In this document: positions 1 through 35,951 of the stretch, piece after piece
Position numbering within the stretch: position 1 is the first letter of the stretch
Layout: the number at the start of each line of letters is the position of its first letter
From: Eubacteriales bacterium
GTDB taxonomy: Bacteria > Bacillota > Clostridia > Oscillospirales > Acutalibacteraceae
Direction of reading: 5' to 3'
Assembly (NCBI GenBank): GCA_029219885.1
Contig: JAQXUH010000070.1
Coordinates: 1-35,951 of the forward strand
DNA: 35,951 nt
Position numbers and translations under genes: made by a program
The notes under the pieces: model-generated
What the model was told of the DNA's origin: nothing
Databases searched by the model: none
The model's input: the letters and a program-made list of their open reading frames with translations, nothing else

Positions 1-107
1 GTCTGAAGCTGTACCTTATCAGGAGTTACGTCGGACTCCGCAGGAATAAGGAGAACATCATCAAAGGTCAATCCCTCTTTAACAAATTTTGCACCGTATT
101 CACTCAT
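1..107 (-). CDS. guaB: IMP dehydrogenase, N-terminal fragment (runs off the window)
   Basis: The visible 35 codons begin MSEYGAKFVKEGLTFDDVLL and continue IPAESDV. This is the characteristic N-terminus of inosine-5'-monophosphate dehydrogenase, which oxidises IMP to XMP with NAD+ in GTP synthesis. The ATG at 105-107 is preceded on the minus strand by a strong ribosome site (GGAGGG, 8 bases away), so the start is well supported. The active-site Cys loop and CBS domains lie outside the window. The gene is last in a long run of minus-strand genes but has its own promoter (148-176), so it is probably transcribed separately. Confidence 0.9.
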   Translation of the reverse strand, partial: MSEYGAKFVKEGLTFDDVLLIPAESDVTPDKVQLQ

Positions 108-147
108 TAAAATTCCCTCCGTTTTCAGTTATTAAAATATTTTTACT

Positions 148-176
148 ATAATAACACTTTTTATTCCTATGTTCAA
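148..176 (-). promoter_or_regulatory. SigA-type promoter of guaB
   Basis: Read on the minus strand, TTGAAC (171-176), a 17-base spacer and TATTAT (148-153) fit a SigA promoter about 40 bases upstream of the guaB start. A 7-base inverted repeat AACACTT/AAGTGTT (153-159 and 175-181) spans the spacer. It could be an operator or a weak end to the upstream transglutaminase transcript. It has no T-tract, so a terminator is less likely. Confidence 0.65.
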
Positions 177-185
177 GTGTTAATT

Positions 186-2333
186 TTATTTTACTTTAAT
201 TGATTTTTTGGAGCTCCAGCTGCCGTAAACCTTTTTGCCGTTTGATGTCTTGTAGGCTCTCACTCTCACATAATATTTTTTGCCCTTTTTAAGCTTGCTG
301 ATTTTCTTTGATGTGGTTTTTGAGCCTTTGACAGTTACGGTTTTGGCATTTTTGAAATTACTGCTTGTGGAATACTGAATCTGATAGCCTGAGCAAGTAA
401 CCTTTTTCCAATAAACAGTAATGGATTTTTTAGAGGTTTTGAGTTTTGAAAGAGTAACCTTTTTAGGTTTGGTAACTTTTTTAGCAGAAGTTGACGACTG
501 TGTTGCTTTCTGCTTATTGCCTGAGCTTTGAGAACTGCTTGCAGACGGCTGAGTCTGCGGATAGATAGTATAGCTGTATGATACAGAGCCCTCATATCCG
601 CCGATTCCCGTAATCGTAACAACTGCCGTTCCGGGAAGAATATTATTGCTGTATGAGAGAGTATAATCAATTCCCTGTTTCAAGCCTGTTACGTAAACAT
701 CAGGTCTTTTCTCTGTTCCATCGCTGAAGAAAACTTCGTTGTAAACAAGAATACTTTTAGTGGAAATAGGCGTTCTTTTTATCTCATAAGCAAGAGCCGC
801 CGTTCCTGTGTAACTGCCCATACCGTCAACATAAATATAATACGTTCCCGGCTCCTTTGACGCTACTGTGCGGACTTTATAATCTATCCTGTTTTTCAGT
901 CCCTGAACGTACACATTAGGATACTGAACCTCGCCGTTATAATAAGTTTCGGTAAAGCTTAAGCTGATAGGAACATTATTTATATTTCCCGATACAATAG
1001 AGTAATCTGCGTACTGTGTTCCTGTATATTTACCTATTCCCTGAGCAACGGCATATGTGTCGCCTAAGCTGTCTTTGAACATATAGGATACAACATAATC
1101 TTTGCCGTAGGTCAAGCCTGAAAGAGAAACGTAAGGCTTTTTGATACTGCTTGAAATTTCAACAGCACGGCTTTCTATATTAAGAGGCTTATATGCAATA
1201 TTATCTTTTCTTTCTGAATGAGTACCGCTGTATTCTCCCTGTCCGTCAATTCTCACAAAACAGCTGTTGTCCTGAGAAACAGTATAGTCTGTACCATAGG
1301 TAAGCTGCCTGCCGTCATCAAATACAGAAACATTATATGGGTTTGAGTAATCCACATTTACAGTACAGTTTGAAATATCTGCCGAAGTACTGTCCCAGCA
1401 GTCCTGCGACACGTACTGATTGTATTTATTATTAAAATAATTATTGCTGTAAAGCTCATCAAATAGAAGATGCTCGTGGTTGCGGTCACTTGCCTGAAGT
1501 GTCTTATAATCTACAAGGAAAAACTGATAGGGGTCGGCGTTATCGTCATCCCAAGTTGTGTCAACATAATAATACTCGTTGCCGAGACGGACTAAATTCC
1601 AGGCGTGACAGCCCTCTTCAGGGTCGGAAGAAACAAACCTGACGTCAAAGCCTGCCTCCTTGCAAAGCCTGTAAAAGGCAAGAGCATAGCCTTGACAAAC
1701 TGCCTTGCCAACAACGAATACGCCATAGGCTGTACTGTTGTAATCAGCTTCCATATTGTATTTATTATAATCGCATATATCAAGAATATGGTCGTGGAAT
1801 TCCTTTAAAAGCTCATAGTCGCTGTACGAATCCATATCGAGAGAGGAAAGATATGCCTTTATTTCTTCGTCAGCCTGTCTGTTCTGCTTGGCATTATCGT
1901 AATAATAGATTGTCATATCGATATTGTAGCAGTTGTTATAATAACTGTAAGAAAAGCTGTAGCCTGCAACCTGCCACCTGATATAGTCGCCGTCAACAGC
2001 GGAAACGGAAAGGCTGTCATCTGTTGCATAGTAGAAAAACTGCTTAACGCTTTCTTGCAGCTGGTCTCTTGTAAGCGTACTCTGTGACGGAATTGAAAAG
2101 TTGTATTCTGTTGACCTGGTAATAAGGACATCGGCAAATTCTCTTGCCTGGTCTGCCATCCAATTATTGCTTTTTAAACTGCGTGCTCTGTAATTAACAG
2201 TTTCACCGTTGTAAGCAGGATTTTCTATTTTGCCAACTTCACCACTTTCAGATGCGAAAGCATTTGCCGGCAGGCAGAAAAAGGTAGTCAGTATCATTAA
2301 AATGCTGAGTGATAGTGAAATTAGTTTTTTCAT
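186..2333 (-). CDS. Secreted transglutaminase-like protein with repeat domains and a C-terminal FN3 domain
   Basis: 715 aa with a clear signal peptide (residues 1-28, cleaved near NAFA-SES). The transglutaminase-like core spans about 165-290 and shows the papain-like triad: Cys213 in GKAVCQGYA, His243 in GCHAWN and Asp258 in YVDTTWDD. Residues 320-585 hold about four degenerate repeats of the form G-x-x-x-x-x-DY...G-x-G-x-Y-x-G, which look like small beta-sandwich modules. A Ser/Gln/Lys-rich linker (595-620) leads to a Lys-rich fibronectin type III domain (621-715). Such proteins sit outside the cell; the substrate (peptide, cross-link or isopeptide) cannot be read from sequence. The start has an RBS (AAAGGAG, 8 bases before ATG) and lies 21 bases downstream of the shikimate kinase-like gene, so it is probably co-transcribed. 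No sortase motif or wall-anchor repeat was seen. Confidence 0.85.
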   Translation of the reverse strand: MKKLISLSLSILMILTTFFCLPANAFASESGEVGKIENPAYNGETVNYRARSLKSNNWMADQAREFADVLITRSTEYNFSIPSQSTLTRDQLQESVKQFFYYATDDSLSVSAVDGDYIRWQVAGYSFSYSYYNNCYNIDMTIYYYDNAKQNRQADEEIKAYLSSLDMDSYSDYELLKEFHDHILDICDYNKYNMEADYNSTAYGVFVVGKAVCQGYALAFYRLCKEAGFDVRFVSSDPEEGCHAWNLVRLGNEYYYVDTTWDDDNADPYQFFLVDYKTLQASDRNHEHLLFDELYSNNYFNNKYNQYVSQDCWDSTSADISNCTVNVDYSNPYNVSVFDDGRQLTYGTDYTVSQDNSCFVRIDGQGEYSGTHSERKDNIAYKPLNIESRAVEISSSIKKPYVSLSGLTYGKDYVVSYMFKDSLGDTYAVAQGIGKYTGTQYADYSIVSGNINNVPISLSFTETYYNGEVQYPNVYVQGLKNRIDYKVRTVASKEPGTYYIYVDGMGSYTGTAALAYEIKRTPISTKSILVYNEVFFSDGTEKRPDVYVTGLKQGIDYTLSYSNNILPGTAVVTITGIGGYEGSVSYSYTIYPQTQPSASSSQSSGNKQKATQSSTSAKKVTKPKKVTLSKLKTSKKSITVYWKKVTCSGYQIQYSTSSNFKNAKTVTVKGSKTTSKKISKLKKGKKYYVRVRAYKTSNGKKVYGSWSSKKSIKVK

Positions 2334-2354
2334 AACAATTTCTCCTTTTTTCTT

Positions 2355-2852
2355 CTACTTCGCCGCTCTGACTATTGCTGCGGCAGTTTCCTCCACTCTG
2401 TTGTTACTGCAATTGATAACCGCCTGTGCCCACTTGTTATAAAGCGGTAATCTTTCGTCATACATATCCTTTAAGCTTGAGCCGTTTTTCATAAGCACTC
2501 CTCTTGTGGAAAGATTGCTGATACGAGAGCACATTGCGTCATAGCTTAAATGAAGATAAATAATTTTACCGAGACTCTGCAAATGCTCCATAGCCTTGTC
2601 GGAATAGATTACCGAACCGCCTGTGGCAATAACAGTACCTTTAAGGTCGAGAGTGAGTATTGCTTTTTCCTCTGCCTTTTCAAAATACTCTGTGCCTTCT
2701 GTGTCAATAATGTCCTGCAAGCTTCTGCCCTCAAGGTTTTGAATAAGCAGGTCGGTGTCATAAAAATTTTTCAAAAGCATTTTTGCAGCCACAACTCCGC
2801 AGGTTGATTTACCGCTGCCGGGCATTCCGATTAAAACTATATTTGAATTCAT
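2355..2852 (-). CDS. Shikimate kinase-family P-loop kinase lacking the conserved shikimate-binding Arg
   Basis: 165 aa, the usual length of shikimate kinases, which phosphorylate shikimate with ATP. The Walker A loop is GMPGSGKST (9-17). Asp32 and Asp34 (DTD) match the Mg2+/shikimate aspartates, Arg117 sits in the lid, and Arg134 (ERLPLY) matches the usual C-terminal Arg. Two expected binding elements are changed: the Arg of the F-R-x-x-E motif (Arg58 in the Mycobacterium enzyme) is Glu58 (YFEKAEEKAI), and the GGG loop is GGS (78-80). It is therefore either a divergent shikimate kinase or a relative with another substrate. Its ATG overlaps the nth stop by 4 bases, indicating translational coupling. 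aroQ of the same pathway lies far away at 33393-33830. The family is confident, the substrate uncertain. Confidence 0.75.
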   Translation of the reverse strand: MNSNIVLIGMPGSGKSTCGVVAAKMLLKNFYDTDLLIQNLEGRSLQDIIDTEGTEYFEKAEEKAILTLDLKGTVIATGGSVIYSDKAMEHLQSLGKIIYLHLSYDAMCSRISNLSTRGVLMKNGSSLKDMYDERLPLYNKWAQAVINCSNNRVEETAAAIVRAAK

Positions 2853-3484
2853 TTTTTCACACCCACCTTTTTGCAGAAATCATTCATAGGGCACTCATCA
2901 CAAAGAGGCTTTCTTGCAGAGCAGATATCTCTGCCGAAAAGCACAATTCTGTGGCAGAAGTCCGAGCCCTCGTCGGCAGGAACAACCTTTTTAAGTGCAT
3001 ATTCTATTTTTTCAGGCTCCTTGAAATTCACAAGGCCTAACCTGTTTGAAATTCTAATCATATGAGTGTCAACAACAATACTCTCTTTTCCGTAAACATC
3101 ACCAACAATGAGATTAGCTGTTTTTCGACCCACGCCCGGAAGAGTAATCAAATCGTCGATATTGTCAGGAACAACACCGCCGAAATTGTCACGAATCATT
3201 TTTGCCATACCCACAATTGATTCTGCCTTACTTCTGTAAAAGCCGCAGCTTTTTATTATTTCTTCAACATCCTTAATGTCGGCATTGCAGTAATCGTCGA
3301 GAGTTTTGTACTTTTCAAAAAGTGCAGGCGTAACTAAATTAACTCTTGCGTCGGTACATTGTGCGGAAAGCCTGACCGCCACAAGAAGCTCAAAAGGATT
3401 AGACGCCGTCAGCGAGCAAACCGCGTCAGGATATCTTTCCTTTAACACCTCAATTGCTTTTAATACTCTCTCTTTTCTCGTCAT
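2849..3484 (-). CDS. nth: Endonuclease III (DNA glycosylase/AP lyase)
   Basis: 211 aa, normal for the family. It removes oxidised pyrimidines in base excision repair and cuts at the abasic site. The helix-hairpin-helix reads LPGVGRKTANLIVGD and contains the catalytic Lys. The catalytic Asp is in VVDTHMIRISNRLG. The C-terminal [4Fe-4S] site has the canonical C-x6-C-x2-C-x5-C spacing (CSARKPLCDECPMNDFC). It sits 16 bases downstream of rarA and overlaps the kinase gene by 4 bases (ATGA), so rarA, nth and the kinase gene are probably co-transcribed and the first two form a DNA maintenance pair. Confidence 0.96.
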   Translation of the reverse strand: MTRKERVLKAIEVLKERYPDAVCSLTASNPFELLVAVRLSAQCTDARVNLVTPALFEKYKTLDDYCNADIKDVEEIIKSCGFYRSKAESIVGMAKMIRDNFGGVVPDNIDDLITLPGVGRKTANLIVGDVYGKESIVVDTHMIRISNRLGLVNFKEPEKIEYALKKVVPADEGSDFCHRIVLFGRDICSARKPLCDECPMNDFCKKVGVKK

Positions 3485-3500
3485 AAAATTCTCCGTGTGT

Positions 3501-4772
3501 TTATTTTTTCTGTCCTTTTACCTTGTCCCAATAGGCTTTAAAGGCCTGCTCATTTTTGTTTGGACCAAACTCGTAATATTTTTTATCCTTAAGCACATCG
3601 GGCAAATACTGCTGATATGTCCAATGATTTTCGTAATCGTGCGGATAGATATAATGCTGTCCCTTAACTTCGGCGTCCTCGCCGTCATAATGCTTATTCT
3701 GTAACTGACGAGGAACAGGACCGTAATTGCCCTTTTGAACATCAGCCATAGCCTCGTTAATTGCATCGTGGGCGGAATTGCTCTTAGGTGCCGTTGCCAC
3801 AAGAACAACTGCGTCTGCAAGAGGAAGTCTTGCCTCAGGCAGACCTACCATCATTGCAATATCGACGGCAGATTTAACTATGGGAATAATTTGAGGATAT
3901 GCAAGCCCCACGTCCTCACAAGCACAGACCATAAGACGTCTGCACGCTGAGGGCAAATCTCCCGCCTCAAGAAGTCTTGCAAGATAGTGAAGTGCGGCGT
4001 CAGGGTCAGAGCCTCGCATACTTTTCTGATATGCGGAAATTATATCGTAATGCTCGTCGCCCTCTCTGTCATAACGAACGGAGCTTTTCTGTGTCAGCTC
4101 CTCTGCCGTTTCAAGAGTAATTGTCTTTTTATCATTATCTGTTTTAGATGCGAAAAAGCAGTTTTCCACGCTGTTAAGTGCCTTTCTCACGTCGCCGCCG
4201 CAGCCGTAGGCAATCTTTCTAAATACGCCGTTCTCAATATCCAAAGTCAGCTTATATTCATCAGCAAGGAAATCAAAGCCACGCTTAATTGCAGGAATAA
4301 CCTCGTCACATTCAATAGGCTTGAACTCAAAAACAGTTGAACGTGAAAGAATTGCAGGATAAATGTAAAAATACGGATTTTCCGTAGTAGATGCAATAAG
4401 GGTAATTTTGCCGTTTTCTATGTATTCAAGGAGACTTTGCTGCTGTCTTTTGTTGAAATACTGTATCTCGTCAAGGTAGAGAAGAATTCCGTTAGGTGCG
4501 GTGAAAGTGCCGATTTCCGCCACAATATCCTTAATATCCTGAGTGGAGGCAGTGGTGCCGTTGAGCTTACGCAGACTTCTGTTAGTCTTGTTTGCGATAA
4601 TCGACGCAACAGTAGTTTTACCAACACCGCTGGGACCGTAAAAAATCAAATTGGGTATGTCGCCTGACTCAATAAGATTTCTGAGTGCCTTGCCGTCGGA
4701 AAGCAAATGTCTTTGACCGACAACGTCATCAAGTGAGGCAGGTCTTATTCTGTCTGCAAGAGGTTTATTCAT
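3501..4772 (-). CDS. rarA: Replication-associated recombination protein A (MgsA/RarA AAA+ ATPase)
   Basis: 423 aa from the ATG at 4772. RarA acts at stalled replication forks. It starts MNKPLADRIRPASLDDVVGQ, with Walker A GPSGVGKTT, Walker B LYLDEIQYF and sensor 1 IASTTENPYF. The C-terminal half carries the family's clamp-loader-like tetramerisation region (SDPDAALHYLARLLEAGD, then PKSNSAHDAI). The frame is open to 4787, but the start at 4772 has GAGG 9 bases upstream and overlaps the queH stop by 8 bases, which suits translational coupling. Confidence 0.94.
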   Translation of the reverse strand: MNKPLADRIRPASLDDVVGQRHLLSDGKALRNLIESGDIPNLIFYGPSGVGKTTVASIIANKTNRSLRKLNGTTASTQDIKDIVAEIGTFTAPNGILLYLDEIQYFNKRQQQSLLEYIENGKITLIASTTENPYFYIYPAILSRSTVFEFKPIECDEVIPAIKRGFDFLADEYKLTLDIENGVFRKIAYGCGGDVRKALNSVENCFFASKTDNDKKTITLETAEELTQKSSVRYDREGDEHYDIISAYQKSMRGSDPDAALHYLARLLEAGDLPSACRRLMVCACEDVGLAYPQIIPIVKSAVDIAMMVGLPEARLPLADAVVLVATAPKSNSAHDAINEAMADVQKGNYGPVPRQLQNKHYDGEDAEVKGQHYIYPHDYENHWTYQQYLPDVLKDKKYYEFGPNKNEQAFKAYWDKVKGQKK

Positions 4773-5397
4773 TTTCCTTATCCTCACTTTCCCTTTTACT
4801 GTAAATGCAGCCGCAGAAATTCTGCCTGTAAAGATTATATTCCCTTGAAAGCTCTATTGACCTTTTATATCCCTCACGCTTTTTAAAATCTGAGGGCAGC
4901 CATTTCACGCCGATTTCCTTTTCAAGCTTAAAGCCAATCTCGTTAATCTTTTGAGAATTTTTCAGCGGACTGATAGAAAGAGTGGTGCAAAAATAATCAA
5001 AGCCTGATTCTTTAGCCTTTTGTGCCGTTTCTCTGAGTCTTAACTCATAACAGCGAAAACAGCGTTCTCCGCCCTCCTTGCAGTTTTCATAGCCTTTTGC
5101 GATATTTTCAAAGTCGTTGTAATCGTAATCGCAGTCGTAAAAGGACACAGGATTTTCTGTTTTCATAGAGCTTATAAGGCGTATCTGCTCTGCTTTTCTT
5201 TTTTCGTATTCCTCTTTGGGAGAAATATTAGGGTTGTAGTAAAAAACTGTGATTTTGAAATATTTTGACAGATATTCTATGGTATAGCTTGAGCAGGGAG
5301 CACAGCAGCTATGCAGGAAAAGAGAGGGCAAAAAGTCCTCTCTTTCATTTTTGTCTATTATTTTATCAAGCTCTTTTTGGTAGTTAATCTTATTCAT
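4765..5397 (-). CDS. queH: Epoxyqueuosine reductase QueH
   Basis: 210 aa. QueH is the cobalamin-independent, metal-containing enzyme that reduces epoxyqueuosine to queuosine at the wobble base of tRNAs with GUN anticodons. The Cys pairs that mark the family are visible: HSCCAPCSSY near the N-terminus, ERCFRCYELR in the middle, TTLSISPLKN, and NFCGCIYS at the C-terminus. The start overlaps the M23 peptidase stop by one base (TGATG) and the end overlaps rarA, so it is translated in a coupled chain. No other queuosine gene (tgt, queA) lies in the window. Confidence 0.93.
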   Translation of the reverse strand: MNKINYQKELDKIIDKNEREDFLPSLFLHSCCAPCSSYTIEYLSKYFKITVFYYNPNISPKEEYEKRKAEQIRLISSMKTENPVSFYDCDYDYNDFENIAKGYENCKEGGERCFRCYELRLRETAQKAKESGFDYFCTTLSISPLKNSQKINEIGFKLEKEIGVKWLPSDFKKREGYKRSIELSREYNLYRQNFCGCIYSKRESEDKENE

Positions 5398-6887
5398 CAG
5401 CTTAAGTAGTTTTTAGGATTGACTCTTCCTCCGTTAAGTCTGACCTCAAAGTGACAATGCGGTCCTGTTGAATTGCCTGTTGACCCGCTTTTCGCAATCG
5501 TCTGTCCCTTTTTAACCGTATCTCCGACGGAAACGAGAATAGAAGAATTATGAGCGTAAAGGGTAACAACGGAGCGGCCTGACTTGTCTGTTCCGTGATA
5601 AACCATAACATAGTAGCCGTAGCTGTAATCAAGCCTTTTAACAGTAATAACTATACCCTTTTGTGCGGCAACAACCTTTGAGCCTGTTGCACAAGGGAAA
5701 TCTATTCCGCCGTGGTATTTACCCGACGAGTAGTTAGGATAGCCAGCGGAAATCAAATGGTAAGACGGCACCGGATATGTCATATTCAAAACTGCATCGG
5801 ACTTTGAATATACGTCGGACTTGTTTTCCTTTTCAGATTCTTTCTTAGCATTTTTTTCGTCGGATGCGACAGCAGTAGTAGCCTCTTCGGAAGTTTTAAC
5901 ACCTGCAATAAGGTCCTGAATTTCCTTTTCCACAGCCTCCATAAGAGCACTGTCCTCATTTCTGAACTCGGTATACTGCTTATTCTGTGCCGTAAGCTCT
6001 GCGAGAAGCCTGTCGCTTTCTGCTCTGTCGGTAGCAAGAGACGCCTTTTTGCTTGCTATCTCCTGACTGTTCTTTTCAATAGAATTTTGCTTTGATACAA
6101 GGTCTGCCTTTTGAGCGTCAAGCTCGTCACGAACTGCTCGAAGCTGTGCCCTCTTTTCGTCAAGTCCGTCTTTTTTCATTGTGATTTCAGCCATTTGTGA
6201 CTGAACCTCAGCCAAAAGCTCGGAATCGCTTTTTGATACAGATTTAATCATCTCGTATCTTGTTAAAAAGCCTGACAAATCTTTACAGCTAATCAATGCA
6301 GAAATGATATTAAATTCACCGCTTATGTACATAACCTTAAGGCGGTAGCAGTAAGCGTCATAAACGCTTTGAAACTGAGCCTGAAGTGCGTCAAGCTCCG
6401 ACTGTACTGCGTCAACCTCTTCACTTAATGCGGTAAGATTTTTTTCGTTATCATTGATTTTCACCATAAGCTCATCAATTTCTGACTGCACCTTGGTGTT
6501 TTGATTTTCAAGAATTGTAAGCTGGTCGTTTACATATCCGATTTTTTGGTCAAGTGTGTCAATATATTCCTCTGTAACCTTTGAGCTTTTTTCAAGCTCT
6601 GCAAGCTTTTTGTCTGCTGCGGCGAGATTCTCCTCCAGCTCCTTCTGCTGTTCTTCAAGAGATTTCTGCACCTGAGAATCAACCTCTGCCTGCTGTGTAA
6701 CAAGGTTGCCTGCCTCGTCTGTTACAGCGTTGCCGAATTCATCAGTAACAGTAACTGCGGATACTGAATGAGCGGCAGTAGTTGACGGTGCCTGCTTTGT
6801 TGTGCTCTTTGCAAATGCAAGTGTAGGCACAAAGGTCATCAAGGTCATTATTATAGCTAAAAGAAATGAAAGTTTCTTTGTTTTCAA
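5397..6887 (-). CDS. Secreted coiled-coil M23 peptidase (FtsEX-linked, copy 1)
   Basis: 496 aa from a TTG start at 6887 (reads MKTKKLSFLLAII). I chose it because GGAAGGG lies just upstream and a clean signal peptide begins there, whereas the upstream in-frame ATG at 6938 has no RBS. After the signal peptide come long coiled coils with the shared motif YRLKVMYISG. An Ala/Glu/Lys linker leads to a C-terminal LytM/M23 domain with intact zinc ligands: HGGIDF (HxxxD) and GPHCHFEV (HxH). The layout matches PcsB/CwlO-type murein hydrolases activated by FtsEX to cut peptide cross-links during growth or division. It is the most distal of three tandem paralogues after ftsEX, and a possible extended -10 promoter lies just upstream. 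Confidence 0.9.
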   Translation of the reverse strand: MKTKKLSFLLAIIMTLMTFVPTLAFAKSTTKQAPSTTAAHSVSAVTVTDEFGNAVTDEAGNLVTQQAEVDSQVQKSLEEQQKELEENLAAADKKLAELEKSSKVTEEYIDTLDQKIGYVNDQLTILENQNTKVQSEIDELMVKINDNEKNLTALSEEVDAVQSELDALQAQFQSVYDAYCYRLKVMYISGEFNIISALISCKDLSGFLTRYEMIKSVSKSDSELLAEVQSQMAEITMKKDGLDEKRAQLRAVRDELDAQKADLVSKQNSIEKNSQEIASKKASLATDRAESDRLLAELTAQNKQYTEFRNEDSALMEAVEKEIQDLIAGVKTSEEATTAVASDEKNAKKESEKENKSDVYSKSDAVLNMTYPVPSYHLISAGYPNYSSGKYHGGIDFPCATGSKVVAAQKGIVITVKRLDYSYGYYVMVYHGTDKSGRSVVTLYAHNSSILVSVGDTVKKGQTIAKSGSTGNSTGPHCHFEVRLNGGRVNPKNYLS

Positions 6888-6921
6888 AATTAATCCCTTC
6901 CGGTAATGCTTTCTTAAGATA

Positions 6922-6930
6922 ATTATATCA
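6922..6930 (-). promoter_or_regulatory. Possible extended -10 promoter before M23 copy 1
   Basis: On the minus strand TGATATAAT matches an extended -10 element (TGnTATAAT), 35 bases before the TTG start, in the 92-base gap between M23 copies 2 and 1. No good -35 is present at 17 bases. The gap is the largest in the ftsEX block, so an internal promoter is plausible but weakly supported. Confidence 0.4.
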
Positions 6931-6979
6931 CAAATCACATCATAATAGTAGTATAAATTAATTAACTGACGGTAAACTT

Positions 6980-8410
6980 TTACGGCAGGTAAGGTTTAGG
7001 ATTTACGCAGTCGCTGTAAGGAGTTCTGACTTCAAAGTGGCAATGAGGTCCCGTTGAATTGCCTGTTGACCCGCTGTAGGCTATTATCTGTCCCTTTGTA
7101 ACATAATCTCCTGCGGAAACTGCAATGCTTGAATTATGTGCATAAAGAGTATATACATAATTTCCTGCGGAATCTTTCTTATCGTGCATAATTACAACGT
7201 AATAGCCATAGCTGTAATTAAGCTCTTTCTTGATTATAACAGTTCCTGATTCGGCGGCAACAACTGCCGAGCCTGTGGGACAGGAGAAGTCAACACCTGT
7301 ATGACCCTCATAGCCGGCACTTCCGTAATCGCAGGTGATTTTAGTCTGGCTCGGAACAGGATATGTCATATGGAGCCTGCTTGAATCTTCCGTTGTAGGC
7401 TGAGTAGTTGTAGTTGCTGCGGTAGTGCTTTCGCCGTCTGTTTTGTTTGAAGATGTTTCTTTTTTTGTGGTGGTCTGCTTTTTGGTGGTGGTCTGAGCCT
7501 CCATCTTCTTTTTGTATTCCTCGGCAGCCTTTGCAATCTCTGCGTTTACAGCCTCAAGCTCTGCCTGGTCCTGATTTCTGTATTCACTATAGGTCTGCGT
7601 GTCCTGATGGAGCTGTTCCAAAAGCTTGTCAGATTCGGACTTTTCGCTTTCATAAGCAGTCTGCTTTTCCTGATAAGAGGTCTGCTGACTTTCGAGATAA
7701 GTGATAGAGCTTGAAAGATTTTCTTTCGTTTCTTTCAAAGTAATCTGGTCCTCGGTAAGCTGTTTTTGCTTATTTTCCATTGAGGTTTTTGTGGCGGAAA
7801 GCTCCTGTGCCTGTGACTGAACAGACTGCAAAAGCTCCTTATCCGACTGTGATACACGCTTTATCATCTCGTATCTTGTAAGGAGTGTGGAAATATCAGG
7901 ACAGGTAAGGAGCATTGTTAAAATGCTTGTATCACCGCTGACATAAAGTGCCCTTATTCTTTGGCAGTAAAGCTGATAACTACTGTCAAACTGCACCTGA
8001 AGCTCGTCACTTTTCTGTGTCAGCTCTGCAATGTCAGTTTCAAGCTGAGCAATCTGCTGCTCATTTTCCTGCTGCTGAGTTTCAAGAAAAGTGATTTTTT
8101 CCTTAGAGCTTTCAATTTCCTGCTCGGAAAGAGTCAGCTCGTTTTTGAGATACTTTATCTTTTCGTCAAGAGTATTGATATACTCCTCGGTTTCCTTAGA
8201 CTGCTCCCCTAATGAATTAAGCTTTTCGTTGACTTCTTTAAGCTTTTGCTCGATTACTGCCTGCTTTTCCTCCGGAGAAAGATTTTCGTAGTCCTCGCTG
8301 TACTGAGTATCGTCTGCTTTCGCCACAAGTGAAACAGGTGCTGAAACCGCAAAAAAGCAAAAAGCCAACAAAACAGCAAATATCCTGATAAATAAACCTT
8401 GCTGTTTCAT
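6980..8410 (-). CDS. Secreted coiled-coil M23 peptidase (FtsEX-linked, copy 2)
   Basis: 476 aa from the ATG at 8410. An in-frame GTG at 8419 overlaps the Shine-Dalgarno (AGAGG), so the ATG is preferred. It has a signal peptide, coiled coils (about 50-285) with the shared YCQRIRALYVSG motif, and then a low-complexity Thr/Lys linker (about 310-350). The C-terminal M23 domain has HTGVDF, TLYAHNSS and GPHCHFEV, so the zinc ligands are intact. It is paralogous to its two neighbours. The linker is different from those of the other copies, which may set how far the catalytic domain reaches from the membrane. Confidence 0.9.
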   Translation of the reverse strand: MKQQGLFIRIFAVLLAFCFFAVSAPVSLVAKADDTQYSEDYENLSPEEKQAVIEQKLKEVNEKLNSLGEQSKETEEYINTLDEKIKYLKNELTLSEQEIESSKEKITFLETQQQENEQQIAQLETDIAELTQKSDELQVQFDSSYQLYCQRIRALYVSGDTSILTMLLTCPDISTLLTRYEMIKRVSQSDKELLQSVQSQAQELSATKTSMENKQKQLTEDQITLKETKENLSSSITYLESQQTSYQEKQTAYESEKSESDKLLEQLHQDTQTYSEYRNQDQAELEAVNAEIAKAAEEYKKKMEAQTTTKKQTTTKKETSSNKTDGESTTAATTTTQPTTEDSSRLHMTYPVPSQTKITCDYGSAGYEGHTGVDFSCPTGSAVVAAESGTVIIKKELNYSYGYYVVIMHDKKDSAGNYVYTLYAHNSSIAVSAGDYVTKGQIIAYSGSTGNSTGPHCHFEVRTPYSDCVNPKPYLP

Positions 8411-8443
8411 TGACTTCACCTCTTAACATAATATTACTATGTA

Positions 8444-9685
8444 TTAAAGATAGTTGTACGGATTAACTCTGTTACCGTTTACACGAACCTCGAAATGACA
8501 ATGAGGTCCTGTAGAGTTACCTGAAGAACCGCTCTTTGCTATAACCTGTCCTCGTGATACTGTCTGTCCTACGCTGACATTAATTGAGCTGTTGTGAGCA
8601 TAGAGAGTAGACAGACCGTTGCCGTGGTCAATCATAACATAATTGCCGTAGCTGTAGGTCAGATGCTGAACAAGAATAACCTTGCCTGACGCAGCCGCAT
8701 AGATGTTTGAGCCTGACGGTACAGGGAAATCTATACCGCCGTGGTAAGCACCTGATGAATAGTTAGGATAGCCTGCGGAAACTCGTCTTGAATCGGTAGG
8801 ATAGCCTAAAGCACCCGAGCCGTTACCTGTTGAGCCTGATATTGAGCCGTCGCCGCCTGATGCAGCAATAGCCGCAGCTCTGATTTGATTTTCAACCTCT
8901 TGAAGCTGTGCCTGGTTAGTTTCAATAAGCTCCATATATTCTGAGGTTTGAGAGGAAAGCTTCTGCATCAATGCGTTGCATTCTGCAACCTCTGAGTCAA
9001 GCTCACTCTTTGAAGAATCAATTTCGTTAATACTGTTTTGAAGCTCCTGCTTGTCCTCTTCAAGGGACTGCTTGTCATCGTTAAGCTCGTTACGCTTAAT
9101 TTCAAGCTCCTGCTTCTGTGCCTCGATTTCCTCCATTTTTGTCATAAGCTCATCAAGAATTGCACTGTCCTGCTCGGAAACAGACTTAATCATCTGTGCC
9201 CTTGTGAGCATAGCACTCATATCAGGACAAGTGAGAAGAACCTCAAGAGTGGAGGCAGAGCCTGAAACATACATAGCTCTGAGACGCTGGCAGTAGATGT
9301 TATATGTTTCATCAAATTCTGCCTGCTTTTTATCTATTTCAGCCTGAGCCTGAAGAATCTCATTTTCTGTTTTAGTAATCTTTTCGGATACTGCATTAAT
9401 CTCCGACTGCAAAGCAGCCTTGTCATCTTCAAGAGCATCAATTTTATCCTGAAGCAAATTTATTTTTGACTGCAAAGCACTGAGATATTCCTCTGTATCC
9501 TTTTTTTGTGATGCAAGCTCGTCAATCTTGCTTTGAGCACTGTTGATTTGACTTTGTATCTTTTCTTTCTCACTTTTAAGCTCCGACGTGGTTTTCGCCT
9601 GAGCAGTCATACCGAATGAGAAAGATGTAATTATAAGGGCAAAGCTCATAAGCAGGGACAAAAGCTTAGTAAATTTAGATGCCAC
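8444..9685 (-). CDS. Secreted coiled-coil M23 peptidase (FtsEX-linked, copy 3)
   Basis: 413 aa from a GTG start at 9683-9685, overlapping the ftsX stop by 11 bases, with GGAAGG 11 bases upstream. Signal peptide (MASKFTKLLSLLMSFALII, ends near AQA-KTT), continuous coiled coils to about residue 265 with YCQRLRAMYVSG, a short Gly/Ser linker, then an M23 domain with HGGIDF, STLYAHNSS and GPHCHFEV. It is the copy directly coupled to ftsX, so it is the best candidate for the primary FtsEX-activated hydrolase. The short Gly/Ser linker contrasts with the long linkers of copies 1 and 2. Confidence 0.92.
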   Translation of the reverse strand: MASKFTKLLSLLMSFALIITSFSFGMTAQAKTTSELKSEKEKIQSQINSAQSKIDELASQKKDTEEYLSALQSKINLLQDKIDALEDDKAALQSEINAVSEKITKTENEILQAQAEIDKKQAEFDETYNIYCQRLRAMYVSGSASTLEVLLTCPDMSAMLTRAQMIKSVSEQDSAILDELMTKMEEIEAQKQELEIKRNELNDDKQSLEEDKQELQNSINEIDSSKSELDSEVAECNALMQKLSSQTSEYMELIETNQAQLQEVENQIRAAAIAASGGDGSISGSTGNGSGALGYPTDSRRVSAGYPNYSSGAYHGGIDFPVPSGSNIYAAASGKVILVQHLTYSYGNYVMIDHGNGLSTLYAHNSSINVSVGQTVSRGQVIAKSGSSGNSTGPHCHFEVRVNGNRVNPYNYL

Positions 9686-10595
9686 TTATTTCACTGCCTT
9701 CCTTATTAAGGTATTTTCTCATAGTGATAAGAGAGCCGCCTACACCGCTGATAACGCCTACTGCAATGAAGATTCCAAGCATCGGCAGAGCGTAATCGGC
9801 AAAGGCAAGAGCCTTAAGTCCCAAGGACTCGATAAGGTCCTTAAACTCTGTAACTGCAAGCTCATAAAGTCCCCAAACAAGACCTAAACTTATTACGCCG
9901 GATGTTATACCAAGTATAATACCCTCAACTACGAATGGCAGACGCACAAAGGAATTTGTAGCACCTACCGACTTCATAATGCTTATTTCAAGTCGTCTTG
10001 AGTAAACTGTAAGCTTGATTGTGTTTGAAATAATAAACAGAGAAATAAGGAACAAAACAGAAATTATAACTATTGCAATAACAGAAATTCCCTGTCTGAT
10101 AGCTACAAGCTTCTGTGCAAGGTTTTTATTTTCTCTGATTGTGTCAACGTGGTCGAGAGCCTTAAGCTTCTCTACTGTTTGGTCGAACTGGTCAAGGTTT
10201 TCAACAGTTACCTTGTAGGCGTCGGGAAGAGGAATATCGCTGCTTATCTGTGTAAAGAATTCAGCCTGTGCATCCTCCATAGTTTCGAGCTGCTGTGCCC
10301 AAGCGTCCTCTTTCGGTACAAATTCGGTCATTTTAACGTTGCCGCAGTTTTTGATATTCTGGTCCATCTGTGCAATTTCTTCATCAGTAGTACCGTCGGC
10401 AACATAAACCATAATTACGTTTTCTTCTTCAATTCTGCCAAGGAGAGAGTCGATATTGAGGAATATCATAGACGCAGAGCCGATAAGAACAAGACAGCTC
10501 ATAAGTACGCAGATTGATGCAACTGACATCATTCTGTTTGTCCAGGTGTTCCTGAAGCCTTCCTTGATAAGATATTTTAAGCTTGAACCTGTCAT
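9675..10595 (-). CDS. ftsX: Cell-division ABC transporter permease FtsX
   Basis: 306 aa with the four-TM FtsX layout: TM1 near 20-45, an extracytoplasmic domain (about 46-165, with FVPKEDAWAQQL typical of the hydrolase-docking loop), then three C-terminal TMs. The cytoplasmic segment RRLEISIMKSVGATNSFVR is the family signature. FtsX passes ATP-driven shape changes in FtsE to coiled-coil murein hydrolases outside, and three such hydrolases follow. Its start overlaps the ftsE stop by one base (TAATG). Confidence 0.96.
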   Translation of the reverse strand: MTGSSLKYLIKEGFRNTWTNRMMSVASICVLMSCLVLIGSASMIFLNIDSLLGRIEEENVIMVYVADGTTDEEIAQMDQNIKNCGNVKMTEFVPKEDAWAQQLETMEDAQAEFFTQISSDIPLPDAYKVTVENLDQFDQTVEKLKALDHVDTIRENKNLAQKLVAIRQGISVIAIVIISVLFLISLFIISNTIKLTVYSRRLEISIMKSVGATNSFVRLPFVVEGIILGITSGVISLGLVWGLYELAVTEFKDLIESLGLKALAFADYALPMLGIFIAVGVISGVGGSLITMRKYLNKEGSEISGI

Positions 10596-11443
10596 TATTC
10601 CTCACCTCCCTGTGATGTGAGCTTGTCCTCTTTAGCATCATTGCTGTCGGAAACTACATCCTCAAGATTGTCGAAGATATCGTCAAGCTCAACCTTATCA
10701 ATAGCAACATCCTCTTCAAAGAAGAACATATCAGTATCCTCTTTAGGATTTTTGCCTGTAAAGCGTGCGTGGGTAGGGTCAGGTGTGTCGGAAACAACCT
10801 CGCCGTTTTTGATAACAATAACTCTCCTCTGGAAAGAACGAACAAGGTCGTGCTCGTGAGTTACCATTATAACAGTAGTGCCGGCATTATTAATCTTTGT
10901 AAGAAGTCCTACAATTTCGTGGCTCATTTCAGGGTCAACGTTACCGGTAGGCTCGTCGGCAATAATAACCTTAGGGTTATTAACAAGAGCTCTTGCAAGA
11001 GAAACTCTCTGCTGCTCACCGCCTGAAAGCTCATTAGGGTATGCTCTCGCCTTTTGGGAAAGACCTACAAGCTGGAGAATATAAGGAACTCTCTTTCTGA
11101 TTTCCTTTTCCTTTGCACCGATAACACGCATAGCAAACGCCACGTTATCGTAAACGCTCATTTTAGGAATAAGCCTGAAGTCCTGGAAAACGATACCCAT
11201 TTCACGTCTGTAATAAGGCACCATTTTCTTCTTCATAGTAGCAGAGGAATAGTCATTAAAAATAATTTCGCCCTCAGTAGGCTTTTCCTCGTGCATAATA
11301 AGCTTTAAAAATGTACTTTTACCTGCTCCCGAAGAGCCTACAACGAAAACGAACTCGCCGTCTTCTATCTTGATATTGACATTGGAAAGGGCATGAGTGC
11401 CGTTGCTGTCATATACCTTTGAAACATTTCTGAATTCAATCAC
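10595..11443 (-). CDS. ftsE: Cell-division ABC transporter ATPase FtsE, with an acidic C-terminal tail
   Basis: 282 aa from a GTG start at 11441-11443 with AGAGGT upstream. Walker A GSSGAGKST, signature LSGGEQQRVSLARAL, Walker B VIIADEPTGN and the H-loop VTHEHDL are all present, so the ATPase should be active. FtsE is usually about 228 aa; this one has about 50 extra C-terminal residues rich in Asp/Glu (from TDMFFFEEDVA onwards). FtsE and FtsX couple ATP hydrolysis to peptidoglycan hydrolase activation at the membrane. It is the first gene of the operon. Confidence 0.96.
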   Translation of the reverse strand: MIEFRNVSKVYDSNGTHALSNVNIKIEDGEFVFVVGSSGAGKSTFLKLIMHEEKPTEGEIIFNDYSSATMKKKMVPYYRREMGIVFQDFRLIPKMSVYDNVAFAMRVIGAKEKEIRKRVPYILQLVGLSQKARAYPNELSGGEQQRVSLARALVNNPKVIIADEPTGNVDPEMSHEIVGLLTKINNAGTTVIMVTHEHDLVRSFQRRVIVIKNGEVVSDTPDPTHARFTGKNPKEDTDMFFFEEDVAIDKVELDDIFDNLEDVVSDSNDAKEDKLTSQGGEE

Positions 11444-11518
11444 AATTCTTACCTCTTAAATCAATATGAATTATTGGAGTATCTTAACGATACCCACACT
11501 TCCACATATACATCTACT

Positions 11519-11547
11519 ATAATATAACAAGTTATAGGATAAATCAA
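11519..11547 (-). promoter_or_regulatory. SigA-type promoter of the ftsEX-M23 operon
   Basis: On the minus strand TTGATT (11542-11547), 17 bases, TATTAT (11519-11524). The start would be near 11510, giving a leader of about 70 bases that contains a small hairpin (GTATC/GATAC). The rest of the gap up to the next terminator at 11692 is AT-rich with no other signal. Confidence 0.65.
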
Positions 11548-11691
11548 GTTTTTTCTGTAACTGTTTTGTAAACTACGGCAAAAAAATGCTGAAAATTTGT
11601 GGTTTAATTAGCTTTTATTACTATATTTTGTAGATTTTCGCAATTAAAACATTACAAAAGTATAAAAATTAATTTTTAAAAAAATAAAAAA

Positions 11692-11713
11692 GGAGCAGTT
11701 TAGCACCTGCTCC
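11692..11713 (-). terminator. Intrinsic terminator of the 3D-domain protein gene
   Basis: A 7-bp stem (GGAGCAG/CTGCTCC) with an 8-base loop, followed on the minus strand by a T-rich run (TTTTTTATTTTTTT). It lies 15 bases past the stop codon. Confidence 0.88.
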
Positions 11714-11727
11714 CGAAATTATTTTTC

Positions 11728-12960
11728 TTACCAACCTAATCTTATAATCGTAAGCTTACAGCTTCCTGTACCATAGCGATAGCAGGCACTGTGTCCCTCA
11801 GGAGTAAAGATATCTACTCTGCCTACCTGAGAAAGTCCTGAACCGCCTCTGTCAACAACAGTATAGTTAGTACCGTCGATATTGACAACTGAGCCTAAAG
11901 GAAGCCAGTTGCAAGCGATATAATAAGGATTTTTCATACCGTTGCTTACTTTTTTACCGCTGGCTGTTTTTCCGGTACCTGAACCGCATCTTCCGCAGGC
12001 ACAGTAGTGGGTATATCTTCCCGTAATTTCCTGACCTACAGTAAAGCCGTTCTTTTTCTTAACGCCGTTTGATTTAACGTTAGTTGTACCGGAGGTCTTC
12101 TTTGAGCCTACCTTAACAACCTTATTCTTTGCAGCTTTAACAGTTTCTCTTGAAACCTCTGTTTTCTTAGTTGCCTTGCCGTTTACGTATTTTACTTCAT
12201 AGGTAACGTCGGCAGTACCGCTTTTTCCCTTTGAAACTACTGTCTCAATTCCTTTATAAGCAGAAGAATCTTTTTTAGTAGTAGTTTTTGGCTTAACCTT
12301 CTCGGTTACAGTCTGCTCCTTGAAGCTTACTCTGTAAACCTTGACAGTCATATTCTCTCTGATTTTAGTCTTAAGCGACGGAGAGGTGTAGTCGTCCTCG
12401 CCCAGAGTAATATTCATTGCCTTGAGAAGATTTGCAACTGTTCCATTGATAACTGCGAACTTAATTTTGTCGCCGTCGACGGAAACAGTAACGCTGTCCG
12501 GATTAGTAATCTTAATTATCATTCCGTCGGCAACTGCTGCGGACAGCGGATAGCTGACGTATTTTGCTTTTTCGTAATCAACGCCTATTTCGTTAAGAGC
12601 GTCTTTTACATTGTCTGCATAAACCTTAAAAGGTCTGATTGCGTCGCCGTACTCAACATTGACAGTCTTAAGACTGCTTACACGAATTTCTCCGCCTTTG
12701 CCGCCTTTGAAGTCTGTAACGTCAAGCTTGTCACTGCTTTTGAGCTTTACATTTGCTTGTGACAGGATTTCGACTGGTTCCGTCTCATTAGTCGTAATTG
12801 TGAAAGTGCTGTCATCTACGGTTATAGACACATTGTAGCTTGCTGCAAGCTGCGCAAATGCTGTTGTAGCACATACCGCAATAATGACAACGAAGGCAAT
12901 TACTGCCGTTACGATTGAGCGACTGATGTTTTTCAATCCTCCGGCTGCTGATTGGTTCAT
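11728..12960 (-). CDS. Cell-wall protein with ubiquitin-like/G5 region and C-terminal 3D domain (YabE/Rpf-like)
   Basis: 410 aa from the ATG at 12960, which has AGGAG 8 bases upstream; the in-frame ATG 30 bases earlier lacks an RBS. An N-terminal TM/signal (about 13-37) is followed by two DUF348-like modules (about 45-200) and a G5-like region with a Thr/Lys stretch (EKVKPKTTTKKDSSAYKGIE). The C-terminal 3D domain runs from about 315 (GRYTHYCACGRCGSGTGKTA to the end). Acidic residues remain in YTVVDRGG and RVDIF; the first aspartate of the three-Asp motif is not obvious (IACNWLPLGS). Proteins of this layout are secreted and cut or bind peptidoglycan, often linked to resuscitation or germination. 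It is monocistronic, with its own promoter, structured leader and terminator. Confidence 0.88.
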   Translation of the reverse strand: MNQSAAGGLKNISRSIVTAVIAFVVIIAVCATTAFAQLAASYNVSITVDDSTFTITTNETEPVEILSQANVKLKSSDKLDVTDFKGGKGGEIRVSSLKTVNVEYGDAIRPFKVYADNVKDALNEIGVDYEKAKYVSYPLSAAVADGMIIKITNPDSVTVSVDGDKIKFAVINGTVANLLKAMNITLGEDDYTSPSLKTKIRENMTVKVYRVSFKEQTVTEKVKPKTTTKKDSSAYKGIETVVSKGKSGTADVTYEVKYVNGKATKKTEVSRETVKAAKNKVVKVGSKKTSGTTNVKSNGVKKKNGFTVGQEITGRYTHYCACGRCGSGTGKTASGKKVSNGMKNPYYIACNWLPLGSVVNIDGTNYTVVDRGGSGLSQVGRVDIFTPEGHSACYRYGTGSCKLTIIRLGW

Positions 12961-12988
12961 ATCTAAATCTCCTTTGTTCTTCGGAAAC

Positions 12989-13074
12989 ATTAGGGTTTCA
13001 GCTTTGAAACATTGTTCCTAATATTGATGAGAAGTAATTTTTTCCTCATCAAGCAGAATTTAGTCTTTCTGCTT
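12989..13074 (-). promoter_or_regulatory. Structured 5' leader of the 3D-domain gene (three hairpins)
   Basis: Between the promoter and the gene the transcript folds into three consecutive stems: AAGCAGAA/TTCTGCTT (13051-13058 with 13067-13074), TGATGAG/CTCATCA (13025-13031 with 13045-13051), and ATTAGG/CCTAAT (12989-12994 with 13017-13022), which encloses GTTTCA/TGAAAC. The first two stems share base 13051. None matches the c-di-AMP (ydaO) or c-di-GMP consensus as I know them. It could be an undescribed regulatory RNA element or simply a stable leader. Confidence 0.5.
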
Positions 13075-13103
13075 TACCGTTAGTATTTCCCCGAGCGATA
13101 GTC

Positions 13104-13132
13104 ATTATAGTTACAAGTGCATAATGTGTCAA
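13104..13132 (-). promoter_or_regulatory. Consensus SigA promoter of the 3D-domain gene
   Basis: On the minus strand TTGACA (13127-13132), exactly 17 bases, TATAAT (13104-13109): both hexamers are perfect. The start should fall near 13097, giving a leader of about 135 bases. Confidence 0.88.
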
Positions 13133-13543
13133 TAATTTTGGGTATCTGTTTTTGTCTATTTTGCACAAACGAGTTTTTTTCAATCCGCTTTGTAACCAAA
13201 GTGAACACAACATCTTGTGGTTATAAAATTTAACGTTTTAATGTGATAAAGTGTATTTTTGTTAAATCGTTAGAAAAGGGTTAAAAAAATCTTACAATTT
13301 GTAACTTTTTTATTTTCATTTTTTTCAAAATACAACATCTTGTTGTTTTCTTTCGTTTTTACCATTTTTGTTACGATATACATACATTGTTTATTTACTG
13401 AACTGTTTTGATTTTGAACATTTATTTTCTTGATTTTTGTGAGCGTTTTTATACATTTTGCGTTAAAAATCACCATTTTGCTTATTATATATTATAATAT
13501 ATAATATATATTTAAAACTATTATATATGACGCAAAAAAAGAA
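13133..13543. other. AT-rich intergenic region without a convincing gene
   Basis: About 400 bases with no supported coding frame. It contains two copies of the 12-mer ACAACATCTTGT (13207-13218 and 13332-13343); the first is extended to the 14-base near-palindrome CACAACATCTTGTG. There is also a small hairpin CTTTG/CAAAG (about 13189-13202) and an almost pure A/T tract at about 13480-13528. Longer open frames here lack an RBS. Confidence 0.5.
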
Positions 13544-13563
13544 GCTCTCCAAAATCGGAGAGC
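13544..13563 (-). terminator. Intrinsic terminator of the five-gene envelope operon
   Basis: A 7-bp stem GCTCTCC/GGAGAGC with a 6-base loop, followed on the minus strand by TTCTTTTTTT. It lies 15 bases beyond the stop of the last gene of the operon (13578). Confidence 0.88.
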
Positions 13564-13577
13564 CTCACGCTGTAATT

Positions 13578-14402
13578 TCAGTATTTATAATCTTGTTTTC
13601 TCTTTTTAAAGACTGCCACGTTGGCACAGATTGATAACGCCGCAATAATAAAGCCTGCTATCATCATAAACACAAATACGCTTTTGAAAACGTTGCCTAC
13701 CGCCTGTGCATAAATCAGCGGATAAATATTCGGCGAGCGTCCTAATTTCAAAATCAGGCACATTGCACCTGTAAATATAAGAGTTATTCCCTCTGCGGTA
13801 AATGCCGAAAATACTCTCAACATAACATCGCTCGGCCTCTTGTAAAGCAGGAAAATTAATACAACCGGAAGTATCATCATAAGAAAGCTTACCGACACAA
13901 TGCTTTCATAATTATCATTGAAATTATATATGAACGCTGCAAGTCCGTCGGTATTCTTAAGTCCATAGCAGTCGGCGTAAATTTTTGCCGCCTCGTCTGC
14001 CGTGTTGTGAACAAGCTTTTTGTCATACTTTATGGAGTTGCCATCAAGATATTCGGTACAAAGCTGTTCAAATTTCTCGATTGTATCTTTAGTATAAAGA
14101 GTCGTATCGTGGCCGTCAAACAATCTCCTGACAGGAGAATCAGATGTAATTTCAGAAAAATTGCTTACCGCCTCAAAGGCTCTTACAGGTATTGAGCTTT
14201 TAACTGCCAAAGCCTCTATCCTGTCATCGAAATTTTTCTTGCACTGAGCCATTACCTTGTCAGAGGTAAGATGCTTTTGCATATAGCTTTCCGAGCAGAG
14301 AGTAGTTTTAACCGCAGTGGCAGAGGCACAAAGGCACCCGCCTGCCGCTATAATTACTATGCAGATTACGGAAAGAATTTTTCTTGTAGCTTTAAGTGAC
14401 AT
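13578..14402 (-). CDS. Four-TM membrane protein of unknown function (paralogue of 15932-16813)
   Basis: 274 aa. An N-terminal TM/signal anchor (about 8-30) is followed by an extracytoplasmic domain of about 140 residues and three TM segments (about 168-188, 200-222, 236-262), ending in a short basic tail (KKRKQD). The same layout and similar local motifs occur in the 293-aa protein at the other end of the operon: both have a predicted helical ectodomain with a DR/KLE-A pattern and then an LF/LY-G segment. I take the two as diverged paralogues. I do not recognise the family. The gene starts two bases after the stop of the sortase-like gene and ends at a terminator, so it is the last gene of the operon. 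Confidence 0.75.
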   Translation of the reverse strand: MSLKATRKILSVICIVIIAAGGCLCASATAVKTTLCSESYMQKHLTSDKVMAQCKKNFDDRIEALAVKSSIPVRAFEAVSNFSEITSDSPVRRLFDGHDTTLYTKDTIEKFEQLCTEYLDGNSIKYDKKLVHNTADEAAKIYADCYGLKNTDGLAAFIYNFNDNYESIVSVSFLMMILPVVLIFLLYKRPSDVMLRVFSAFTAEGITLIFTGAMCLILKLGRSPNIYPLIYAQAVGNVFKSVFVFMMIAGFIIAALSICANVAVFKKRKQDYKY

Positions 14403-14404
14403 AA

Positions 14405-15037
14405 CTATCCCTCCGTAACCTTACTGCCTGATATCATTTTGCAGACGCAGACAAAATATTCGTTGCTTATTCCGGGACCTACGCTGTTATCAGTAAAGAG
14501 AACAACAGCATTGCCAATACCCTCTCCGCAGCGTTTCAGCTGAGAATAATTTGATACAGTCATAGTATCTACAACCTCATAATCATATACGGAATAAAAG
14601 GTTGTAACAGTAACTGTATCCCCTTTTGCAAGCATTTTGAGCATACTGCTGTCATTTTTATAAATCTCTGCAAAAGACCTGCGTGTTTCGCCGATAAAAG
14701 CATCGTTTACGATATTAAGCTTTCCGCAGGCATTGACCTCGTTGGCATTATAAATAACGGGAAAGCTTGTATTTTCAATAGAAATATCGCCGATAATCGT
14801 ATTGTCGGAAACACAGCCGGCAATATCCCCTCTTTTTATGGTTTCGCCGAAATCGCCTTGAAATTCAGATGGCTCCTTGATTTCCTCTTTCTGATAATCG
14901 GCAAGGCTTACTGTTCTGTCCGTAAACGGAAAATCAATATTTGCAAGAACAGCACAAAACACAGCACTCAGCACTACGGCAACAATTACAGGAATAAGAG
15001 CAGAATATTTAATTAATCTCTTTTCGTCGTGATTCAT
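14405..15037 (-). CDS. Membrane-anchored sortase-fold protein without the catalytic residues
   Basis: 210 aa with one N-terminal TM (about 11-33). From about 80 to 205 the pattern follows class C/D/E sortases: GDISIENTSFPVIY, then FIGETRRSFAEI where sortases have an aGHR...F..L segment, then LAKGDTVTV, YDYEVVDTMTVSNYSQL, and VVLFTDNS where sortases have LTLxTC, then EYFVCVCK where they have R-x-V-x-A. The catalytic His, Cys and Arg positions are Glu117, Asp183 and Glu193 by this reading. Transpeptidase activity is therefore not expected; a scaffold or binding role is inferred. It sits between a soluble protein of unknown function and a four-TM protein in a five-gene operon. The fold is assigned by eye and needs structure prediction. 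Confidence 0.6.
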   Translation of the reverse strand: MNHDEKRLIKYSALIPVIVAVVLSAVFCAVLANIDFPFTDRTVSLADYQKEEIKEPSEFQGDFGETIKRGDIAGCVSDNTIIGDISIENTSFPVIYNANEVNACGKLNIVNDAFIGETRRSFAEIYKNDSSMLKMLAKGDTVTVTTFYSVYDYEVVDTMTVSNYSQLKRCGEGIGNAVVLFTDNSVGPGISNEYFVCVCKMISGSKVTEG

Positions 15038-15064
15038 TATCCGAAAATCCTTATTTTAAACAAA

Positions 15065-15913
15065 TTAGTTGTTGATGTTTTGGGACTGAAGTGCACTGTC
15101 CATAAAGTTAGTCTTCTTTTTCTTAGGCTTATATGCAGGCGGATTAGCAAGCTTTTTGGTCAAGCCGTTTTTCTTAGCGGTAATCTTGTTAATCTCGTGA
15201 ACAGGGCCTGACATATAGTCGGACATATATTTGTCGGCAACCTCCATCATAGCCTTGTCATTTTTCATTTCACCGAGAATTGTTACGCCGATAATATCCT
15301 GCACCTCGTTAGTGCCGTCCTCGTAAACCTCGTTGAGCATTTTGAAAAGCTTCTTTCTCTCTGTTTCGGTGCCGTTTGCAATAATATCAAGAACCTTTGG
15401 AGTACCTACTTCAGCAAAGAATGTTTCAGGAAGAAACTCGTCATACTTTGCAATATTAGCCTTGATAGCATTCTTTGTTTCAGGATAAAGAGTGCCGAAA
15501 CGGTTAGCAAGAGAATCAGTATCATAACTGATTACGCCGTTCTTTGCCTTTGTTCTTGAAACTGCCTTTGGCATCTTAACCTTATCAAGGTCAACCTTCT
15601 TTTTCTTTTTAAAGAGAGAATTGATTTCATCTTCAATTTCGTTGGCAAGAGATTTTGCATCTCTGTCATTATAGGTTTCGGCATCAAAAAGGCTGCGTGA
15701 GACAGTTTTAAAGCACTCCTCGCCGCCGTCATAATTATATGCACAATCAAAAGCCATAGTATTGTTTGAGCCGTCAAACACTACTCTGTACGCACCCTTT
15801 TCGCCTGAAAAGGTAATGCTTGTTTCGCTGTTTTTTTCCTTACTGAAGCCCAACTCCTCATTAACTGATGAAAGCTGTTTTTCAACAAGGCTGAATACTT
15901 CTGCTATTTCCAT
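15065..15913 (-). CDS. Conserved-looking soluble protein of unknown function
   Basis: 282 aa, no signal peptide or TM, rich in Lys/Glu/Asp, so probably cytoplasmic. The N-terminal 100 residues look like an alpha/beta module (EVFSLVEKQLSS, then ITFSGEKGAYRVVFDGSN). A basic linker (LFKKKKKVDLDKVKMPKAV) precedes a mostly helical C-terminal half (ETKNAIKANIAKYDEFLPET, then FKMLNEVYEDGTNEVQDII) and a Lys-rich tail. I do not recognise the family. It is third in the envelope operon, 18 bases after the first four-TM gene and 27 bases before the sortase-like gene, so a cytoplasmic partner for the membrane proteins is a reasonable inference. Confidence 0.65.
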   Translation of the reverse strand: MEIAEVFSLVEKQLSSVNEELGFSKEKNSETSITFSGEKGAYRVVFDGSNNTMAFDCAYNYDGGEECFKTVSRSLFDAETYNDRDAKSLANEIEDEINSLFKKKKKVDLDKVKMPKAVSRTKAKNGVISYDTDSLANRFGTLYPETKNAIKANIAKYDEFLPETFFAEVGTPKVLDIIANGTETERKKLFKMLNEVYEDGTNEVQDIIGVTILGEMKNDKAMMEVADKYMSDYMSGPVHEINKITAKKNGLTKKLANPPAYKPKKKKTNFMDSALQSQNINN

Positions 15914-15931
15914 ATTAAAATCTCCTATTTT

Positions 15932-16813
15932 TTAGATTAGATTATGTTCTATTTCATATTCCGTTTCGCTGTTTTTCAGCTTAAAGGAATAGTATTTATA
16001 ATTTGAAACGAATATTGTAATGCTGATTGCAATAAGCACAACACCTACAATAATTATTGTATTGGCGATTCTGCTCGTCGACTGCTCAATGGCAGAATTA
16101 TACGCGTCAATGTTTGTGAGCTTAATATTTGAAAGGTCAAACAGGAGCATTGTAGTGACGGGAATTGCCACACAAATTCCGCCTGCCGACATCAGCGACA
16201 TTGCACTGAAATTCAAGGAACGATGACGTCTTCCGCTTAAAAAGTAAACCGCAGTTCCTATTGCCGCTGACAGTATTGCGAGAATTACGGAAAGCTGAAC
16301 TGACCTGCCGAAAAAGACGGAAAAGGAATAAAAGTCCTGTGAATTAGTAATTTCATACACGCTGTTAAAGGCAGCCTTGACCTCGGAAATAATAGTTTTT
16401 ATTTCCTCTTGAGAAAGCTTTTCTGCCTTATTCTGCTTTGCGTTATAATCATCAAGAGCTCTTTTACAGTAAAGCTCAATATTCGTAGAATCGCTGACTG
16501 TTGCAGGACCGCCGCTGTAAAGTGTGTTAAGTGCTGTTGACTGAACCGATTTAAGAAAATCGTAGGAATACGCCTTTTTAATAGCCTCTCCCTCAAGTCC
16601 GTGACTTTCTGCAACATCCTCAAGCTTGTTATAAATATCAGCCGAAAGCTCCTGTGTCACTTGGTCGGAGACAAAATAATCGTTTGTGTACCTTTTGTTG
16701 GCAGACGTAAGAGAAAAGACAGAGAAAATACAGCAGCCTGCGATTGTAAAGGCAAGAGCAACCGAAAGTGCATAACAAAGAAATCGGCTGAAATAATAAT
16801 TTATCCTATTCAT
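15932..16813 (-). CDS. Four-TM membrane protein of unknown function (paralogue of 13578-14402)
   Basis: 293 aa from the ATG at 16813 (MNRINYYFSRFL), chosen because GGAG lies 9 bases upstream and it overlaps the stop of the small upstream gene by 8 bases; an in-frame ATG at 16837 lacks this. TM1 is at about 10-35, an extracytoplasmic helical domain spans about 36-165, and three C-terminal TM segments follow (about 172-193, 205-225, 252-275). The same topology and several aligned motifs occur in the last gene of the operon. No enzymatic motif is visible. Confidence 0.75.
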   Translation of the reverse strand: MNRINYYFSRFLCYALSVALAFTIAGCCIFSVFSLTSANKRYTNDYFVSDQVTQELSADIYNKLEDVAESHGLEGEAIKKAYSYDFLKSVQSTALNTLYSGGPATVSDSTNIELYCKRALDDYNAKQNKAEKLSQEEIKTIISEVKAAFNSVYEITNSQDFYSFSVFFGRSVQLSVILAILSAAIGTAVYFLSGRRHRSLNFSAMSLMSAGGICVAIPVTTMLLFDLSNIKLTNIDAYNSAIEQSTSRIANTIIIVGVVLIAISITIFVSNYKYYSFKLKNSETEYEIEHNLI

Positions 16814-16985
16814 CCGAAACAGCCTCCGTATCTGCATTTTGAGAATACCCGGAGCAATTTGGAATTGACTTTTCTATTGACGGTGCCGCAAGACACAATA
16901 CCGCAACAGACAAAGCTGTAACAAAAAGAGGAATAACAATGCTCTTTATCAATAAATTCCTTCTGTATTTTTCAAGGGCATTCAT
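16806..16985 (-). CDS. Small single-TM protein, first gene of the envelope operon
   Basis: 59 aa (MNALEKYRRNLLIKSIVIPL, then a hydrophobic stretch to about residue 35, then a short polar tail ending AVSDE). It is an N-in type signal anchor with a basic N-terminus. Three points support it as a real gene: it is the first open frame after a good promoter, a GGTGAAA ribosome site is present (weak), and its stop overlaps the next start by 8 bases. Many such small proteins are accessory subunits; no family is recognised. Confidence 0.6.
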   Translation of the reverse strand: MNALEKYRRNLLIKSIVIPLFVTALSVAVLCLAAPSIEKSIPNCSGYSQNADTEAVSDE

Positions 16986-17041
16986 AGCTTTTCACCGTTT
17001 TTTCAAATAATTTTATGGGTGTGCTGATGGTTTTTCGATAT

Positions 17042-17070
17042 ATTATAACATTACATAAGGCATTTGTCAC
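17042..17070 (-). promoter_or_regulatory. SigA-type promoter of the five-gene envelope operon
   Basis: On the minus strand GTGACA (17065-17070), 17 bases, TATAAT (17042-17047). It is back to back with the ddl promoter (17109-17137), leaving a 38-base gap between the two -35 boxes, so a shared regulator could act on both. Confidence 0.75.
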
Positions 17071-17108
17071 TAAATTTTTTAATAATATATAATTAAGAAT
17101 TTATTGTA

Positions 17109-17137
17109 TTGATTATTAACATTTGTTGTGATACAAT
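17109..17137 (+). promoter_or_regulatory. SigA-type promoter of the ddl-argS operon
   Basis: TTGATT (17109-17114), 17 bases, TACAAT (17132-17137). The leader that follows holds an imperfect hairpin with AATCG/CGATT arms and a GCGTATACGC core (about 17148-17177). Confidence 0.65.
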
Positions 17138-17214
17138 ATTATGAATTAAATCGGTTTTGCGTATACGCTTTTTCGATTGAGATTTTACTACTTAGCTTTA
17201 TAGGAGCTGTATAT

Positions 17215-18279
17215 ATGAATAAAATAACACTTGCTATTATTTTCGGAGGTGTGTCCTCCGAGCACGACATAAGCTGTATTTCCGCAAAGGGAATTATATC
17301 AAACATTGATTACAACAAATATAATCTTGTGCTTATCGGAATTACAAAGCAGGGAAAATGGTATATTTTCAATGACAACGTTGACCTGCTGCCAAACGAT
17401 ATGTGGCTTAATTCTCCAAGCCTTGTGCCTGCGTTTATTTCACCTGACGCATCTGTTCACGGCGTAGTAACCGCAAAAGGAGAAATTATCCGCCTTGACG
17501 CAGTATTTCCTGTTCTTCACGGCAAGAACGGTGAGGACGGCACTATTCAGGGACTTCTTCAAATGGCACAAATTCCGTTTGTAGGCTGTGACTGCACTTC
17601 TTCAGGAGTTTGTATGGATAAGGCAATTACAAATTCTGTTGCCGACGCATACTCTATTCCACAAGCTAAATGGTGTGCATTCACCTCATACGATTACAAC
17701 AAAAACCCCGAGCTTTGCCTTGACGAGGCTATACAGAAATTGGGACTGCCTATATTTGTTAAGCCGGCAAATGCAGGCTCATCAGTGGGCATTTCAAAAG
17801 CTCACGACAGAGACGAACTCAGGAGAGCAATGGCTATTGCTTTTAAAGAGGATAAAAAGGCTGTATTGGAGGAGTTTATCAGCGGATTTGAGGTTGAGTG
17901 TGCCGTACTCGGCAACGAAGAGCCTATTGCTGCTGAGGTAGGTCAGATAGTTTCCGCTGCGGAATTTTACGATTTTGACTCTAAATACAACAACCCATCA
18001 TCAGAGCTTCACATTCCTGCTCAAATTCCGCTTGAGAAGAGAAGTGAGGTTCGTGCTCAGGCAATAAAGGCATACAAGGCTATGGGCTGTGAGGGACTTT
18101 CAAGAGTTGACTTTTTCGTTACTGATGACGGCAGAGTTCTTTTAAACGAAATCAACACCATTCCGGGACAGACGCCAATCAGCATGTACCCGAAGCTTTT
18201 TGAGGCAGTAGGCGTACCGTACAAACAGCTTATTGACAGGCTTGTTGACCTGGCACTTAAGCGTGGAGGAATAATATAA
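17215..18279 (+). CDS. ddl: D-alanine--D-alanine ligase
   Basis: 354 aa from the ATG at 17215, with AGGAG 9 bases upstream; the frame is open further up but without an RBS. It joins two D-Ala with ATP for the peptidoglycan precursor. ATP-grasp features are clear: FPVLHGKNGEDGTIQGLL, CMDKAITN, IFVKPANAGSSVGISKA, VLEEFISGFEVE, and the Mg2+-binding VLLNEINTIPGQTP. The omega loop reads AEFYDFDSKY, as in D-Ala-D-Ala enzymes rather than VanA-type D-Ala-D-Lac ligases. First gene of an operon with ywiB, argS and a radical SAM gene. Confidence 0.95.
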   Translation: MNKITLAIIFGGVSSEHDISCISAKGIISNIDYNKYNLVLIGITKQGKWYIFNDNVDLLPNDMWLNSPSLVPAFISPDASVHGVVTAKGEIIRLDAVFPVLHGKNGEDGTIQGLLQMAQIPFVGCDCTSSGVCMDKAITNSVADAYSIPQAKWCAFTSYDYNKNPELCLDEAIQKLGLPIFVKPANAGSSVGISKAHDRDELRRAMAIAFKEDKKAVLEEFISGFEVECAVLGNEEPIAAEVGQIVSAAEFYDFDSKYNNPSSELHIPAQIPLEKRSEVRAQAIKAYKAMGCEGLSRVDFFVTDDGRVLLNEINTIPGQTPISMYPKLFEAVGVPYKQLIDRLVDLALKRGGII

Positions 18280-18294
18280 ATTACAGGAAAGTAT

Positions 18295-18735
18295 ATGGAT
18301 AAGGAAATTAATAACATTCTTTTGGAAGTCATCGGAACGCAGAGAATTGACGGTCAAAAGGACAAAACAGAGCTTACAACAGTAGGCACAATAGAGCATC
18401 AAGAGGACTGCTACATAATTAAATATTCCGAACAGCAGGACCCTCCCTTTGCACCTATTGACGTTACAGTTAAAATTTTCAAGGACGAAAGTCTTGTGGA
18501 AATGACAAGAAGCGGTGCTTACGAATCAAGGCTTATTATAGAGAAGTCAGGCAGAAATCTCTGCCACTACGGAACGGAATACGGCGATATCCTTATGGGT
18601 ATTGCAGGTCATTCCATCGAAACTTCATATGACGGCACAAACGGAAGATTCAGTTTCCGTTACGATATAGATTTAAACGGTGCTTTAGCCTCACGCAACG
18701 AGGTTGAAATGGTATTCAGGAATAATCAGGAGTAA
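18295..18735 (+). CDS. ywiB: DUF1934 (YwiB-like) calycin-type protein
   Basis: 146 aa, rich in short beta strands, matching the YwiB/DUF1934 family: an N-terminal VIGTQRIDGQKDKTEL segment, central VEMTRSGAYESRLIIEKS, and a C-terminal IETSYDGTNGRFSFRYDID. In Bacillus this gene also lies directly upstream of argS, as here (stop at 18735, argS start at 18740). The function is unknown; the fold is thought to be a small beta barrel. The RBS is weak (AGGAAAG). Confidence 0.82.
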   Translation: MDKEINNILLEVIGTQRIDGQKDKTELTTVGTIEHQEDCYIIKYSEQQDPPFAPIDVTVKIFKDESLVEMTRSGAYESRLIIEKSGRNLCHYGTEYGDILMGIAGHSIETSYDGTNGRFSFRYDIDLNGALASRNEVEMVFRNNQE

Positions 18736-18739
18736 AAAG

Positions 18740-20428
18740 ATGTCAAAAATAGTTAAGGAAACAGAAAATATTTTAAAAGAGAAAATCACTCAGGCTATCA
18801 ACTCAGCAATTGAGGCAGGAGATTTGCCACAGGCTGAAGTGCCTGAATTTATAATTGAGGTTCCCTCAAACAAGGCAAACGGCGACTATTCCTCAAACGC
18901 TGCAATGGCAGGTGCAAGAGCATTTAAGAAAGCACCGAGAATGATTGCAGAGAGTATTTTAAGCCACATTGACCTGTCAGACACTTTATTTGAAAAAGCT
19001 GAAATTGCAGGTCCCGGATTTTTAAATTTCTTCCTGTCACAGAAATATTACAGCGAGATTTTAAAGGATGTTATCGACTGCGGTGACAGCTACGGCAAGT
19101 CAGATTACGGACAGGGCAAGAAAGTTCTTGTTGAGTTCGTTTCAGCTAATCCAACAGGCCCTATGCACATCGGAAACGCACGCGGCGGTGCTATCGGCGA
19201 CTGCCTTGCATCAGTTCTTGAGTGGGCAGGCTATGATGTCAGCAGAGAATTTTATGTAAACGATGCCGGCAATCAAATTGAGAAATTCGCATTATCCCTT
19301 GAGGTCAGATATCTTCAGCATTTTGACGACAGCGTAGAGATGCCTGAGGACGCATATCATGGTGCAGATATTACAGAACACGCCGAGAATTTCATTAAGG
19401 AATACGGCGACAAATATGTTAATACTTCATCTGAGGAGAGAAGAAAGGCACTTGTTGACTTTGCTCTTCCTAAGAATATTGCAGGTCTTGAAAGAGACCT
19501 TGGCAGATACAGAATCAAGTATGACAAGTGGTTCAGGGAGTCAACTCTCCACAATGACGGCTCTGTTGATGAGGTTATAAACACACTTAAAGAAAAGGGC
19601 GTTACCTACGAGCAGGATGGTGCTTTATGGTTCAAAGCATCGGAATTCGGCAATGATAAGGATATAGTTCTTATCAGGGCAAACGGACTTCCGACTTATA
19701 TTGTTCCCGATATCGCTTACCACTACAACAAGCTTGTTACAAGAGGATATGACAAGGCAATTGACGTTTTAGGTGCTGACCACCACGGCTATGTACCGAG
19801 AATGAAAGCAGCACTTACTGCATTAGGTCTTGACGCATCAAGGCTTGACGCTGTTATTATGCAGATGGTAAGGCTTGTTCGCGACGGCGAAACAATCAAG
19901 CTTTCAAAGCGTTCAGGCAAGGCAATCACCTTGAACACTCTCATTGATGAGGTTCCTCTTGACGCTGCAAGATTTTTCTTCAATCTTCGTGAGCCTAACT
20001 CTCATTTTGATTTTGACTTGGAGCTTGCCGCTAAAAAATCAAGCGAAAATCCTGTATACTATGTTCAGTACGCTCACGCAAGAATTTGTTCAATTATCAA
20101 AAAAACTGAAGCTGAGGGCGTTGTTCTCAGAACACCTACCGACGAAGAATTGGCACTACTCACTTCCGATGAGGAAAAGGAGCTTATCCGTCATCTTTCT
20201 TCACTTACAGGTGAAATCATTTCTTCGGCTAAATCATACGACCCTGCAAAAATCACTCATTATGTTATTGAGCTTGCTACTCTTTTCCACAAGTTCTACA
20301 ACGCACAGCGTGTTATGGTTGACGATGAGGGACTTATGCAGGCAAGATTGTATCTTTGCCGTGCAGTTAAGGATACAATCAAAAATATTCTTACTATGCT
20401 TAAAATCACTACTCCAGAGGTTATGTAA
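18740..20428 (+). CDS. argS: Arginyl-tRNA synthetase
   Basis: 562 aa from the ATG at 18740, which has AGGAG 8 bases upstream; the frame extends 36 bases up, inside ywiB, without reason to start there. It is a class I synthetase charging tRNA-Arg. The N-terminal Add1 domain (about 1-115) is followed by the HIGH-type motif in SANPTGPMHIGNARGG. The second signature is the non-canonical KLSKRSGKAITL. The C-terminal anticodon-binding DALR domain includes HYVIELATLFHKFYNAQRV. The length is normal. Confidence 0.97.
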   Translation: MSKIVKETENILKEKITQAINSAIEAGDLPQAEVPEFIIEVPSNKANGDYSSNAAMAGARAFKKAPRMIAESILSHIDLSDTLFEKAEIAGPGFLNFFLSQKYYSEILKDVIDCGDSYGKSDYGQGKKVLVEFVSANPTGPMHIGNARGGAIGDCLASVLEWAGYDVSREFYVNDAGNQIEKFALSLEVRYLQHFDDSVEMPEDAYHGADITEHAENFIKEYGDKYVNTSSEERRKALVDFALPKNIAGLERDLGRYRIKYDKWFRESTLHNDGSVDEVINTLKEKGVTYEQDGALWFKASEFGNDKDIVLIRANGLPTYIVPDIAYHYNKLVTRGYDKAIDVLGADHHGYVPRMKAALTALGLDASRLDAVIMQMVRLVRDGETIKLSKRSGKAITLNTLIDEVPLDAARFFFNLREPNSHFDFDLELAAKKSSENPVYYVQYAHARICSIIKKTEAEGVVLRTPTDEELALLTSDEEKELIRHLSSLTGEIISSAKSYDPAKITHYVIELATLFHKFYNAQRVMVDDEGLMQARLYLCRAVKDTIKNILTMLKITTPEVM

Positions 20429-20439
20429 AGGAGAAACAT

Positions 20440-21855
20440 ATGTCACAGTTAAAAAGCAAAGCTCTCCACGCTGTGGGCAACAGGCTTTTCAGGTATATTT
20501 ACAAAGACCCGAAAAAGAATATGCTCAAGCTTATTAAAGTAGGAAAAACCTTTGCAGGCAAAATGTACCCTGAAAGCACTTTTACAAAGCCTGTTGAGAT
20601 TATATCCGACGAGAGCAATATCTGGCATCAATACCTTTTCAGAGGTATTGAGGAAATTGACGCCGACTTTCTCAGGAAAGCTGTTCTCACTTTCGGTATT
20701 GATTTAGGTCTTATCGGAACATCTACACTCAGGAAGAAAAGAGAAGTTGAGGGCTGTAACATTCCTTGGGTAATTCTTATGGACCCAACCTCTGCCTGCA
20801 ATATGAAGTGCAAAGGCTGTTGGGCTGCGGAATACGGCCACAAGTCAAGTCTTACTCTTGATGAAATGAGAAAAGTAATAAGCGAGGCAAAAGCTCTCGG
20901 AACTCATTTTTATATGTTTACAGGCGGCGAGCCTCTTATCAGGAAAGCAGATATTCTCACTCTTGCAAAAGAAAACAGCGACTGTATCTTCCTTGCTTTC
21001 ACCAACGCAACTCTCGTTGATGAAAAATTCTGTGAGGATATGAAGTCCTGCGGTAATCTGGCACTTGCCATTTCTCTTGAGGGTACAGAGGAAACTAATG
21101 ACAGCAGACGCGGCGAGGGTGCTTATCAAAAGACCATTAACGCAATGAAGCTCCTTAAAAAGCATAAATGTCTTTTCGGCACATCTGTGTGCTACACAAG
21201 CCGAAATTACGAGGCTGTTACCTCTGACGAGTTCTACGATTTTATGATTGAAAGTGGTGCAAAATACGCTTGGTACTTCCACTATATGCCGGTCGGAAGT
21301 GATGCAGATACTAATCTTCTTCTCACTCCTGAACAGCGTGAGCACGTTTACAGAGCAATACGTGAAAAGAGAAATTCAAAGACGGGCAAGCCGATTTTCA
21401 CCGTTGACTTCCAGAATGACGGCGAGTTTGTCGGCGGATGTATTGCAGGCGGAAGAAACTACTTCCATATCAATTCCGAGGGCGACGTTGAGCCTTGCGT
21501 ATTCATTCACTATTCCGATTCCAATATCAGAGAAAAGAGTATTCTTGAATGTCTTAAGGCTCCCCTTTTCCGTGAATATTATAAGGGACAGCCGTTTAAC
21601 GATAATATGCTCCGCCCTTGCCCGATGCTTGAAAATCCACAGGCACTGAGAGCACTTGTCAATAAGACAAATGCAAAATCTACAAACCTTATTAAGCCTG
21701 AAAGTGCCGATGAGCTTTGTTCAAAGTGTGACAGCTACGCTAAGGCTTGGGCACCAAAGGCAAAGGAAATTTGGGAGGAAAAGGAAAGATTTCATCCTTT
21801 CACCCAATATTATCGTGATACACCCGAGGGCAAAGCAGAACAAAATAAAAAGTAA
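20440..21855 (+). CDS. Radical SAM protein with SPASM-like C-terminus
   Basis: 471 aa. The SAM-binding [4Fe-4S] motif is CNMKCKGC (Cys120, 124, 127), followed by FTGGEPL and AISLEGTEETND, typical of the radical SAM barrel. After the barrel come Cys residues in GGCIAGGR, EPCVFIHY, RPCPMLEN and LCSKCDSY, suggesting one or two auxiliary clusters as in SPASM/twitch proteins. About 100 N-terminal residues precede the barrel. SPASM proteins often modify peptides, but no precursor peptide is seen nearby, so the substrate is unknown. It lies 11 bases after argS with AAAGGAG upstream, and ends at a strong terminator. Confidence 0.85.
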   Translation: MSQLKSKALHAVGNRLFRYIYKDPKKNMLKLIKVGKTFAGKMYPESTFTKPVEIISDESNIWHQYLFRGIEEIDADFLRKAVLTFGIDLGLIGTSTLRKKREVEGCNIPWVILMDPTSACNMKCKGCWAAEYGHKSSLTLDEMRKVISEAKALGTHFYMFTGGEPLIRKADILTLAKENSDCIFLAFTNATLVDEKFCEDMKSCGNLALAISLEGTEETNDSRRGEGAYQKTINAMKLLKKHKCLFGTSVCYTSRNYEAVTSDEFYDFMIESGAKYAWYFHYMPVGSDADTNLLLTPEQREHVYRAIREKRNSKTGKPIFTVDFQNDGEFVGGCIAGGRNYFHINSEGDVEPCVFIHYSDSNIREKSILECLKAPLFREYYKGQPFNDNMLRPCPMLENPQALRALVNKTNAKSTNLIKPESADELCSKCDSYAKAWAPKAKEIWEEKERFHPFTQYYRDTPEGKAEQNKK

Positions 21856-21864
21856 ATCGCCCAC

Positions 21865-21904
21865 GAAAAAAGCTTGCAGAAATCATAATCTGCAAGCTTT
21901 TGTT
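21865..21904. repeat. 40-base direct repeat, left copy (contains terminator)
   Basis: This 40-base stretch is identical to 23052-23091. It holds the terminator of the radical SAM gene. The two copies bracket two small AT-rich genes; the bases outside the 40 differ at once (C/T on the left, T/A on the right). Confidence 0.92.
21871..21898 (+). terminator. Intrinsic terminator of the ddl-argS-radical SAM operon
   Basis: A 10-bp stem AGCTTGCAGA/TCTGCAAGCT with an 8-base loop, flanked by A-run and T-run (TTTTGTTTTTTG on the plus strand). It lies 15 bases past the stop. Confidence 0.92.
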
Positions 21905-21955
21905 TTTTGTTTGCACAACTTATTCGGTAATTTATTCGAAAATAACTAATTTATA

Positions 21956-21986
21956 TTGACAATAAATTATGTTTATGCTAACATAA
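21956..21986 (+). promoter_or_regulatory. Promoter of the two-gene cassette with an operator-like palindrome
   Basis: TTGACA (21956-21961), 17 bases, TAACAT (21979-21984). A 7-base inverted repeat TTATGTT/AACATAA with a 6-base gap (21967-21973 and 21980-21986) covers the -10, so a dimeric repressor could block transcription. Confidence 0.7.
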
Positions 21987-22017
21987 ATATGAAATAAATG
22001 AGTGAAAGGGAATTTAT

Positions 22018-22515
22018 ATGCAATACGAAACAATTATTTTAGAGTTAATGTCAAGGGTGCAAAAGCTTGAAGAAGAGGTTGAGCAGTTAAAAAGTGTTGT
22101 TTCAAACGGCAGTATTGAGCAGGCTGAAATTCAGCCGAAAAAGAATGTAAAGGTAACTCCTGAAATGACAAGAGAGTGTTATGAGCAGGCAAAAATAGCA
22201 TATAGAAATCATTATGTTTATATTGACGAGTTAGCCGAAGAAGTTTCAAAGAAAACAGGTATGAATTATAATACCGCAAAAATGAATATCGGTTCCATAA
22301 CTAAAATGCTCAGAGGCGAAGAATATAACAGACTTTTAAGTGCAGATGCTTTAGATTTGTGTCTTGGTTGGATATATGAAGATTTCGGCTTGAAAGGGCT
22401 TGAAAACGCCCTTACTGCAACCGAACTGCATATTGAATACCTTAAAACGAAAGATATGGCGACAGCAAAGCTATTGTCTGTATATAATAAGTATAATAAA
22501 AAAGAAAACATTTAA
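22018..22515 (+). CDS. Small protein with N-terminal coiled coil and a domain like the N-terminal head of McrA-type proteins
   Basis: 165 aa. Residues 1-30 form a leucine-rich coiled coil (LELMSRVQKLEEEVEQLKSV). The rest, from about 48, is helical with a pattern I associate with the ScoMcrA-like N-terminal head domain: a Y.DEL...V..KTGMNYNTA motif, then MLRGEEYNRLLSADALDLCL, then an L.NALTATELHIEYLK end. In that family the head domain is normally joined to HNH or other effector domains. Here it stands alone, without any nuclease motif. A DNA- or partner-binding role is inferred only. RBS GAAAGGGA; first gene of the cassette. The assignment is from memory of the pattern. Confidence 0.55.
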   Translation: MQYETIILELMSRVQKLEEEVEQLKSVVSNGSIEQAEIQPKKNVKVTPEMTRECYEQAKIAYRNHYVYIDELAEEVSKKTGMNYNTAKMNIGSITKMLRGEEYNRLLSADALDLCLGWIYEDFGLKGLENALTATELHIEYLKTKDMATAKLLSVYNKYNKKENI

Positions 22516-22559
22516 TTATTTAATTATTCAATTAAAATAGTCAATTCGTTCTATATGTC

Positions 22560-22588
22560 TTAAAAATTTGTTGTATCAAAATTTTTAA
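22560..22588 (+). other. AT-rich hairpin directly before the second cassette gene
   Basis: A perfect 10-bp stem TTAAAAATTT/AAATTTTTAA (22560-22569 with 22579-22588) with a 9-base loop ends two bases before the ribosome site GAGGAG. No T-run follows, so it is not a classical terminator; it may affect mRNA processing or translation. Confidence 0.45.
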
Positions 22589-22606
22589 AGAGGAGAATAA
22601 ATTACA

Positions 22607-23029
22607 ATGCAAAATGTAAGCGATTATCTCAAGGAGTACTACCTGTCAAAAGGAAAAAGAGTTGTTGTAACAACTTTGACCGGAATACAGCGCGAAGTTT
22701 GTTTGTCTGATGATAACAAGTGTTTTTACAGTTATAAAGGACTTGGAAAAAATAATGCTTTAAATTTGAACTGCTTTGACGGTATGGTAGAGTTTATAAG
22801 GCAAAACGGCGGAAGAGTTAAAAAAGGCAGTTGCAGAAAAAGTAAGGTTGGATATGGAAAATGCACTAAAGATACACTACGTTATTACATTGCAACTGAA
22901 TGTTACGGAAGAGCCATAGGAGACTCGTCGCCTGACCCTACTTCCATCGTGTCAGCAATTTTGGAGGACGCAGGAATTTGTAAGAACGAAAGAGGTTACA
23001 TACAATTGTCAAATGACTATATGTTTTAA
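22607..23029 (+). CDS. Cassette protein of unknown function
   Basis: 140 aa, soluble, basic in the middle (GGRVKKGSCRKSKVGYGKC). The N-terminus (MQNVSDYLKEYYLSKGKRVV) and C-terminus (DPTSIVSAILEDAGICKNER) look helical with a beta region between. Five Cys are spread out, without a zinc-ribbon spacing. I do not recognise the family. A clear RBS (GAGGAG) and its place between the upstream small gene and a terminator support it as real. The pair of genes may work together. Confidence 0.7.
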   Translation: MQNVSDYLKEYYLSKGKRVVVTTLTGIQREVCLSDDNKCFYSYKGLGKNNALNLNCFDGMVEFIRQNGGRVKKGSCRKSKVGYGKCTKDTLRYYIATECYGRAIGDSSPDPTSIVSAILEDAGICKNERGYIQLSNDYMF

Positions 23030-23051
23030 TTTTAAACTGTATAGAAAGTAT

Positions 23052-23091
23052 GAAAAAAGCTTGCAGAAATCATAATCTGCAAGCTTTTGTT
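23052..23091. repeat. 40-base direct repeat, right copy (contains terminator)
   Basis: Identical to 21865-21904 over all 40 bases. It lies between the second cassette gene and the convergent feoB stop. Confidence 0.92.
23058..23085. terminator. Bidirectional terminator between the cassette and feoB
   Basis: A 10-bp stem AGCTTGCAGA/TCTGCAAGCT with an A-run before and TTTTG after, so it can act on both strands: it lies 28 bases past the cassette stop and 10 bases past the feoB stop. Confidence 0.88.
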
Positions 23092-23095
23092 ATAT

Positions 23096-25180
23096 TTAGT
23101 TTTGTTTCAGTTTGCTTTCTGACGGCTCTTTTTTCTTTCTCAAAAGCATATAGAGGAATACGCCTAAAACGAGAAATGCAAATACAGTTCCGATGCTGAA
23201 TACTCCTGTGGAGAAAAACAGGCCGAACTGATAGATGCAAAGGCTGACGCAGTAAGCAAAAAATGTCTGATAGAACACTGCAAAAAGTGTCCATTTCGGT
23301 GAATTCATTTCTCGTTTGATAGCACCAACGGCTGCGAAGCACGGCATACAAAGAAGATTGAATACCAAAAAGCTGTAGCCTGAAAGTGCGGAAAATGCCA
23401 CGCTCAAATCGTCATAAAGGACACCGAACACGCCGACGATTTCTTCCTTAGCCACAAGGCCTAAAAGCGTTGCAGTTGTTGCCTGCCACGTGCCGAAGCC
23501 GAGAGGAGTAAATATTCCTTTGACAAGATGTCCGATAAAAGCGAGAATTGAATCGTCCATATCCTCAACCATTATGAGTTTGCCTTGATAAATGCCGAAG
23601 CCTGACAAAAACCATACAAGAATTGACGCAAGGAGAATTACTGTTCCTGCCTTTTTGATATATGACCAGCCTCTGTCCCAAGTGGCTCTTGCAACAGATT
23701 TCAGCGTTGGCATATGGTATGCAGGAAGCTCCATAACAAACGGTGACGCCTCACCTGAAAAGAGCTTTGTTTTTTTAAGAATTATACCGCTGCAAACGAT
23801 AGCGGCTATTCCTGCAAAATACGCACTTGGTGCAACCCACCACGCCTTGCCGAAAAAGGCGGCGGCGATAAGTGCGATAACGGGAAGCTTTGCACCACAC
23901 GGAATAAATGTTGTAGTTACAATTGTCATTCGGCGGTCATTTTCGTTTTCGATAGTACGTGACGCCATAATTCCCGGAACACCGCAGCCTGTACCTACAA
24001 GAATCGGAATAAACGATTTGCCAGACAGGCCGAAACGCCTGAACAGCCTATCAAGAATAAATGCAATACGGCTCATATATCCGCAGTCCTCCAGGAATGA
24101 AAGAAAGATGAACAGTACAAAAATCTGCGGAACGAAACCTAAAACAGCACCAACGCCGCCTACAATTCCGTCAATAATCAAGCTCTGGAGCCAATCGGCA
24201 CAATTAATTGACATGAGCAAATTGCTCAATCCAACAGTTACTACACCTGTATCACCGAAAATTCTCTCATTCACAAAGTCTGACAGCATTCCGCCTACGG
24301 TGGAAACAGAAATATAATAAACACCGAACATTATAAGTGCGAATATCGGCAACGCCAAAAATCTATTGGTAACGATTTTATCTATATTTTCTGTCTGCGT
24401 TGGCTTGTTTGATTTTGTGCGAAGCTCGTCAATACAAGAGGTTATGTATCTGTAACGCTGGTCGGCGATTATACCCTCGGAATCGTCGTCGTACTCCACT
24501 TCAACATCGTGAATAATTTTTTCAACATCAATGTTAAATTCTTTCTGCACCAGCTCGTCGCGTTCAAAAAGCTTTGTAGAATAATATCTTTTGTGAAGAA
24601 TGTCGCAATCCTTTGGAAGTCGTGAAGAAATAAGATGAATTGCCGACTCTACTCTATCGTCAAAGGAATGGTGAAGCGGCGGAACGCCTTTATTCGTTCT
24701 TGCAAGCTCCACGGCACGCTTTGCACATTTTTTAACGCCTGTGCCCTTAAGTGCAGAAATTTCAAAGCACTCACATCCGAAATGCTCCGCAATTTCATCA
24801 AGATGAATTATGTCGCCGTTTCGCTTTACCACGTCAATCATATTGATTGCCATTACAACGGGAATACCGATTTCGCAAAGCTGAGTCGTGAGATAGAGAT
24901 TTCTCTCAAGATTAGTTCCGTCGATGATATTAAGGATAATATCCGGCTCCTCGTTGACAAGATAGTTACGAGCAACTACCTCTTCGGGAGTGTATGGAGA
25001 AAGGCTGTAAATTCCGGGAAGGTCGGCAATTACCACATCTTTTTCGCCTTTAAGCCTGCCCTCTTTAGCCTCAACGGTAACACCTGCCCAGTTGCCTACA
25101 TATTGGTTAGAGCCTGTCAAAGCGTTAAACAGCATTGTTTTTCCGCAGTTTGGATTTCCTGCCAGAGCAATTTTAATCAT
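23096..25180 (-). CDS. feoB: Ferrous iron transporter FeoB
   Basis: 694 aa. FeoB imports Fe2+ under anaerobic conditions. The N-terminal G domain shows G1 GNPNCGKT (8-15), switch-region GNWAGVTVEAKEG, G3 DLPG (53-56) and G4 NMID (113-116). The usual Ser/Thr of the P-loop is Cys12. From about 275 the membrane part has the two Gate regions: GCGVPGIMASRTIEN and, near the C-terminus, CMPCFAAVGAIKREM. No feoA or feoC gene is adjacent. It has its own promoter with a metal-regulator-like palindrome. Confidence 0.97.
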   Translation of the reverse strand: MIKIALAGNPNCGKTMLFNALTGSNQYVGNWAGVTVEAKEGRLKGEKDVVIADLPGIYSLSPYTPEEVVARNYLVNEEPDIILNIIDGTNLERNLYLTTQLCEIGIPVVMAINMIDVVKRNGDIIHLDEIAEHFGCECFEISALKGTGVKKCAKRAVELARTNKGVPPLHHSFDDRVESAIHLISSRLPKDCDILHKRYYSTKLFERDELVQKEFNIDVEKIIHDVEVEYDDDSEGIIADQRYRYITSCIDELRTKSNKPTQTENIDKIVTNRFLALPIFALIMFGVYYISVSTVGGMLSDFVNERIFGDTGVVTVGLSNLLMSINCADWLQSLIIDGIVGGVGAVLGFVPQIFVLFIFLSFLEDCGYMSRIAFILDRLFRRFGLSGKSFIPILVGTGCGVPGIMASRTIENENDRRMTIVTTTFIPCGAKLPVIALIAAAFFGKAWWVAPSAYFAGIAAIVCSGIILKKTKLFSGEASPFVMELPAYHMPTLKSVARATWDRGWSYIKKAGTVILLASILVWFLSGFGIYQGKLIMVEDMDDSILAFIGHLVKGIFTPLGFGTWQATTATLLGLVAKEEIVGVFGVLYDDLSVAFSALSGYSFLVFNLLCMPCFAAVGAIKREMNSPKWTLFAVFYQTFFAYCVSLCIYQFGLFFSTGVFSIGTVFAFLVLGVFLYMLLRKKKEPSESKLKQN

Positions 25181-25211
25181 TATTTTCCTCCGTTTTCTTT
25201 TCGTCCCCTAT

Positions 25212-25240
25212 ATGTTAGTCTAAACTAACTCATTTGTCAA
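25212..25240 (-). promoter_or_regulatory. feoB promoter with DtxR/IdeR-type operator in the spacer
   Basis: On the minus strand TTGACA (25235-25240), 17 bases, TAACAT (25212-25217). The spacer region is occupied by a palindrome GTTAGT-n4-ACTAAC (25214-25229), close to the TTAGnnnnnnCTAA pattern of DtxR-family metal-sensing repressors. Repression of feoB by an iron-bound DtxR-like protein is inferred. Confidence 0.75.
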
Positions 25241-25325
25241 GAGTAAATTTTGTATTTTTTAAATTTATATGCAGAGTGACAGGAAATCTTGCAAAAATAA
25301 TTACTATTTTTGTACTAAAACGATT

Positions 25326-25366
25326 TATAGACTATATATCGTAATTAGTATAATTTATAGTCTATA
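25326..25366 (+). promoter_or_regulatory. XRE gene promoter region with two matching palindromes
   Basis: Two 11-base palindromes, TATAGACTATA (25326-25336) and TATAGTCTATA (25356-25366), are spaced 30 bases apart start to start (about three helical turns). Between them lies a -10 TATAAT (25349-25354); the -35 position falls inside the first palindrome. This suggests that the XRE protein represses itself. Confidence 0.65.
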
Positions 25367-25412
25367 TTGATTCTGCAAAGTTAGTATCATAAATTTATTA
25401 GGAGTGATACTG

Positions 25413-25655
25413 ATGACTATTGCAGAAGCAACAAAAGAAAGAATTGAGGAATTGTGCAACGAAAGAGGGTTAAACTTCTGCCGCCTTGCCACAATTTCAG
25501 GTGTTCCGTACACAACAGTTAAGTCAATAATTTATAATCAAAGCAAAAATCCAAGCATAACAACTATTAAAAAAATCTGTGACGGCTTGGAGATATCAAT
25601 AGTTGATTTTTTTGACACTGACACTTTCAGAAATCTTGAACAAGAAATCAAGTAA
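25413..25655 (+). CDS. Small XRE-family HTH regulator
   Basis: 80 aa from the ATG at 25413 (AGGAG 8 bases upstream); a GTG in frame at 25404 overlaps that RBS and is unlikely. It is almost wholly a helix-turn-helix of the Cro/XRE type: CRLATISGVPYTTVKSII then NPSITTIKKICDGLEISIVD. There is no sensor domain. It is divergent from feoB, with 232 bases between the starts, and carries two matching palindromes at its own promoter. The target beyond itself is unknown. Confidence 0.88.
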   Translation: MTIAEATKERIEELCNERGLNFCRLATISGVPYTTVKSIIYNQSKNPSITTIKKICDGLEISIVDFFDTDTFRNLEQEIK

Positions 25656-25715
25656 AGGTTTTTAAATAAATTATAGTTTAGTGTATCAAGTTTTACAGAT
25701 ACTAATTAAATTTTT

Positions 25716-25797
25716 GTAGGGGATGGCGTCCTCGACATCCCGTAAATAAACAGCATTGTTGGGTAACTCGCGGGTCGTCGAGGACGCCGACCCCTAC
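25716..25797. repeat. 82-base palindromic intergenic repeat (MITE/REP-like)
   Basis: Nested arms pair over the whole length: GTAGGGG/CCCCTAC (25716-25722 with 25791-25797), GGCGTCCTCGAC/GTCGAGGACGCC (25725-25736 with 25777-25788), and CCCG/CGGG (25739-25742 with 25771-25774), leaving a 28-base AT-rich loop. Its GC content is far above the flanks. No ORF is inside. Similar GTAGGGG...CCCCTAC elements are common between genes in gut Clostridia (from memory). It may also end the XRE transcript. Confidence 0.8.
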
Positions 25798-25847
25798 GAA
25801 ATGTTAGATACACACTTCCATTAAACAATAATTTAGGCTGACAAAAA

Positions 25848-25871
25848 GGACTGTTTCTTTCGAAACAGTCC
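25848..25871 (-). terminator. Intrinsic terminator of the PFOR gene
   Basis: A 10-bp stem GGACTGTTTC/GAAACAGTCC with a TTTC loop, A-run on one side and T-run on the other, 30 bases past the stop. It can also work on the plus strand. Confidence 0.92.
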
Positions 25872-25900
25872 TTTTATAATTATTCAATATTTACTGCAAA

Positions 25901-28900
25901 TTACTCAGCGTCAGGAGCGTAGTAATCAACAAGCTTAGCAAGCTTATTGTACTTCTCGATTGAGTTATCAGCAGCGATAGCGAAGAGCTCTTCAGCCTTG
26001 CCTGGGAATGACCTCTTAAGAGCTGAATATCTTGTTTCGCCCTCAATGAACTCAACATAGTCAGCAGATGGAGCCTTGCTGTCAAGTGAGAATGGATTCT
26101 TACCCTCTGCAATAAGAGCTGGGTTGTATCTGAAGAGGTTCCAATAACCTGCTGCAACAGCCTTCTTCTGCTCTGTCTGGTTGAATGGCATCTTGATACC
26201 GTGGTTGATACAAGGAGCATAGCAGATGATGATTGAAGGTCCGTTATAAGCGGCAGCCTCCTGGAATGCCTTTAAGCACTGGTTAGCGTTAGCACCCATA
26301 GCAACCTGAGCAACGTATACATAGCCGTAGCTCATAGCAATCTGTGCAAGGTCCTTCTTCTTAACTACCTTACCTGAAGCAGCGAACTTAGCAACTGCAC
26401 CTGTAGGAGTAGCCTTTGAAGCCTGACCGCCTGTATTTGAGTAAACCTCTGTATCGAATACAACGATGTTTACGTTCTCGTTTGAAGCGATTACGTGGTC
26501 AAGACCGCCGAAGCCGATATCGTATGCCCAACCGTCACCGCCGAAGATGAACTGATACTTCTTAGCTGCATAGTCAGCATCCTTAAGGAAGTCTGCTGCT
26601 GCGTCTGCTGCCTCGCCGTCAAAGCTTGTAGCCTTGAGAGCCTCGATAAGAGCGTCAGCTGCTGCTGTGTTGGTTTCAGCATCCTCATAAGTATCAAGCC
26701 AAGCCTGAGCCTTGTCAGCAACTGATGTGCCGAGAAGAACCTGAGCGTCCATAGCAAGTCTTTCTCTAATCTGCTTCTGAGCAAGCATCATACCGTAACC
26801 GAACTCTGCATTATCCTCAAAGAGTGAGTTAGACCAAGCAGGACCGTGACCCTTCTTATCAACTGTGTAAGGAGTTGAAGGAGCAGAACCACCCCAAATT
26901 GAAGAACAGCCTGTTGCGTTAGCGATATACATCTTGTCACCGAAGAGCTGTGTAGCAAGCTTTGCATAAGGTGTTTCACCGCAGCCTGCACAAGCACCTG
27001 AGAATTCAAGATATGGCTTTCTGAACTGAACGCCGATTGTGTTATTAGTAAGAGTTTCAGGCTTTGCGTCAATGTCAACAAGAGCGTCAAATGACTTCTG
27101 TGAATCAAGCTGAGAAGCGATTGGCTTCATAGTAAGTGACTTTGTAGGACATACATTTGCACAAGAACCGCAGCCTGTACAGTCAAGAGTTGAAACGATA
27201 AGAGCAAACTTATAAGGAGTTCTCTTGTGGTCAACCATCTTTGTTCCCTCCGGAGCAGCGGCAGCCTCGTCAGCGTTAAGGCAAACAGGTCTGATTACTG
27301 CGTGAGGACAAACCATTGAGCAAAGGTTACACTGAGCACACTTTGTTGGGTCCCACTCAGGAACTGTGATAGCAATACCTCTCTTCTCAAATGCTGCTGA
27401 GCCCTGAGGATATACACCGTCAGCACAGTCAACAAATGTTGAAACAGGAAGGTCATCACCATGAAGTCTGCCAACAGGGTCAAGAATGTCCTTAACAAAC
27501 TTCTTCATTTCAGGACGCTCTGTAGAAATAACAAGCTCTGTTTCCTCGTCAACTGCATCCTTCCAAGAAGCAGGAACGTCAATCTTAACAAGCTCCTTAG
27601 AGCCTCTGTCGATACCTGCACAGTTAGCATTAACAACAGCCTCGCCCTTCTTAGAGAACTTCTTAACAACGGCTGCTTTCATAAGCTCGATAGCCTTTTC
27701 AACAGGAAGAATATTTGAAATGGTGAAGAATGCTGACTGGAGAATTGTTGATGCTCTACCAGGAAGACCAACTTCCTCAGCAATCTTAATACCGTTAATT
27801 GTGTAGAACTGAATATTGTTCTCTGCAATGTATCTCTTCATCTTAGCAGGAAGCTCTTTATCAAGCTCCTCAGGAGTCCAGATACAGTTGAGGAGGAATG
27901 TACCGCCCGGAACAATATCCTGTACCATATCATACTTTGTTACATATGAAGGATTATGACATGCAACGAAGTTAGCCTTATTGATAAGGTATGTTGATGT
28001 AATCGGAGAAGAACCGAAACGAAGGTGAGATACTGTAATACCGCCTGACTTCTTTGAATCGTAGAAGAAATAGCCCTGTGCGTACATATCAGTATTATCA
28101 CCGATAATCTTGATAGAATCCTTGTTAGCACCTACTGTACCGTCTGAACCAAGGCCCCAGAACTTACAAGAGGTTGTACCTGCAGGAGTTGTATCAGGAG
28201 TTTCTGTAACATCAAGTGAAAAGTTAGTTACGTCATCGTGGATAGAAAGAGTGAATTCCTTCTTCGGCTGGGCAGCATTCATATTGTTATATACTGCGAT
28301 AATGTGAGCAGGAAGAGTATCCTTAGAGCCAAGACCGTAACGTCCGCCGTAAACAGGAACTGAAGCAAACTCTGAATCTTTAAGAGCTGCAACAACATCA
28401 AGGTAGAGAGGCTCGCCAAGTGAACCAGGCTCCTTAGTTCTGTCGATAACTGAAATTGACTTAACGCTCTTTGGCATAACGTCAAGGAGATGCTTAACTG
28501 AGAATGGTCTGTAAAGGTGAACCTTAATCATACCAACCTTCTCGCCTCTTGCGTTAAGGTAATCAACAGTTTCCTGAATAGTGTCACAAACAGAGCCCAT
28601 AGCAACGATGATTCTCTCAGCGTCTTCAGCACCATAGTAGTTGAAGAGCTTGTAGTCTGTGCCAATCTTCTCGTTTACTTTGTTCATATACATCTCTGTT
28701 GCTGCAACAGCATCATTATAATACTTGTTACAAGCCTCACGATGCTGGAAGAAGATATCGCTGTTCTCGGCAGAGCCACGAAGAACAGGTCTCTCAGGAT
28801 TAAGTGCTCTTGCACGGAACTCCTGAATATCCTCCATATCAACCATTGACTTAAGGTCGTCATAGTCCCAAACCTCAATCTTCTGAATCTCGTGAGAGGT

Positions 28901-29425
28901 ACGGAAACCGTCAAAGAAGTGAAGGAAAGGAACACGGCTCTTGATAGTTGCAAGGTGAGCAACTGCACCTAAGTCCATAACCTCCTGAACGTTTGCAGAG
29001 CAAAGCATTGCATAACCTGTCTGACGGCAAGCCATAACGTCTGAATGGTCACCGAAAATGTTAAGTGCGTGAGTAGATACGCAACGTGCTGATACGTGAA
29101 TAACAGATGGGATAAGCTCACCTGCAATCTTGTACATATTAGGAATCATAAGGAGCAATCCCTGTGATGCTGTATATGTAGTAGTAAGTGCACCTGCTGA
29201 AAGAGAGCCGTGAACAGCACCTGCTGCACCAGCCTCTGACTCCATCTCGGCAACCTTAACGGTCTGACCGAAAATGTTCTTTACTCCTCTTGCTGCCATA
29301 GCGTCGGTTTCCTCAGCCATGTTTGAAGAGGGAGTGATTGGGTAAATTGCGGCAACTTCTGTGAACGCATAACTTACGTGTGCTGCAGCACTGTTACCGT
29401 CCATAGTTTTCTTTTTTCTTGCCAT
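25901..29425 (-). CDS. nifJ: Pyruvate:ferredoxin (flavodoxin) oxidoreductase, fused single-chain
   Basis: 1174 aa, full length for the homodimeric enzyme. It oxidises pyruvate with CoA to acetyl-CoA and CO2, reducing ferredoxin, in anaerobic metabolism. The N-terminal domain starts MDGNSAAAHVSYAFTEVAAI with the YPITPSS motif. The central two-cluster ferredoxin domain is CAQCNLCSMVCPHAVIRPVC and CTGCGSCANVCP. A further cluster-binding Cys lies in SGACAGCGETPY. The TPP-binding part has FGGDGWAYDIGFGGLDH and YSNTGGQASKATP. RBS AGGAGGAA; monocistronic with its own promoter and terminator. Third-position base choice is strongly biased, as in a highly expressed gene. Confidence 0.97.
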   Translation of the reverse strand: MARKKKTMDGNSAAAHVSYAFTEVAAIYPITPSSNMAEETDAMAARGVKNIFGQTVKVAEMESEAGAAGAVHGSLSAGALTTTYTASQGLLLMIPNMYKIAGELIPSVIHVSARCVSTHALNIFGDHSDVMACRQTGYAMLCSANVQEVMDLGAVAHLATIKSRVPFLHFFDGFRTSHEIQKIEVWDYDDLKSMVDMEDIQEFRARALNPERPVLRGSAENSDIFFQHREACNKYYNDAVAATEMYMNKVNEKIGTDYKLFNYYGAEDAERIIVAMGSVCDTIQETVDYLNARGEKVGMIKVHLYRPFSVKHLLDVMPKSVKSISVIDRTKEPGSLGEPLYLDVVAALKDSEFASVPVYGGRYGLGSKDTLPAHIIAVYNNMNAAQPKKEFTLSIHDDVTNFSLDVTETPDTTPAGTTSCKFWGLGSDGTVGANKDSIKIIGDNTDMYAQGYFFYDSKKSGGITVSHLRFGSSPITSTYLINKANFVACHNPSYVTKYDMVQDIVPGGTFLLNCIWTPEELDKELPAKMKRYIAENNIQFYTINGIKIAEEVGLPGRASTILQSAFFTISNILPVEKAIELMKAAVVKKFSKKGEAVVNANCAGIDRGSKELVKIDVPASWKDAVDEETELVISTERPEMKKFVKDILDPVGRLHGDDLPVSTFVDCADGVYPQGSAAFEKRGIAITVPEWDPTKCAQCNLCSMVCPHAVIRPVCLNADEAAAAPEGTKMVDHKRTPYKFALIVSTLDCTGCGSCANVCPTKSLTMKPIASQLDSQKSFDALVDIDAKPETLTNNTIGVQFRKPYLEFSGACAGCGETPYAKLATQLFGDKMYIANATGCSSIWGGSAPSTPYTVDKKGHGPAWSNSLFEDNAEFGYGMMLAQKQIRERLAMDAQVLLGTSVADKAQAWLDTYEDAETNTAAADALIEALKATSFDGEAADAAADFLKDADYAAKKYQFIFGGDGWAYDIGFGGLDHVIASNENVNIVVFDTEVYSNTGGQASKATPTGAVAKFAASGKVVKKKDLAQIAMSYGYVYVAQVAMGANANQCLKAFQEAAAYNGPSIIICYAPCINHGIKMPFNQTEQKKAVAAGYWNLFRYNPALIAEGKNPFSLDSKAPSADYVEFIEGETRYSALKRSFPGKAEELFAIAADNSIEKYNKLAKLVDYYAPDAE

Positions 29426-29500
29426 AGAACTTCCTCCTAAAGTTTATAAAAAATTACTTAATTAAAGTTTTAGAGATGTTAAAAATCCCTAACCTCGCTA

Positions 29501-29529
29501 ATTATATCACTTAAATATCATAAATTCAA
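29501..29529 (-). promoter_or_regulatory. SigA-type promoter of PFOR
   Basis: On the minus strand TTGAAT (29524-29529), 17 bases, TATAAT (29501-29506), leaving a leader of about 70 bases to the ATG at 29425. Confidence 0.78.
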
Positions 29530-29605
29530 CAATTAATATAAAAAAAGATAATACTATGCATAAAATTAATATGTAAATTTTGACGAATACTTTGCAAAAA
29601 AAGAA

Positions 29606-29624
29606 GTCCTCCTGATAGGAAGAC
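29606..29624 (-). terminator. Intrinsic terminator of the symporter/zinc-ribbon operon
   Basis: An 8-bp stem GTCTTCCT/AGGAGGAC with one G-U pair and a 3-base loop, followed on the minus strand by TTCTTTTTTT. It is 15 bases past the stop at 29639. Confidence 0.8.
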
Positions 29625-29638
29625 CTCATAGTTTCATT

Positions 29639-30220
29639 TTATTCAGCCGACTGCTTGATTTTCTTATCGCAGACAAAGTGCATAATTATCTCGGCAATGT
29701 ATATAGCGAGAGTTACAAACCAGCCGATTTGCATACCGCCGATAATTACACCTAAAACCACGAAAACAACAGTATTGATTATGCTGAAAATCATATTTCT
29801 GATTAAGCCTGTTTTTGTAGAAGAAAACAGCGAAGAAATAATTACTGCAAGGGATAGCACAACAACGAGTGCCATACTCACAAGCGGCATCATTACGCTG
29901 CCTATTTCAATCTCACCTTTAACAAGCCCCATAATCAAAGTTACAAGGCTGATGTCATCATACATAGGCAGGCACATTGATGCAAGCGGTGTAAAAAACA
30001 GCACGAGCCTTACAATGAGCAGCGGTGATGCGATTGACGAGCTTTTCAAAATTCCCGTAAAATGATTAACTGCGTCAACCTCTTTCTGTGCCTTTCGGGC
30101 GTCATCCTCAAGACGCTCCTCAAGGTTGTAATACATAATATTTACACCGCATTTGGGGCAGTTTTCTTTCATATAGAAAGGACTTAATTTTTCGTTACAT
30201 TTGGGACAGCGGTTATTCAT
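29639..30220 (-). CDS. Zinc-ribbon membrane protein of unknown function
   Basis: 193 aa. The N-terminus is a two-CxxC zinc ribbon (CPKCNEKLSPFYMKENCPKC), then a charged linker (LEERLEDDARKAQKEVD) and about four TM segments (about 66-84, 105-128, 135-160, 163-182). The topology suggests a cytoplasmic ribbon and a membrane body. The start overlaps the upstream symporter gene by 8 bases, so the two are coupled; a functional link to transport is inferred only from this. Confidence 0.75.
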   Translation of the reverse strand: MNNRCPKCNEKLSPFYMKENCPKCGVNIMYYNLEERLEDDARKAQKEVDAVNHFTGILKSSSIASPLLIVRLVLFFTPLASMCLPMYDDISLVTLIMGLVKGEIEIGSVMMPLVSMALVVVLSLAVIISSLFSSTKTGLIRNMIFSIINTVVFVVLGVIIGGMQIGWFVTLAIYIAEIIMHFVCDKKIKQSAE

Positions 30221-31664
30221 TTATCACACCTCCCGAAACAGCCTTTGCCTTTTCTTCTCTCTTAACTGCAATTTCTTCTCTTATAGTCTTAAGCTTGTCG
30301 CCTGTAAGGTCATACCAGATATACGGAATAAGCTGAAGCAGACCTAAAAGCCAAGGAACGAGAACGTACATTGCCCAAAGGAGCATATCGGTATTGTCGC
30401 CCTTTACGGTAGTTTCAACACCGTTGACAGTCTTATATGTCAAGCCGATAACCGGCAGAAGAGCAGTACCGATAGAGGTGGAAAGAGAGCCTGAAAGCTT
30501 ACCCACAAAGGTCAGCACAGAGAACGAAACGCCCTCGTTTCTCTCCCCTGTTTTCCACTCCATATAGTCGATTGTGTCGGCAATCATTTCCGTCGGAATA
30601 ACGCTGTTTATAGTGTTGAAGAAAGAATAGATAAAGTTCTGTACCAAAAGAAGCGGAACGATAACGGCAATCTTATCATATCCCAAAAGTCCCACAAGGA
30701 ACACTATAACGCCGACAACAGCTCTTGAAACGGCATTCAAAATAACAATCTGTCTGTTGTCAAATTTCTTTTTAAGTTTAGGGATAAGCAGATATGTAAC
30801 AAACCCGAAAATAGTACCCGGAAGTGTGATTATAAGCGTCAGGGAATTTATGTTAATAACCTCGGCAAAATAGTATGTCTGGAACACACCTGCAAGACCT
30901 GAAAGGCTGCCGAGAACATTACCGCAGACAATAAGCATCAGCGGTTTATTATGGAACATCACCTTAAAGCCCTCAAGAACGCTTGGCTCCTTAACAGTCT
31001 GCACTACACGCTCCTTACAGCATCTGCCGGCAAGAGAGAAAAGTCCCATACCGAAAGTACCTGCAATAACTGCCATAAGGAAGAACACCTGCGGAAGAGA
31101 AAGCCCGATAATGTTATTGTTGCTCATATCCATCAGGACAACGAGAGTTGTGGTGGAAAGTCCGCCGATAAGACCGCTGATAAATCTTGCGGTGGAAATT
31201 GCTCGTGTTCTGTCAGACGGCGATGGTGAAATTGCCGCACTCATTCCCCAAAACGGCACGTCACCGATTGTATAGAAAAATTCCCATATAAAATATGAGA
31301 GATACATATAAACAATTTTTATTGCCGTAGTTTTAACGTCGGCAAGGATAAGCGGCCCCGAAAACAGCAGTATTGTAGTTACCGCAAGCGGCAGCGGAAC
31401 AAACAAAAGATACGGTCTGAGCTTACCGTAGCGAGTTCTCGTTCTGTCAATAATACCGCCCAAAAGCGGGTCGTTGACGGTATCCCAAATACCGAGAAAC
31501 AAAATCATAGTTGATACTGCCTGTGCAGGAATACCGAAAACCTTTGTAAAAAACAGCGACAGATAACCGCCGGCAATAAGATTATAGCCGAACACCTGAC
31601 CTGCATTTGCAAAGCCGTAGGCAAGATTTTCTTTAACGCCTACATAACGCACATCGTCTGCCAT
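30213..31664 (-). CDS. GPH-family (MelB-like) sugar:cation symporter
   Basis: 483 aa with about 12 TM segments. The glycoside-pentoside-hexuronide family is indicated by GIWDTVNDPLLGGIIDRTRT near residue 60 (the N-x-D-P motif), followed by GKLRPYLLFVPLPLA. GDVPFWGMSAAIS and TIDYMEWKTGERNEG also fit. These transporters bring in glycosides or sugars with Na+ or H+. The specific substrate cannot be read, and no glycosidase lies beside it. RBS AGGGGG 7 bases before the ATG. Confidence 0.88.
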   Translation of the reverse strand: MADDVRYVGVKENLAYGFANAGQVFGYNLIAGGYLSLFFTKVFGIPAQAVSTMILFLGIWDTVNDPLLGGIIDRTRTRYGKLRPYLLFVPLPLAVTTILLFSGPLILADVKTTAIKIVYMYLSYFIWEFFYTIGDVPFWGMSAAISPSPSDRTRAISTARFISGLIGGLSTTTLVVLMDMSNNNIIGLSLPQVFFLMAVIAGTFGMGLFSLAGRCCKERVVQTVKEPSVLEGFKVMFHNKPLMLIVCGNVLGSLSGLAGVFQTYYFAEVININSLTLIITLPGTIFGFVTYLLIPKLKKKFDNRQIVILNAVSRAVVGVIVFLVGLLGYDKIAVIVPLLLVQNFIYSFFNTINSVIPTEMIADTIDYMEWKTGERNEGVSFSVLTFVGKLSGSLSTSIGTALLPVIGLTYKTVNGVETTVKGDNTDMLLWAMYVLVPWLLGLLQLIPYIWYDLTGDKLKTIREEIAVKREEKAKAVSGGVINE

Positions 31665-31707
31665 ATATTTTCCCCCTTAAAGAGATATGAAAATATCTCA
31701 TACTCCT

Positions 31708-31736
31708 ATTAAAACAAAAAGGTTGACTTTCGTCAA
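31708..31736 (-). promoter_or_regulatory. Possible symporter promoter overlapping the upstream terminator
   Basis: On the minus strand TTGACG (31731-31736), 17 bases, TTTAAT (31708-31713). The -35 is inside the lipoprotein terminator hairpin. The leader beyond carries a GAGATAT/ATATCTC hairpin (31682-31699), without a T-run. Confidence 0.5.
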
Positions 31737-31738
31737 CC
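31721..31738 (-). terminator. Intrinsic terminator of the lipoprotein gene
   Basis: A 7-bp stem GGTTGAC/GTCAACC with a 4-base loop, with A- and T-runs on both sides, 26 bases past the lipoprotein stop. Confidence 0.88.
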
Positions 31739-31764
31739 TTTTTTTGTCAGTATTTGGTTTTTGA

Positions 31765-32283
31765 TTACTTTTTCTCAGTGGTGTCCTCTTTAGCGGTTTC
31801 ACCCTTTGACTTGTAATCGTCATACCTGTTTTCGAGCTTTTCGTATTTGCCTGTTTTCATATCTTTCTTAAGAACGGTTTTGCCGTCATATGAGATATAA
31901 TACTCGCCTACTGCCTCAAAGCTGTATGTAGCCTTGCCCTCGTCAGTGGTAACATCGCTCTGTGTCATAACGTTAGCGGCAACCTTGATATACTTGTCGC
32001 CCTCAACATTAACACCGCTTTTTGAAACCATAAAGGTATAGCTGTCCTTAACATCTGCAAGGCCAAGCTCTTCCTCTGTATAGGCATTCTTAATGAAATT
32101 GATAGCATCAGAATCTTTGATAGCGGCATTTTCCGTTTCAATAGTCTTAGTTGTTGAAACAGAAGAAGTAGCAGATGTATCCTTTTCACCTGATGTTGTT
32201 TCAGTTTCATCGCTTGATGAGCAAGCAGCGAAAACACAGCCTATCATAAGGACAGACAGAATTACTGCTAATAACTTTTTCAT
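31765..32283 (-). CDS. Secreted lipoprotein of unknown function
   Basis: 172 aa from the ATG at 32283 (AAGG 8 bases upstream; a GTG in frame at 32292 lies inside that RBS). The signal peptide MKKLLAVILSVLMIGCVFAA ends in a lipobox (FAAC-SSS), so the Cys is lipidated and the protein anchored outside. A Ser/Thr/Glu-rich linker (about 22-50) precedes a compact domain with YTFMVSKSGVNVEGDKYIKV and YSFEAVGEYYISYDGKTVLK. It has no known catalytic motif. It follows the CD1247-like gene with 27 bases between. Confidence 0.82.
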   Translation of the reverse strand: MKKLLAVILSVLMIGCVFAACSSSDETETTSGEKDTSATSSVSTTKTIETENAAIKDSDAINFIKNAYTEEELGLADVKDSYTFMVSKSGVNVEGDKYIKVAANVMTQSDVTTDEGKATYSFEAVGEYYISYDGKTVLKKDMKTGKYEKLENRYDDYKSKGETAKEDTTEKK

Positions 32284-32310
32284 TTTAATCACCTTTGTAT
32301 GAAAACGAAA

Positions 32311-32730
32311 TTATTCTTCGTTCTCGTCCTCATCACAATCGCACATTTCAAATTCAAGCTTTTCACCGCAGTTAGGGCAGTTGATAGAACCCTCCATAAC
32401 TGTATCCTCGTCAACAGTGAAAGTCTCGTTACAAAGAGGACATTCAACCTCAAACTCTGCATCCTCGCAGTCGTCGTCACAGCAGTCACAGCAATCGCAG
32501 TCGTCGTAATCGCCGTAAACTTCTTCCTCAAGCTCTGCAAGGTCCTCGTCAACAGCGTCAACCTGGTCTGCAAGAAGCTCTACGCCCTCTGTCATATCGT
32601 CAATATCCTCAACAAGATTTGAAAGAACATCAACAATAGCGTTGAAAACCTTTGTTTCCTTTTTATTACCGTCAAGGTCAAGTCCGTCAAGAAGTCCCTT
32701 GAGATATCCTAAGCTTTCTGTTGTTTCCAT
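32311..32730 (-). CDS. CD1247-like acidic zinc-ribbon protein
   Basis: 139 aa. The N-terminal half (MNETT-like helix, LKGLLDGLDLD, then LSNLVEDIDDMTEGVELLAD) matches the CD1247 N-terminal domain of Clostridia. A Cys/Asp tract (DDCDCCDCCDDDC) and a zinc ribbon (CPLCNETF and CPNCGEKL) follow, then a very acidic tail. Its place beside efp is a conserved arrangement in this group (from memory of clostridial genomes). The function is not known. RBS AAGGAG 8 bases before the ATG. Confidence 0.82.
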   Translation of the reverse strand: METTESLGYLKGLLDGLDLDGNKKETKVFNAIVDVLSNLVEDIDDMTEGVELLADQVDAVDEDLAELEEEVYGDYDDCDCCDCCDDDCEDAEFEVECPLCNETFTVDEDTVMEGSINCPNCGEKLEFEMCDCDEDENEE

Positions 32731-32775
32731 AGTTAAAACTCCTTTAGTATATTATGGTATAGTATATCCTGATAC

Positions 32776-33333
32776 TTATGCTCTTTCCATATATTCACAG
32801 GTTCTTGTGTCGATTCTAATCATATCGCCCTCGTTAATAAAGAGAGGAACACGAATTTCAGCACCTGTTTCAACCTTTGCAGGCTTGAGAGTGTTTGTAG
32901 CTGTATTACCCTTAAGACCAGGCTCTGTCTCTGTTACCTCAAGAGTAACGAATGTAGGAGGCTCAACGCCAAAAACCTTACCCTTGTATGAAAGGATACG
33001 GCAAACCTCATTTTCCTTAACAAACTTGAAGTTGTCTGAAAGGTCAGCCTCTGAAACAGGAATCATATCGAATGTTTCGTTATCCATAAAGTAGTAAAGG
33101 CCGTCGTCGTTATAAGAGTAAGCCATTTCTCTTCTCTCAATATATGCTGTTGGGAACTTTGCTGTTGGGTTGTAGCTCTTTTCAACTACTGAGCCTGTAA
33201 TAACGTTCTTAGTCTTTGTTCTTACAAAAGCTGCACCCTTACCCGGCTTAACATGCTGGAACTCGATAACCTGAAGAACGTTACCGTCCTCTTCAAATGT
33301 TACACCGTTTCTGAAATCACCTGCTGATATCAT
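32776..33333 (-). CDS. efp: Translation elongation factor P
   Basis: 185 aa, normal length. EF-P helps ribosomes through polyproline stretches. The N-terminal KOW-like domain begins [20 protein letters not shown], with the loop [12 protein letters not shown] carrying the conserved Lys at the tip. The OB domains include [14 protein letters not shown] and the C-terminal [25 protein letters not shown]. It is second in the aroQ-efp-CD1247 series, a typical clostridial order. Confidence 0.97.
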
Positions 33334-33392
33334 AGAATTTACCTCCGAGATATTATTATCATTATTTTTTGTAATTATTACTTGAATACATT

Positions 33393-33830
33393 TTATAATA
33401 TTTCCATCAATAAATCAATACCCATTTTGTAACTATCCTTGCCATATCCGCAAATTTGTTTAACGCATACGTCTGTAATGACAGAAATTTTGCGAAAATC
33501 CTCTCTTTTATGGATATCCGACATATGGACCTCAACAAAAGGAGTGAAATCGCTGACCGCCTCAATAGCATCACGGATAGCATAGGAATAATGAGTATAC
33601 GCTCCGGCATTTATAACAACGCCGTCAAATTCATCCTTGCTTTCGTGGATAACGTCGATTATGTCACCCTCGTGATTAGACTGGAAGAAAGAAACCTTTG
33701 CACCGTTTGCCTTGCCGTAAAGCTTAAGCTCCTCGTTTATCTGCTTAAGAGTTTCACCGCCGTAAACATTCTTTTTCCTTATTCCTGTCATATTAAGATT
33801 AGGACCGTTTAAAACAAGTATCTTTTTCAT
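33393..33830 (-). CDS. aroQ: 3-dehydroquinate dehydratase, type II
   Basis: 145 aa, the normal dodecameric type II size. It converts 3-dehydroquinate to 3-dehydroshikimate. Conserved parts include [18 protein letters not shown] (with the catalytic Tyr), [30 protein letters not shown] and [15 protein letters not shown]. The RBS AGGTGA is just upstream. The rpsU terminator ends only about 19 bases before the ATG, so how the gene is transcribed is unclear. Confidence 0.96.
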
Positions 33831-33848
33831 AATGTCACCTAAAAATAA

Positions 33849-33872
33849 TAGGAGCGATAAAAACCGCTCCTA
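33849..33872 (-). terminator. Intrinsic terminator of rpsU
   Basis: An 8-bp stem TAGGAGCG/CGCTCCTA with an 8-base loop, followed on the minus strand by TTATTTTTAGG, 15 bases past the rpsU stop. The T-run merges with the aroQ ribosome site. Confidence 0.85.
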
Positions 33873-33886
33873 TATGTATAAAACTA

Positions 33887-34063
33887 TTATTTATACTTTC
33901 TCTTACGAGCAGCCTCGCTCTTCTTTTTACGAGCAACTGAAGGCTTTTCATAATGTTCTCTCTTACGTACTTCCTGGATAATACCGTCACGGGATGTCTG
34001 ACGCTTAAAACGTCTGAGTGCACTATCGAGAGACTCATTTTCCTTAACTTTTACCTGACTCAT
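33887..34063 (-). CDS. rpsU: Small ribosomal subunit protein S21
   Basis: 58 aa from the ATG at 34063 ([20 protein letters not shown]), chosen because a GGAGGGA site lies 5 bases upstream; the frame is open further up but not conserved. The basic tail [13 protein letters not shown] is typical of S21. S21 sits on the 30S platform near the anti-Shine-Dalgarno. The leader has a C-rich segment (CCCCCGAAG) that can pair with the G-rich ribosome site, a possible point of self-control. It is monocistronic. Confidence 0.96.
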
Positions 34064-34123
34064 TTCATTCCCTCCCTCCGACCACTTCGGGGGTATTTGA
34101 TACTTTTTCAATATCCGAGTGAG

Positions 34124-34152
34124 ATTATATACAAAAAGATTTTAAAAGTCAA
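34124..34152 (-). promoter_or_regulatory. Near-consensus SigA promoter of rpsU
   Basis: On the minus strand TTGACT (34147-34152), 17 bases, TATAAT (34124-34129). It is about 60 bases before the ATG. The rest of the gap to the dinB promoter (34153-34264) is AT-rich with no other feature. Confidence 0.85.
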
Positions 34153-34264
34153 GTATTTTCACGAGAAATATATAAAACTATCCAAAAAATATGAAAAGAG
34201 AGCCTTAATGTCGAAAATAAAGACCTTATTTTTTGCCTGAAAATCTTTTGGTTTCAATTTACAT

Positions 34265-34306
34265 TTGACTTTTTATCGTTTTCGATGTAATATAGAACAT
34301 ATGTTC
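34265..34306 (+). promoter_or_regulatory. dinB promoter with LexA/DinR (SOS) box
   Basis: TTGACT (34265-34270), 17 bases, TAATAT (34288-34293), followed at once by a perfect GAACATATGTTC (34295-34306). This fits the Gram-positive LexA box GAAC-n4-GTTC, placed over the transcription start, so LexA would block it until DNA damage. Confidence 0.9.
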
Positions 34307-34342
34307 GATACAATAAATTTTTATCAAAAGAGGCGTAATAAT

Positions 34343-35575
34343 ATGGAAAGACAAATACTTCATATCGACTGCAACAAATTTTATGCCAGCGTGGAATGTT
34401 ACCTGCATCCTGAGCTGAGGGATAAGCCGGTAGCCGTAGGGGGATGCGAAGAATCTCGTCACGGAATAATACTGACTAAAAATGAAATCGCGTCAAAATA
34501 TAATCTTGTGGTAGGAGAGCCGCTGTGGAAAGCACGGCAGAAATGTCCCGACCTGATAATCGTTCCGCCTCATTTCCCCACATATATTGAGTTTTCCCAA
34601 AAGGTGAGAAATATTCTTGAGGACTACACCGACCTGATTGAGCCTTTCGGACTTGACGAAAGCTGGATAGATGTTACGGGAGATTGGTATAAATCCGGAG
34701 AGGAAATCGCATACGAAATCAATCGCCGTGTCCGTGAAGAAATAGGCATAACCGTCAGCATCGGAGTGAGCTTTAACAAAATTTTTGCAAAGCTTGGCTC
34801 GGACTACAAAAAGCCTGACGCCGTCACCATAATAACTAAGGATAACTACAAGGATATAGTATGGCCGCTCCCCTGTTCCGACTTGCTTATGGTAGGTCCT
34901 GCCACAACGAGAAAGCTTAATTACTACGGTATTAAAACTATCGGCGACCTTGCCTGTGCCGATATGAAATTCATCAAAAGCATTTTAGGTAAAAACGGCG
35001 AAATGCTGAAAAGAAACGCTATGGGGCTTGATACGTCGCCTGTTCGCCATATGGATTTGGAGCGTGACATAAAAAGCATAGGAAATTCCACAACTACGCC
35101 GAGAGATTTGGTAAATGATGAGGATGTGAAAATCGTCCTGACTGTTCTTGCAGATAGCGTGGCAAGACGAATGAGAGAGCATAATCTGAAAGGCACAACT
35201 GTTTCGATTTACGTCAGAGACAGGCAGCTTCAAAGCTTCACACGGCAAAAGCACCTTTCGGCACCTACTAACGTTACAGAGGAGATAACTAAAGAGGCGT
35301 TCGCACTTTTTCAGGCAAATTACATTTGGAATGAGCCTATAAGAAGTGTGGGTGTAAGTATGACCGATTTTGATTTTGAAACCGAAGTGCAATTTGATTT
35401 ATCAAAAACTGTTGAGAAAAGAGAGAGAATGGAACAGCTTGACAAAACAGTAGACAGGCTGAAAAACAGATACGGAAATTATTGTATTCAGCCTGCAACG
35501 GCACTTATAGACACCGAGCTTTCCCACTTCAATCCCTTTGAGGAGCATATAATTCATCCTGTTTCGCCAATGTAA
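34343..35575 (+). CDS. dinB: DNA polymerase IV (Y-family)
   Basis: 410 aa from the ATG at 34343 (AGAGG 10 bases upstream; the frame is open from the promoter but those codons lie in the leader). It is an error-prone translesion polymerase. The catalytic acids are in HIDCNKFYASVE and FGLDESWIDVTG. A later part has SIGVSFNKIFAKLGSDYKKP, then helix-hairpin-helix MVGPATTRKLNYYGIKTIGD. The little-finger domain follows (DLERDIKSIGNSTTTP). The C-terminus lacks an obvious beta-clamp motif beyond a short HFNPF stretch. SOS control fits its promoter. Confidence 0.95.
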   Translation: MERQILHIDCNKFYASVECYLHPELRDKPVAVGGCEESRHGIILTKNEIASKYNLVVGEPLWKARQKCPDLIIVPPHFPTYIEFSQKVRNILEDYTDLIEPFGLDESWIDVTGDWYKSGEEIAYEINRRVREEIGITVSIGVSFNKIFAKLGSDYKKPDAVTIITKDNYKDIVWPLPCSDLLMVGPATTRKLNYYGIKTIGDLACADMKFIKSILGKNGEMLKRNAMGLDTSPVRHMDLERDIKSIGNSTTTPRDLVNDEDVKIVLTVLADSVARRMREHNLKGTTVSIYVRDRQLQSFTRQKHLSAPTNVTEEITKEAFALFQANYIWNEPIRSVGVSMTDFDFETEVQFDLSKTVEKRERMEQLDKTVDRLKNRYGNYCIQPATALIDTELSHFNPFEEHIIHPVSPM

Positions 35576-35593
35576 AAATCAGCAAAAAAACAA

Positions 35594-35617
35594 CTCCGAT
35601 ACCGCTTGATATCGGAG
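35594..35617 (+). terminator. Intrinsic terminator after dinB (possibly bidirectional)
   Basis: An 8-bp stem CTCCGATA/TATCGGAG with an 8-base loop, T-run on the plus side (CTTTTTC) and a TTGTTTTTTT run on the minus side. It may also serve the minus-strand SASP fragment. Confidence 0.85.
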
Positions 35618-35649
35618 CTTTTTCATAGCAATTACAATAAGCCTGACGC

Positions 35650-35769
35650 TTATTTCATGCTTTCCTCGTAAGCCTTAATCATCTTCTTAACCATCTGACC
35701 GCCTACTGAGCCGGCCTGCTTAGAAGTAAGGTCACCGTTGTAGCCGTTCTTAAGGTTTACACCAACCTC
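35650..35769 (-). pseudogene. Alpha/beta-type small acid-soluble spore protein, truncated at its 5' end
   Basis: The last 39 codons are intact: EVGVNL, then NGYNGDLTSKQAGSVGGQM, then VKKMIKAYEESMK and stop. This is the conserved C-terminal half of alpha/beta SASPs, which bind and protect DNA in spores. The N-terminal part, including the GPR protease site, is missing: the codon before Glu is TGA and the sequence no longer matches. No start codon or RBS is present. The break coincides with a likely mobile-element end, so insertion is the probable cause. Confidence 0.85.
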
Positions 35770-35803
35770 TCAGTGCGTTTTTTTACATATTAAAATGCAC
35801 TGA
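35770..35803. repeat. Inverted repeat at the likely element end
   Basis: TCAGTGC (35770-35776) and GCACTGA (35797-35803), 20 bases apart, sit exactly at the break in the SASP gene. This may be the recombinase binding site or element terminus. It could instead be a weak terminator for the recombinase gene. Confidence 0.5.
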
Positions 35804-35821
35804 TTTTTGCAAGATATTCAA

Positions 35822-35951
35822 CTAACTTGCCATATCCTGTCTATTAACGACATTTTCCTGAATATTACCGATAAATCGATAATAGATTGTGATTTTTTGC
35901 GTGTAGGGTACATTTTTGCCTGCGATTTGCTTGTTCTCGGGCAGTACCTTT
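35822..35951 (-). CDS. C-terminal end of a probable large serine recombinase (runs off the window)
   Basis: 42 codons and a stop: KVLPENKQIAGKNVPYTQK, then ITIYYRFIGNIQENVVNRQD and MAS. The GK...TQKITIYYRFIG pattern resembles the DUF4368 C-terminal domain of TndX/TnpX-type large serine recombinases, which move integrative elements. The catalytic Ser domain would be outside the window. Its stop lies about 50 bases from the break in the SASP gene, a usual place for such a gene at an element end. Assigned by a short motif only. Confidence 0.6.
   Translation of the reverse strand, partial: KVLPENKQIAGKNVPYTQKITIYYRFIGNIQENVVNRQDMAS

Follow-up and report, generated by a model that had tools for sequence, protein, structure and literature searches.

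A catalytically inactive sortase-fold protein and its four-helix membrane partner as a probable accessory envelope pair in a genus of the Acutalibacteraceae

Sortases are enzymes that attach proteins to the cell wall. What role would a protein with a sortase fold play once the residues for this reaction are gone? The question is raised by a five-gene operon in a window of 35,951 nucleotides (41% GC), contig C70 of the 1.89-Mb genome G000. The operon lies on the minus strand in the order gA–gB–gC–gD–gE and is divergent from ddl. In the first-pass annotation, the 210-aa product of gD was proposed to be a dead sortase that serves as a binding or scaffold subunit of a membrane complex. A dead sortase within a conserved set of membrane genes is supported by alignment to active relatives, by profiles, by the fold search and by an analysis of selection, and gD may have such a binding or scaffold role. 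Together with a neighboring membrane protein of the family termed T here, it probably forms an accessory envelope complex without catalytic activity, which would most likely serve the assembly of surface polymers or of the wall.

The operon starts with gA (16806..16985; 59 aa), which overlaps gB (15932..16813; about 293 aa). The soluble gC (15065..15913; 282 aa) follows after 18 nt, gD (14405..15037; 210 aa) after a further 27 nt and gE (13578..14402; 274 aa) after only 2 nt. An alternative gB start at 16837 would give 301 aa; the start at 16813 is more likely because its ATG is preceded by GGAGG, gives an 8-nt overlap with the gA stop and matches the starts of the relatives. A promoter-like site on the minus strand (17042..17070; 11/12 in a consensus scan) consists of GTGACA, a 17-nt spacer and TATAAT, with TG before the second hexamer, and is overlapped by a second promoter-like site on the plus strand directed towards ddl (17064-17093). 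Downstream of gE, an intrinsic terminator on the minus strand (13541..13566) has an 11-pair stem with 6 G-C pairs and a T run. The five reading frames, their tight spacing and both sites are thus as claimed at first pass, where one promoter and one terminator were assigned to the operon. However, promoter-like matches also lie inside genes (22 in the region versus 14.3 expected from shuffles) and the same terminator scan gave weaker matches within gD and gE, so that a single promoter is likely but not proven.

gD is predicted to have a single TM helix as its membrane anchor and a sortase-fold domain on the outer side of the membrane. None of the Pfam and NCBIfam cut-offs is reached by gD, that of the curated class D sortase model included; its single NCBIfam match is the sortase model TIGR01076 (12.4 bits versus a cut-off of 39.35). 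PF04203 is matched at E <= 0.01 by 12 of 32 sortase-like rows, the gD of the window not being among them. Against the PDB, gD gives weak matches to class A sortases (best E 0.0097), and profiles identify the sortase fold there, the profile built from orthologues only with moderate significance. The structural model of gD is of low confidence (mean pLDDT 48.1, from a two-row alignment); all 50 listed Foldseek matches of this model are sortases, and VIA also points to sortase. The sortase beta-barrel fold read from the sequence pattern at first pass is therefore upheld by profiles and by the fold search with this low-confidence model, and no unrelated fold was found.

The products of gB and gE belong to one family, T, of proteins with four TM helices. 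Iterated HMM searches started from either protein collect the identical 46 ORFs, and the profile comparison (100%) and the tree agree. T consists of TM1, about 130 mostly helical extracytoplasmic residues and TM2-4; the AlphaFold2 model of gE has a pLDDT of 83.9 and a pTM of 0.68. No Pfam or NCBIfam model names T consistently. In VIA, the gE model matches Lit best, and T matches Lit at 94.9% in a profile comparison in which the membrane-protein controls were single sequences rather than profiles and 24 of 25 Lit loci passed the ORF filter. PF07314, the Pfam family of Lit, is absent from the Pfam matches of gB, gE and 30 scanned members of T, one of which gives a weak ABC2_membrane_5 match. The likeness to Lit raises an alternative in which T, as a Lit-related lipid-handling membrane protein, is the working part and gD merely stabilises or positions it. 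This alternative has some chance, although we regard it as unlikely.

T directly follows 58 of 59 sortase-like genes in the fetched loci, at -50 to +22 bp; because loci were fetched for holding a sortase-like or a T match, this count is conditional, and not all T-positive genomes of the genus are included in it. The exception is L060, where T is split over two ORFs. Conservation of gene order in related genomes, suggested as a check at first pass, holds for the sortase–T order, which recurs at these 58 places, more than expected by chance. T was found without an adjacent sortase in four distant matches (G402, G384, G311 and G360) and in a weak second match in G261; these neighbor data exclude five weak class-wide matches (G162, G172, G275, G389 and G391), and the T of G243 runs off its contig. 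In L064, the T row represents gE, and the accompanying gD runs into the contig end. T was detected in 63 of 148 relatives and in 58 of 80 genus genomes. A class-wide search detected it in 18 of 291 genomes, a count that includes the genome of the window and several weak matches. The 22 genus genomes with no T match include many incomplete ones. Within the genus, the pair occupies at least four kinds of loci. With S for the sortase-like gene, the locus types are gC-S-T, mostly beside ddl, ilvD-S-T-ATPase, nifJ-S-T, a neighborhood with thyA/mltG-like genes (recognized by eye) and gA-gB.

The last of these types is explained by gA, which corresponds to the membrane anchor of a gD-type sortase, present on its own without the sortase domain. 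An HMM of gD N-termini ranked 11 gA proteins first to 11th among 3008 small ORFs (E <= 0.0074; next 0.88). Conversely, a gA HMM placed 32 sortase N-termini ahead of the first of 869 background N-termini (E 0.013). Shared hydrophobicity was rejected as the cause of this match against the 406 hydrophobic ORFs among the 3008 and the 171 hydrophobic N-termini among the 869. These reciprocal matches indicate that gA-gB represents a second sortase/T pair, in which the anchor is all that is left of the sortase; 11 such pairs were seen, in part of the relatives only. Because gA-gB keeps just the sortase anchor beside its T, gD and gE may interact, with the anchor helix contacting T.

In an alignment of 59 sortase-like proteins including active relatives, the catalytic His, Cys and Arg columns of gD are occupied by Tyr126 (codon 14660..14662), Asp183 (14489..14491) and Tyr194 (14456..14458), all codons lying on the minus strand. 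The first-pass annotation was therefore right about Asp183 at the Cys column, but had placed Glu117 at the His column and Glu193, the neighbor of Tyr194, at the Arg column. The sole His of gD is His3. None of the 48 genus proteins has the catalytic His or Cys at its column, L054 having a Cys one column away, and Arg occurs at its column in two of them (L059 and L164). Outside the genus, all three residues are kept in 11 of 11 aligned sortases, and by eye in a twelfth (L104). No homologue was found with the triad at other positions; triad-bearing homologues occur outside the genus only, at the aligned positions, which indicates the ancestry of gD. Both the identity of gD as a pseudosortase and this ancestry are well supported.

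In principle, gD could use other residues, such as Asp183 with Glu117 and Lys127, to carry out a different reaction with the same type of ligand. Consistently, Asp183 is found in 21 of the 30 proteins of the window's locus type, purifying selection acts on S, and among 24 gD orthologues G83 and K127 are invariant and E117, G119, D140, Y148 and G189 near-invariant. However, the Asp183 column holds Ser, Asn, Ala, Gln or Arg in the other 9 of the 30, and in the sister loci it holds Val, Ile, Pro, Ala, Glu, Thr, Gln or Phe, with Asp just in L054. Furthermore, only M1, G83, G139 and D140 reach 90% in the 32-row alignment A1, and the Gly-Asp of G139-D140 also occurs in the active L182 sortase (the same gene as L055). 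It is therefore quite unlikely that gD still works as an enzyme, and the reading of gD as a non-catalytic protein is preferred.

The active relatives indicate what the pair derives from. A substrate-like gene neighbors 10 of the 11 active pairs outside the genus, nine found by profile and that of L162 by eye. A sorting signal (e.g. LPFTG, IKQTG or VNQTG) is present in nine of the 11, flagged in eight of the nine profile-found genes and seen by eye in L162; in L160, the gene was found by profile and the signal was not flagged. In L178 the substrate-like gene lies downstream of T, the locus of L177 is cut by the contig end, and by eye the next genes of L055/L182 look like spoIIGA and sigE. Class D models match best in the two active relatives scanned (L172 and L182), and the L172 sortase passes the cut-off of the NCBIfam SrtD model (NF058671). 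Judged from sequence, the non-genus loci are class D sortase cassettes of substrate, sortase and T. By contrast, the genus loci gave no match to the substrate profile, and around 47 of the 48 dead copies no real sorting signal was found. Two ORFs flagged in the latter scan are T itself. A loose sorting-signal scan of the 76 window ORFs of at least 80 aa flagged FeoB alone, a false positive, in agreement with the first-pass view that no LPxTG substrate lies nearby. A further sortase of the same genome, encoded on contig C20, adjoins a protein with an SPSTG signal; by eye, this sortase has all three residues His, Cys and Arg at their positions.

The unrooted sortase tree, whose active members match class D and which holds no other sortase class, places the 11 active sortases on one side (100/99) and supports the genus copies as one group, on an alignment that includes the catalytic columns. 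Both this tree and the T tree sort the copies by locus type. On the T tree, ACT needs 2 changes, and 1 in 38% of bootstraps; a single origin of the genus copies is neither shown nor excluded by it. The simplest history suggested by these sequences is that catalysis was lost once, before copying. dN/dS is 0.19-0.38 for S (7 pairs, one of them saturated), 0.12-0.27 for orthologous T, 0.05-0.09 for gC and 0.03-0.07 for ddl, values that are rough since dS exceeds 1 in several pairs. The 48 dead copies are open frames of 177-231 aa; sequencing error or a pseudogene was rejected on the grounds of the many open orthologues and of dN/dS. That the pair is a functionless, decaying relic of a sortase cassette, as the lost substrate and triad, the truncated gA, the genus genomes with no T match and the faster evolution of S than of gC and ddl might suggest, is very unlikely given the rough dN/dS values of S and T, the 48 open frames and the several locus types, each grouping in the trees.

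The pair does not extend to all five genes. gC, the sole operon product named by Pfam, is a DUF7674 protein (PF24722; 46.7 bits versus a cut-off of 27). It is present in 71 of 80 genus genomes and in 19 of the 22 with no T match, and was rejected as a dedicated partner of the pair because it is a core gene. A search with gC found no relatives in viral contigs. The proposed five-gene unit thus survives as a conserved gD-gE pair, accompanied by a truncated second pair and a core gene rather than by three equal members.

A link to surface polymers is drawn from a sister locus, not from the window operon. An ABC ATPase gene follows T in 12 of 12 ilvD-type loci, 11 of which begin with ilvD (L056 does not). 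The ATPase scanned, L097 of the window's own genome, has TagH and Wzt as its best matches, both scoring below the cut-offs. In other families, this ATPase (searched at E 1e-70) and a Wzm-type permease are encoded no more than 1.5 kb apart in 7 of 7 genomes with both matches, whereas in the genus, where contigs are fragmentary, they share a contig in 0 of 43; in the window's genome no ATPase lies beside the Wzm-type permease. Because of this difference, the exporter ATPase gene seems to have become separated from that of its permease in the genus and now to stand with the dead sortase pair. The ATPase is kept in 13 of 16 T-less genus genomes examined. Since both the ATPase and gC are kept in T-less genomes, neither depends on the pair.

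These observations can be combined into a model. The ancestral locus would have been a cassette of three genes, for an active class D sortase, its 4-TM partner T and, as the substrate, a small secreted protein that carried a sorting signal at its C-terminus. On the line to the genus, the catalytic residues and the substrate would have been lost, and the sortase/T pair retained and then copied into several loci. The sortase-fold domain may still bind a ligand, such as a peptide, a lipid-linked wall precursor or a surface polymer, without cutting it. gD, as a pseudoenzyme probably derived from class D sortases, would then probably act with T as a non-catalytic docking or sensing complex for the assembly of a cell-surface polymer. 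A broader generalization is tentative, being somewhat doubtful as a whole: sortase pseudoenzymes with a dedicated Lit-like 4-TM partner, having lost the triad once in the genus, may have radiated as an envelope complex that joined the exporter ATPase, gC/ddl, nifJ and others, and T may also be an undescribed subunit of active class D cassettes across Clostridia.

That a protein without triad and substrate has been kept, and copied along with a single membrane protein, points to a role of the pair beyond transpeptidation. A dead sortase lineage would be a natural case of separation of function, in which a former enzyme seems to have taken on a structural or sensing task in the cell envelope. 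T, as a dedicated membrane partner of active class D sortases, could explain how these are held near substrates or wall precursors. A literature search, with most subscription papers outside its scope, listed neither a natural dead sortase nor a membrane partner of sortases; papers listed there concern an engineered inactive sortase C and a degenerate sorting motif.

Among known systems, class D sortases (NF033746, NF058671; C. perfringens SrtD, PDB 4d70) share with gD the sortase barrel and the N-terminal TM anchor, whereas gD lacks the catalytic His, Cys and Arg and has no substrate gene. CpSrtD is reported to be in an operon with an LPQTGS protein as well (PMC4498605). Lit (PF07314, PDB 7b0o), reported to have four TM helices and an extracytoplasmic cap (PMC8275575), resembles the gE model in both respects, but its His dyad is missing from gB and gE. 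FtsX/MacB-type ABC permeases have, like T, a TM helix, an extracytoplasmic part and three TM helices. This topology and the ABC ATPase of the sister locus had suggested that gB and gE are such permeases; the assignment was rejected, as gB, gE and T members gave no FtsX family match and the profile comparison with the window's FtsX, a single sequence, gave 0.9%. Finally, TagGH and Wzm-Wzt exporters differ from the window operon, which has no ABC gene, but resemble the ilvD-type sister loci, where a TagH/Wzt-like ATPase gene follows the pair.

The sortase copy of a sister locus (L054:5511-6206) aligns with Tyr in the column of the catalytic His and with an apparent Cys one column off that of the catalytic Cys. 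This copy may perhaps represent an intermediate stage in the loss of catalytic residues. Another sortase of the own genome (L098:3865-5278, contig C20) retains His, Cys and Arg, as judged by eye, and its neighbour is a protein whose sorting signal reads SPSTG.

An active class D-like cassette, consisting of substrate, sortase and the four-TM protein T, is present in genome G083 (L182:4321-8216, contig C7). spoIIGA- and sigE-like genes, recognized by eye, directly follow it. Such a position would link the cassette with sporulation. Distant T-like proteins with open frames of 436-486 aa are found in G311 (L106 and L180) and G391 (L108 and L118). In G311 the protein contains an extended insert of low complexity, and none of the adjoining genes inspected encodes a sortase.

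Elsewhere in the window, three similar tandem proteins are encoded 3' of ftsE-ftsX (5397-9685, minus strand). Both of those scanned match Peptidase_M23, and one of these two also exceeds the CC_PcsB cut-off. A protein of 193 aa (29639-30220, minus strand), which begins like a zinc ribbon and contains several stretches of hydrophobic residues, gave no match in a Pfam scan.

In the own genome, a TagH/Wzt-like ATPase gene stands next to the second pair that includes a dead sortase (L097:5502-7881), and an orphan Wzm-type permease is encoded at L183:1396-2274. These ATPase and permease genes lie on separate contigs; in other families the two are adjacent.
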